DNA of 45,454 nt from an uncultured cyanobacterium. GTDB taxonomy: Bacteria > Cyanobacteriota > Cyanobacteriia > PCC-6307 > Cyanobiaceae. Each line of letters starts with the position of its first letter. Within the stretch, counting starts at the first letter, position 1. The stretch covers positions 1 to 45,454 of the forward strand of contig CAIQIA010000017.1 of assembly GCA_903871775.1 (NCBI GenBank), in the 5' to 3' direction. Positions 1-45,454 of the stretch are shown piece after piece. The notes below the pieces were generated by a model. The model was not told where the DNA came from and did no database searches. It was given only the letters and a program-made list of their open reading frames with translations. The translations under genes were made by a program, and so were the position numbers.

Positions 1-231
1 CAAGTCATTCGTCCCGATTCATCGTGGCCATATGAGGCGCATCTGCACCTCCTGAATGACAGCCCGTCATTCCACCCTGTTCACCCTCTGATCAGGGCAT
101 TCGGGCCTCGGGTTTTACACCACGCAAAGGGACGCGGCCTCAACGACTCACCGTTGCTTCTCACTACCGATAGCGACTTTCACATCTACCGCCGCCATGG
201 AAGACAGAAGATTCCACTGATAAGCCCGTGA
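1..231 (+). CDS. Possible 3' end of an unidentified gene (partial)
   Basis: Frame 1 is open from the window edge to a TGA at 229-231 and gives 76 residues with no start codon needed inside the window. The composition is mixed and protein-like rather than low complexity, with a His/Arg-rich end (HIYRRHGRQ). I do not recognise the family. Base composition is lower in GC than the rest of the window and matches the following antitoxin remnant, so it may belong to the same acquired segment. It could equally be a chance open frame. From 232 to about 300 I see nothing else that is clearly coding. Confidence 0.25.
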   Translation, partial: QVIRPDSSWPYEAHLHLLNDSPSFHPVHPLIRAFGPRVLHHAKGRGLNDSPLLLTTDSDFHIYRRHGRQKIPLISP

Positions 232-301
232 TTGGCGAGGCTGCAGCAGCAGATGCGAATCTTGGCGGACAACGTCTGTCGATGAGCGACTCATCAGACA
301 A

Positions 302-562
302 GGGCTAGAGAGATGGGGGCGAAGCGGATACATTTTAGAGCTGGCATACTCCCTGTATAGCCGCTGGGTTGCTGTGCAGACTGAGGTTGGCCTTGGCGTT
401 GGCTCTGCAGTCAGCTTGAGTGCCAAGGATGGCGAGCTTGTCGTGAAGCCGTCGGTTGCTGCTCGCCTCAGCCTTGACGATCTCTTGGCAGAGGTCTCAG
501 AGGAGAACCTCCATTCCTCGATCGATACGGGCTCTGCTGTCGGTGCGGAGATCTTCTGTTGA
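302..562 (+). pseudogene. MazE-like antitoxin remnant (C-terminal part)
   Basis: From about codon 374 onward the translation matches the C-terminal half of AbrB/MazE-family antitoxins: VGLGVGSAVSLSAKDGELVV followed by the toxin-binding tail LSLDDLLAEVSEENLHSSID and GSAVGAEIF. The N-terminal swapped-hairpin DNA-binding part (normally with a WGNS-like motif) is not recognisable. The same frame stays open upstream without an ATG/GTG start in a sensible place; GTG at 374 is the first, too late to make a DNA-binding domain. No MazF toxin gene follows; instead the stop (560-562) is directly overlapped by an HsdR fragment. I infer a truncated, non-functional antitoxin gene left from a toxin-antitoxin or restriction locus. 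Confidence 0.6.
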
Positions 563-1092
563 CTGTCAGTGAGCTGCTGCAGGCGTCGCTGGCGAAGTAC
601 GCGAACCGCTCAATCGAGGCCGCTCAGGTGATCGAGGAGCTGATCGCCATGGCCAGGCAGTTCCGTGATGAGGCAGGCAGGCTGGAGGCCCTAGGCCTGA
701 CCACCGCCGAGATCGCCTTCTACGACGCCCTCGCCAACAACAAGTCGGCCCAGGAGCTGATGGGCGACGAGGTGCTCACAGAGATGGCGAGGGGCCTGGC
801 CCAGAAGCTCCGCCAGAACCTCACCATCGACTGGCAGTACAAGGAGAACGTGCGGGCCCGCCTGCGCACGATGATCAAGGCCCTGCTCAAGCGCTACAAG
901 TACCCGCCCGATCAGGAGGCCGCCGCCGTGGAGCTGGTGCTGCGCCAGACCGAGGTGATCTCGGAGGAGTGGGCTCGGGAAGACCCGGGCAACAAGATCC
1001 AGGCGGCGGTGGCCAATGGTGAGCTGGCAACGGCCCTGGCCGTGCTCCTGCTTGAGCTGCAGGCGCAGGGTTTCATGCCACAGCTGCCGGGT
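559..1092 (+). pseudogene. hsdR: Type I restriction enzyme HsdR, C-terminal fragment
   Basis: About 138 codons match the C-terminal helical region of type I restriction endonuclease subunit R, beginning near AKYANRSIEAAQVIEELI and including GLTTAEIAFYDALANN, MGDEVL, NLTIDWQYKENVRARLR, KALLKRYKYPPD and ending around SEEWA. The nuclease and helicase domains (roughly the first 800 or more residues of a normal HsdR) are absent. The first possible start is TTG at 559, overlapping the stop of the antitoxin remnant. The frame has no stop of its own: it runs through the tRNA terminator and tRNA-Ala and ends only at 1324-1326 inside lexA, so the native end is lost. The stretch after codon ~140 has no clear family match. 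I infer a dead fragment. Confidence 0.75.
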
Positions 1093-1122
1093 GGCCATGC
1101 GCCAACACCTGCGCCAGACACC

Positions 1123-1145
1123 AAAAAACCCAGGCCTGGCCTGGG
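1123..1145 (-). terminator. Rho-independent terminator of the tRNA-Ala gene
   Basis: Read on the minus strand, ten bases past the tRNA 3' end, CCCAGG-CCAGG-CCTGGG forms a 6-bp GC stem and is followed directly by six T residues. This fits an intrinsic terminator for the single tRNA gene transcribed leftward. Confidence 0.75.
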
Positions 1146-1154
1146 CTTTCTCGA

Positions 1155-1227
1155 TGGAGCCAAGGAGACTCGAACTCCTGACCCCCTGCATGCCATGCAG
1201 GTGCTCTACCAGCTGAGCTATGGCCCC
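1155..1227 (-). tRNA. tRNA-Ala (anticodon GGC)
   Basis: The minus strand folds as a 73-nt tRNA without encoded CCA. The acceptor stem GGGGCCA pairs with TGGCTCC and carries the G3-U70 wobble that identifies alanine tRNAs; the discriminator base is A. The anticodon stem CCTGC/GCAGG encloses the loop ATGGCAT, giving anticodon GGC, and the T arm contains GTTCGAGTC. It lies 38 bases downstream of the lexA stop, on the same strand. Its 3' end faces the decayed accessory segment at 1-1100. Confidence 0.96.
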
Positions 1228-1265
1228 ATTGCCGCGTCGGCCGTTGGCGACTGCCGCGACGTTGT

Positions 1266-1901
1266 TCACCATACACGGCCGGCGTCCCGCCAGACCCCCA
1301 CCAGCCGACCTTGGATGGTCACCTGATCAGCCGGCAGTTCGAGGGGTTCGTAGCGCGGGTTGGCCGCCTCGAGCCGCACCCGGTCGCCATCGCGGTGGAA
1401 ATGCTTGAGGGTGGTGCCGCTGCCGGGCACCAGGGCGCTGACGATGGTGCCGGCCCGCAGGCGCTGCGGATCGCTGACGGGCTCCATCAGCACCACGTCG
1501 CCATCGGCGATGTGGGCGTCGATCATGCTGTCGCCGTTCACCGTGAGGGCGAACAGGCCGCGGGTCTGCAGCAGCGGCGTCAGGTCGAGGCTGTCGTGCA
1601 CGTCGTCGAAAGTCTCGACCAGACCGCCGGCCGCCACGGCCCCCAGCACAGGAATCACCGGCCCGGCGACCTGCTCGGCCACCTCACCCAGCAGCTGCAG
1701 CGTGCGCGCCTGCCCCTCCTGCCAGGTGAGCCAGCCCTTCTGCTGCAGATGACGCAGACGGCTCTGGATCGGCGCCGGCGAACGCAGACCCATCGCCTCC
1801 ATCATCTGGCGGATCGAAGGGCTGTGGCGATGGTCCCGGATGAACGCCACGAGCCAGTCGTAGAGCTCCTGCTGGGCGGCGGTGAGGGCCTCGGTGGGCA
1901 T
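1266..1901 (-). CDS. lexA: LexA-type transcriptional repressor / S24 self-cleaving protein
   Basis: Encodes 211 residues from the ATG at 1901. The N-terminal winged helix (residues ~1-70) contains HSPSIRQMMEAMGLRSPAPI, typical of cyanobacterial LexA. The C-terminal S24 peptidase domain has the cleavage-site context AVAAGG, catalytic Ser in NGDSM and catalytic Lys in TTLKHFHRDG, so self-cleavage appears intact. LexA represses DNA-damage genes in many bacteria, though in some cyanobacteria its regulon concerns carbon or redox metabolism. An in-frame ATG at 1919 would add six residues; 1901 fits the family better. A weak SOS-box-like dyad lies just upstream. Confidence 0.93.
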   Translation of the reverse strand: MPTEALTAAQQELYDWLVAFIRDHRHSPSIRQMMEAMGLRSPAPIQSRLRHLQQKGWLTWQEGQARTLQLLGEVAEQVAGPVIPVLGAVAAGGLVETFDDVHDSLDLTPLLQTRGLFALTVNGDSMIDAHIADGDVVLMEPVSDPQRLRAGTIVSALVPGSGTTLKHFHRDGDRVRLEAANPRYEPLELPADQVTIQGRLVGVWRDAGRVW

Positions 1902-1925
1902 GGACGGACACAGCGGCATGGGACT

Positions 1926-1939
1926 GATACATTTGTGCC
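1926..1939 (-). promoter_or_regulatory. Weak LexA-box-like site upstream of lexA
   Basis: Minus-strand GGCACAAATGTATC lies 25 bases before the lexA start. It matches the picocyanobacterial LexA box pattern RGTACNNNDGTWCB except for one mismatch in each half. This would fit autoregulation, but with two mismatches it is only a candidate. Confidence 0.3.
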
Positions 1940-2014
1940 ATCCCAAGGCCGATCTGTCCAGTCCCCGGCGCTGACCTGCACCCCTCGTAATCTGATCCGA
2001 GCCATCCACGGGCC

Positions 2015-2233
2015 ATGACCTTCCACGGCACCCTGGCGGAACTCCAGGACCTGCTCCGCACCCTCGAGGTGCCCTGTCACTGGGAGCACATGGGCCCCTT
2101 CGAGATGGCGGTCATCGACGATGGCGTCAGCAACCTGCGCCTCAACTGGTGGCCGGCCACGGGCGACCTGCAGCTGACCGGTGAACCGGCCCAGCGCGAG
2201 CCGTTGCTGGCCCGCCTGCAGGCCGCGCTTTAG
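2015..2233 (+). CDS. Small conserved cyanobacterial-type protein of unknown function
   Basis: A 72-residue protein starting with ATG, divergent from lexA. It has a compact alpha/beta look, with an amphipathic N-terminal helix (LAELQDLLRTL) followed by beta-like segments (FEMAVIDDG, NLRLNWWPATGDLQLTG) and a short C-terminal helix. There are no cysteines apart from one near residue 20, no signal peptide and no membrane segment. Its stop overlaps the argF stop region tail to tail by four bases (2230-2233). I do not know a function. Its size, normal codon use and neat packing argue that it is a real gene. Confidence 0.7.
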   Translation: MTFHGTLAELQDLLRTLEVPCHWEHMGPFEMAVIDDGVSNLRLNWWPATGDLQLTGEPAQREPLLARLQAAL

Positions 2234-3180
2234 TCGACGACGTTCAGCACCGCCGCCAGCAGCGCCTGCTGCACGTGCAGGCGGTTCTCGGCCTGGTCGA
2301 ACACCCGGCTGGCCGATCCCTCGATGGCGCCGGCGCTGATCTCTTCCCCCCGATGGGCGGGCAGGCAGTGCAGCACGATCGCCCGCGGATCGGCCTCGGC
2401 CAGCAGCTCTTCGTTGAGACACCAGCCTTCAAAGGCCTGCAGCCGCTGCTGCTGCTCGTCCTCCTGCCCCATCGACGCCCAGACGTCGGTGTAGACGGCC
2501 TGGGCACCGCGCACCGCCGCCACCGGCTCGTGCACCACCTCAAGCCGGCAGCGGCCAGCGGCCAGGGTCTGCGCCCGCGCGAGCACCGTCGCATCCGGGG
2601 CAAACCCCTCAGGACAGCCGATGCGCACGTGCACCCCCAGCAGGGCGCCGGCCAGCAGCAGCGAATGGGCCACATTGTTGCCATCCCCCACGTAGGCCAT
2701 CGTCAGCCCCGCCAGGTCATCGGGATCGGTGCCGAAGGCGTCCTGGAGGGTCAGGTAATCGGCCAGGGCCTGGCAGGGATGTTCGAGGTCGGTGAGGGCA
2801 TTGATCACCGGCACCGTGGCCCAGTGGGCGTAATCGGCCAGTTCGTCGTGGCCGAAGGTGCGGATCGCCAGTGCATCGACATAACGGCTGAGCACCCGGG
2901 CCGTGTCGGCCACCGGTTCGCCGCGGCCCACCTGGGTCACCTGCGGATTGAGGTCGATGGTCTGCCCCCCGAGGCGGGCCATCGCCACCGTGAAGCTCAC
3001 CCGGGTGCGGGTCGAGGCCTTGCGGAAGATCAGCCCCAGCACCCGGCCGGGGGCCTGGGGGCGCAGTTCGCCTCGCTTGATGCCTGCGGCCAGCCGCAGC
3101 AGCGAGCGGGTGCGGGCCGCGTCGAGGTCGGCTGACGAGAGGTAATCGCACCCCGCGAGGGCCTTGAGGTCCTGAGCCAT
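2230..3180 (-). CDS. argF: Ornithine carbamoyltransferase
   Basis: Encodes 316 residues, the usual length. The enzyme condenses carbamoyl phosphate and ornithine to citrulline in arginine synthesis, in the cytosol. Diagnostic motifs are the carbamoyl-phosphate loop ASTRTRVSF (residue ~58), HPCQALADYLT (~133) and HCLPAHRGEEI (~272), the last carrying the catalytic Cys. Start ATG at 3180. It sits between ftsH (same strand, 56 bases upstream) and the small gene at 2015 that it meets tail to tail. Confidence 0.96.
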   Translation of the reverse strand: MAQDLKALAGCDYLSSADLDAARTRSLLRLAAGIKRGELRPQAPGRVLGLIFRKASTRTRVSFTVAMARLGGQTIDLNPQVTQVGRGEPVADTARVLSRYVDALAIRTFGHDELADYAHWATVPVINALTDLEHPCQALADYLTLQDAFGTDPDDLAGLTMAYVGDGNNVAHSLLLAGALLGVHVRIGCPEGFAPDATVLARAQTLAAGRCRLEVVHEPVAAVRGAQAVYTDVWASMGQEDEQQQRLQAFEGWCLNEELLAEADPRAIVLHCLPAHRGEEISAGAIEGSASRVFDQAENRLHVQQALLAAVLNVVD

Positions 3181-3186
3181 CGTCGG

Positions 3187-3224
3187 CGGCGGCCAAAGGT
3201 CACTTATCCGGCCTCGGGCCGCCG
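3187..3224. repeat. Inverted repeat between ftsH and argF
   Basis: Arms CGGCGGCC (3187-3194) and GGCCGCCG (3217-3224) are perfect 8-bp complements around a 22-base loop in the 56-base gap between the ftsH stop and argF start. There is no T run on either strand, so it is not a classical terminator; it could be a leader hairpin of argF or a weak 3' end for ftsH. Confidence 0.35.
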
Positions 3225-3236
3225 TTCGTCAAGGGG

Positions 3237-5114
3237 TCAGGCGGCCACGGCCTCGGGGCTGATGCTGCGGCTGAGCAGATCCCGCAGTTCGTCCCCTTCG
3301 ATCACCTCCTTGTCGAGGATCTTCTCGGCGATCTCCTCCAGCAACGGCCGGTTGGCCTCAAGGATCGCCAGGGCCGTGTCGTGACCACGGTCAACGAGGG
3401 CCCGCACCTCCCGGTCGATGGCCTGGGCCGTGGCATCGCTCACCACCCGGCGGGGATTGTTGCCGCCACCAAGGAAACGGCCACCACCCTGCTTGTCGTA
3501 GGCCAGGGGGCCGAGGGTGTCGCTCATGCCGTAGGTGCCCACCATCTGTTCGGCGATGTCGGTGGCGCGCTGCAGATCGTTGGCGGCACCGGTGGTGACG
3601 CGGCCGAACACCACCTCCTCAGCCGAACGGCCCCCCAGCAGGGTGGCGATCTGCCCCTGCAGATCTTCGCGGGAATTGAGGAACCGGTCTTCGGTGGGCA
3701 GCTGCAGCGTGTAACCCAGGGCGCTCATGCCCCGGGGCACGATCGAGATCTTGGTCACCTTGCTGCCGCCGGGCATCAGATGGCCCACGATGGCGTGGCC
3801 CACCTCGTGGTAGGCGACCACCTTCTTCTCATCGGGCTGCAGCACGCGGCTCTTCTTCTCGAGGCCGGCCACCACCCGTTCGATCGCTTCGTTGAGATCT
3901 CCCTGTTCGACGCTGGTGCGGTTGGCGCGGGCCGCCAGCAACGCCGCCTCGTTGACGAGGTTGGCCAGGTCGGCACCGGCAAAGCCGGCGGTGGCGGCGG
4001 CGATGCGGTCGAGGTCGATGGCGGGGGCCAGCTTCACCTTGGCGGCGTAGATGCCGAGGATCGTACGGCGACCCGACAGGTCGGGCCGGTCGACCAGCAC
4101 CTGCCGGTCGAAACGACCGGGGCGCAGCAGCGCCGCATCCAGCACCTCGGGCTGGTTGGTGGCCGCCAGCACGATCACCGGCTTGTCCTTGGCCGAGAAC
4201 CCGTCCATTTCGGTGAGCAGCTGGTTGAGCGTCTGTTCGCGCTCGTCATTGCCGCCCACCACGCCCATCGAGCCGCTGCGGCTCTTGCCGATGGCATCGA
4301 GTTCATCGATGAAGATGATGCACGGCGCCTTCTTCTTGGCCTGCTCGAAGAGATCGCGCACGCGGGCTGCGCCCGCCCCCACAAACAGCTCGACGAACTC
4401 TGAACCCGAGATGATGAAGAACGGCACATCGGCCTCACCGGCGACGGCCTTCGACAGCAGCGTCTTGCCCGTGCCCGGAGGCCCCACCAGCAGCACCCCC
4501 TTGGGGATGCGGGCGCCGATGGCGGCATAACGCTCGGGCTTCTTGAGAAAATCGACGATCTCGGTCAGTTCGGCCTTGGCCTCGTCGACCCCGGCCACAT
4601 CGGCGAAGGTGACCCGCGACTGCTCATCGGGCACGTAGACCTTGGCCTTGCTCTTGGTGAAGCTCAGGGCCCCCTGGGCGCCGCCGGCCCCGCCCATCGC
4701 CCGGCGGGCGAAGAACTGCAGCACCAGGATGAAGATCAGCGGCGGCACCACCCAGCTCAGCACCGTGCTGAGGATTCCCGGGCGCTTCGGCGGCGCCGCG
4801 GCGAATTCAACGCCATGCTGCTCGAGCCGCTGGGGCAGCTCCATATCGAAGATCGGCGTGGTCGCCAGCACCGCCGGCTGGTCGTCGCCGGGGTCCTTGA
4901 GTTCGTAGCGGATCTGCTCCTGGGTGATGTAGGCCCGCTTGACGGCCCCCTCATCCACCTGGTTGATGAACAGCGAATAGGGCACCCGCGGCACCTGCAG
5001 CTGCGGGCTGGGCAAAAAGCTGCTCAGCAGAAACAGCACCCCGACACCGATCAGCACCAGGTTGATGATGCGAAGCCGTGGGTTCGGCGGAGAGTCGTCC
5101 TGGCGGAGGGCCAT
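3237..5114 (-). CDS. ftsH: ATP-dependent zinc metalloprotease FtsH
   Basis: Encodes 625 residues from the ATG at 5114 (MALRQDD); an upstream in-frame start at 5138 adds eight residues not expected in the family. An N-terminal membrane helix (~18-36), a lumenal/periplasmic domain and a second helix (~115-135) are followed by the AAA+ module with Walker A GPPGTGKT, Walker [12 protein letters not shown] and the second region of homology, then the zinc-binding HEVGH protease motif. FtsH degrades membrane and misfolded proteins; in cyanobacteria some paralogues act in photosystem II repair. Which of the usual four paralogues this is cannot be settled here. Confidence 0.96.
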
Positions 5115-5182
5115 GGCAGCGGGGCGCAGTCGTCCCAAGCTAGGGGCAGCGTTCCTGTCGCCCGGAGGCCGCCGGGGTGTTG

Positions 5183-5887
5183 ATGACCCGCCATCGCTTC
5201 TACGACGGCCTGCACGCCCTCTGCCTGCTGTTGGTCGCCGGCTTCGCCGCCCCCCAGCGCTGGCTGGCGCTGGTGCTGGTGGGGTACCTGCTGCTGGGCC
5301 TGCTGCTGCTGCTGGGCCTGGGCCGCCCGCTGCACAGCGATCCCTGGGGCTGGCGTGACCGCCTGTTTCCCCTGCTCGGCCTCACGACCCTGACCCTGCA
5401 GACCGTCTGGCTGCTGATGCCGATCGGCGCCCGCGCCGGCTCCCTGCCCCTGCTGGGCCTCTGGACCCTCTTTGTGGCCACCGCCTGCCTGCGATTGGTG
5501 CGGCTGCTGAGCCTCGAACGGCGGGTGACGCTGCCGATGATCCGCGGCGCCGCCGCCGGTTACCTGCTGCTGGGCCTCACCGGGGCCCTGCTCATGAATC
5601 TGCTGGAGTGGGAGCGGCCCGGCAGCTTCGCCCTGCTGGCCAACGGGCAGGTGCTGCCGCGGCCCCTGCCCCTCGACGGCAATGCCTGGGCCGGCGATCT
5701 GGGCCGCATCGGCTACTTCGCCTTTGTCTGCCTCACCACGGTCGGCTTCGGCGACATCACCCCCCTGACCCCACCGGCCCGCATGCTCAGCGTCGGCCTG
5801 GCGATGGTCGGGCCCCTGTATCTGGCGGTGGTGATGGGGGTGCTGATCGGTCGCTTCAGCGCCGGCCCCGGCGAGGGCCTGGGCTGA
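5183..5887 (+). CDS. Potassium-channel-like membrane protein
   Basis: Encodes 234 residues from ATG 5183; an in-frame GTG two codons earlier is less likely. Several hydrophobic helices are visible (about residues 10-50, 60-85, 90-108, 125-145), then a pore region with the selectivity-filter sequence TTVGFGD followed by a last helix (MLSVGLAMVGPLYLAVVMGVLIG). This matches the Ion_trans_2 two-helix pore preceded by a voltage-sensor-like bundle, although I see no clear S4 pattern of regularly spaced arginines. Likely a tetrameric K+ channel of the inner membrane. Its stop overlaps the start of the SRAP gene in a TGATG junction, so the two are probably cotranscribed. Confidence 0.85.
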   Translation: MTRHRFYDGLHALCLLLVAGFAAPQRWLALVLVGYLLLGLLLLLGLGRPLHSDPWGWRDRLFPLLGLTTLTLQTVWLLMPIGARAGSLPLLGLWTLFVATACLRLVRLLSLERRVTLPMIRGAAAGYLLLGLTGALLMNLLEWERPGSFALLANGQVLPRPLPLDGNAWAGDLGRIGYFAFVCLTTVGFGDITPLTPPARMLSVGLAMVGPLYLAVVMGVLIGRFSAGPGEGLG

Positions 5888-6579
5888 TGTGCGGCCGCTT
5901 CAGCCTCACCAGCGACCTCGACCGGCTGCTGCCGCGGCTCGGCCGGCGGCTGCCCCCCGCACTGGAGCGCTACCACCGACCCCGGCCGCAGGTGTATCCC
6001 GGCGAACCGGTGCTGGTGCACCGGCTCGAGCACGGCCAGCGCAGCACGGCGCTGATGCTGTGGGGGCTGTTGCCGGCCTGGCGCCGCGATCCCAGCGGCT
6101 GGCGGCGGCCCATCAATGCCCGCGCCGAAACCGTGGCCGAACGGGCCTCGTTCCGTGGGCCCTGGCGCCACCGCCGCGCCCTGCTGCCCGCCGATGGCTT
6201 CTACGAATGGAGCGACCACGGCCAGAGCGACGGCCGCCGACGGCCCTGGCTGATCCGCCGCCGCGACGGGGCCCCCTTCTGGCTGGGCGGCCTGTGGGAG
6301 CGCTGGCTCGGGGCCGACGGCAGCGAACTCGAGACCACGGTGGTGCTCACCAGCGCCGCCAACGGGCTGATGGCCCCCCTGCACGACCGGCAGCCGGTGG
6401 TCATCCCCGACGGCCTCGAGGAGGCCTGGCTCAGCCCCACCGACGGCGCCGCCCTGCGGGCCCTCGAACCGCTGCTGCACCCGTGGGATCCCGCCGGCTG
6501 GGAGGCCGTGCCCGTCAGGAGCGATGGCCCCACACCTCCAGATGCCGATCCCCCAGCGGCCGCACCTGCAGCCCGGTGA
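5887..6579 (+). CDS. SRAP domain protein (HMCES/YedK family)
   Basis: Encodes 230 residues and starts MCGRFSL, so Cys2 becomes the N-terminal catalytic Cys after Met removal. Family motifs follow: INARAET (the conserved Asn), LLPADGFYEW (the conserved Glu) and APLHDRQPVVI (the conserved His). SRAP proteins crosslink to abasic sites in single-stranded DNA and protect them during replication. Start is the ATG of the TGATG overlap with the channel gene. The last ~20 residues (rich in Pro and Ala) read through the 3' end of the convergent RibD fusion gene, with 65 bases of overlap, and look like a non-conserved tail. Confidence 0.92.
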   Translation: MCGRFSLTSDLDRLLPRLGRRLPPALERYHRPRPQVYPGEPVLVHRLEHGQRSTALMLWGLLPAWRRDPSGWRRPINARAETVAERASFRGPWRHRRALLPADGFYEWSDHGQSDGRRRPWLIRRRDGAPFWLGGLWERWLGADGSELETTVVLTSAANGLMAPLHDRQPVVIPDGLEEAWLSPTDGAALRALEPLLHPWDPAGWEAVPVRSDGPTPPDADPPAAAPAAR

Positions 6580-8317
6580 GCCCCGCCTGCAGCAGCTGCG
6601 CCTCCACTTCGGCCGGGGTGAAGGCCGCCGCCAGGGACGCGGCGAAGTCATGGCGCAGCACCGGCGGAGCAGTGGCGGCATGGACGGCCACCAGGGCCTG
6701 GCGCCGGGCCTCATCGTCGGGCCGGCGCAGGTCCCGCAGCAGCACCAGCGCCCCCGGTGCGGCCAGATCGACCAGGGTCCGCCAGAACACGGCGGGATCA
6801 TGCAGATGGTGCAGCAGGCTGTTGCTCACCACCGCATCCCAGGGGCCCTCGGCCCGCAGGGCCCGCGTCGCCTCCGGGTCGAGGGGGAGGCACCCCTGCC
6901 GGTAGGCCAGGCCGGTCAGGGGCGGATCAGCCCGCCGGCGGCGGTCCTCGGCGATGGCGAGCATCGCGGCGGCGCCGTCAAGGCCGAGCAGGCGCGCCGC
7001 CGGCAAGCGCTGGGCCAGCCGCTGGCAGATGTTGCCCGGTCCGCAGCCCAGATCCAGCACCGCCCGGCCGCGGCCGTCGCCCCAGCCAGGGCCCGCCAGG
7101 GCCACGAAGCGGTCCACCAGGGCACCATCCTCGACGGAGAAATCGGCGGCGGCATAGGCGATGGCCTGGTCGTCGCCGTCCATCAGTTCCGGCTCGGGCC
7201 GCCGTGCCGGCGGGCTGGGGAGGGCCAGGCGCCAGAGCCGGTCATGCCCCAGGGCCGTGACCCCCAGATCCGTGGGCCGCGGGGCCGCATCCAGATCCTG
7301 CAGCCCCAGGTCCCCCAGCCCCGTGCGGGCCGGGTCACCCCCCAGCAGCAGCGGCGCCTGCACCAGGGCCAGCTGCTGCACGCAACCCTGCCGCAGGGCC
7401 GCCGCCGCCAGCCCCGGCCCGCACTCCCACAGCACCCGGTTGCAGCCCCGGGCCGCCAGGGCCTGCAGCAGCGCCAGGGGACTCGCCACCGCCAGCGGCA
7501 ACCGTTCGACCCCCAGGCCATCGAGCCAGGCCAGCCCCTCGGCCCCGGGACCATGGGCCACCAGGGTGGGGGCGACGCCGGTGTCCCAGAGCTGCGCCCG
7601 GCGGGGCAGATCGAGGCGGCGGCTCAGCACCACCCGCAGGGGCTCGGGGGTCCGCCGACCGCGGCTGGTGAGCAGCGGATCATCGGCCCGCAGGGTGCCG
7701 CCGCCGATGATCACGGCATCACAGCGGCTCCGCAGCCGGTGCACCCAGTCGCGGGCCGGGGCACCGCTGATCCACTGGCTGGCGCCGTTGGGGAGGGCCG
7801 TGCGGCCGTCGGCGCTGGCGGCCCACTTGAGCCAGCCCTCCGGACGCCCCTGCTGCACCCGATGGACGAAGGCGCTGTTGAGGCGCAGGGCCTCCTGGCG
7901 CCGCACCCCCTCCACCACCGTCAACCCCGCCGCCCGCAGGCGCTCGAGGCCGCGGCCGGCGACCCGGGGGTCGGGGTCGGCCATCGCCACCACCACCCGC
8001 GCCGGCGCCGCCGCCAGCACCGCCTCGGTGCAGGGGGGGGTGCGGCCGTGGTGGCAGCAGGGTTCCAGCGTCACGACCAGCGTGCCGCCCCGGGCGCGGT
8101 CGCCGGCCCGGGCCAGGGCCAGGGCTTCGGCATGGGGCTCCCCCGCCCGCCGATGGAACCCCTCGGCCACGAGCTGCCCCTCGGCATCCAGCACCACGGC
8201 CCCCACCAGCGGGTTGGGGCTGGTGCCACCGTCGGCCAGGGCCGCCAGGCGCAGGGCCCGGTCCATCCAGGCCGCGTCCGACGGCAGCACGTCAGAGGGG
8301 ACTGTCGGGAAGGTCAC
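6515..8317 (-). CDS. ribD: RibD (deaminase/reductase) fused to a SAM methyltransferase
   Basis: One 600-residue frame. Residues ~18-150 are the riboflavin deaminase with the zinc motif PHAE and PCCHHGRTPPC; ~160-368 are the 5-amino-6-ribosylamino-uracil reductase (KWAASADGRTA, ISG, IIGGGTLRADDP, ECGPGLA). A normal RibD ends near residue 368. Here translation continues without a stop into a class I methyltransferase (from Met379, at 7183) with VLDLGCGPGN and SNSLLHHLHDP. Start is GTG 8317, preceded at five bases by AGGA; Met18 is an alternative. RibD catalyses the second and third steps of riboflavin synthesis; the methyltransferase substrate is unknown. The start overlaps the DUF3122 gene by 26 bases. 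The fusion could also be two genes joined by an indel; see findings. Confidence 0.9.
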   Translation of the reverse strand: MTFPTVPSDVLPSDAAWMDRALRLAALADGGTSPNPLVGAVVLDAEGQLVAEGFHRRAGEPHAEALALARAGDRARGGTLVVTLEPCCHHGRTPPCTEAVLAAAPARVVVAMADPDPRVAGRGLERLRAAGLTVVEGVRRQEALRLNSAFVHRVQQGRPEGWLKWAASADGRTALPNGASQWISGAPARDWVHRLRSRCDAVIIGGGTLRADDPLLTSRGRRTPEPLRVVLSRRLDLPRRAQLWDTGVAPTLVAHGPGAEGLAWLDGLGVERLPLAVASPLALLQALAARGCNRVLWECGPGLAAAALRQGCVQQLALVQAPLLLGGDPARTGLGDLGLQDLDAAPRPTDLGVTALGHDRLWRLALPSPPARRPEPELMDGDDQAIAYAAADFSVEDGALVDRFVALAGPGWGDGRGRAVLDLGCGPGNICQRLAQRLPAARLLGLDGAAAMLAIAEDRRRRADPPLTGLAYRQGCLPLDPEATRALRAEGPWDAVVSNSLLHHLHDPAVFWRTLVDLAAPGALVLLRDLRRPDDEARRQALVAVHAATAPPVLRHDFAASLAAAFTPAEVEAQLLQAGLTGLQVRPLGDRHLEVWGHRS

Positions 8318-8798
8318 GCCATTCCTGCACGACGAACGGTGGCACCGGCAGTTCGGTGAACACCCCGGGCAGCTGCAGCCGCAGGGGCCGGTTCTGGCTC
8401 AGATCCGCCAGCAGCGGCGCCAGGTCGAATTCGGCGGCGGCGGCCCGGCCGTCGGCCGCCAGCCGCGGATTGGCGAGGGTCACATCGGCCAGCTCCCAGC
8501 GGTGTTCACCGCTGCGCACCCGCAGGGGGGTGGGGTGGTCGAGCCGCACCTTGCCCGGAAAGCCCACCACCCGCAGCCGCAGGGGTCCCCCGGGGGGGCC
8601 TTCCCGCCAGGCCACCAGCTGCCAGGCCTGGTAGTCGAGGTCCCGCAGGCTCTCGAGGCTGCGCAGCACCGAGGGTTCGCCGTCCCCGGCGGGATGGCGC
8701 TGCAGCTGGGCATGGGCCTCGTCGGCCGGCAGCACCATCACCAGCAGCAGCAGCGTGGCCAGGGCAAGGCTGAGGAGCCGCCGGCGCAGGTCGCTCAT
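8292..8798 (-). CDS. DUF3122 family secreted protein
   Basis: Encodes 168 residues from ATG 8798. An N-terminal signal-like helix (LLSLALATLLLLVMVLPADEAHA) is followed by a domain matching cyanobacterial DUF3122: SLESLRDLDYQAWQLVAWRE, LRLRVVGFPG and the LDHPTPLRV segment. Function is unknown; it is probably exported to the periplasm or held at a membrane. The ATG overlaps the stop of the GH116 gene by four bases (ATGA), so it is likely translationally coupled to it, and its end overlaps the start of the ribD fusion. The longer frame upstream of 8798 lies inside the GH116 gene and is not used. Confidence 0.8.
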   Translation of the reverse strand: MSDLRRRLLSLALATLLLLVMVLPADEAHAQLQRHPAGDGEPSVLRSLESLRDLDYQAWQLVAWREGPPGGPLRLRVVGFPGKVRLDHPTPLRVRSGEHRWELADVTLANPRLAADGRAAAAEFDLAPLLADLSQNRPLRLQLPGVFTELPVPPFVVQEWRDLPDSPL

Positions 8799-11326
8799 GC
8801 CGGCCTCCGCTCGGCGCCGGGGATGGCCTGCCAGCCGGTGTGGGTGGCCCAGAGGGCCCAGAGGGCCATGGCCCGCAGGTAGTGGCAGGCGCGGAAGGTG
8901 TGCTGGGCGGTGATCGCCTCGGGCGTGCGGAACTGCAGGCCCCCCTCGTACACCTGGCGCACCACGGCGCCGGCGATGGCCTCGGCGGTGCGGCCCTCGC
9001 CCATCAGGCGGTAATAGGCCGCCAGGCCGAAGCTGATGCCGGTCCACACCTCCAGCGGGTGGGTGCCGTTGGGGTCGAGGGGGGTGCCATCGCGGCGAAG
9101 GCCGTTGGCCACCCCGAGGCTGCCCCCCGCAAAGCCTTCGAAGCAGGCTTCCCGCACGGCCCCCAGGGCACTGCGGGCACGGTCATCGGCCACCACGGGG
9201 GGCAGGTCCAGCAGGCGGGCGTAGAAGTCGCCGCAGAGCTGATCGGCCATCACCACCGGCGTGCCGCTGCCGGCATCGATGCGGTAGTACTCACCGTTCC
9301 AGAGCAGCCGGTCGAAGTTGGCCCGCGACTGCTCCAGCCAGGCACCGAAATCCCGCTGCTCACGGCTGGTGTCGAGGCCCAGCTCCAGGGCCAGGGTCTG
9401 CCCCATGGCGAGGGCCGCCTCGAGCGCCGCGATCCACAGGGCACCGCAGTAGGCACTCACCCCCTGGAGGGGCCAGTCGTCGAAGGTCTGGTCGGGGGCG
9501 CCGCCATTGTCCGGCAGTCCATCGCCGTCGATGTCGAAGGTCTTGAGCTGGCGCAGGGCCTGGACCGCCGCCGGCCAGCAGTCGGCCAGGAAGCTGAGAT
9601 CGCTGCCGTCGGGGGCCAGCCGGTAGGTGCGCCACACCTGAAGCACGAAGTCGCTGGCCAGGTCCTTCCAGAGGTTGCAGTCCTGGTAGGCGGTGTAGTT
9701 GGTGGCGTCGAAGGGGCGTTCGTTCGGGGCCCCAAGGTCGTGGGGGGTGGCGCCCGCCACCTTGCGGGGGGCCTCCACCCGGCCCCGGCCCTGGGTGAAG
9801 TACCAGCCGATGGGCCGCGGCGTCGGATCGTCGTGGGGGATGGCGCGGGCGAAGCTGCGCAGCACCGCCCGGTCCAGGGCCGGCCACAGCTGCAGCAGGG
9901 CGAAGGACCCGTAGAGGCGCACGTCGATGCTCTCGTACCAGGCGTAGTCGAGGCACTCGAGCACCCCGAAGCGGCCCACCGGATCCCGGGGCCCGGCGGC
10001 GGTCCAGAGGGTGCCGCCGCTGGCCAGGTCGTAGAGCTCGTTCAGCAGGGCCATGCGCAGGGGTTCGGGCAGGTCGCTGCGCTCGAGCACCGGCCCCTGC
10101 CAGCGGTCGATGGCCGCCCGCCATTCGGGCCAGCGGCGCAGCCCCTCGGCGGCGATGGCCGCGGCCGCGTTGCCATCGGCACCGAAGAAATCGGTGTAGC
10201 GCCGCAGGGCCTGGCTGCCGCTGGCAAAGGCCGTCACCGGCAGGTCCCAGCTGATCACCACCGGCAGCTCGCGGGTCTCGCCCGGGGCGAGGGTGAAGCG
10301 CAGGGCCAGGGCGGCACTGGCGGGGTCGTCGCGGCCGCTGCAGCGGTCATCGCTGCTGTCGGGAATCGCCCCCTCCCGGGCAAAGGGCTGCCAGAGCTCG
10401 GCGCCGCTGCCGGCCGGATTCCAGCGGTTGCAGCGCATGAGTTCGACGCCCTCCAGCGCGGCGGGCACCGCCAGGCACCACTGGCCCTGGCCCTCGGCCA
10501 GCGGCTGCGACCGTTCTCCCTCGAGCAGCAGGCCCCGCAGGTCGGCGGTGTCGAGGCGACGGTTGCGCTGGCCTTCGCTGCGACCGATGGCCGGGAAGTA
10601 GTCGTGCTCGGGGCTGCCGTCATCGCGGAAGTGCACCGCCGGCGTGGCGACGGTGTTGGTGAACCAGCCGACGGTGTTGCGCCAGCTGAGCAGCAGCGAC
10701 AGGGTCAGGGGGCGGCGGGTGGGGTTGTGCAGGCTCCAGCGGAACACCGCCAGGGGCAGGCTGGTGTCGCGGTAATCGCCGGGGAGGATCGGGCTGAAGC
10801 TTTCGCAGACCACCTCGGCCCTGAAGACGTGGCTGTAGCGGAACCAGCTCAGGGGGTACCGGGCGCTGTACTGTCCGGTCTGATGCTGGCCGTCGCTGGC
10901 GGGGTACCAGCTCCAGGCCCCGAGGGGGGCACCTTCGCTGCGGCTGTGAGTGTCATCCGTCTGGGGGGCCACGGCGAGGGCGTGGGCGCGGCGATCCTCA
11001 CCGTCGCTCTCGAACAGGGCGAACTGGCAGTCGGGGATGGAGCCATGCCAATGCTCACCGCCGTCCAGGTGCCAGAGGTTGAAGTCACCGCGGGAACTGC
11101 GGCCGATGCAGCCGGCCCCGAAGCCCCCCAGGGGCGCCCCATGCCAGGGGCCGTCGTCGAGGTTGCTGGCGTAGCGGACCGTGTAGGGCCTGTCCCAGCC
11201 GAGGCCGAAGGGACGCGACCAGCTGGCGACGGGTGCCGCATCGGCGACGGTCCCCCGCCGCCAGAGGTCCTGCAGCCCCTTCAGCCCCGGCAGCGCCATG
11301 CCTGTTGCCCCATCGGCGGCCAGCAT
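8795..11326 (-). CDS. GH116 glycosidase, bile-acid beta-glucosidase/glucosylceramidase-like
   Basis: Encodes up to 843 residues. The N-terminal beta-sandwich domain (GBA2_N type, with LGGFGAGCIGRSSRGDFNLW at ~50) is followed by the DUF608 (alpha/alpha)6 catalytic barrel. The likely nucleophile Glu is in YESIDVRLYGSFAL and the acid/base Asp in PDQTFDDWPLQG, by analogy with characterised GH116 enzymes. No signal peptide is seen. The family cleaves beta-glucosides; in cyanobacteria glucosyl-diacylglycerol or storage/osmolyte glucosides are possible substrates, which is inference. Met10 (11299) is an alternative start. The stop overlaps the DUF3122 start. Confidence 0.88.
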   Translation of the reverse strand: MLAADGATGMALPGLKGLQDLWRRGTVADAAPVASWSRPFGLGWDRPYTVRYASNLDDGPWHGAPLGGFGAGCIGRSSRGDFNLWHLDGGEHWHGSIPDCQFALFESDGEDRRAHALAVAPQTDDTHSRSEGAPLGAWSWYPASDGQHQTGQYSARYPLSWFRYSHVFRAEVVCESFSPILPGDYRDTSLPLAVFRWSLHNPTRRPLTLSLLLSWRNTVGWFTNTVATPAVHFRDDGSPEHDYFPAIGRSEGQRNRRLDTADLRGLLLEGERSQPLAEGQGQWCLAVPAALEGVELMRCNRWNPAGSGAELWQPFAREGAIPDSSDDRCSGRDDPASAALALRFTLAPGETRELPVVISWDLPVTAFASGSQALRRYTDFFGADGNAAAAIAAEGLRRWPEWRAAIDRWQGPVLERSDLPEPLRMALLNELYDLASGGTLWTAAGPRDPVGRFGVLECLDYAWYESIDVRLYGSFALLQLWPALDRAVLRSFARAIPHDDPTPRPIGWYFTQGRGRVEAPRKVAGATPHDLGAPNERPFDATNYTAYQDCNLWKDLASDFVLQVWRTYRLAPDGSDLSFLADCWPAAVQALRQLKTFDIDGDGLPDNGGAPDQTFDDWPLQGVSAYCGALWIAALEAALAMGQTLALELGLDTSREQRDFGAWLEQSRANFDRLLWNGEYYRIDAGSGTPVVMADQLCGDFYARLLDLPPVVADDRARSALGAVREACFEGFAGGSLGVANGLRRDGTPLDPNGTHPLEVWTGISFGLAAYYRLMGEGRTAEAIAGAVVRQVYEGGLQFRTPEAITAQHTFRACHYLRAMALWALWATHTGWQAIPGAERRPA

Positions 11327-11352
11327 CGCAGAACAGCGACGGCGGCGGCCGC

Positions 11353-11598
11353 TCAGCGGGCCAGCGGGGCGGAGGAGACGAACCAGGCCGCCCCGAGCCG
11401 CCGGGCCCCCTCGGCCCGCTGCTCACCGACCACGGCCCGGGGGCTGTAAGTGGCCAGCACAGCCACACCGAAGGGCAGCAGGAACACCACCCACCCCAGC
11501 AGACCGGCCAGCAGCATGGCCTGGGAGCGGCGGCAGCCCCGGCGGACCAACGCGGAAGGCAGCTGGGTCAACAAGGAAGACAGTGACATCAATGCCAT
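11353..11598 (-). CDS. Small single-span membrane protein, conserved type unknown
   Basis: An 81-residue protein from ATG 11598, or 78 residues from ATG 11589. One strong hydrophobic helix (residues ~27-49, AMLLAGLLGWVVFLLPFGVAVLA) is preceded by a basic stretch (VRRGCRRSQ), suggesting an N-in orientation. A soluble tail of about 30 residues follows. It lies upstream of the GH116 gene on the same strand, with a short gap, and is divergent from the acyltransferase gene across an AT-rich promoter region. I cannot name a family. Confidence 0.6.
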   Translation of the reverse strand: MALMSLSSLLTQLPSALVRRGCRRSQAMLLAGLLGWVVFLLPFGVAVLATYSPRAVVGEQRAEGARRLGAAWFVSSAPLAR

Positions 11599-11625
11599 TG
11601 TGCCACAACATTAACTGGATATTAA
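11598..11625 (+). promoter_or_regulatory. Candidate promoter for the SGNH acyltransferase gene
   Basis: In the only AT-rich stretch nearby, TTGTGC (11598-11603) is separated by 16 bases from TATTAA (11620-11625). This would start transcription near 11632, about 70 bases before the TTG start at 11702. The minus strand of the same region may serve the 81-residue gene. The call rests on position and consensus only. Confidence 0.35.
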
Positions 11626-11701
11626 TCCCGGCGGCGGCGCATCCGTCGCGAGTCCTGCGGGACCCAGCGGCTAGGATCCGCCGCTCCCCCGGGGTCTGAC
11701 C

Positions 11702-13831
11702 TTGCCCAGCGCCACGGCCCCCCGCGTCGAGACCACGCCGGTCGTTGCCCCCCGGGCCCGTTTCCCCTACAGGGCCGACCTGGATGGCCTGCGGGGCCTG
11801 GCGGTGCTCGCCGTCTTCATCTATCACCTCTGCCCCCCCTGGCTGCGGGGGGGCTTCGTCGGGGTCGACGTCTTCTTCGTGCTGTCGGGCTATGTGGTCA
11901 CCGGCGTGCTGCTCGCCGGCCAGCCGGCGCCGCCCCTGCCCACCCTGCTGGGCTTCTACGCCCGCCGGCTGAAGCGCCTGCTGCCCAACCTGCTGCTTTG
12001 CCTGGTGGGCACCGCCCTGGCCTTCGCCCTGCTGGTGCCGCCCTCCGACCAGACCAACCGCATCTTCCGCACCGGCCTGCGGGCCGTGTTCGGCTGGTCG
12101 AACATTTACCTGAACGGCAAGGAGACCGGCTACTTCGATGTCGACACGAGCCTGAACCCCTTCACCCACACCTGGTCCCTGGGGGTCGAGGAGCAGTTCT
12201 ATCTGGTGTTCCCGGTGCTGCTGCTGCTCGGCCTGGCCATCGGCGGCGGCCGTCGCCGGGGGGCGGTGCTGGTGGTGGGGGCAGCAACTCTCGCATCGCT
12301 GGTGCAGGCCCTCACCCTGGTGGGGGTCGGATCGAGCCAGGCGGCGTTCTACCTGATGCCCCCCCGCTTCTGGGAGCTGGCCATCGGGGCCCTGCTCGCC
12401 CTGGGCGTGCAGGGGCTGCCCCCCCTGCCACCCCCCCTGGCCCGGGTGCTGCGGCTGCTCTCCCTGGCGTTGCTGCTGGCGTCGGTGACGCTCATCAGCA
12501 CCGGCCAGACGTTTCCGTTGCCCGTGGTGCTGCTGCCGGTGCTGGCCAGCCTGCTGTTCATCACCGCCGGCCACGGCCGCGGCGACCGCTTCCTGCCCTG
12601 GCCCCCCGTCGAACGGCTGCTGCTGGGCCTTGGGCTGATCTCGTATTCCCTCTACCTCTGGCACTGGCCGGTCTTCGTCTTCTTCCGCCTCACCTTCGGG
12701 CTCAACACCCCCCTGCTGCGCCTGCTGGCCAGCCTGCTGGCCCTGGGGCTGGCCCTGGCGGCCTGGGCCCTGGTGGAGCGGCCCCTGCGCCGCCGCCGGG
12801 CGGGCACCGGCGCCGTGTTCGCCGCGGCTGCCGTGCTGCTCACCGCCGGCTGGGGCGCGATGGATGCCCTGGCCTTTCCGATCGGCCGGTTCTTTCTGGG
12901 CAACCGCGATGTGCGCGTCCCCCGGTCCGAACGCTACGAAACCGACACGGTGCTCGACCCCAGCGGCCCGATGACCCCCCGCCGCTGCCGCGGTGTTAAC
13001 GGCGACCCCGCCCCCCGGGCCGACCGCTGCCACCGCCCCGCCCCTGCCGGCCGGCCGACGCTGATGCTGCTCGGCGACTCCCATGGTCTGCAGTACGCCC
13101 CGATGGTGTCCGCCGCGGCCCGCCGGGAGGATCTGGGCTTCCGGCTGGCCTGGAAACCCGGCTGCCTGGTGCTGCCTGGGCTGCAGGCCGTCCCCGACAT
13201 CCCCGGCTACAAGCCCTGCACCCCCTTCGTGCGGCAGGAACTGGCGGCCGCCGAGCGGCAGCTCAGGGCGGGTGACGTGCTGGTGCTGTCGTCGTTTCTG
13301 CAGCTGTATCTGTTTCCCATGGACCAGACGCTGTTCGAGGAGGCGATCCACCCGAAGCTGATCGCCGATGGCCGGACCCTGCCGGCCGAGGCGGGCCGAC
13401 GGCGCTTCCAGCAGGAGGTGCGGACCCTCATCCGACGGTTCGCCGACCGGGGGGTGCGGGTGGTGCTGATCCAGGACCTGCCGGTGCTGACCGGCCGCAC
13501 CTTCACCTGCGAGGGGGCCCAGGCCCTGCCCCTCGCCGGGCTGATCACGAGCGGCTGCGTGGCGCCGGCGCAGGTGACGGCCACCCAGCGCCGGCAGATG
13601 CACGACCTGCTCGCGGCCACCGTCGCCGGCACCGACGCCGTGGTCTTCGATCCCGCCGACCCCTTCCTCGATGCCGGCGGCCGCCTGCGGTACCGCGATG
13701 ACCGGGGCCGTTACACCTTCGTCGACGACGACCACATCACCATCTCCGCCAGCCGCGACCTGGCGCCCCGGTTCTCGTCGTTCCTGCGGGAGCAGGGGCT
13801 GGTGCCCGCGGCACCGGTCCATGGGGGCTGA
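11702..13831 (+). CDS. Acyltransferase-3 family protein with C-terminal SGNH domain (OafA-like)
   Basis: Encodes 709 residues. The N-terminal acyltransferase_3 membrane domain (residues ~20-380) opens with YRADLDGLRGLAVLAVFIYHL and has GGFVGVDVFFVLSGYVV; about ten helices are visible. A C-terminal SGNH hydrolase-like domain (from ~440) carries the Ser in LLGDSHGLQYAP and the catalytic Asp-His in VDDDHIT. Such proteins O-acetylate lipopolysaccharide, exopolysaccharide or peptidoglycan at the cell surface. The first usable start is TTG 11702, with no convincing ribosome site; no ATG or GTG occurs before the conserved N-terminus. The stop overlaps the cobL start by 11 bases. Confidence 0.9.
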   Translation: MPSATAPRVETTPVVAPRARFPYRADLDGLRGLAVLAVFIYHLCPPWLRGGFVGVDVFFVLSGYVVTGVLLAGQPAPPLPTLLGFYARRLKRLLPNLLLCLVGTALAFALLVPPSDQTNRIFRTGLRAVFGWSNIYLNGKETGYFDVDTSLNPFTHTWSLGVEEQFYLVFPVLLLLGLAIGGGRRRGAVLVVGAATLASLVQALTLVGVGSSQAAFYLMPPRFWELAIGALLALGVQGLPPLPPPLARVLRLLSLALLLASVTLISTGQTFPLPVVLLPVLASLLFITAGHGRGDRFLPWPPVERLLLGLGLISYSLYLWHWPVFVFFRLTFGLNTPLLRLLASLLALGLALAAWALVERPLRRRRAGTGAVFAAAAVLLTAGWGAMDALAFPIGRFFLGNRDVRVPRSERYETDTVLDPSGPMTPRRCRGVNGDPAPRADRCHRPAPAGRPTLMLLGDSHGLQYAPMVSAAARREDLGFRLAWKPGCLVLPGLQAVPDIPGYKPCTPFVRQELAAAERQLRAGDVLVLSSFLQLYLFPMDQTLFEEAIHPKLIADGRTLPAEAGRRRFQQEVRTLIRRFADRGVRVVLIQDLPVLTGRTFTCEGAQALPLAGLITSGCVAPAQVTATQRRQMHDLLAATVAGTDAVVFDPADPFLDAGGRLRYRDDRGRYTFVDDDHITISASRDLAPRFSSFLREQGLVPAAPVHGG

Positions 13832-15071
13832 GCCGGGGATCGCCGTGATCGGCGTCGGGGCCGATGGTCTCGACGGCCTGACGCCGGCCCAGTGGCGACA
13901 GCTGCACGACGCTGATCCGGTGGCGGCATCGCCCCGATTGCTCCCGGAGCTGCAGGAACGGCTCCCCGGTCGCACCCTGCTGTCGACCCGCGAACCGGGA
14001 CCGCTGCTGGACGCCCTGGCCGCCGCCCGTCAGCGGGGGGAACGGCCGGCGGTGCTGGCCAGCGGTGATCCCCTCTGGTTCGGCATCGGCCGGCGCCTGG
14101 CCGAACGCTTCGGCGCCGACGCCCTGAGGGTGCAGCCGGCCCCCAGCGCCCTGCAGCTGGCCTTCGCCCGCCTGGCCCGTCCCTGGCAGGACGCCGCCTG
14201 GGTGAGCCTGCACGGCCGCGATGATCAGGCGCTGCTGACCGCCCTGGGGCGACGGCCGCCCGCCCTGGTGGTGCTCACCGACGCCGGTGCCGGCGGCCCC
14301 GCCCCCGTGCGGCAGTTGCTGCAGGCCCAGGGACTGGCCCCCGCCTACGAGCTGTGGCTGATGGAACGCCTCGGCCATCCCGCCGAGCGCCGCTGGCTGC
14401 TGGAGGCCCACGACCCCCTGCCCGCCGACCTGGATCCGCTGCATCTGGTGCTGCTGCTGGCGCGCCCGCCGGAACGGCCGGATCCGGCAGGCCTGCCCCG
14501 CTTCGGGCTGGCCGATGGGCTCTGGCTGCAGCACGACGACCATCCGGGGCTGATGACCAAACGGGAGGTGCGGATCCAGCTGCTGGCTGACCTCGACCTG
14601 CCCGACCGGGGTGTGCTGTGGGACCTGGGGGCGGGCACCGGCAGCATCGGCCTCGAGGCCCTGCGGCTCTGCCCGGCTCTGGCGCTGTGGGCGGTGGAAC
14701 GCCGCAGCGGCGGCGCCGACCTGATCAGGGCCAATGCGCAGCGGCTGGGGCTGCAGCCCACGGCCGTGCTCGAGGGGGAGGCGCTGGCCCTGCTGCCGCA
14801 GCTGCCCGACCCCGACCGGGTGGTGATCGGCGGCGGTCGCGACCGGCCGCAGCTGCTGCAGGCCGTGCTTCAACGGCTGCGCCCCGGAGGGGTGGTGGTG
14901 CTGCCCCTGGCGACGCTGGAACCCCTGGCAGGCCTGCGGCCGCTCCTCGAAGAGGCTGGCCTGCGGCTCAGCCTCACGCAGCTGCAGATCAGCCGCGGGG
15001 TGCCCCTGGCCGAGGGGACGCGGCTGGCGCCGCTGAATCCAGTGCTGGTGCTGCGGGGTCACCGACCTTGA
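13821..15071 (+). CDS. cobL: Precorrin-6Y C5,15-methyltransferase (decarboxylating), CbiE-CbiT fusion
   Basis: Encodes 416 residues from ATG 13821. The N-terminal tetrapyrrole methylase domain (CbiE, ~1-200) has IAVIGVGADGLDGLT and VLASGDPLWFGIGRR. The C-terminal CbiT domain (~220-416) has the GLMTKREVR entry motif, then the SAM-binding LWDLGAGTGSIGLEALR and the later VVIGGGRD. The enzyme methylates C5 and C15 and decarboxylates the C12 side chain in corrin ring synthesis. It pairs functionally with cobQ at 41233. The 3' end overlaps the convergent DUF192 gene by 83 bases. Confidence 0.94.
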   Translation: MGAEPGIAVIGVGADGLDGLTPAQWRQLHDADPVAASPRLLPELQERLPGRTLLSTREPGPLLDALAAARQRGERPAVLASGDPLWFGIGRRLAERFGADALRVQPAPSALQLAFARLARPWQDAAWVSLHGRDDQALLTALGRRPPALVVLTDAGAGGPAPVRQLLQAQGLAPAYELWLMERLGHPAERRWLLEAHDPLPADLDPLHLVLLLARPPERPDPAGLPRFGLADGLWLQHDDHPGLMTKREVRIQLLADLDLPDRGVLWDLGAGTGSIGLEALRLCPALALWAVERRSGGADLIRANAQRLGLQPTAVLEGEALALLPQLPDPDRVVIGGGRDRPQLLQAVLQRLRPGGVVVLPLATLEPLAGLRPLLEEAGLRLSLTQLQISRGVPLAEGTRLAPLNPVLVLRGHRP

Positions 15072-15444
15072 GCCCCAGCTCCCGGGCCCGCCCCGCCCTC
15101 AGTTCCAGGAAGCCATCGACCATCCCCGGCGAGTAGACCACCGGGCACGGCAGCCGCGGGCAGGGGGGCACATCGGCGCTGATGGCCGCGATCCGACCCT
15201 GGCGCAGGAACACCAGGTCGAGAGGGGCGATGCACTGGTGCATCCAGACACCCACCTGGGCGGATGGGTTGTAGCGGAACCACATGCCCTGCCAGGGCCC
15301 CAGGGCCGGCCGCTGCATCAGCCCAAGCTGCTGCTGGGCCTGGGTGCGGGGCACCTCGAGCTCGAAACAGCCCTGGGGCACACACCAGCGGGCCTCCACC
15401 GGCAGGTACTGGGGGGGCGGCGGCGGCGGAGCGGTGATGGGCAA
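14989..15444 (-). CDS. DUF192 family protein
   Basis: Encodes 151 residues. The DUF192 core spans ~15-126: LEVPRTQAQQQLGLMQRP, the MWFRYNP and VWMHQCIAPLDLVFL strands, and DGFLELRAGRARELGLKVGD. Family members are small exported or cytosolic beta-barrel-like proteins of unknown function. No clear signal peptide is visible; the N-terminus is proline-rich. The final ~25 residues after LKVGD are read from the strand opposite the end of cobL and look like a non-conserved extension produced by a shifted stop codon. Confidence 0.85.
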   Translation of the reverse strand: MPITAPPPPPPQYLPVEARWCVPQGCFELEVPRTQAQQQLGLMQRPALGPWQGMWFRYNPSAQVGVWMHQCIAPLDLVFLRQGRIAAISADVPPCPRLPCPVVYSPGMVDGFLELRAGRARELGLKVGDPAAPALDSAAPAASPRPGAPRG

Positions 15445-15450
15445 GGCGGC

Positions 15451-16158
15451 TCAGAAGGGGGTGTGACGGAGGCCATAGCCACGGCCGCGGACGGTGTGGA
15501 TCAGACGACGTTCGCCGTCGGCCTCGAGTTTGAGCCGAAGGTACCGGATGTACACCTCAATGACATTGCCGCCGCCGGCCTCCTCGGTCTGGCCCCACAC
15601 CTGGCTGAGGATCTCGTCGCGGCTCACGGTCTGGCCGCGGTGTTCCAGCAGCAGCAGCAGCAGCGCGTACTCCCGGGCCGTGAGCTGCACCTCGCGACGG
15701 CCACGCCACACCCGCTGCTGCACCGGATCAAGCCGCAGATCCCCCTCTTCCAGCAGCCGCGGGGGCGCCGTCGCTCTGGCGGACCCCCGCCGATGCAGCC
15801 GCAGGCGCCGCAGCAGATCACTGGGGGGTGCCGACCGCAGCCAGAAGTCACTGGCGCCGGCCTCGAGGCAGAGGCTGCGGGCGGCGATGCTGTCGTCCTC
15901 AACTTCGAGCAGCAGCGACAACCCACCGCCCGGTTCCTGATCCGCGAGGCTGCGCAGGGGGGCCGCCAGGTCGATCGCTGCGGCCGAGAGCACGATCGCC
16001 AGCAGATCGGCCGGCAGCACCCCTGAGGCCACCGCCGCCGCCGCCGCCGGACGGTCCCAGGTGAGGGTCGCGTAGCCCGAAGCTTCGAGCCTGTCCGCCA
16101 TGGCCGTGGCGGCAGGGCCGACCAGCAGCAGCCGACCGGAGGAGGCCTCGGCGGTCAT
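15451..16158 (-). CDS. OmpR-type response regulator with degenerate receiver
   Basis: Encodes 235 residues. The C-terminal winged helix (~135-235) is well conserved: [46 protein letters not shown] and [13 protein letters not shown]. The N-terminal receiver-like domain (~8-122) lacks its phosphorylation apparatus: the acidic pair after the first strand is Gly-Pro (LLLVGPAA), the phospho-acceptor region reads [12 protein letters not shown] without Asp, and the conserved Lys is Arg (FWLRSAPP). It is therefore likely to act without phosphorylation, as known for atypical regulators such as NblR. The start overlaps the nadK stop by four bases, implying translational coupling. Confidence 0.88.
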
Positions 16159-17075
16159 GGGGCATCAGAGGGGGCGCCGGGCTTGGCCACGTGGGGCAGG
16201 CCCCAGCCGAGCTTCTCGCCGAGCACCCGGAAGAATTCGTGGTCCTGCAGCCGCAGGAAGCGGGCGGGGGAGTCGCTGCGGCGGATCAGCACCCGGTCTT
16301 CGGGCCACACATAGCAACCGGCGCTGCCGTCGACGACCATCATCAGCCGTTCGGGCGTGGCCGGGAAGATCGTCACCGGTTCGCTGTCGCTGAACACCAG
16401 GGCCCGCGAGGCCAGTGAGTGGGGACAGATGGGGGCCAGCTCCAGCACAGGGCAATCGGGGGCGATCACCGGACCGCCGGCACTGAGGGCATAGGCCGTC
16501 GAACCCGTGGGGGTCGAGAGGATGACCCCATCGGCCGAGATGTCGACCGGCGCATGGCGGCCGATGGCGATCTCGAAGTGGCACATGCTGGTGAGCGGCT
16601 CCCGGTGCAGGGCCATCTCGTTGAGGCAGAGCACCTCCCAGCGGCGCTGGTCCCCCCGCAGCACGGTCACCAGCAGGGTCGTGCGGTCTTCGACGGTCCA
16701 GCGTCCCTCGAGCACCTGCTCGAGGGCCATGTCGAGGTGGTCGAGGTAGGTCTCGGCCAGAAAGCCGAGGTGGCCGGTGTTGATGGTCAGCATCGGCACC
16801 CCGAGGGGGGCCGTCTGCCGGGCCGCCGACAGCACCGTGCCGTCGCCCCCCAGCACGATCGCCATGGCCATCTCGCGGCGGAACGCGGCCGGCACGCAGG
16901 CCATGTGCCCCAGGGTGCGCAGATGCTGATCGGGATTGGCGAAGCCCACCATGCCGCCCGCACTGCTGGTGCGCACCACCTCCCAGCCCCCCTCCTGAAG
17001 GCGGGCTTCGATGCGCTCAGCGGTGCTGACGGCCAGGTCCTTGCCGTCGTTGACGATCAGTCCGGCACAGGGCAC
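16155..17075 (-). CDS. nadK: NAD kinase
   Basis: Encodes 306 residues from GTG 17075 ([15 protein letters not shown]). It phosphorylates NAD to NADP in the cytosol using ATP or polyphosphate. Motifs are [14 protein letters not shown] (~75), [19 protein letters not shown] and the [21 protein letters not shown] loop. The length and motifs are normal. It is immediately upstream of, and overlaps, the atypical response regulator; pheS lies 53 bases upstream on the same strand. In oxygenic phototrophs NADP supply is linked to photosynthetic electron transport. Confidence 0.95.
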
Positions 17076-17128
17076 CGATCGAAGGCCAGCCAGGGCACTG
17101 AATCTTACGGGCGATGGCCCTCAGAACC

Positions 17129-18136
17129 TCAGAACTGCTCCAGAAACCGCAGGTCACTGTTGTAAAGGCGCCGGATGTCATCAATGCCATGGCGGACCAT
17201 GCAGAACCGCTCGACCCCCAGGCCCGCGGCGAAACCGCTCCAGCGCTCCGGATCGAGGCCCAGCCCCTCCAGCACGGCCGGATCGACCATGCCGCAGCCC
17301 ATCACCTCGAGCCAGCGGCCGCGCCACTGGACATCGACCTCGGCGCTGGGTTCGGTGAAGGGGAAGTAGCTGGCACGGAAACGCACCGGCAGGTCGCCGA
17401 AGAAGGCCCGCAGAAAATGGGTGACGGTGCCGCGCAGATGGCTGAAATCCAGGCCCTCGTCGATGGCCAGCACCTCCACCTGGTGAAACACCGGCGAATG
17501 GGTGGCATCCACGGCGTCGCGGCGGTAGACGCGACCGGGGGCGATCACCCGCACCGGCGGTGCGTGCTGCTCGAGGTGGCGGATCTGCACCGGCGAGGTG
17601 TGGGTGCGCAGCAGCTGGCCGTCCGGCAGATAGAACGTGTCCTGCATGTCCCGGGCCGGATGGTCGGCGGGGATGTTCAGCGCCTCGAAGTTGTAGTGAT
17701 CGGTCTCGATGTCGGGCCCCTCGACCACCCGGTAGCCGAGACCGCAGAAGATGTCGACGATGGCGTCGGTGGTGCTGAACAGCGGATGCCGATGCCCCGG
17801 CGGCACGTGGCTGGCGGGCAGGGTGACGTCGATGGTCTCGGCGGCGATCCGTTCGGCCAGGGCCGCCTGGCGCAGGCCGGTCTGGCGCTGCTGCAGCAGG
17901 GCCTGCAGCTGCTCCTTGAGCACATTGGCGCGCTGGCCCACCAGGGGGCGCTGGTCGCCGGGCAGCCGGCCCATGGCCCCGAGCACCCCGGACAGGCGGC
18001 CCTTCTTGCCCAGCAGATCGATCCGCAGCTGCTCGAGGGCGGCGGCATCGACCGCCGTGGCGATGGCCTGGCTCGCCTCCTTCTCGAGGGCAGCGAGCTG
18101 GCCGGTCAGCTCCTCCAGGGTCAGGGTGGTGCTCAC
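17129..18136 (-). CDS. pheS: Phenylalanyl-tRNA synthetase alpha subunit
   Basis: Encodes 335 residues from GTG 18136 ([13 protein letters not shown]); an in-frame GTG at 18163 would add nine residues. The N-terminal coiled coil (~1-85) binds tRNA, followed by the class II catalytic core with [30 protein letters not shown] (motif 1 region), [10 protein letters not shown] (motif 2) and [22 protein letters not shown] (motif 3). It pairs with PheT encoded elsewhere to charge tRNA-Phe. It is divergent from surE with an intergenic gap of about 90 bases. Confidence 0.96.
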
Positions 18137-18225
18137 GGCCGGGGCAGAACCAGAGAGCGGCACTGTACGGACCGGACCGGCGTCCGCCGGACCCGGTTAG
18201 CTTGCCTGCGACGCCGGCGCCTGCC

Positions 18226-19035
18226 ATGGCCGATCCCCTGCGGATCCTGATCAGCAACGACGACGGTGTCTTCGCCGAGGGCATCCGCTGCCTCGCCCGC
18301 GAGGCGGCCGCCCGGGGCCATCAGGTCACGGTCGTCTGCCCTGACCAGGAACGATCAGCCACCGGCCACGGCCTGACGCTGCAGAGCCCGATCCGTGCCG
18401 AGCGGGCCGATGGCCTCTTCGAGGGCGGCATCGAGGCCTGGGCCTGCAGCGGCACCCCCTCCGACTGCGTCAAGCTGGCCCTCGGACGGCTGCTGCCGTC
18501 GCCCCCCGATCTGGTGCTGTCGGGGATCAACCACGGCCCGAATCTGGGGTCCGACGTCTTCTATTCCGGCACCGTGGCCGCCGCCATGGAAGGCACCCTC
18601 GAAGGCCTGCATGCCCTGGCGGTGAGCAGCGCCTGTTTCGACTGGCGCCAGTTCGACGGTGCCGCCCGCCAGGCCCTCGACGTGGCCGAAGCGGCCCTGG
18701 CGGGCGGCTGGCCCGAAGGTCTGCTGCTCAACCTCAACGTGCCGGCGGTGCCCGCCGAACGCATTGGCCCCCTGCGCTGGTGCCGGCCGGCGGTGCGGCG
18801 GTACGTCGACCAGTTCGACCAGCGCCACGACCCCCGCGGCCGGGCTTATTACTGGCTCGCCGGTGAAGTGGTCAATGACCTCGAGGCCCTGGGATCAGGC
18901 CCCCGCGACTGGCCCACGGATGTGGCACAGGTGCAGGCCGGTGGGGTGGCCCTCACCCCCCTGCAGCCCGACCTCTTCTGGCGCCATGGCCTCGAGGCCC
19001 TGCCGCCCCTTCCAGGCGCCGGCGATGGCCCCTAG
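18226..19035 (+). CDS. surE: 5'/3'-nucleotidase SurE
   Basis: Encodes 269 residues from ATG 18226 ([19 protein letters not shown]); an upstream TTG at 18202 is less likely. The metal site is formed by NDDG, the Ser in [12 protein letters not shown] and the Asn in [25 protein letters not shown]. SurE removes phosphate from nucleoside monophosphates and short polyphosphates and is tied to stationary-phase survival. The stop shares the tetranucleotide CTAG with the stop of the convergent DUF3611 gene. Confidence 0.94.
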
Positions 19036-19613
19036 GGCCGCTGGATGCGCTGCAGCAGCCAGAGGATGACCCACAGGCCGATCAGATGGCCGGTGATCAC
19101 CTGGGTGTTGGCCAGCACCGAGAACATCTCGAGGGAGGTGATGGCGTTGTTGCCCAGGCCGGCGGTGCCGGCGAAACCGGGCTGCTGCAGGGAGGCCTGG
19201 AAGGTGAGGCTGCCGGCGAGGGCCTGATAGCCCACCACCCCCAGGGTGACCCCCGCGAGGCTGGCCAGGATGTGGCGCTTGAGCCGGGCCGTGGTCTCCC
19301 CCCTGGAGGGCCGGGCACCGCCGGCGCTGAGGCTGCGGCCGAGGCCGATCAGCCCCCAGTCCTGCCAGACCGACCAGGCCAGCAGCAGCAGCGCGAGGGT
19401 CGTCATCGACAGCCCCGGGCCCAGGCCGATGGCCCGCTCGCGGTTGCGGATCAGTTCGGCGCCGAGGCTGTTGAAGGTCAGCACCCCCAGGCAGACCACC
19501 GCCATGGCCAGCTGGGCCCAGAAGGTGATCCAGCCGAGGCCGCGGAAGGCGGCGCTGATGCGCTGAAGATCGAGTCGGTCGGCCAAGGGCGAAGCCGGCG
19601 GCGGCGTCCCCAA
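19032..19613 (-). CDS. DUF3611 family membrane protein
   Basis: About 193 residues from TTG 19613. Four hydrophobic segments are visible ([72 protein letters not shown]), with the DUF3611 signature [20 protein letters not shown] near the N-terminus. The family is widespread in cyanobacteria and plastids and of unknown function. The start is uncertain: no ATG is available, and GTG 19640 would overlap the divergent ribF gene. The stop overlaps surE. Confidence 0.8.
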
Positions 19614-19627
19614 GTTGCCATGGGAGG

Positions 19628-20596
19628 ATGCGACCGGCACCGCCGATCGCGTTGATTCCCCTGCGCTCACCCCAGCAGGCCGCCACGCCCACGGCCCTGG
19701 CCCTCGGCAGCTTTGACGGTCTCCATGCCGGCCATCGGAGGGTGATCGCCGCCGCCGTGGCGGCCGCCCGCGACCGTCCGGGGCTGGTGCCCACGGTGGT
19801 CTCGTTCTGGCCCCACCCCCGGGAGGTGCTGGCGGGAGAACCACGGCTGCGGCTCGACCTGGCGAACGAAAAGCAGCAGCTGCTGGAACCCCTCGGCATC
19901 GCGCAGCTCGTGCTGGTGCCCTTCGACCGCAGCCTGTCCCTGCTGAGCCCCGCTGATTTCGTCGATCAGGTGCTGGTGGGGCAGCTGCGGGCCGGTGCCG
20001 TGGCGGTGGGGGAGAACTTCCGCTTCGGACACCGCCGCAGCGGCGGCCCCGAAGACCTGCGGCGGCTGTGCGAAGCCGCCGGCATGACGGTGGCGGTGCT
20101 GCCGCTGCTCGATGATCGCGGCGATCGCATCAGCAGCAGCCGCATCCGGGCGGCCCTGGCGGCGGCCGACCTGGCTGAGGCGGCCCGGCTGCTGGATCGG
20201 CCCTACCGCTTCCGGGGCCTGGTGGTGAAGGGCAGGGGGCTGGGGCGGGGCCTCGGCTGGCCCACCGCCAACCTGCAGGTGGACGGTCGCAAGTGCCTCC
20301 CGGCCGAAGGGGTCTATGCCGCCTGGGTGCACCGCGACGATGGCGAGGCCCTGCCGGCGGTGATGAACCTGGGGCGCCAGCCCACCGTCGACCCCGAAGC
20401 GCCCTCCGCCGTTGAGGTGCACCTGCTGGACCGGAACCTGGAGCTCGACGGCACCTGGCTGACGGTGGAACCCACGGTCCGGCTGCGCAGCCAGCAGACC
20501 TTCCCCTCCCTGGAGGCCCTGGCGGCCCAGATCGCCCGTGACGCGGCCGATGCCCGGCAGCGGCTGCTGGGGTCGGAGGGTCAGGCCGTCGGGTAG
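19628..20596 (+). CDS. ribF: Bifunctional riboflavin kinase / FAD synthetase
   Basis: Encodes 322 residues from ATG 19628; TTG 19652 (IPLRSPQQ) is a family-like alternative. The N-terminal FAD synthetase nucleotidyltransferase domain has ALALGSFDGLHAGHRRVI and VGENFRFGHRRSGG with SSSRIR. The C-terminal riboflavin kinase (from ~195) has VVKGRGLGRGLGWPTANL and the conserved EVHLLD segment. It converts riboflavin to FMN and FAD, the step after ribD in the same window. The start lies 14 bases from that of the divergent DUF3611 gene, and the last 16 bases overlap the 55-residue peptide gene on the other strand. Confidence 0.95.
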   Translation: MRPAPPIALIPLRSPQQAATPTALALGSFDGLHAGHRRVIAAAVAAARDRPGLVPTVVSFWPHPREVLAGEPRLRLDLANEKQQLLEPLGIAQLVLVPFDRSLSLLSPADFVDQVLVGQLRAGAVAVGENFRFGHRRSGGPEDLRRLCEAAGMTVAVLPLLDDRGDRISSSRIRAALAAADLAEAARLLDRPYRFRGLVVKGRGLGRGLGWPTANLQVDGRKCLPAEGVYAAWVHRDDGEALPAVMNLGRQPTVDPEAPSAVEVHLLDRNLELDGTWLTVEPTVRLRSQQTFPSLEALAAQIARDAADARQRLLGSEGQAVG

Positions 20597-20748
20597 GCGT
20601 GGGTGAGGCCCCAGGCGATGAAGGCGGCGATGCCCCCGAGGAGCACCGCCCCCCAGATCACCACCTGCATCGGGCTGTCGGCACTGGTGACGGCGGGCAG
20701 CGGCGCCGCCGGTCGGGGTTCGCCGGACGGATTGGGGGCGTCGGCCAC
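20581..20748 (-). CDS. 55-residue single-span membrane peptide
   Basis: From GTG 20748 the minus strand encodes MADAPNPSGEPRPAAPLP followed by a short linker and a single hydrophobic helix (~28-49, QVVIWGAVLLGGIAAFIAWG) ending THAYPTA. The Pro/Ala-rich N-terminus plus C-terminal helix resembles small thylakoid or plasma-membrane peptides of picocyanobacteria, but I cannot name it. It fills the gap between ribF and thiE, overlapping the ribF tail by 16 bases, and is the only frame there with a coherent helix. ATG 20668 (within the linker) is a less likely start. Confidence 0.6.
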   Translation of the reverse strand: MADAPNPSGEPRPAAPLPAVTSADSPMQVVIWGAVLLGGIAAFIAWGLTHAYPTA

Positions 20749-20804
20749 GGGCCAGGCATGCTTTCGCCCAGGCTAGACAGGAGTCGCCGCCAGCGCCCAG
20801 ACCC

Positions 20805-21854
20805 CTGACCGCCGCCCCGACGCCCCTGCTGCGCCTGATCGACGCCAACCTGAACCGGGCCCGCGAGGGTCTGCGGGTGGCCGAGGACTGGGCCCGTTTC
20901 GGCCTCGACCGCCGGGATCTGGTCGAGGCCTTCAAGGATCTGCGCCAGCAGCTCGGACGCTGCCACCGGTCGACGTACCGCCTGGCGGGCCACAGCGCCG
21001 GGGATGTGGGGGCCGGCCTGGGCCATCCGGCCCAGGAGGCACGCACGGAGCCGGCGCAGGTGGTGGCGGCCAACTGCGCCCGGGCCCAGGAGGCCCTGCG
21101 GGTGCTGGAGGAATACGGCCGGGGCCTCGACCCTGACCTGGCCGCCACCGCCGCCCGGGTGCGTTACCGCCTCTACGACCTCGAAGTGAGGCTGCTGGCC
21201 TGCCAGGAGCGGCGGCAACGGCTCGGCCAGGCACGGCTGTATCTGATCACCGCGGCCGTGCCCGACCCCATCGGGGTGGTCGAGCAGGCGCTGCAGGCCG
21301 GCCTGAAGCTGCTGCAGTACCGCAGCAAGCAGGCCGATGACCGCAGCCGCTACCGGGAGGCCTTGGCCCTGCGGGACCGCTGCGCCGACCATGGGGCCCT
21401 TTTTGTGGTGAATGACCGCCTGGACCTGGCCCTGGCGGTCGAAGCCGACGGGGTCCACCTGGGCCAGGACGATCTGCCGCCCGACGTGGCCCGGCGCCTG
21501 CTGGGGCCCGACCGGTTGATCGGCCGCAGCACCCATGCCCTGGAGCAGCTTGAGGCAGCCGTGGCCGCCGGTGCCGATTACATCGGCGTCGGCCCCGTGC
21601 ACGCCACCCCCACCAAACCGGGCCGGCAGCCGGTGGGCTTCGGCTACCTGCAGCAGGCGGTGGGGGCCGCCGTGCGCCCCGCCTATGCCATCGGCGGCAT
21701 CGACCTCGACACCGTCGATGCGGTGCTGGCCACCGGCGTCTTCGGGGTGGCGGTGGTGCGGGCCGTGATGGAGGCCCGGGATCCGGCCGCCGCCACCGCC
21801 GCTCTGCTCGAGCGCCTCGAGGCCCATCCCGTCCCCGTCCGGAGGGGCCCATGA
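20805..21854 (+). CDS. thiE: Thiamin-phosphate synthase with cyanobacterial N-terminal extension
   Basis: The C-terminal ThiE TIM barrel (from ~140) has RLYLITAAVPD, LLQYRSKQADDR, LFVVNDRLDLALAVEADGVHLGQDDLP, GRSTHALEQ and DYIGVGPVHATPTKPGR. It joins HMP diphosphate to thiazole phosphate. The N-terminal ~130 residues (LLRLIDANLNRAREGLRVAEDWARFG) are the extension typical of cyanobacterial ThiE. The first ATG/GTG/TTG in frame is GTG 20877, which cuts into this conserved block; homology continues to about 20826, so I place the start at CTG 20805, preceded at a distance by AGGAG (20779-20783). The stop overlaps thiS in an ATGA junction. Confidence 0.88.
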   Translation: MTAAPTPLLRLIDANLNRAREGLRVAEDWARFGLDRRDLVEAFKDLRQQLGRCHRSTYRLAGHSAGDVGAGLGHPAQEARTEPAQVVAANCARAQEALRVLEEYGRGLDPDLAATAARVRYRLYDLEVRLLACQERRQRLGQARLYLITAAVPDPIGVVEQALQAGLKLLQYRSKQADDRSRYREALALRDRCADHGALFVVNDRLDLALAVEADGVHLGQDDLPPDVARRLLGPDRLIGRSTHALEQLEAAVAAGADYIGVGPVHATPTKPGRQPVGFGYLQQAVGAAVRPAYAIGGIDLDTVDAVLATGVFGVAVVRAVMEARDPAAATAALLERLEAHPVPVRRGP

Positions 21855-22069
21855 GCGCCGATGCCCCGCTGCAGGTTCAGATCAACGGTGAGCGGCGCCC
21901 CTGTGCCGCGGGCCTCACCCTCGAGGCCCTGCTGGTGGAGCTCGGCTACCGGCCGCAGCTGGTGGTGGTGGAGTTCAACGGGGCGATCGTGCCGCGGCGC
22001 CTGTGGAACGAGCAACCGGTGCGCGACGGCGACAGCCTCGAGGTCGTGACCATCGTGGGGGGCGGCTGA
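21851..22069 (+). CDS. thiS: Sulfur carrier protein ThiS
   Basis: Encodes 72 residues with the ubiquitin-like fold pattern (LQVQINGERRPCAAGLTLEALLVELGY) and the required C-terminal Gly-Gly (VTIVGGG), where thiocarboxylate forms for thiazole synthesis. The segment VVVEFNGAIVPRRLW is typical. The start ATG overlaps the thiE stop by four bases, giving a coupled thiamin operon. Confidence 0.93.
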   Translation: MSADAPLQVQINGERRPCAAGLTLEALLVELGYRPQLVVVEFNGAIVPRRLWNEQPVRDGDSLEVVTIVGGG

Positions 22070-22133
22070 CCGCACCCGTCGGACCGGCCGCTGTTCCTAC
22101 GATTCAGGCTGTGATCCCGGCGAGGTCGTCTCC

Positions 22134-23108
22134 ATGGCCCGCAGCCACCGTTCTCTGCTCCGTCGTCTGATGCGACTGTTCACCCTCTCGCTGCTGCCGC
22201 TGCTCGCGGCCGGCCTGTTCACGGTGGCGGCCCCCCAGCCGGCCCAGGCCGCCAGCGGCGGACGCATCGGCGGCGGCAGCTTCCGCTCCTCCAGCCCCTC
22301 CTTCCGAGGCGGTGGCTATGGCGGCGGCAGTTATGGGGGCGGCGGTCGTTACGGCGGTGGGTATGGCGGCGGCTACGGCGGCGGCATCGGCTTCCCGTTT
22401 CTCATTCCCTTCGGCTTTGGCTTCGGCGGCGCCGGCCTGTTCGGGTTCCTGATTCTCATGGCCGTGGTGGGGGTGCTGGTGAACGGCCTGCGGGGGGCCA
22501 TGGGCGGCGGTGATGCCATGGGTCTGCCGGCCCAGGCAACCGACGGCCCCGTGACGGTGGCCCAGATGCAGATCGGGCTGCTGGCCAGCGCCCGCGATCT
22601 GCAGCAGGACCTGCGCCGCTCGGCCCGCACGGCCGACACCGGCAGCAGCGCCGGCCTGCAGCAGGTGCTGCAGGACACCACCCTGGCTCTGCTGCGCCAT
22701 CCCGACCAGTGGGTCTATGCCAACAGCGAGGTGGGCCAGGTGCCGTTCAACGCCGCCGAGGCCACCTTCAACCGCCTCTCAATGGCCGAACGCAGCAAGC
22801 TCACCAGTGAGGTGACCACCAACGTCGACGGTCGCCGCCGGGCCGAGGCCGACGCGGCCGTGCAGGCCGGTGATGCCGATGCCACCAACGACTACATCGC
22901 CGTCACCCTGCTGGTGGCCAGCCGCCGGCCGATCCCGCTCAAAGGGGTCGACTCGGCCGATCAGCTCCGCGAGGCCCTGCGGGTGCTCGGCGCGGTGCCG
23001 TCCTCCGAGCTGCTGGCCCTGGAGGTGATCTGGCAGCCCGACGCCGAGGGCGACGTGCTCGAAGCCGGTGAGCTGCTGACCGCCTATCCCCAGCTCAGGC
23101 ACCTCTGA
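22134..23108 (+). CDS. DUF1517 family membrane/secreted protein, Gly-rich
   Basis: Encodes 324 residues. A signal peptide-like segment (~18-40, ending AQPAQA-like PQPAQA) is followed by a Gly/Ser/Tyr-rich stretch (~41-88), a hydrophobic helix (~90-118, FGFLILMAVVGVLVNGLRG) and a C-terminal DUF1517 domain of ~200 residues (MQIGLLASARDLQQDLR, HPDQWVYANSEV, YIAVTLLVASR). The family is common in cyanobacteria and chloroplasts; its role is unknown. Start is ATG 22134. The tail overlaps the convergent renalase-like gene by 14 bases. Confidence 0.88.
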   Translation: MARSHRSLLRRLMRLFTLSLLPLLAAGLFTVAAPQPAQAASGGRIGGGSFRSSSPSFRGGGYGGGSYGGGGRYGGGYGGGYGGGIGFPFLIPFGFGFGGAGLFGFLILMAVVGVLVNGLRGAMGGGDAMGLPAQATDGPVTVAQMQIGLLASARDLQQDLRRSARTADTGSSAGLQQVLQDTTLALLRHPDQWVYANSEVGQVPFNAAEATFNRLSMAERSKLTSEVTTNVDGRRRAEADAAVQAGDADATNDYIAVTLLVASRRPIPLKGVDSADQLREALRVLGAVPSSELLALEVIWQPDAEGDVLEAGELLTAYPQLRHL

Positions 23109-24315
23109 CGCCGGCGGCGTCAATCAGCTCGGCCGCGAGCCGTTCGGCGCTGCGCCAGGCGCCCTCGACCCGGCCGAAGCCGGGGCCCGAGACATAGTCC
23201 CCACAGAACGCCAGCCGGCTCAGGCCACACAGCATCAGGTCGGGGGGCAGACCGGGGGGCAACGGGAAGGCCGCCCCCCAGCGCATCAGCTGCCGGTTGT
23301 CGCTGCGGCGCAGGCTGGCGACCATCGCCGGCGTCAGCCAGGGCTCCAGGGCGTCACAGACCATGGCCGCCAGGCGCTGGATCACCTCGGCTTCCTCCAC
23401 CTCCCGGGGGGGCAGGGTCTGCAGCAGGGCCACGGCCGAGCGGGAGCCGTAGACGCTCAGGTGCTCGGTGGCAAAAACGGTGCTGGAGTGGGCCACCAGG
23501 GTGCAGCGGCCATCCCCGAGGGGCAGGATCCGCAGCCGCGAGAGACCGAAGCGCTGGCGGGCGGCGGCGTCGAACTCCAGCAACCGGAACGGCAGCGCCG
23601 CCCAGGCGGCGGCGGCCGCGGCGTCACACACCACCAGCAGGTTGCTGCGGGGCTCCGTCCGGATGGCGGCGATGCGTTCGAGGGCATGGTTGAGGCGGGC
23701 ATCCCCCAGGGCGGCGGCGGCCCGGCGCAGGGGCGCCTCATCCCAGCCGAGCACCAGGCGGCTGCGGGGATGGGCCGGCAGGGTGCTGCTGACCACCAGC
23801 CAGTCGGCCTCCCCCAGAAGAGCACCGTCGGCGTCCTGCAGCAGCCAGCCCCCCTGGGGCCGGGGCTGCAGATGGCGCACCAGCTGGCCGAAGCGGGCGG
23901 TCACCCCCTCATCGGCCATCTGCAGCATCGCCGCGCAGAGGCGATCCATGCCGTCCGGGGCGATCAGCAGGCGCCCCTGCACGAGCGGGTCATGGCAGCC
24001 AGCCAGCAGCTGCTGGGTCTCCCCCTGGAGCAGGGCGACCGGATCCTCGAAGGGGGCCAGGGCCCCGGCGGCCAGCAGCGAATCCAGCAGCAGCGGAGGC
24101 TCGGCAACCGCGAGGTTCAGCAGCGGCGCGCCATGGTCGAAGCGCAGATCGGCGTCGTGGCGCGACCGGCGGCTGGCGGTGCGACCGCCCGGCCCGCGGC
24201 CGATCTCCCAGAGGGTGATGGGCCCGGGCCAGCCCAGCTGGCGCAGGCGGGCCACCAGGGCGCATCCCGCCACCCCCGCACCGATCACCGCCAGCCGCTG
24301 GCCCTGGGCACCCAT
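23095..24315 (-). CDS. FAD-dependent oxidoreductase, renalase-like
   Basis: Encodes 406 residues with an N-terminal dinucleotide-binding motif RLAVIGAGVAGCALVARL followed by an acidic strand end (WEIGRGPGGRTASRR) and FDHGAPLL, the pattern of the amine oxidase/renalase group. A C-terminal FAD-binding strand is seen in LAFCGDYVSGPGFGRVEGAWRSAERLA. Soluble; substrate unknown. It may oxidise aberrant NAD(P)H isomers as described for renalases, but this is inference from family similarity. Confidence 0.85.
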   Translation of the reverse strand: MGAQGQRLAVIGAGVAGCALVARLRQLGWPGPITLWEIGRGPGGRTASRRSRHDADLRFDHGAPLLNLAVAEPPLLLDSLLAAGALAPFEDPVALLQGETQQLLAGCHDPLVQGRLLIAPDGMDRLCAAMLQMADEGVTARFGQLVRHLQPRPQGGWLLQDADGALLGEADWLVVSSTLPAHPRSRLVLGWDEAPLRRAAAALGDARLNHALERIAAIRTEPRSNLLVVCDAAAAAAWAALPFRLLEFDAAARQRFGLSRLRILPLGDGRCTLVAHSSTVFATEHLSVYGSRSAVALLQTLPPREVEEAEVIQRLAAMVCDALEPWLTPAMVASLRRSDNRQLMRWGAAFPLPPGLPPDLMLCGLSRLAFCGDYVSGPGFGRVEGAWRSAERLAAELIDAAGVRGA

Positions 24316-24377
24316 ACCGGCACCGTAGCGACGGCGGACCCATGGGCGACCATGGGCCCCTGCCTACCCTCTCCCGG

Positions 24378-25469
24378 ATGACCCTGGCCAGGTTCTGGCG
24401 TCCCGTCTCCCTCGAGCAGCTGCTGCGGGACCGCTGCAGCGGCCTCTCCGACGTGCGCCTGCTGCTGGCGGTGCTGGTGGTCTTCAGCCACTCGTGGCCG
24501 CTGCTGCTCGGCCCCGAGGCCGAGGTGCGCCTCGGCCCGCTGCAGCCGGGCGCCATGGCCGTGCGGGCCTTCATGGTGCTCTCGGGCCTGCTGGTGGCCC
24601 GCAGCGCCCGGCGCCATCCCCCGCTGTCGTTCCTGCGCCGACGGCTGCTGCGGCTCTACCCCGGGGTGCTGGTGGCCCAGCTGGTGACGGTGCTGCTGAT
24701 CCTGCCCCTGTTCGCCTGGGCGGTGCGGGTGCCCTACCTGCCGAGCCTGGGCGGCGACCGGGGCGGCCTGCGCTATCTGCTGGCCAACCTGTCGCTGCTG
24801 GTCAAGCAGTCGGCGCTGCTGCCGTTCACCGACCTCTTTCCCTACAAGGGGGCCTTCAACGGCTCCCTCTGGACCCTCTGGCCCGAGGCCTGCGGCTACG
24901 GGCTGGTGCTGCTGTTCGTGGGTCTGCTGGCCCTGCCGGGGCGGGCCTGGCTGGTCAGCCTGGCCGTGCTGTTCGTGGCCACGGCCGTGCCCGCCGTGCT
25001 GGGTCTGCTCAGCCTGGTGGCACCGCCGTTTCTGCTGGTGGATGGCCTGACGATCTGGCTGGGGGTCTACCTCGTGGTGGGCGTGCTGCTGGCGCGCTGG
25101 GCGCCGCGCATCCCGCTGGCCCCCCTGCCGGGGCTGCTGGCGGGCCTGGTCCTGCTGCTGCTGGCGCTGTGGGGGGGGCTGCCGCAGGTGCTCTTCGAAG
25201 CCGTCTCCCTGGTGCTCGGTCCCTACGGGCTCCTCTGCCTGGCCCAGGGCCTGGGCGGCCTCGGGCGCCTGCCGGGGGATTTCTCCTATGGCGTCTACGT
25301 CTATGCCTTCCCGTGTCAGCAGATGCTCGCCGCCCTGCTGGGGAAGCATCTGCAGCCCTGGAGCTTCTTCGGCCTGTCGCTGCTGCTGGTTCTGCCCCTG
25401 GGGGTGGCCAGCTGGTTCTGGGTGGAGCGACCGGCCCTGGCCTGGGCTTCGCGCCTGGATCAGCGCTGA
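24378..25469 (+). CDS. Acyltransferase-3 family membrane protein
   Basis: Encodes 363 residues from ATG 24378 (MTLARFWRP). It has about ten hydrophobic helices. Family features are SDVRLLLAVLVVFSHSWPL with the expected His in the first helix, MAVRAFMVLSGLLVARSARR, FLRRRLLRLYPG and FNGSLWTLWPEACGYG. It probably transfers acyl groups to surface polysaccharide. Unlike the gene at 11702 it has no SGNH domain. It ends with an overlap of ten bases with the convergent larB. Confidence 0.88.
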   Translation: MTLARFWRPVSLEQLLRDRCSGLSDVRLLLAVLVVFSHSWPLLLGPEAEVRLGPLQPGAMAVRAFMVLSGLLVARSARRHPPLSFLRRRLLRLYPGVLVAQLVTVLLILPLFAWAVRVPYLPSLGGDRGGLRYLLANLSLLVKQSALLPFTDLFPYKGAFNGSLWTLWPEACGYGLVLLFVGLLALPGRAWLVSLAVLFVATAVPAVLGLLSLVAPPFLLVDGLTIWLGVYLVVGVLLARWAPRIPLAPLPGLLAGLVLLLLALWGGLPQVLFEAVSLVLGPYGLLCLAQGLGGLGRLPGDFSYGVYVYAFPCQQMLAALLGKHLQPWSFFGLSLLLVLPLGVASWFWVERPALAWASRLDQR

Positions 25470-26119
25470 ACGCCGAGGATGCGCAGGGCCGCCATCGCCG
25501 CCCCGTAGCCGTTGTCGATGTTGACCACCGTCAGGCCGGGGGCGCAGCTGGCCAGCATGCCGTCGAGGGCCGCCCGACCGCCGGCGCTGACGCCGTAGCC
25601 GACGCTGACCGGCACGGCGATGACCGGCTGGGGCAGCAGACCGGCCACCACGGTGGGCAGGGCCCCCTCCATGCCGGCACAGGCGATCAGCACCCGCGCC
25701 TGCCGCAGCCCGGGCAACACGTCGAGCAGCCGGTGCAGGCCCGCCACCCCCACATCCAGCAGCCGCTCGCAGCGGATGCCATGGCAGGCCAGGGCCAGCT
25801 CAGCCTCGGCCACCACCGTGCGGTCGCTGCTGCCACCGCTGAGCAGGGCCACCGGGGATGGTCCCGGGGGGGGCGTCGGCAACGGCCCGAGGGTGAGACA
25901 GCGGGCCTGCGGATGACGCACCACTGCGGGCAGCTGGGCCTGCACCGCGGCAGCCTTGGCTTCATCGACCCTGGTGACCAGCGTCAGCCGGTCGGCGGCA
26001 GCGAACTCCCTGGCGATGGCCACGATCTGATCCTCGCTCTTGTGTTCCCCCCAGACGGCCTCGACCATGCCCAGCCGGTCGGGGCGCTGCAGATCGAGGC
26101 GGTGCTCAGGGGAGGCCAT
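25460..26119 (-). CDS. larB: LarB, nickel-pincer cofactor biosynthesis (nicotinic acid adenine dinucleotide carboxylase/hydrolase)
   Basis: Encodes 219 residues, related to PurE. The motifs are GMVEAVWGEHKSEDQIVAI, the Gly-Gly-Ser loop VALLSGGSSDRTVVAEAE, DVGVAGLHRLL, CAGMEGALPTVVAGLLPQPVIAVPVSVGYG and the C-terminal SCAPGLTVVNIDNGYGAA, which contains the Cys known to form the substrate adduct. LarB carboxylates NaAD to begin synthesis of the Ni-pincer cofactor of lactate racemase-type enzymes. No larA, larC or larE is in the window. It is 36 bases from the methyltransferase upstream on the same strand. Confidence 0.92.
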   Translation of the reverse strand: MASPEHRLDLQRPDRLGMVEAVWGEHKSEDQIVAIAREFAAADRLTLVTRVDEAKAAAVQAQLPAVVRHPQARCLTLGPLPTPPPGPSPVALLSGGSSDRTVVAEAELALACHGIRCERLLDVGVAGLHRLLDVLPGLRQARVLIACAGMEGALPTVVAGLLPQPVIAVPVSVGYGVSAGGRAALDGMLASCAPGLTVVNIDNGYGAAMAALRILGVQR

Positions 26120-26155
26120 GGTCAGAGGGGGAGCTTCAAGGCAAAGAGGGGAAGC

Positions 26156-26983
26156 TCACGGCAACGGGCGCTCCCAGATCTGCTCCACCAGGGCGGGGGT
26201 GACCCAGAAGGCCTGGTGGCGGGCGGCCTGCGCCAGGTCGGCCTCGAGGGCGCGCTGGTCCTCCGCGGTCCAGAAGCCGGCCTGGGCCAGACGGGGCGGA
26301 TAGGCCTCCAGAAAATCCTGCAGCCACAGGGCCTTGGGGTCTTGGCCCGCGCCGCAGGCCATCAGGCTGCGGGCCTGCAGCAGGCGCAGCCCCCGGGCCT
26401 CGAGCTGCGCCGGCAGACGGCCGGCCACATCGGGATCGCCCCCTTCGGAACGCCAGTGGGCGATGGTGCGCTCGACGAAGCGGGCGACGCCCCCGCCAGA
26501 GGGATGCAGGGAGAAGGTGTCCCAGCGCACGTAGTCGTGCACCACCAGGCGCCCCCCCGGCCGCAGGGCGGCGGCGATGCCGGCGAGCAGCGGATCGAGC
26601 CGCGGCAGGAACAGGCACACCCAGCGGCACCAGGCGCCGTCCCAGCCGCCCCGATCCGGCAGGGTCGCCCCGTCGTCCGTGGCCAGGTCCAGCTCCAGCA
26701 CCTCCAGCTGGGGCAGCCGGCGCTCGGCGGCCTCCCAGCGCAGATGGTCCAGGTAGGCGGGCGACCGGTCGACGGCCAGCACCCTGCCGCCGGGGCCCAC
26801 GAGGGTCGCCAGATCGAGGCTGGCGAACCCCGGACCGCAGCCCAGGTCGAGCAGCCTCTGGCCAGCCGTGAATCCGGCCCGGTGCCAGGCGGCCAGGGTC
26901 TCCTCACGCCAGATGGCATGCTGCCGCTCCAGCCGCCGGCGTTCGGCGGGATGGGTGCCCAGGGCGTAGGAGCCGTCGGCCAT
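26156..26983 (-). CDS. Class I SAM-dependent methyltransferase, substrate unknown
   Basis: Encodes 275 residues. Motif I is RLLDLGCGPGFASLDLATL with the acidic end of strand 2 in VLAVDRSPAYL; LVVHDYVRW lies in the later core. The C-terminal ~100 residues form a helical extension. The overall pattern resembles UbiE-like small-molecule methyltransferases but the substrate cannot be told. A strong inverted repeat (26992-27021) lies 8 bases before the ATG, and no clear Shine-Dalgarno is seen between them. It is divergent from chlL. Confidence 0.82.
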   Translation of the reverse strand: MADGSYALGTHPAERRRLERQHAIWREETLAAWHRAGFTAGQRLLDLGCGPGFASLDLATLVGPGGRVLAVDRSPAYLDHLRWEAAERRLPQLEVLELDLATDDGATLPDRGGWDGAWCRWVCLFLPRLDPLLAGIAAALRPGGRLVVHDYVRWDTFSLHPSGGGVARFVERTIAHWRSEGGDPDVAGRLPAQLEARGLRLLQARSLMACGAGQDPKALWLQDFLEAYPPRLAQAGFWTAEDQRALEADLAQAARHQAFWVTPALVEQIWERPLP

Positions 26984-26991
26984 CCGGCAGG

Positions 26992-27021
26992 GGACTGGGA
27001 TGGGCTGAGCCTATCCAGTCC
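26992..27021. repeat. Inverted repeat at the 5' end of the methyltransferase gene
   Basis: GGACTGG (26992-26998) and CCAGTCC (27015-27021) are perfect complements, and the inner bases AT and GGC/GCC extend the stem with mismatches. In minus-strand RNA the hairpin would end eight bases before the methyltransferase start codon. It could limit translation or be an operator in the 190-base gap shared with chlL. No T run follows. Confidence 0.45.
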
Positions 27022-27080
27022 CGCCGGCGGAGCCCCGACCAGCGGAGCCTCGAGCAGCAGAGTTTGGAAACAGGTCTTGA

Positions 27081-28058
<978 letters not shown>

Positions 28059-28079
28059 AGCCCCCAGGCCAGCCATCCC

Positions 28080-29000
28080 TCAGTCGAGCCGGTAGCCCAG
28101 TTCGGCGAGGCGGCCGGGTTTCTGGCGCCAGTGGGGAACCACCTTCACGAACAGCTCCAGATAGACGGGACCGCCCAGCACCGTCTGCATCTGCAGGCGG
28201 GCACCGCGCCCGATCTCGCGCAGCATCGAGCCCCCCTTGCCGATGAGAATGCCCTTCTGGCTGCTGCGTTCGACCATCACCGTGGCCAGCACCGCCGTGC
28301 GGGGGCCATCGGCCTCGACCCGCTCGATCTGCACCGCCACCGAGTGGGGCACCTCTTCGCGGGTCTGATGGAGCACCTGCTCACGGATCAGTTCCGCCAG
28401 CAGCACCCGTTCAGGCTGGTCGCTGACCGTGTCGGGGGGGTAGAGGTGGGGACCCGGTGGCAGCAGCGGCTCGAGGGTCGCCACCAGGGACGGGCAGCCG
28501 TCGCCGCTGAGGGCGCTGAGGGGCAGCAGCGGAGCCTCCGGCAGGGCCTCGCGGTAGCTGGCGATGAGGGCATCCCGCTCCTCCGCCGGCACCAGGTCCT
28601 GTTTGTTCAGGCCCAGCACCACCGGCTGGGGAATCTGCCGCAGCAGATCAAGAACGAACCCATCGCCGCGCCCCATGGGCACGCTGCCGTCCATCAGCGC
28701 CAGCACCACATCCACCTCGCCGATGCTCTGGCGGGCCATCTGCACCAGCCGCTCCCCCAGCAGATGGTGGGGCTTGTGGATGCCCGGGGTGTCGAGCAGC
28801 ACCAACTGCGCCGATGGGGTCGTGAGGATGGCCCGCAGGCGATGGCGGGTGGTCTGGGCCACAGGGGAGGTGATGGCGACCTTCTCCCCCACGAGGTGGT
28901 TGAGCAGCGTCGACTTGCCCACGTTCGGCCGGCCCACCAGGGCCACGAAACCGGAGCGGAAGCCCTCCGGGGTTGACGGCAGCACAGCGGGAATGGTCAT
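28080..29000 (-). CDS. era: GTPase Era
   Basis: Encodes 306 residues from ATG 29000 (MTIPAVLPS). G1 is GRPNVGKST, the G2 region lies around ITSPVAQTTRHR, G3 is DTPG and G4 is NKQD. A C-terminal KH domain has QKGILIGKGGSMLREIGRGAR. Era binds the 3' end of 16S rRNA and assists 30S subunit maturation. It lies tail to tail with chlL, separated by 21 bases, and divergent from the unknown gene at 29069. Confidence 0.96.
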   Translation of the reverse strand: MTIPAVLPSTPEGFRSGFVALVGRPNVGKSTLLNHLVGEKVAITSPVAQTTRHRLRAILTTPSAQLVLLDTPGIHKPHHLLGERLVQMARQSIGEVDVVLALMDGSVPMGRGDGFVLDLLRQIPQPVVLGLNKQDLVPAEERDALIASYREALPEAPLLPLSALSGDGCPSLVATLEPLLPPGPHLYPPDTVSDQPERVLLAELIREQVLHQTREEVPHSVAVQIERVEADGPRTAVLATVMVERSSQKGILIGKGGSMLREIGRGARLQMQTVLGGPVYLELFVKVVPHWRQKPGRLAELGYRLD

Positions 29001-29068
29001 GGCTCCAGTGTGGGCTGCCGACGGCCATCGCCCCATAGCCTGGGGATCCCCCGCCATGCACCCCGGCC

Positions 29069-29584
29069 ATGTCCGCCCCGTCGATCAGCTTCGAGCAGGC
29101 CCTGGAGTGCGCCGCCCTCTGGTGTGGGGCCTGGGAGGCGGGCGAACTGAGTGACGAGGTGCTGGCCGACCGGGTGGGCGAACTGATCGCCAGCCGCGAC
29201 GGTGCCCGTGGCTTCTTCGTGGTCAGCCTGCCGTCCGAGAACCCCCTGATGGACCGGCTGCCGGAGCCGCTGCTGATGGCCCTGCGCCAGGGAGGGGCGG
29301 CGGTGGTGGATCTGACGGCCCGCAACCTGGCCATGAGCACGGCGATGGTGCTGGCCCACGGACGGACGGGGGCCGAGGAGCAGCGCCAGGGCTCGGAGCG
29401 GGTGGCGCGCCGCTGCGGCGACCTGCTGCGGCAGCTGGATTCGGGCCTGGTGACGGCGCGGCTCGAAACCCTGCTGGCGGCCACCGCCGGCGAGGGAGAC
29501 GACGTGAGCTTTCTGCAACGCTGGGGCTACGACGACCAACAAAAATCCGCCATCGCCAGCGCGGTGCTGGCGGTGGCGGATTGA
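29069..29584 (+). CDS. Conserved-type protein of unknown function
   Basis: Encodes 171 residues, soluble, with no signal peptide. It begins SFEQALECAALWCGAWEAGELSDEVLADRVGELIAS, a helical N-terminal half, then an alpha/beta-like stretch (GFFVVSLPSENPLMDRLPEPLLMALRQGG and VVDLTARNLAMSTAMVLAHG) and a helical C-terminus. I do not recognise a named family. The regular codon use and conserved position between era and the BI-1 gene support a real gene. Confidence 0.75.
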   Translation: MSAPSISFEQALECAALWCGAWEAGELSDEVLADRVGELIASRDGARGFFVVSLPSENPLMDRLPEPLLMALRQGGAAVVDLTARNLAMSTAMVLAHGRTGAEEQRQGSERVARRCGDLLRQLDSGLVTARLETLLAATAGEGDDVSFLQRWGYDDQQKSAIASAVLAVAD

Positions 29585-29601
29585 GGTGCTCGGGGTGGCG
29601 C

Positions 29602-30330
29602 TCAGTCGCGGCGCGACCCACCGTTGAGGGCGATGATCAGCCGCAGGATGAAGATGAACAGGTTGATGTAGGTGAGATACATCCCCAGGGCGCCGACCAG
29701 GTATTGGTCATCGCGGTACTGGCGGGGCATCGTGTAGAAGTCGACGAAGGCCGCTCCCACGAACAGAACCGTGCCGAAGCCGGCGATCAGCAGTTCAAAC
29801 CCACCGCCACCGAAGCCGGGGATGAAGATGCCGCCCACCAGCTGCACCACCATGGCGATCAGCAGGCCGACGATGCCCAGACCGACGACACCGCTGAGGG
29901 CCTGACCAACGCTGTCGCTCATGCGGCGTCCCGTCACCGAGGCCACCACGAAGGTGACGCCGGTGGCCAGGGCCGCCGTGCCGACGGCACCGATGCCGGC
30001 GGTGCCGATGGCCTGGGCGACAAGACCGCTGAGGGTGAAGCCGGTGAGCAGGCTGTAGACGGCCAGCAGGGGCAGGGCCGTGCCGTTGTTGCCGCGCTGG
30101 GCGACGTTCTGGGCGACGAAGAAGAGCACCAGATTGCCGATCAGGGCCCCGAAGAAGAGGGGCATGAACAGCGGGGTGGCGATCATCGACAAGCCACCCA
30201 TGACCCCGAGGGCCGTGAGGATCATGCCGCCGCCCACGTAGGGCAGGGCGCGGTTGACGACGTTGGGGCCGACGAGGGCACTGCTCTGGGCCTCGCGGAT
30301 GGCCTCCTGGAAATCACTGCTGGCCGGCAT
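29602..30330 (-). CDS. Bax inhibitor-1/YccA family membrane protein
   Basis: Encodes 242 residues with seven hydrophobic helices from ~28 to the end. The BI-1/YbhL pattern is visible in SLLTGFTLSGLVAQAIG, TGVTFVVASVTGRRMSD and the C-terminal YLVGALGMYLTYINLFIFILRLI. The family forms proton- or calcium-leak-like channels and is linked to membrane quality control with FtsH-type proteases. Start is ATG 30330. Confidence 0.88.
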   Translation of the reverse strand: MPASSDFQEAIREAQSSALVGPNVVNRALPYVGGGMILTALGVMGGLSMIATPLFMPLFFGALIGNLVLFFVAQNVAQRGNNGTALPLLAVYSLLTGFTLSGLVAQAIGTAGIGAVGTAALATGVTFVVASVTGRRMSDSVGQALSGVVGLGIVGLLIAMVVQLVGGIFIPGFGGGGFELLIAGFGTVLFVGAAFVDFYTMPRQYRDDQYLVGALGMYLTYINLFIFILRLIIALNGGSRRD

Positions 30331-30392
30331 GGCGCGTCAGGTGAGGAATCTGCATCCCATGCTGGCAGCTGCAACCGCGATCCGCTGCACGG

Positions 30393-31382
30393 TCAGGTTC
30401 GGATCCCCGCCGCCGTCGCATCCCGGCGGCCGTAGGCCTCCACCAGCCGCTGGACGAGGGGATGACGCACCACATCGGCGGCCGTCAGTTGGCAGATGGC
30501 GATGCCCTCGACGCCGTCGAGCACCTGGGCAGCCTCGACCAGGCCGCTGAGCTGCCCGGGGGGCAGGTCGATCTGGGTGGGATCGCCGGTGACGACCATG
30601 CGCGAGTTCTCCCCCAGCCGGGTGAGCACCATGCGCATCTGGGCGCAGGTGGTGTTCTGCGCTTCATCCAGGATCACGAAGGCATCGCTGAGGGTGCGGC
30701 CCCGCATGTAGGCCAGCGGCGCCACCTCGATGGTGCCTTTCTCCAGCAGCGCTGCGGTGCGTTCGCTGCCGACCAGACCATGCAGCGCGTCGTAGAGGGG
30801 GCGCAGGTAGGGGTCCACCTTCTGCTGCAGGTCCCCCGGCAGGAAGCCGAGGCGCTCCCCCGCCTCCACGGCAGGCCGGGTGAGCACGATGCGCTCGACC
30901 CGGCGCTCTCCGAGGCAGCGGACGGCCTGCACCACCGCCAGAAAGGTCTTGCCGGTGCCGGCGGGTCCCAGGGCCAGGGTCAGGTCGTGGCGTTCCATGG
31001 CCTCGACGTACTGGCGCTGGCGCAGGGTGCGGGGCCGCAGCAGCCGTCCGCTCTGGCTGCGGGCGAGAACCTGCTGCCCCATGGCCCGGTGTTCTGCGGA
31101 CCGTCCGCTGTCGAGGGCCTGGAGGGCCGTGTTGAGGTCCACCTGCGTCACGGGCTGCCCCTCCGACCAGAGGGGCCGCAGCAGCTCGACCAGGGCTGAA
31201 CAGCGCTCCAGCTGGCTGGGGCGACCGTCGATGTGCAACTCAAGGCCCCGGAGAACCAGCCGGGTCCCCGTCAGGTCTGCCAGGCGCCGCAGGATCGCCT
31301 CCCCCGGCCCCGCCAGGGCCAGGGCTGCCGCCTGATCCGGCAGGTCAAGGCTCCAGTGGCGAAGGCCCCCGTGGCCGTCCAT
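30393..31382 (-). CDS. phoH: PhoH-like ATPase
   Basis: Encodes 329 residues. An N-terminal KH-like segment (~35-75) is followed by the PhoH ATPase core with Walker A LALGPAGTGKTFLAVVQAV, LTRPAVEAGERLGFLPGD, PLAYMRGRTLSDAFVILDEAQNTT (Walker B) and the sensor VVTGDPTQIDLP. PhoH/YbeZ proteins act with YbeY in RNA and ribosome processing. It is nine bases downstream of rpsP, consistent with an rpsP-phoH-type operon following ffh. Confidence 0.93.
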   Translation of the reverse strand: MDGHGGLRHWSLDLPDQAAALALAGPGEAILRRLADLTGTRLVLRGLELHIDGRPSQLERCSALVELLRPLWSEGQPVTQVDLNTALQALDSGRSAEHRAMGQQVLARSQSGRLLRPRTLRQRQYVEAMERHDLTLALGPAGTGKTFLAVVQAVRCLGERRVERIVLTRPAVEAGERLGFLPGDLQQKVDPYLRPLYDALHGLVGSERTAALLEKGTIEVAPLAYMRGRTLSDAFVILDEAQNTTCAQMRMVLTRLGENSRMVVTGDPTQIDLPPGQLSGLVEAAQVLDGVEGIAICQLTAADVVRHPLVQRLVEAYGRRDATAAGIRT

Positions 31383-31390
31383 GGGCCCGC

Positions 31391-31804
31391 TCAGGCGTCG
31401 GCGGGCGTCTCCTCAGCGGTCTCGGCAGGGCTGTCGGCCGTGGCCTCAGCAGCGGCAGCGGCCTCGGCGGCGGCAGCCTCGGCAGCAGCCTTCGCAGCGG
31501 CGCGGGCCTCGGCCTCGCGGGCGGCAGCCTGTTTGGCCTTGCCGACGGTCTCGGCCGGACGGACCGTCTTGGTCAGCAGTCCACCCTTCTCGAGCAGCAT
31601 CCGCACGGTGTCGCTGGGCTGGGCACCCTGGTCGAGACGACGGCGCAGCCCATCGGTGTTCAGACGGGTTTCGTCGGTGCGGGGGTTGTAGAAGCCCAGC
31701 TCCTCCAGGGGCCGGCCATCGCGCCGGCTGGTGCTGTTGCAGGCCACGATCCGGAAGCTGGTTTCCCGCTTCTTGCCGAAGCGCTTCAGTCGGAGCGTGA
31801 TCAT
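31391..31804 (-). CDS. rpsP: 30S ribosomal protein S16 with Ala-rich C-terminal tail
   Basis: Encodes 137 residues from ATG 31804 ([14 protein letters not shown]). The S16 core (~1-82) includes [29 protein letters not shown] and [20 protein letters not shown]. Residues from ~85 form a charged, Ala-rich extension (repeated AAAxAEA units ending [10 protein letters not shown]), longer than bacterial S16 of ~80-90 residues. The longer frame upstream (to 31840) is not conserved. It is followed by phoH and preceded by ffh, all on the minus strand. Confidence 0.95.
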
Positions 31805-31858
31805 CGGAACCCTTCTGGACGTGATGGAACAATCCAACACCTTACCTGCACGCTGACC

Positions 31859-33331
31859 TCAGAGGTCGGCGAAGCCCTTGCGGGGCTTGTCGGGCCGCTG
31901 GCGCCGCCGGGGGGCACCGCCCCCCCGGGCCTGGGCGCCCCCGGGGCCTGCGCCCGCCATGCCCGGCATCCCTGGCATCCCGGGCATGGTGGGCATGCCG
32001 GGCATTCCCATCCCCGGCATTCCAGGCATCCCGCCGCCCCGGGACATCTGCTGCATGAAGCCGCGCATCTTCTGAAAATCGGCCAGCACCTTGTCCACCT
32101 CCGCCGGGCTGTGGCCACTGCCGCGGGCAATGCGCCGGCGGCGCGACGGCTGACCCGCCAGCAGGTCTGGATCCTGCCGTTCGGCCGGCGTCATCGAGCC
32201 GATCATCGCCTCGATGCGCTTGAGCTGGGCCTCGCCCTGGCGCAGCATCCCGTCGTCGATCTTGTTCATGCCCGGGATGAGCTTCATCAGGCCCCCCAGG
32301 GACCCCATGCGCTTGATCAGGCGCATCTGCTGGAGAAAGTCCGAGAAATCGAAGCTGGCATCCTGCAGCTTGCGCTGCATGCGCTCGACATCGGCGATCT
32401 CGACCTCCTTCTGGGCCTTCTCCACCAGGGTGAGCACATCGCCCATCCCGAGGATGCGGCTGGCCATCCGCTCGGGATGGAAGGGCTGCAGCGCCTCGAC
32501 CTTCTCACCGGTGCCGATGAACTTGATCGGGGCACCGCTGACCTTGCGGATCGACAGGGCCGCACCGCCGCGGCTGTCGCCGTCCATCTTGGTGAGCACA
32601 GCACCGGTGATGCCCACCTGCTCGTGGAAGGCCCGGGTGAGCTCGGCCGCCTCCTGGCCGATCATGGCGTCCACCACCAGCAGCACCTCATCGGGCTGCA
32701 CGGCGGAGCGGATGCGCACCATCTCGTCCATCATCGCCGTGTCGATCTGGAGCCGGCCCGCCGTGTCGACGATCACGGTGTCGAAGCCGCCGTCGCGGCC
32801 ATGGGCAAGACCGGCGGCCGCGATCGCCTCCGGTGCGGTGTCGGCCCCCAGGCTGAAGACCTCGACACCGATCTGGCGCCCGAGGGTCTGCAGCTGGTCG
32901 ATGGCCGCAGGCCGGTACACGTCGGCCGCCACCAGCAGCGGACGCCGCCCCTGCTCCCGCAGGTGCAACCCCAGCTTGGCGGTGGCGGTGGTCTTGCCGG
33001 CCCCCTGCAGACCGGCCATCAGCACGACGGTGGGTGCGGTGGCCGCCCGGGCCAGGGGAGCCTGGCCCCCGCCCATCACCTGCACGAGCTGGTCGTGCAC
33101 GATCCGGATGAACTGCTGATCGGGGGTCACCCCCCGCACCACCTCGGCACCGAGGGCGGCTTCGCGCACCTCATCGACGAACGCCTTGACCACCGGCAGG
33201 CTGACGTCGGCCTCCAGCAGGGCGCGCCGCACATCCCGGAGGGCCGCATCGATGTTGGTCTCGCTGATCGATGCCTGGCCGCGCAGACCACGGACGGCCT
33301 CCTCCAGCCGCTGGGACAGTTCCTCGAACAT
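31859..33331 (-). CDS. ffh: Signal recognition particle protein Ffh (SRP54)
   Basis: Encodes 490 residues. The N domain (~1-90) is followed by the GTPase G domain with GLQGAGKTTATAKLG, DTAGRLQID and TKMDGDSRGGAALS. The M domain (~325-430) carries the 4.5S RNA-binding GSGHSPAEVDKVLADFQKM. The C-terminal ~50 residues are an unusual Met-Pro-Gly repeat followed by a basic tail (RRRQRPDKPRKGF). SRP directs nascent membrane proteins, in cyanobacteria including thylakoid proteins, to the translocon. Start is ATG 33331. Confidence 0.96.
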   Translation of the reverse strand: MFEELSQRLEEAVRGLRGQASISETNIDAALRDVRRALLEADVSLPVVKAFVDEVREAALGAEVVRGVTPDQQFIRIVHDQLVQVMGGGQAPLARAATAPTVVLMAGLQGAGKTTATAKLGLHLREQGRRPLLVAADVYRPAAIDQLQTLGRQIGVEVFSLGADTAPEAIAAAGLAHGRDGGFDTVIVDTAGRLQIDTAMMDEMVRIRSAVQPDEVLLVVDAMIGQEAAELTRAFHEQVGITGAVLTKMDGDSRGGAALSIRKVSGAPIKFIGTGEKVEALQPFHPERMASRILGMGDVLTLVEKAQKEVEIADVERMQRKLQDASFDFSDFLQQMRLIKRMGSLGGLMKLIPGMNKIDDGMLRQGEAQLKRIEAMIGSMTPAERQDPDLLAGQPSRRRRIARGSGHSPAEVDKVLADFQKMRGFMQQMSRGGGMPGMPGMGMPGMPTMPGMPGMPGMAGAGPGGAQARGGGAPRRRQRPDKPRKGFADL

Positions 33332-33407
33332 CAGGCCGGTGGAGTGGGCAGGTCCGCCACTCTAGAAACGGGATCCGGAGGGAGACACGGCTTCCCGACG
33401 GGGCCGC

Positions 33408-35357
33408 TCAGGTTCCGGGCCTGAAGTCAGCCACCAGCCAGCCGCCATCGGGCTGCTGATGCAGCACGTAGGTGTTGCGCAGGGTGGTGGGGGCCCACGA
33501 CTCGATCACGCTGCCATCGGCCGCCAGCAACTGCTCGCTGTAGCGGATGGTGGCCCGCAGCTCCCGCCGTCCAGGGGCGTCGCTGCTGAGGGTCGCCTGC
33601 TGGAGATCGGCGGTCACCCGCCGACGGCGCCCCCGGGCGGCATCGGCCTGGCGGCTGGCCTCGGCGCTGTCGACCAGGGCCGGCACCGCCAGGGCCCTGA
33701 GGGGGGCGGCATCGCCGTTGCCGGCCATCAGCGACGCCTTGGCCGCCAGCCAGCGACGCAGCAGATCGGCGCTGGCCTGCTCGGGGCTGGCCACCGGGGC
33801 CGGACGGGGGGCGACGACCGGACGGGGGGCCGGGGCGGCGGCGGGGGGTCGGGGTGGCGCCACGGCCGGCGCCATCGCCGTGCGCAGCCGCCCGAGGCCC
33901 AGGCCGAGGCCTGCCGCGGCGACCATGGCGGCCGCCAGCAGGGCCGGGCGGCGCCAGCCGCTCAGGTCAGGATCGAGATCGGCCAGCCAGCCGCGCACCT
34001 TCTGCACCAGGGCCACGCCCGGGCCCTCCTGCGGCTCGTCTTCCTCCTGCGCCGGTTCGGACGCGCTGGACGGGCCGGACGGCAGGTCGGCACCGACGGC
34101 CATCGGCTGGAACTCGGGGGCCGGCAGCACCTCGCCGGCACGGACGCGACGGCGGTCATCCCGCTCGACCCACGCCTGCACATCGCGGTCGGCGTAGTAG
34201 GCCTCGAGGTCGACGGTGGCGTCGAGGTCGCGGTAACCGGGCAGCACCTGGCGCTGCAGCCAGTCGGTGCAGTAGGCGCAGAGGGCCGCCAGCGGATCGC
34301 CCCCCTGCTGTTGCAGCCACTGCTGCAGCTTGGGGTCATCACCGCAGCGGAAGAGGGCCTCGGCCCGTTCGGTGCGGCCCAGCAGCAGATGCATGCAGGC
34401 GAGTTCGGCATCGAAGCCGGCGTCACCGAGGACCTGCAGCTGCCCGAGGGCTTGGTCGATGCGCTCGGGTTTGCGCTGGGCGAAACCCGAGGCCGTGAGG
34501 GCGTAGGCCCCCAGAAAGCGGCCGGCCACTGACCCGCGGGCGGCGTTCTGCTCGAACAGGGTGATCTGCTCCTGGAGCGTCAGGTAGCAGCGGATCTGCT
34601 TGATGAAAGCCTGGAAGGCCTCGGGGGGCAATTCGGGGCTGGCATCGCCGTCGAGGCCGCCGTTGCGGTCCACCAGGTCCTCGAGCAGGGCCAGCCCCTG
34701 GGCGCGGGCCTCGCCGTCGGACAGATCGCGGGCGAGCAGGTCGAGGATCCGGTAAGGCTGCAGAGCCACCAGCTCGTTCTCGAGCCCCTGCCGCTGGACG
34801 GGCTGCTGGCCGGTGCGCTGCAGCAGCTGAATGCCCTGGAGCAGCATCTGGGCAGCCGGCTCGAAGAGACGGCGCTGGATCCGCTCCTGGCTCGCCGCCT
34901 TGCAGGCCAGCAGCGCCAGCAGGGCGAGGTCGGCCTCACGACCGCTGCCCAGGGCCGGGGCCTGGGGGGGCTGCAGGGCGCGGCGGGCCCCCTCGAAGGC
35001 ATCGGCGGGCTGCCCCGACTCGAACACGAGCAGCAGCCCGCCCACCTCCAGATTCGAGGAGATCTCGAGGGCCGGCAGCACCGTGCCGTCGCCGTCACCC
35101 GACTGCTCGGTGAGCAGGCATTCGTAGCGATGGCGCCGGTCAGGATCGAGCAGGAGATCGGTGCTGGCGCGCAGCAGCTCCTCCCGGGCCCCGAGGGCCT
35201 CCTGGGTGAAGCCGGGCGCGGGGGGGCGGTCGAGCCGCTGCTGCAGGGCGTTCAGCAGCTGCTCGGGGGTGGCCGACGGGTTGACCCCCAGCAGGCGGAA
35301 GTGGTCGAGCGGCAGCTCCAAGGAGCGGATATCAGTGGCGCGGATCCTACGGGCCAC
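33408..35357 (-). CDS. ftn2: Ftn2/ZipN/ARC6-type cell division protein
   Basis: Encodes 649 residues from GTG 35357; TTG 35321 (ELPLDHFRLLGV) is a family-like alternative. The N-terminal J-like domain (~13-80) is followed by a long helical region (~100-400), an acidic linker, one membrane helix (~470-489, PALLAAAMVAAAGLGLGLG) and a C-terminal periplasmic IMS/ARC6-like domain (~535-649, ending WAPTTLRNTYVL, GGWLVADFRPGT). It anchors FtsZ at the midcell membrane in cyanobacteria and plastids. Divergent from pdhA. Confidence 0.9.
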   Translation of the reverse strand: MARRIRATDIRSLELPLDHFRLLGVNPSATPEQLLNALQQRLDRPPAPGFTQEALGAREELLRASTDLLLDPDRRHRYECLLTEQSGDGDGTVLPALEISSNLEVGGLLLVFESGQPADAFEGARRALQPPQAPALGSGREADLALLALLACKAASQERIQRRLFEPAAQMLLQGIQLLQRTGQQPVQRQGLENELVALQPYRILDLLARDLSDGEARAQGLALLEDLVDRNGGLDGDASPELPPEAFQAFIKQIRCYLTLQEQITLFEQNAARGSVAGRFLGAYALTASGFAQRKPERIDQALGQLQVLGDAGFDAELACMHLLLGRTERAEALFRCGDDPKLQQWLQQQGGDPLAALCAYCTDWLQRQVLPGYRDLDATVDLEAYYADRDVQAWVERDDRRRVRAGEVLPAPEFQPMAVGADLPSGPSSASEPAQEEDEPQEGPGVALVQKVRGWLADLDPDLSGWRRPALLAAAMVAAAGLGLGLGRLRTAMAPAVAPPRPPAAAPAPRPVVAPRPAPVASPEQASADLLRRWLAAKASLMAGNGDAAPLRALAVPALVDSAEASRQADAARGRRRRVTADLQQATLSSDAPGRRELRATIRYSEQLLAADGSVIESWAPTTLRNTYVLHQQPDGGWLVADFRPGT

Positions 35358-35434
35358 GGCCCGGTCCGGCGGCGTCCTGTCGGCAGGTCCGGGCAGAACA
35401 GGAGGGGCCGGGGCTGTCCCCTTAAAGTCTGCCG

Positions 35435-36487
35435 ATGATGCAGGTGGGCAGTGCCATGACGATCGAGACCGCCGCCGCGTCCGGAAGCCGTCCGGCCTCG
35501 GGCCTCACCGCTGCGGAGGGCCTGCTCCTCTACCGCGACATGACCCTCGGGCGCCGCTTCGAGGACAAGTGCGCCGAGATGTACTACCGCGGCAAGATGT
35601 TCGGTTTCGTGCACCTCTACAACGGCCAGGAGGCGGTGTCCACGGGGGTGATCAAGGCGATGCGGGCCCAGCACGACTGGTTCTGCAGCACCTACCGCGA
35701 CCACGTGCACGCCCTCAGCGCCGGCGTGCCCGCCCGGCAGGTGATGGCCGAGCTCTTCGGGAAGGAAACCGGCTGCAGCCGCGGCCGCGGGGGCTCGATG
35801 CACCTGTTCTCGCGGGAACACCATCTGCTGGGGGGCTACGCCTTCATCGGTGAAGGCATCCCGGTGGCCCTGGGGGCCGCCTTCACCAGCCGCTACCGCC
35901 GCGATGCCCTGGGCGATGCCGGCAGCAACGCCGTGACCGCCGCCTTCTTCGGCGACGGCACCTGCAACAACGGGCAGTTCTTTGAGTGCCTCAACATGGC
36001 GGCCCTCTGGAAGCTGCCGATCCTGTTCGTCGTCGAGAACAACCTCTGGGCCATCGGCATGGCCCATGCCCGCGCCACCAGCGACACCGAGATCTGGCGC
36101 AAGGCCGCGGCCTTCGGCATGGCCGGCGAGGAGGTGGACGGGATGGATGTGCTGGCGGTGCGGGCCGCCACCCGGCGGGCTGTGGACCGGGCCCGGGCCG
36201 GGGAGGGTCCGACCCTGCTGGAGTGCCTCACCTACCGGTTCCGCGGCCACAGCCTGGCCGACCCCGATGAACTGCGCTCCGCCGAAGAGAAGGAGTTCTG
36301 GCAGCGGCGCGATCCCCTGAAGCACCTGGCCGGTGTGCTCACCGGCGAGGGGCTGGCGACGGCGGCCGAGCTTGAGGCCATCGAGCAGGAGATCGACGCC
36401 GAGGTGCGCGATGCCGTCGAGTTCGCCCTCGGCTCCCCGGAGCCCGACCCCTCGGAACTGACCCGCTACATCTGGGCTGAAGACTGA
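35435..36487 (+). CDS. pdhA: Pyruvate dehydrogenase E1 component, alpha subunit
   Basis: Encodes 350 residues from ATG 35435; ATG 35456 ([10 protein letters not shown]) is a good alternative. The thiamin diphosphate site is seen in [23 protein letters not shown] with [10 protein letters not shown], and the heterodimer motifs in [17 protein letters not shown] and RGGSMHLF. It decarboxylates pyruvate to feed acetyl-CoA synthesis with PdhB and E2 encoded elsewhere. The stop codon is one end of an inverted repeat reaching the stop of the convergent sigma-factor gene. Confidence 0.96.
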
Positions 36488-36512
36488 CGGGGCTCGGAGC
36501 GAGCCCCCGTCA
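36485..36512. terminator. Stop-to-stop inverted repeat, likely bidirectional 3' end
   Basis: TGACGGGGCTCG (36485-36496) pairs with CGAGCCCCCGTCA (36500-36512) with one bulged C and a three-base loop. The outer TGA is the pdhA stop on the plus strand and the outer TCA is the sigma-factor stop on the minus strand. The stem is GC-rich but no T run follows on either side, so termination is plausible but not proven. Confidence 0.5.
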
Positions 36513-37439
36513 GAGCTGGGTGGGCACCCGGCGGGTCAGGTTCCGCAGCTTGCGGAGGGCCTTCAGTTCCACCTGCCGCACCCGTTCCCGGGAGACATCC
36601 AGCATCCGACCGATCTCGGCGAGGGTGTGGCGCTGTTCTCCGGCCAGGCCGAACCGCAGTTCGAGCACCTGACGCTCCTGGGCCGTCAGATAGGTGAGCC
36701 AGCGGCCCAGCTGCTCGTGGTGCATCCGCCGCTCGACCGCGTCAAGCGGCTCGTCGTGGCGGGTGTCGGCGATCAGGTCGCCAAGGAAACTGCGGCCTTC
36801 CTCCCCGCTGATGGGGGCATCGAGGCTGGAGGTGGTCAGGGCCTGGCGCAGCAGATCGTCGAGCTCTTCCACCTCCATGGAGAGGGCCTCGGCGATCTCC
36901 CGGCGGCTGGGCATCGCCCCCAGCTTGTGGGACAGGTCCATGGTGACCTTGCGCACCGTCGCCAGCCGTTCACTGAGGTGGACCGGCAAACGGATGGTGC
37001 GGCTCTGGCAGGCGATGGCCCGGGTCATGCTCTGGCGGATCCACCAGAAGGCGTAGGTCGAGAACTTGTAGCCGCGGGTGGGGTCAAACTTCTCCACAGC
37101 CCGCTCCAGACCCAGGGAACCCTCCTGGATCAGGTCGAGCAGCTCCATGCCCTTGCCCTGATATTTCTTGGCGACGCTGACAACCAGACGCAGGTTGGCC
37201 TTCATCATCCGTTCCTTGGACCGGCGGCCGAGGCGCACGAGCCGTTGTTCGATCGGCGTGAGGGGTTGGTCGTCGCCCCGCTCCAGCAGCTGCATCATCT
37301 TCTGCACCTGATTGCCGAGTTCGATCTCCTCGGCGGGGGTCAGGAGCGGCACACGGCCGATGGTGCCCAGGTACCAGCTGATCGGATCACTGCCGCGTCT
37401 CGGACTGGTCTCTGCGCCGGAGAGCGTTGTACTGGTCAT
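36510..37439 (-). CDS. Group 2 sigma-70 family RNA polymerase sigma factor
   Basis: Encodes 309 residues from ATG 37439, preceded by AAGGGAG. Region 1.2 (DPISWYLGTIGRVPLLTPAEEIELG), region 2 (NLRLVVSVAKKYQGKGMELLDLIQEGSLGLERAVEKFDPTRGYKFSTYAFWWIRQ), region 3 and region 4 (LTAQERQVLELRFGLAGEQRHTLAEIG, then DVSRERVRQVELKALRKLR) are all present. There is no long region 1.1, so it is not the primary RpoD. Cyanobacterial group 2 sigmas adjust transcription to light, nitrogen, carbon and stress. Its own promoter may be at 37507-37535. Confidence 0.94.
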   Translation of the reverse strand: MTSTTLSGAETSPRRGSDPISWYLGTIGRVPLLTPAEEIELGNQVQKMMQLLERGDDQPLTPIEQRLVRLGRRSKERMMKANLRLVVSVAKKYQGKGMELLDLIQEGSLGLERAVEKFDPTRGYKFSTYAFWWIRQSMTRAIACQSRTIRLPVHLSERLATVRKVTMDLSHKLGAMPSRREIAEALSMEVEELDDLLRQALTTSSLDAPISGEEGRSFLGDLIADTRHDEPLDAVERRMHHEQLGRWLTYLTAQERQVLELRFGLAGEQRHTLAEIGRMLDVSRERVRQVELKALRKLRNLTRRVPTQL

Positions 37440-37506
37440 GATCGCTCCCTTGAGTGATAAGAGATTCCTACGAAAAAAAGAATGAGCAGGGTGTTTTCGG
37501 TAACCC

Positions 37507-37535
37507 TTTAGATTCCTGCGTGGATTCCCAAACAA
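37507..37535 (-). promoter_or_regulatory. Candidate promoter of the sigma-factor gene
   Basis: On the minus strand TTGTTT (37530-37535) is followed after 17 bases by TCTAAA (37507-37512), in an AT-richer 97-base gap. This would give a leader of about 60 bases before ATG 37439. Consensus similarity is partial. Confidence 0.35.
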
Positions 37536-37536
37536 A

Positions 37537-39090
37537 TCAGGGGAGAACTTCACCTTCTGAAGCACAACTGCTGCCGCAGGGGGCCAGCGGCGCCCGCCGC
37601 AGCTGCCGGGCCACCGCCAGCGGATCGGCACAGCCCTGGCCCTGAGCCACCAGCCGCAGGCCCGCCATGGCGTGCCGCAGCATCGCCAGGGGCAGCAGCG
37701 GCGCCGTCACGGCGGGGTCTGCGGCCCGGCCCAGGGCGGCCAGACCACCGGCATAGCCGGCCAGCACGTCGCCCAGGCCGGCCCGGGCCGCCCAGGGGCT
37801 GGCCTGGGCCAGCTGCCAGCGTTGCCCCCCCGGGGCGGCCACCAGCGACCGGGCCCCCTTGAGCAGCACCCAGGCGCCGCTGCGGTCGGCGGCGGCGGCG
37901 GCAGCCTCCAGGGGGGGAAGGGTCGTCAGATCAGGGAACAGCCGGGCGAACTCGGCCGGGTGGGGGGTGATCCAGGTGGGGCCCCGGCGGCGACGCAGCC
38001 AGGTGCTGGCCTCCCCCGCCGCCGCCAGCCTGTTGAGGCCGTCGGCGTCGAGCACGAGGGTGGCCGGCAGGTCCACGACGTCGTCGGGCAACGCCCCCCC
38101 CGGCCCCAGGCCCGGGCCCAGCACCACGGCATCGAGCCGGTCCAGGGCGGCCCCCTGCGGCGCCAGCACCACGTGGGGCATGGCCTGCCACAGCTGGGAG
38201 GCCTGGGGCTCGGGCAGCTGCGCCTCAAGCCAGCCCAGCCCCGTGGCACTGGCCCCCTCGAGGGCGAGGCGGGCCGCGCCGGGGTACGCCTGGCTGCCGG
38301 CGATCACCCGCAGCCGCCCCCGCCCGTGCTTGGCGGCCGCAGCCGCGGGCAGGGGCCCCGGCTGATCGTCGGCGGGCCCCAGGCCCAGCACCAGGCCGGC
38401 CAGGTGGGGGGCCAGGCGGGCCAGGGGCAGCCCCAGGTCAATCCGTTCGAGCGCTCCCACCCAGGGCAGGGCGGCGTCCTGCCAGAAGCCCTGCTTCCAG
38501 AGACCGATGCTGAAGCTGCGGCTGCAGCAGGCCGCCACCTCCCCCAGGGGCCGGCCGCTGTCGCTGCAGAGGCCGCTGGGCCCGTCGACGGACCACACCT
38601 CCCCCCCGGCGGCCGCCCGCCGCTGCAGCAAGCGCTCCAGCACGGAGGGCAGCGGACGCCGCTGGCCCAGCCCGAAGAGGGCATCGACCCAGAGGCTGCC
38701 GTCAGCGGGATCGGGGTCGACCTCCAGCCGCGGCACCCCCAGCCAGGTGAGATGGGCGAGGTGGTCGGCGGTGAGGGGGCGATGGCTGTCGAACGGGCTC
38801 CAGACCCGCACCGGCACGCCGGCCAGGGCCAGCTCCCGCGCCACCACCAGCCCGTCACCACCGTTGTGGCCGGGGCCGACCAGCACCAGCACCCCCCGGC
38901 GCCGCAGGTCATCGGCCTGCCGCAGCATCCGTCGGGCGAGGGCGAGGGCCGCCTTCTCCATCAGGGCCGCCACCGGCAGACCGCTGGCGAAGAGGGCCTC
39001 CTCCAGGCTCTGCATGGCGGCGGCGGTCACCAGCAGGTGGTCAGCGTCGGCGGCCGGCCAGGGCTGCAACGGCGGCGGAACAGGGAACAC
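37537..39090 (-). CDS. nnr: Bifunctional NAD(P)H-hydrate epimerase / ADP-dependent dehydratase
   Basis: Encodes 517 residues. The N-terminal YjeF_N epimerase (~25-225) has VGPGHNGGDGLVVAREL and VDALFGLG with VDGPSGL. The C-terminal ribokinase-like dehydratase (~240-500) has VVLGPGLG, LVLDADGLNRLAAAG, ITPHPAEFARLF, VLLKGARSLVA and GLGDVLAGYAGGLA (usually GTGDVLAG; the Thr is Leu here). It repairs hydrated NAD(P)H. Start is near ATG 39090. It is divergent from mnmA and just upstream of the sigma factor. Confidence 0.93.
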   Translation of the reverse strand: MFPVPPPLQPWPAADADHLLVTAAAMQSLEEALFASGLPVAALMEKAALALARRMLRQADDLRRRGVLVLVGPGHNGGDGLVVARELALAGVPVRVWSPFDSHRPLTADHLAHLTWLGVPRLEVDPDPADGSLWVDALFGLGQRRPLPSVLERLLQRRAAAGGEVWSVDGPSGLCSDSGRPLGEVAACCSRSFSIGLWKQGFWQDAALPWVGALERIDLGLPLARLAPHLAGLVLGLGPADDQPGPLPAAAAAKHGRGRLRVIAGSQAYPGAARLALEGASATGLGWLEAQLPEPQASQLWQAMPHVVLAPQGAALDRLDAVVLGPGLGPGGALPDDVVDLPATLVLDADGLNRLAAAGEASTWLRRRRGPTWITPHPAEFARLFPDLTTLPPLEAAAAAADRSGAWVLLKGARSLVAAPGGQRWQLAQASPWAARAGLGDVLAGYAGGLAALGRAADPAVTAPLLPLAMLRHAMAGLRLVAQGQGCADPLAVARQLRRAPLAPCGSSCASEGEVLP

Positions 39091-39133
39091 CGGCGACGGG
39101 CGGGTGCCCCTGATCTAGAGGCAACATGGACCC

Positions 39134-40285
39134 ATGGCCAGTGCAGGCGGAGCCAGCATGATCACCGCATCAGCCGCACCGCCCGGAGCGGCGGTGGCCG
39201 CTGCCGTGGAGCGCCTGCGGGCCTGGCCCGGCGAGCACCGGGTGGCCGTGGGCCTGTCGGGCGGCGTGGACAGCTCCCTCACGGCGGCCCTGCTGCTGCA
39301 GGCGGGCTGGGACCTCGAAGGGGTGACCCTCTGGCTGATGAGCGGCAAGGGGGCCTGCTGCGCCGAAGGGCTGGTGGATGCCGCCGGCCTCTGCGAACAG
39401 CTGGGGGTGCCCCACCACATCGTCGACAGCCGCGAGACCTTCGCCCGCGAGATCGTCGGCCTGCTGGTGGAGGGGTACAGCCAGGGGGTCACCCCCCTGC
39501 CCTGCTCCCGCTGCAACCGTTCGGTGAAGTTCGGACCGATGCTCGACTGGGCCGAGCGGGAGCGGGGCCTGTCGCGGCTGGCTACGGGGCATTACGCCCG
39601 CGTCAGGCCGGCGACCGACGGCGGCCGGCCCCAGCTGCTGCGGGGGGTCGATCGCCACAAGGACCAGAGCTATTTCCTCTACGACCTGCCGGTGGCCCTG
39701 CTCGACCGACTGGTGTTCCCCCTCGGCGAACTCACCAAGGCCGACACCCGGGCCGAAGCGGCCCGGCTGGGTCTGCGCACCGCCAGCAAACCCGAGAGCC
39801 AGGACCTCTGCCTGGCGGACCACCACGGCTCGATGCGGGCCTTCCTCGATGCCCACATCTCCGCCCGCCCCGGCGAGATCGTGCTCAGCGACGGGCAGGT
39901 GCTGGGCCACCACGACGGCATCGAGCACTTCACGATCGGCCAGCGGCGCGGCCTCGGCGTGGCCTGGCGGGAGCCGCTGCACGTGGTGCGGCTTGAGGCG
40001 GCCGCCAACCGGGTGGTGGTGGCCCCCCGGGCGGAGGCCGGCCGCCTGGACTGCCGGGTGCAGGCGATCAACTGGGTGTCGCTGGCGCCCCCCGACGGGC
40101 CACGGCCGGTGGAAGTGCAGGTGCGTTACCGCAGCAGCCCTGAGCAGGCCCTGCTGACGCCCCGGGGCGATGGACAGGCCGAACTGGCGTTCGCCCAGCC
40201 CCAGTTCTCGATCGCCCCAGGCCAGGCGGCGGTGTTCTACGACGACGAGGTGCTGCTGGGGGGCGGGCTGATCAGCAGCGACTGA
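39134..40285 (+). CDS. mnmA: tRNA-specific 2-thiouridylase
   Basis: Encodes 383 residues from ATG 39134; Met9 (39158) is an alternative. The PP-loop is [13 protein letters not shown]. The two catalytic Cys are in [13 protein letters not shown] and [18 protein letters not shown] and [16 protein letters not shown] are also typical. It adds sulfur at wobble U34 of Glu, Gln and Lys tRNAs. The end overlaps the convergent HupE-like gene by 49 bases. Confidence 0.95.
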
Positions 40286-40911
40286 TGCTGGGGGTGTGGT
40301 GACGGCGCGAGCAGCACCAGAACGCCGGCGAGGGTCAGCGCTGCCGACAGCAGGGCGACCCCCCGACGCCAGCCGCGCAGCAGCAGCCAGTCCCAGCCGC
40401 CCATGGCCAGGCCCAGCACCAGAGCGGCCGCGACAGGAATGCCGAGCAGGTAACCCACCATGGCCGGCAGCGACCAGCCCCCGTGGGAGTGGCCCAGGGC
40501 CGTGCCATGGAGCACCAGGGAGGGGGAGAGGGTCCAGGGGGGCAACCAGTTCAGGAGCACCAGGGCCAGGGTGAGGAAGGACAGCAGGAGCAGCTGGTGC
40601 ACCCCCGGCAGTTCGATCAGCGAAAAGCCCACCATCAGACCCACCAGCCCGTGGCTGAGCAGGGTCACCATCCAGGCGACGCCGTGGCGCACCCCCACGA
40701 GCCCCAGCACGAGCAGAAACAGCAGATGACGGGGTTCGGTGAAGGGATGGGCCAGCCCGCTGACCAGGCCGGCCCAGGGATCGGGCAGGGCGGTGTTCAG
40801 TGATCCGTGGTGGGCCAGGGCCGGCAGACCCCCCCGAAGCAGCACCACCAGGGTGAAGGCGCCCCAACCCAGCGCCCCATGGCGCGGCAACCGTTCCAGA
40901 GCTGAGACCAC
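40237..40911 (-). CDS. HupE/UreJ-family metal permease-like membrane protein
   Basis: Encodes 224 residues from GTG 40911; an in-frame TTG at 40950 lies inside the likely promoter and is less likely. A signal-like helix ends at LPALAHHG, and six or more helices follow. HupE/UreJ features are [21 protein letters not shown] (the family's conserved HP and H, although the usual Asp of the metal site is Arg) and a C-terminal loss of conservation. Related proteins carry Ni2+ or Co2+. Cobalamin genes and larB in this window make Ni/Co transport plausible, but this is inference. Confidence 0.75.
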
Positions 40912-40933
40912 GAGACGGTGGCAGATGGTCAGA

Positions 40934-40947
40934 TTATGCGTGCATAA
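40934..40947 (-). promoter_or_regulatory. Perfect dyad (TTATGC-AC-GCATAA) at the HupE-like promoter
   Basis: Minus-strand TTATGC and GCATAA are exact complements separated by two bases. The right half with the next base forms CATAAT, a good -10 element, and a T-rich stretch lies about 17 bases upstream. A transcript would start just before GTG 40911. A repressor bound here would cover the -10 and spacer. The factor cannot be named from the sequence. Confidence 0.45.
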
Positions 40948-41000
40948 CAAAAAGATGAGCGCAAACTGAGAGGAGCAACCTCAAATGAGAGGCCCCAGCC

Positions 41001-41240
41001 TCACCAATGGGGATCAACGGCGACCGCCACCATCAGGCCGGCTGCCTTGCCGTGCGGCACCACGGCCACGCAGGCCCGCACGATCTCACCGTTCACCTCG
41101 ATCTCGCAGGCCCCGCAGCTCCCCCCCAGGCATCCCGTCGGAATGCTGACGCCGGCGGCGGCCGCCGCCTCCAGCCACGGGGTGCCGGGCCGCGCCGGCT
41201 GGCAACGCCCCCCCGGCCAGGTGATCAGCCGTTCATCCAC
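41001..41240 (-). CDS. 2Fe-2S ferredoxin-like protein
   Basis: Encodes 79 residues from GTG 41240, preceded by GGGGAGCCAGGGGC; ATG 41258 would add six residues. The plant-type 2Fe-2S motif is [18 protein letters not shown] followed by VRAC, that is C-x4-C-x2-C with the fourth Cys about 14 residues later. The short fold lacks the usual longer C-terminus. It overlaps the 3' end of cobQ and is probably cotranscribed; an electron-transfer role for corrin or another oxidoreductase is possible. Confidence 0.85.
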
Positions 41241-42744
41241 GCCCCTGGCTCCCCGCATCGGCCAGCAGATCCTGCCAGCGCACATGGGTTTCAAAGGCAT
41301 CGGCCAGCCGGTCCAGCACCCCCTCCCGCTGGGCGCTGTGGCCCACCGCCGTGAGGGGAAGCGGGGGCAGCCCCCGCCGCTGCCGCAGGCGGTTCAGCCA
41401 GCTGCGACGCCAGGGGCCGTCATCAAAGACGCCATGCAGATAGGTGCCGGCCACCTCCCCCCGCACCCAGCCGAGACCCGCCGCGTCGGCGAGGGGTTCG
41501 AGCCGGTCATCCAGCACCTCGGTGCGCCCCCTGTGCAGCTCGAAACCGACCAGATCCCCTGCGGCCCCCGGGGGCCAGAGGGGGCGGGCCCGCCGCTGCC
41601 GGCAGAGCTTGTCGTTGGTGAAACGGGTGCGCAGGGGCAACAGTCCAAGGCCCGGCTGGGGACCGGCACCGGCGGCGGGGCCGTCGAAACCGCAGGGGTC
41701 ATCCAGCTCGGCACCGAGCATCTGCAGGCCCCCGCAGACGCCGAAGACGGCGCCCCCCGCCGCCACATACCGCCGCAGGTCGTGGTCAAGCCCCACCTGC
41801 CGGAGCTGGGCCAGGTCGGTGAGGGTGCGTTTGCTGCCGGGCAGCAGCACCGCATCGGGCTGGCCCAGGGGCTCCCCCGGCTGCAGCCAGCGCAGCCGCA
41901 CCCCGGGCTCGGCCTCAAGGGGATCGAGGTCGGAAAAGTTGCTCAGGGAGGGCAGGCGCAGCACGGCGATCTCGATCTCGGCCGAGGGCTTGTGACGGCG
42001 CCGTTCGAGCAGATCGAGGGAGTCTTCGGGCGGGAACAGGTCATTGAGCCAGGGCATCACCCCCAGCACCGGCACGCCGGTGCGCTCCTCCAGCCAGCGG
42101 CGGCCGCTGTCGAACAGCTCCCGACGGCCGCGGAAGCGGTTGATCAGGATGCCGCGGATGAGCGGACGCTCGACCGGCCGGAGCAGCTCGAGGGTGCCCA
42201 CCAGCTGAGCGAAGACCCCGCCCCGTTCGATGTCGGCCACCAGCAGACAGCGGGCCCGCAGAAACTGGGCAAGGCGCAGGTTTGTGAGGTCCCGTGGCTG
42301 CAGGTTCATCTCGACGGGGCTGCCGGCCCCTTCCAGCACAAGCCGTCCGGCGGGGTGGTCGGCCCTGAGCTGCTCGAGGCCCCGACGGATGGCCCGCCAG
42401 CCGGACCGGAACCAGTCCTGGTAGTAGGTCTCCGCCCGGGCGATGCCCACCGGCCGGCCGTTGTGAATCACTTCGCTGGTGCTGTCCCCCTGGGGCTTGA
42501 GCAGCACGGGGTTCATCGCGCAGCAGGGCTCGAGCCCGGCGGCCCAGGCCTGCATCGCCTGGGAGTAGGCCATCTCACCGCCGTCACCATCAACCCAGGC
42601 GTTGAGGCTCATGTTCTGCCCCTTGAACGGCAACGGCGTGTCGCCGCGGCGCCGCAGCACCCGGCAGAGGGCCGCCGTCATCAGCGACTTGCCGGCACCG
42701 CTGCTCGTGCCCAGCACCATCAGCGGCGCCCTGTCGGGGGTCAC
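41233..42744 (-). CDS. cobQ: Cobyric acid synthase (glutamine-hydrolysing)
   Basis: Encodes 503 residues from GTG 42744, whose GTGA overlaps the stop of the upstream gene. The N-terminal P-loop domain has [26 protein letters not shown] and [12 protein letters not shown]. The C-terminal class I amidotransferase-like domain has the Cys in [14 protein letters not shown] and the His in [11 protein letters not shown]. It amidates four side chains of adenosyl-cobyrinic acid diamide, a late step of the cobalamin pathway to which cobL at 13821 belongs. Confidence 0.96.
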
Positions 42745-43106
42745 AGCCGCGGCCAGCGGCGCCGCAGCCCATGGCGCAGGCGCCGCAGAAGGCCGGCCTG
42801 GGGCAGTTCCCCGGGCCAGTCGCGCAGGATCTGGCGTCCCATGGGGGTGAGCCGCACCCGGTGGGTCAGGCCCTGGCCATCCACCTCACGCCGCAGCACC
42901 CCGAGGCGGATCAGCCAGCGGAACTGGTCTTCGGCGTCAGCCTCGCTGCAGGGCCGCCGGCACCAGTCGGGCCGCTCGGCCACCTGCCGGCTGGCCAGGG
43001 GCTGCAGGGCGACGCTGTCGTAGAACCCGCGCAGGAAGGGGAGACAGCACAGGGCTTCGCGGGCCCGATCCAGGGAACGGGCATCGAGCAGCGGAGGAAC
43101 GGTCAT
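42741..43106 (-). CDS. Npun_F0494-like cyanobacterial protein, putative winged helix
   Basis: Encodes 121 residues. The segment [23 protein letters not shown], the [30 protein letters not shown] block and [10 protein letters not shown] agree with a small cyanobacterial family that I associate with Npun_F0494. The last part looks like a winged-helix wing ([17 protein letters not shown]), so nucleic-acid binding is possible. Start ATG 43106 is 42 bases from the divergent maf start, and the stop overlaps cobQ by four bases. Confidence 0.7.
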
Positions 43107-43148
43107 GGGCCGACCTTAGGCAGCAGGGCCTCGCGGCAGGGGCTGACA

Positions 43149-43757
43149 ATGGCTGCTGACGCTGCCTTGCTGGCGATGCTGCTGCTGGCCTCTGCCTCAC
43201 CGGCCCGCCGTCGCCTGCTTGAGCAGGCCGGCATCCCCCATCGGGTGGAGGTGAGCGGCGTCGACGAGGAGGCCATCACCGCCGAAACCCCTGAACTGCT
43301 GGTGCAGCAGCTGGCCAGGGCCAAGGCCAGGGCCGTCGCCCGGCGGCTGCAGGGACCAGACCTGCCCTGCCAGGGGGTGCTGGGATGTGATTCGGTGCTG
43401 GTGTTCGAGGGTGAGATCTTCGGCAAGCCCAGGGATGCCTCCGAAGCCACGGCCCGCTGGCGGCGGATGGCCGGCGGCTCGGGCCTGCTGCACACCGGCC
43501 ACGCCCTGCTGGGGGGGGCCGAGGGGCAGCAGGAGCGGCTGGAGGTGGTGACCACCCGGGTCGTGTTCGCCGCCGTCGGCACTGCCGAGATCGAGCGGTA
43601 TGTGGCCAGCGGCGAACCGCTGCAGTGTGCGGGCGGATTCGCCCTCGAAGGTCGGGGTGGTCTGCTGGTGGAACGGATCGAGGGATGCGTGAGCAACGTC
43701 ATCGGCCTCAGCCTGCCGCTGCTGCGGCGCTGGCTCTGTGCAGAAACGGCAGACTGA
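43149..43757 (+). CDS. maf: Maf-like nucleoside triphosphate pyrophosphatase
   Basis: Encodes 202 residues from ATG 43149. Maf motifs are [18 protein letters not shown], the catalytic Asp in [18 protein letters not shown] and [32 protein letters not shown]. Maf proteins hydrolyse modified or excess NTPs to monophosphates and influence division in some bacteria. The much longer frame upstream lies opposite cobQ and the Npun_F0494-like gene and is not used. Confidence 0.93.
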
Positions 43758-43787
43758 CCCATCGCTCTTTCGTTGCACGATCACCGC

Positions 43788-43889
43788 ATGGGTTTCTGGA
43801 CCCCCTATGCCGACTGGATTTACACGGTGGTGAGCTGCACGCTGCTGCTGCTGGTGATCGTGGCCGTGCTGCGACCCGGCCAGCCATGA
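43788..43889 (+). CDS. 33-residue single-span membrane peptide
   Basis: ATG 43788 starts MGFWTPYADWIYTVVSC, which continues into a hydrophobic helix (LLLLVIVAVL) and ends RPGQP. The pattern of a short aromatic lumen-side start, one helix and a basic end recalls the small subunits of photosystems or cytochrome b6f, but it is not one I can name. It lies between maf and the psbC terminator, and its stop codon touches the terminator A run. Confidence 0.6.
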   Translation: MGFWTPYADWIYTVVSCTLLLLVIVAVLRPGQP

Positions 43890-43914
43890 AAAAACCCCCG
43901 CCGAAGCGGGGGTT
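43889..43914 (-). terminator. Intrinsic terminator of psbC
   Basis: Minus strand: CCCCCGC-TTCG-GCGGGGG forms a seven-bp GC stem with the stable C(UUCG)G tetraloop, followed by six T residues. It lies 24 bases past the psbC stop. On the plus strand only two T residues follow the stem, so it mainly serves psbC. Confidence 0.85.
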
Positions 43915-43938
43915 GAGGCGCTGACCGCAGCGATGACC

Positions 43939-45327
43939 TCAGTCGAGGTCGGGCATGGCCAGCACGGGCTCGGCCTGACGGTCGATGCCCTTCTCGAAAC
44001 CGGCGGCGGCGGCACGGGCGCGGCCCGCATGCCACAGGTGTCCCACCAGGAAGAAGAAGGCGAGCACGAACTGGGTCGAGGCCAGCCACTGGCGGATGTT
44101 GACGTAGTTCACCGAGTTGGGTTCGGTGATGATGCCGCCCACCGAGTTGATCGAAGCGTTGGGGGCGTGGGTCATGTACTCGGCAGCACGACGGACCTGC
44201 CAGGGCTGGATGTCGTTCTGGAGCTTGTCGAGGCTGAGGCCGTTGGGGCCCCGCAGGGGCTCCAGCCAGGGGCCGCGGAAATCCCAGAAGCGCATGGTCT
44301 CACCGCCGAAGATGATCTCGCCGGTGGGGGAACGCATCAGGTACTTGCCGAGGCCGGTGGGGCCCATGGCCGAACCGATGTTGGCGCCGAGGCGCTGGTC
44401 ACGGACCAGGAACGTGAAGCTCTGGGCCTGGGAAGCTTCAGCGTTGGTGGGACCGTAGAACTCGGAGGGGTAAGCGGTGTTGTTGAACCAGATGTAGGCC
44501 GAGGCGATGAAGCTCATGAAGCTGAGCGCGCCGAGGCTGTAGCTCAGGTAGGCCTCACCGTTCCAGATGAAGGCACGGCGCACCCAGCCGAAGGGCTTGG
44601 TGATGACGTGCCAGATGCCTCCGAAGATGCAGATCAGGCCGACCCAGATGTGGCCACCGATGATGTCCTCCATGGAGTTCACACCGATGATCCAGCCCTC
44701 GCCGCCGAAGGGGGCCCGGAAGAGGTACCCGAAGATCACACCGGGGTTGAGGGTGGGGTTGGTGATTAGGCGAACGTCGCCACCACCGGGTGCCCAGGTG
44801 TCATAAACGCCACCGAAGAACATGGCTTTGAACACCAGGAGCAGGGCGCCTACACCGAGAAGAATCAGGTGATAACCAATGATGTTGGTCATCTGATTCT
44901 TATCGCGCCAATCTTGGGAGAAGAACGAGGAGTAGTTCTCAAGGATTTCAGGACCACGCAGCGCGTGATACAGACCACCCAGGCCAAGCACGGCCGAGCT
45001 GATCAGGTGGAGCACGCCCACCACAAAGAAGGGATAGAGGTCGGTGACCTCCCCGCCAGGACCCACGCCGTAGCCAAGGGTGGCCACGTGGGGGAACAGG
45101 ATCAGGCCCTGCTCGTACATGGGCTTGTCGAAGGTGAAGTGGCTCACCTCGAACAGCATCATGGCGCCAGCCCAGAACACCATCAGACCGGCGTGGGCGA
45201 CGTGGGCTCCGAGCAGGCGACCGGAGAGATTGATCAGGCGAGCATTGCCTGACCACCAAGCGTAGCCAGTGGAGTCGAGGTCTTTACCCCCGACACTCAC
45301 CAGCCCGGAATTAAAGGGCGTTTCCAC
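43939..45327 (-). CDS. psbC: Photosystem II CP43 chlorophyll apoprotein
   Basis: Encodes 462 residues from GTG 45327 ([13 protein letters not shown]), the usual psbC start; the longer frame upstream lies inside psbD. CP43 is a core antenna with six membrane helices and chlorophyll-binding His residues ([47 protein letters not shown]). The large lumenal loop has [23 protein letters not shown] with the Glu and Arg that contact the oxygen-evolving Mn cluster. It overlaps psbD by 17 bases and ends before a strong terminator. Confidence 0.98.
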
Positions 45328-45454
45328 GGGGCAGTACCTCTTCAGGGAAGACGAAGTTTTCGTGAGGCTGGTCAGCCGGTGCCATCCAGGCACGCAGACC
45401 TTCGTTCAGAAGGATGTTCTTCGTGTAGAAGGTTTCGAACTCAGGGTCCTCAGC
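45311..45454 (-). CDS. psbD: Photosystem II D2 protein, 3' end (partial)
   Basis: The last 47 codons of D2 are visible, from [23 protein letters not shown] to the stop at 45311-45313; the sequence ends with the conserved [12 protein letters not shown]. The rest lies beyond the right edge. The reading frame overlaps the psbC GTG start by 17 bases, the classical psbD-psbC arrangement of cyanobacteria and plastids. Confidence 0.98.

Follow-up and report, generated by a model that had tools for sequence, protein, structure and literature searches.

This stretch of DNA (the window, all 45,454 nucleotides of it, from an uncultured member of the Cyanobiaceae, here genome G000) carries a gene in which the riboflavin biosynthesis enzyme RibD continues in frame into a methyltransferase (MT). 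The minus-strand frame at 6515-8317 comprises 600 codons, running from GTG to TGA with no stop in between. The same gene is present in G001 (CAMASU010000118.1), a sister species that provides the only other genome of the genus. The features of the locus are as follows.

6515..8317, minus strand: the fused gene ribD::MT, 600 amino acids, GTG start and TGA stop (6515-6517), same in G001
7982..8278, minus strand: RibD deaminase domain (PF00383), residues 14-112
7244..7831, minus strand: RibD reductase domain (PF01872), residues 163-358, followed by the last predicted strand, residues 359-365
7208..7219, minus strand: linker PSPP, residues 367-370, in which codon 370 (CCG) lies at the start-codon position of standalone MTs
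6518..7207, minus strand: class I SAM-dependent methyltransferase domain, residues 371-600, complete from its conserved RRPEPELM N-terminus to its C-terminus
7181..7185, minus strand: TGATG, read here as the CTG ATG codons of the EPELM motif and not as a stop/start junction
5887..6579, plus strand: SRAP gene (PF02586), convergent with the fused gene, with a tail-to-tail overlap of 65 bp (6515-6579) that is identical in G001
8292..8891, minus strand: DUF3122 gene, upstream of the fused gene, whose GTG start it covers in a 26-bp overlap; the DUF3122-ribD order is kept in relatives

Both halves of the protein appear complete. Residues 18-360 match the RibD model TIGR00326 (eubact_ribD) with 346 bits against a curated cut-off of 156.35, and the deaminase zinc and catalytic motifs are intact (HAE at 62, PCCHHGRTPPC at 86), as are the substrate motifs. 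Compared with known RibD proteins (TIGR00326; structures 2g6v and 2b3z), residues 14-360 thus constitute a full-length RibD with its zinc/deaminase and reductase motifs in place, whereas the fused protein differs in bearing an extra C-terminal methyltransferase domain and in lacking a RibD stop codon of its own. Since no second RibD was found in G000, where the fused gene is the only one seen, the RibD half is presumably functional in the deamination and reduction steps of riboflavin synthesis. In the second half, the region of residues ~414-540 scores above cut-off with several Pfam models of class I SAM-methyltransferases, with the SAM-binding motif VLDLGCGPGN at 420 and GLDG, the acidic end of strand 2, at 445.

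A GH116 gene, the DUF3122 gene, ribD, convergent channel and SRAP genes and ftsH form a neighbourhood that is conserved in relatives, where it has no MT. Between ribD and ftsH, the ion-channel and SRAP genes of this genus stand in the opposite order to that of other Cyanobiaceae (window 5177-6579 versus loci L063, L073, L081 and L087).

The junction can be located from both sides. On the RibD side, the C-termini of relatives can be aligned in the frame of the fusion up to residue 366-368, with no switch of frame before the junction, and then end within a few to ~40 residues. RibD homology holds this frame to the last strand (about residue 366), and the MT begins only four to five residues later. 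Nearly all standalone MTs open with M-x-R-x-x-EPELM, their start codon standing nine codons ahead of the M of EPELM. Codon 370 of the fused gene occupies the position of this ancestral start, and it encodes proline (CCG, Pro370) in both fusion species. The ribD stop codon and the MT start codon are both absent from both species, leaving a linker of ~4 residues. No in-frame ATG, GTG or TTG occurs from codon 319 to ATG379 in G000, and the matching stretch of G001 has the same pattern.

The original prediction, that RibD is fused in frame to a SAM methyltransferase, is borne out by the 600-residue open frame, the profile matches to both parts and the recurrence of the arrangement in a second species. 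It had also placed the MT start at Met379, where a TGA overlaps an ATG in the +1 frame. This overlap does exist, at 7181-7185, but Met379 is an internal residue of the conserved MT motif EPELM, and nearly all standalone enzymes start at the position of codon 370. Further, the overlap has an ordinary explanation, because (C/T)TGATG is found at the same internal codons in 19 of the 31 standalone MT genes with a PELM motif.

The independent assembly of G001 agrees in fused frame, junction and flanking gene order, and the fused proteins of the two species are 87-88% identical. The recurrence of frame, junction and flanking genes in a second species shows that the fusion is more than chance. Differences between the two genes fall by codon position as 1, 0 and 5 in codons 366-380, and as 6, 6 and 20 in codons 330-400. 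Likewise, dN/dS comes to 0.16 in RibD and 0.30 in the MT, and to 0.08 in codons 366-379, where sites are few. Both measures indicate constraint along the whole fused frame. Given the frame in G001 and the bias of substitutions towards third positions, an indel in one assembly cannot explain the fusion.

The distribution of the fusion is narrow. Searching 60 relatives and 400 genomes of the family returned exactly two full-length matches to the fused protein, those of G000 and G001. Across the 400 family and 195 class genomes (~600 other cyanobacterial genomes), the fusion was found nowhere besides these two, and a search of genome contigs yielded none beyond G001's own contig. The check for the same fusion in other genomes thus succeeded in G001 and in no other genome searched. 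Within the scope of these searches, the fusion is confined to a single genus, represented by two species-level genomes. No RibD-methyltransferase fusion was found in the papers searched.

The standalone relatives of the MT suggest where it came from. They belong to an unnamed family, recognisable by EPELM. Of the 14 MT loci read in Cyanobiaceae, 11 have the gene flanked by nrdJ (adenosylcobalamin-dependent ribonucleotide reductase) on one side and prfC (release factor 3) on the other (11/19 of all MT loci read). The MT of the fusion is an orthologue of these enzymes over its full length, keeps all of their invariant residues and is mostly 38-57% identical to those of Cyanobiaceae, but unlike them it has no start codon and has relocated to a place directly behind ribD. 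In G000 and G001, nrdJ and prfC are still neighbours, and the MT is missing from a gap of ~1.28 kb that is filled by a Coq4-family gene and an open frame of 81 codons. No degraded MT was found at the nrdJ-prfC site by tblastn, for which all matches were weak and scattered (best E 0.006). The Coq4-family gene encodes 228 amino acids (PF05019) and lies in the gap region L131:3232-4193 on contig 27 of G000, as well as in locus L132. Its close homologues occur only in some Cyanobiaceae genomes, and at other places.

In trees, the fused MT falls among Cyanobiaceae MTs, near those of genomes G006, G019, G025 and G035, with poor resolution; the second tree excludes the G024 row, which is frame-slipped. 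A horizontal origin of the fused MT was considered and rejected on this placement, poorly resolved as it is. The simplest history would be that, in the ancestor of the genus, the resident MT gene left the nrdJ-prfC site and came to lie at the 3′ end of ribD, and that the two genes were joined in frame with loss of the ribD stop and the MT start. A small indel, which had been proposed as the cause of the fusion, does not account for the junction: both codons are missing in both species, after the MT had left its site between nrdJ and prfC.

Structural models are consistent with a protein of this composition. In the model of the fused protein, the deaminase, the reductase and the MT each form a complete module, and the linker at residues 372-378 has low confidence. 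This model was built on alignment A3, as the larger mixed alignments A1 and A4 misaligned separate MT rows. The MT modelled alone reached a pLDDT of 94. All 22 of the invariant MT positions are kept in the fused MT. Named NCBIfam methyltransferase equivalogs (BioC, UbiG, Tam, CpaM, PrmC and others) gave at best 44.5 bits, against cut-offs of 102.95 to 500. When the MT model was compared with known structures, all 1000 of the 1000 chains compared were at Z ≥ 8; the best were methyltransferases, and the fold is of the Rossmann type. The closest fold matches are NovO and CouO (5mgz, 5m58), with Z of 23.6-24.5 and rmsd of 2.5-2.8 over 213-215 residues. Because the nearest folds are those of these C-methyltransferases, the models suggest that the MT acts on a small molecule. 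NovO and CouO are also among the best sequence matches, although a shared fold gives no substrate, their identity to the fused MT is only 22-24%, and their aminocoumarin-precursor substrates are unlikely in this organism.

Taken together, relocation and fusion most likely produced a three-domain protein (deaminase, reductase and MT). We consider it highly probable (about 0.88) that this is a genuine fusion, fixed in one Cyanobiaceae genus after a chance relocation, which would yield one RibD-MT polypeptide of ~63 kDa. Such a polypeptide would combine the deaminase and reductase activities of RibD with a separately folded MT of the small-molecule type. The MT would probably keep its ancestral substrate, and the fusion may act mainly by co-expression or tethering, adding no new pathway step.

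The choice offered by the original prediction, a true fusion or two TGATG-coupled genes obscured by a sequencing indel, thus falls on the side of fusion, as RibD homology stays in frame and the sister species has the same junction. For the alternative, with the ribD TGA overlapping an MT ATG, there is the overlap in the +1 frame itself. Against it stand the identical frame of the sister species, RibD homology in frame 0 to residue 366, the position of ATG379 inside EPELM, the presence of TGATG at the same place in most standalone genes with the motif, and the excess of third-position substitutions in the fused frame (20 against 6 and 6, codons 330-400). A hidden frameshift or a pair of overlapping genes is refuted by the sister species and the methyltransferase alignment, and we regard its probability as negligible. 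A related proposal accepts the fused frame and has the MT made mainly, or additionally, as a shorter protein, through initiation at the internal ATG379 or proteolysis of the linker. ATG379 does lie in the reading frame, and little order is predicted for the linker, but a start at this codon would delete E375-L378 of EPELM. Of these residues, E375 is the same in all 26 of the 26 MT sequences compared, and P376 and E377 are almost invariant. Moreover, no Shine-Dalgarno-like sequence lies ahead of ATG379, and a shorter MT is decidedly unlikely.

A fusion might also reflect a functional link, with the MT methylating a riboflavin-pathway intermediate, a flavin or a pterin, or controlling a reactive product of RibD, and the fusion channelling or coupling the two activities. 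Fusions of riboflavin genes to the COG3236 N-glycosidase are known, and such fusions of B-vitamin enzymes have sometimes revealed linked functions (PMC4921024). The joined deaminase and reductase of RibD are another known fusion among riboflavin enzymes. The present gene resembles them in joining a partner domain to a riboflavin biosynthesis enzyme; it differs in that its partner is an uncharacterised methyltransferase by Pfam and not a member of COG3236. The likeness of the MT fold to small-molecule methyltransferases, NovO and CouO foremost, would also suit such a link. However, the usual location of the MT in Cyanobiaceae is between nrdJ and prfC, and across the 19 standalone MT loci read, ribD never appears as its neighbour. 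Conversely, no ribD locus examined has an MT nearby except the fused ones. Further, nearly every cyanobacterium has ribD, whereas the MT has a patchy distribution beyond the Cyanobiaceae, and only a single fusion event is seen. We consequently hold a functional link to be unlikely.

The suggestion in the original prediction of a methylation step tied to flavin or pterin intermediates finds no support beyond the fusion, as the MT of relatives is not near riboflavin genes; a flavin or pterin role is possible but unsupported. It seems quite improbable that the fused MT modifies a substrate or product of RibD, whether flavin or pterin, which would imply an undescribed methylated flavin-pathway compound in this genus, and perhaps in all Cyanobiaceae with the standalone enzyme.

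The gene is a clear case of two enzymes fused in one lineage, since the original location of the MT, the site it vacated and the loss of both the start and the stop codon can all be seen. It also directs attention to a methyltransferase, as yet uncharacterised, that almost all Cyanobiaceae (picocyanobacteria) possess, and to whose substrate the fusion offers one testable, weak hint. At a strict threshold, MT matches were obtained in most Cyanobiaceae and in only some other cyanobacteria. Within the family, the EPELM-type enzyme extends to streamlined genomes and conserves its position between nrdJ and prfC (for example in loci L120, L122, L124, L168 and L171).

Follow-up and report, generated by a model that had tools for sequence, protein, structure and literature searches.

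Helper proteins of the FixQ/CcoQ and CydX types share a similar short, one-helix architecture. Genes for FixQ/CcoQ adjoin ccoN/ccoO/ccoP, and we know of no cbb3 oxidases in cyanobacteria. High-light-inducible proteins (Hlips) are single-helix accessory proteins that occur in multiple copies in islands, are carried by cyanophages, and possess a chlorophyll-binding motif of the ExNGR type. The sets of small photosynthetic subunits are listed in PMC5126843 and PMC10903887. PMC5126843 also describes Norf4, a one-helix protein of 31 residues that Synechocystis shares with many other cyanobacteria.

Membrane microproteins that escape annotation are a recognized blind spot, and the genomes studied here belong to very abundant phototrophs. 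We analyzed a 33-residue peptide gene in a 45,454-nucleotide stretch of picocyanobacterial DNA, referred to as a whole as the window. Searches of NCBIfam, Pfam, PHROG and PDB gave no significant match to the peptide, in agreement with the first-pass annotation, which had recognized in it none of the named small Psb, Psa or Pet proteins. No description of the family was found in the literature searched, a limited set of papers. The peptide represents a new family among the cyanobacterial small proteins, of the kind treated in PMC5126843 and PMC7760959.

The peptide gene and its neighbors

The gene (MGFWTPYADWIYTVVSCTLLLLVIVAVLRPGQP) is located on the plus strand at positions 43788-43889. Reading this interval confirmed the complete ATG-to-TGA frame between maf and psbC that had been reported, with 33 codons and a stop at 43887-43889. 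The start ATG at 43788 is retained in the copy of a second genome from the window's genus and in five relatives from g25 that have maf upstream. A longer frame opening with TTG at 43773 is absent from the same-genus copy. The window peptide is 94% identical to that copy, and its own genome yielded one copy of the gene only. AlphaFold, given 16 aligned family members, predicted one helix spanning residues 6-27 (43803-43868, plus strand; mean pLDDT 83.5). The earlier description of one helix with aromatic and basic flanks is borne out by this prediction and by the conserved coding character of the peptide. Judged from the frame, its conservation in the family, purifying selection and the structural model, the frame of 33 residues is a genuine gene under selection and encodes a membrane microprotein with one predicted helix.

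The upstream gene maf (43176-43757, plus strand, assigned by frame reading) encodes 193 residues from a putative MLLLASASP start, and 30 bases separate its stop from the peptide start. In the five g25 relatives the stop codon of maf runs into the start codon of the peptide (TGATG in four, ATGA in one), so the two genes are probably cotranscribed there. The convergent neighbor psbC (43939-45393, minus strand) was delimited as the longest frame, with a putative start. A terminator-like hairpin was recognized by eye on the minus strand at 43889-43912, consisting of the hairpin proper at 43895-43912 and a T run at 43889-43894. Because the A run to the left of the hairpin is a T run on the minus strand, the hairpin reads as the psbC terminator, and the run abuts the peptide stop, as the first-pass annotation had stated. 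An Rfam scan of 43650-44000 detected no family at the gathering score.

Selection and constrained residues

Equal rates of synonymous and non-synonymous change, the outcome that the first-pass annotation had set against its own proposal, were not observed. Among 86 distinct 27-codon cores, mean pS was 0.546 and mean pN was 0.177 (3655 pairs), giving a ratio of 0.32, and the entropies of the three codon positions were 0.60, 0.35 and 1.11, the third position being the most variable. This ratio and the variable third positions indicate a protein-coding frame under purifying selection. Between the window core and the same-genus copy, pS was 0.149 and pN 0.043.

The 88 places and 86 cores were drawn from the 30 best hits of an initial search, hand-picked hits and an exact DNA motif pattern, and were then filtered by motif; L034, which has an in-frame stop, was excluded from the core counts. 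The stretch from W4 to I11 shows little or no variation in the 86 cores, but since sampling was partly by that motif, the invariance of WTPYADWI is partly by construction, and the counts of genomic contexts given below come from non-random sampling. We took twenty more profile hits, most of them of low rank, without the motif filter. L250, in which the N-terminal part is not homologous, and L261, with an in-frame stop, were set aside, leaving 18 intact copies, five of them (L255-L259) on contigs already read under other names and 13 on new contigs.

Residues W4, A8, D9, I11, S16, V27 and L28 are unchanged in all 18 intact copies, and W4, A8, D9, I11 and S16 are unchanged across both sets. Of these, D9, I11 and S16 are inside the helix, with W4 and A8 by it. 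Variation at T5, P6, Y7 and W10 in the less typical, unfiltered copies suggests that the putative docking motif (see Discussion) is looser than the 86 cores indicate. Histidine does not occur in the 86 cores; the prophage copy of genome G204, which the motif filter missed, has one at position 7.

Distribution of the family

Genomes were searched with a profile of 16 members, using a listing threshold of E 0.1 and, as our own cut, E 1e-7 or better for a strong match. In 300 sampled genomes of the same taxonomic family, which we take to be phototrophs throughout, 111 matched at E ≤0.1, 104 strongly and 7 weakly. By our count, a strong match was present in 79 of the 197 family genomes with a completeness of 90% or more and a contamination of 5% or less. 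Strong matches were lacking in 196 of the 300 genomes and in 118 of the 197 more complete ones. The frame is thus retained well beyond the genome of the window, and the lack of conservation that had been named as an argument against the gene was not found. In a phylum sample of 292 genomes there were 16 strong matches, all of them, by our reading of the listing, among the 36 family members; none of the other 256 genomes gave a match at E 1e-7, the best one (E 0.011) containing two internal stops. With a degenerate DNA pattern that covers part of the motif, 53 stretches were retrieved from the genome_contigs collection, and the records are all but one titled cyanobacteria (Synechococcus, Cyanobium, Prochlorococcus, Vulcanococcus or unnamed, with WH7803 and RCC307 included). 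From these searches, the peptide family appears so far only in one picocyanobacterial family and some of its temperate phages.

Genomic contexts

At the 88 non-randomly sampled places, the peptide gene directly follows purB in 32, with fumC as the next gene in 26 of these. Another 12 places are near purB or rlmH, 14 follow a gene that we call microprotein B, one has fumC only, four have a phage major head or YkuD gene, and 18 have no assigned neighbor in this test. In three g34 genomes the peptide gene fills the purB-fumC gap of 103 bases, and at L159 its stop codon and the start codon of fumC share the sequence ATGA. The remaining seven places follow maf; psbC is directly convergent in six of them, and in L005 it comes some 0.9 kb later. 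Within the set of places read, a psbC neighborhood is restricted to the genus of the window and g25.

These counts do not support proximity to psbC as a clue to function, as maf is upstream in only 7 of 88 places whereas purB is directly upstream in 32. A partnership with psbC or maf was rejected because so few places have this context. A check at the maf-psbC junction had been proposed: the peptide gene is conserved in the family, and the direct junction itself is seen in 6 of 88 places. The position of the peptide beside psbC looks incidental, and caution is needed when function is to be deduced from this neighbor.

Microprotein B (METQSLLTLLTPFLVFGALFVVLLLVWDR and variants) has 29-30 residues and ends at or just before the peptide start in loci of the genus g5 type (L043, L044, L050, L058, L059, L063-L066, L082, L089, L091, L096, L109, L121 and L130). 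Several members have an isoleucine codon where others have ATG. Microprotein B was considered as an obligate partner and rejected: strong matches are confined to g5 (6 of 151 genomes), so it is no general partner. In a g30 genome, L142 (G119:C56:1902-1961) matches microprotein B weakly (E 1.8e-4) and contains one in-frame TGA; it is perhaps a relic. The record L089 (PACT01000035.1), titled Crocinitomicaceae, has a peptide of the g5 type, microprotein B and a neighbor with a DnaJ-like end (by eye), and is probably a misbinned picocyanobacterial contig.

Loss, decay and multiplication

We tested 19 purB-fumC gaps without an intact peptide gene for remains; four of these genomes keep a copy elsewhere, intact or broken. 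In two of the three g30 genomes (L163 and L165) the gap contains a frameshifted relic, with DNA-level z values of 13.6 and 23.1, while in the third (L162) the z value of 2.5 was within its shuffles. A shuffle test at the protein level did not bring out a relic in g30 (30, with shuffles reaching up to 38), and nothing clear was found in the remaining 17 gaps. In the freshwater-type genera without the peptide gene, as far as they were read, fumC was not found beside purB, which makes this locus uninformative there.

Multiplication was seen in one complete g52 genome, which has four peptide copies, two with in-frame stops, within blocks of shared flanking DNA. The gene is intact in one g32 genome and interrupted by an in-frame stop in a second. 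At L031-L034, L040, L047 and L129 (g52 and g32) the peptide is found in mosaic repeat blocks with common start and end points near the gene. From this arrangement, the g52 and g32 peptide genes look as if they had been moved as a cassette together with the stretch after the stop. In one genome of genus g10, two same-strand copies are situated about 1 kb apart (L020/L041, G286:C34).

Phage and prophage copies

A scan of viral contigs with the peptide profile gave two matching records. In the 8.8 kb record, the peptide is encoded between the genes for scaffold (PHROG 206) and major head (PHROG 212). In the 33.7 kb record, genes for portal, large terminase, major head, scaffold and primase/helicase occur along with integrase-like ones, and the peptide is again encoded between scaffold and major head. 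A related prophage-like module was found by blastn in four g45 genomes (G105, G194, G204 and G222); in G194 and G204 the prophage-like copy is the sole copy reported. L037, one of the 18 places without an assigned neighbor, is phage-like by DNA similarity. A g45 group of temperate phage or prophage-like elements with the peptide in the head module comprises L157 and L158 (virus record G557), L134, L146, L149, L152 and L153.

Six phage-type copies gave a pooled pN/pS of 0.30. The g45 cores L035 and L038, which have no phage module around them, are identical in protein sequence to the phage-type cores L134 and L036, so exchange between host and phage in g45 looks recent. The commonest context at the places read is the chromosomal order purB-peptide-fumC, and a decayed g30 relic is found there, which suggests that the phages took the gene from their hosts.

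Discussion

We tentatively favor an accessory role, in which the peptide is a single-pass membrane microprotein of picocyanobacteria that would dock on a conserved membrane complex. A gene that is patchy, present at several sites, phage-borne and decaying is unlikely to encode a core subunit. On the positive-inside rule, the N terminus would be outside and the basic C terminus inside. Residues D9 and S16 are seven positions apart and would thus share a helix face, and this face may dock into a conserved integral membrane complex, stabilizing or tuning it. Hosts would retain the peptide for particular conditions, and phages would carry it to adjust the host membrane during infection or lysogeny. 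The partner would most likely belong to the energy-converting complexes of the thylakoid or plasma membrane, or be the quality-control protease of such a complex; this link to energy conversion is drawn by analogy with the phage-borne Hlips. Carriage by phages would be just as compatible with a role in lysis or exclusion.

The first-pass annotation had likened the peptide to small photosynthetic subunits. Size and shape indeed fit a small protein that is a constitutive part of photosystem I or II, cytochrome b6f or NDH-1, psbC is adjacent in the window, and the peptide is present in 12 of 23 phycobilisome genera versus 3 of 36 without (Fisher p 0.0004, uncorrected for kinship). Here, a phycobilisome genus is one with at least three PF00502 matches in its first listed genome, which holds for 23 of 59 genera. 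The association may reflect shared lineage history only, and a strict phycobilisome partnership was rejected, since g32, g40 and g52 have the peptide but only two PF00502 matches. Strong matches are lacking in 11 of the 23 phycobilisome genera and in 33 of the 36 others, direct psbC adjacency is seen in 6 of 88 places, copies are broken in g30, g32 and g52, no solved structure matches, and histidine is absent from the cores, although the G204 copy has one. What stands of the likeness is a conserved, coding peptide with a single predicted helix; absence in many relatives, broken copies and carriage by temperate phages are not the behavior of a core photosynthetic subunit. A constitutive subunit of a photosynthetic complex is therefore very unlikely, and on the sequence data a core photosystem or oxidase subunit in general appears unlikely, while an accessory role in a photosynthetic complex is possible. 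A helper of a terminal oxidase, resembling FixQ/CcoQ or CydX, seems distinctly unlikely. The sole Pfam hint is to FixQ (PF05545, residues 6-31), a weak profile similarity of 12.9 bits (E 0.11) that is well under the gathering cut-off of 29 bits. No FixQ match at E ≤10 was obtained with five other members of the family, and a search of the window's own genome with PF05545 gave three matches at E ≤10, none above the cut-off. COX1 was detected in 101 of 111 genomes, and in all 68 high-quality ones, with or without the peptide. Occurrence with cydA, expected of a CydX-type helper, was not seen either: CydA was found in 10 of 151 genomes, of which G062 alone has the peptide, and its cydA is in two pieces.

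The phage copies raise the alternative of a lysis, antiholin or superinfection-exclusion peptide that was domesticated by hosts. At L134, L146 and L157 the peptide gene is tail to tail with a gene for a putative membrane protein of 90-144 residues, and a YkuD-domain gene comes next at two of the three. However, this neighbor matches no PHROG or Pfam family, the holin label being our own reading, and the chromosomal purB-peptide-fumC order that prevails at the places read, with the decayed g30 relic at the same spot, suggests transfer from hosts to phages; we consider a domesticated phage peptide of this kind unlikely. For a type I toxin peptide, the small size, hydrophobicity, patchiness and occasional multiple copies would be fitting, but the filled purB-fumC gap in the g34 genomes and the overlap with fumC at L159 leave little room for an antisense regulator, and conservation at the residue level is strong across the family, so that we regard a toxin as highly improbable. 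Hardly credible is a reading as a leader peptide, or as a frame that overlies a structured RNA by chance: the frame is short and is upstream of fumC in 27 of 88 places, yet in the window it is followed directly by a convergent terminator, amino acids are constrained while third positions are free, and no Rfam match exceeded the gathering score.

Turning back to the accessory microprotein that we favor, the peptide has one inherited-looking locus in many marine Synechococcus, decays or multiplies in relatives and rides on temperate phages. Together, these properties could make it a handle on a membrane process that both picocyanobacteria and their phages adjust.

In comparison with described systems, the peptide resembles PsbT, PsbM, PsbX, PsaM, PetL and PetN in being cyanobacterial, about 30-40 residues long and built on one helix. 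It differs from the small subunits of photosystem I, photosystem II and cytochrome b6f in having no sequence match to them and in being restricted to one family in our samples, patchy, multi-site and phage-borne. We attribute a resemblance of YADW to helix C of bacteriorhodopsin (best PDB E 0.67) to chance, since the family profile matched no PDB chain at E ≤10. FixQ/CcoQ genes have a different setting: the peptide gene is next to maf and psbC here, and its assigned neighbors elsewhere are purB, fumC, rlmH, maf, microprotein B and phage genes, none of them ccoN, ccoO or ccoP. Norf4, as described in PMC5126843, is similar in length, single helix and strong conservation. According to that paper, Norf4 is lacking in alpha-cyanobacteria, whereas the peptide was found only there; Norf4 was not recovered when sought near GAPDH genes.

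Compared with the Hlips, no ExNGR-type motif was seen by eye in the translations, the histidine-free cores differ as well, and Pfam scans of family members found no Hlip family. A more speculative proposal, possible but doubtful, is one of phage-borne auxiliary microproteins: a host-derived one-helix protein, encoded in the head module of temperate phages that infect freshwater picocyanobacteria, would retune an energy-converting membrane complex of the host through its conserved Asp-Ser face. If true, the Hlips would be joined by the peptide as a second mobile system of one-helix proteins.
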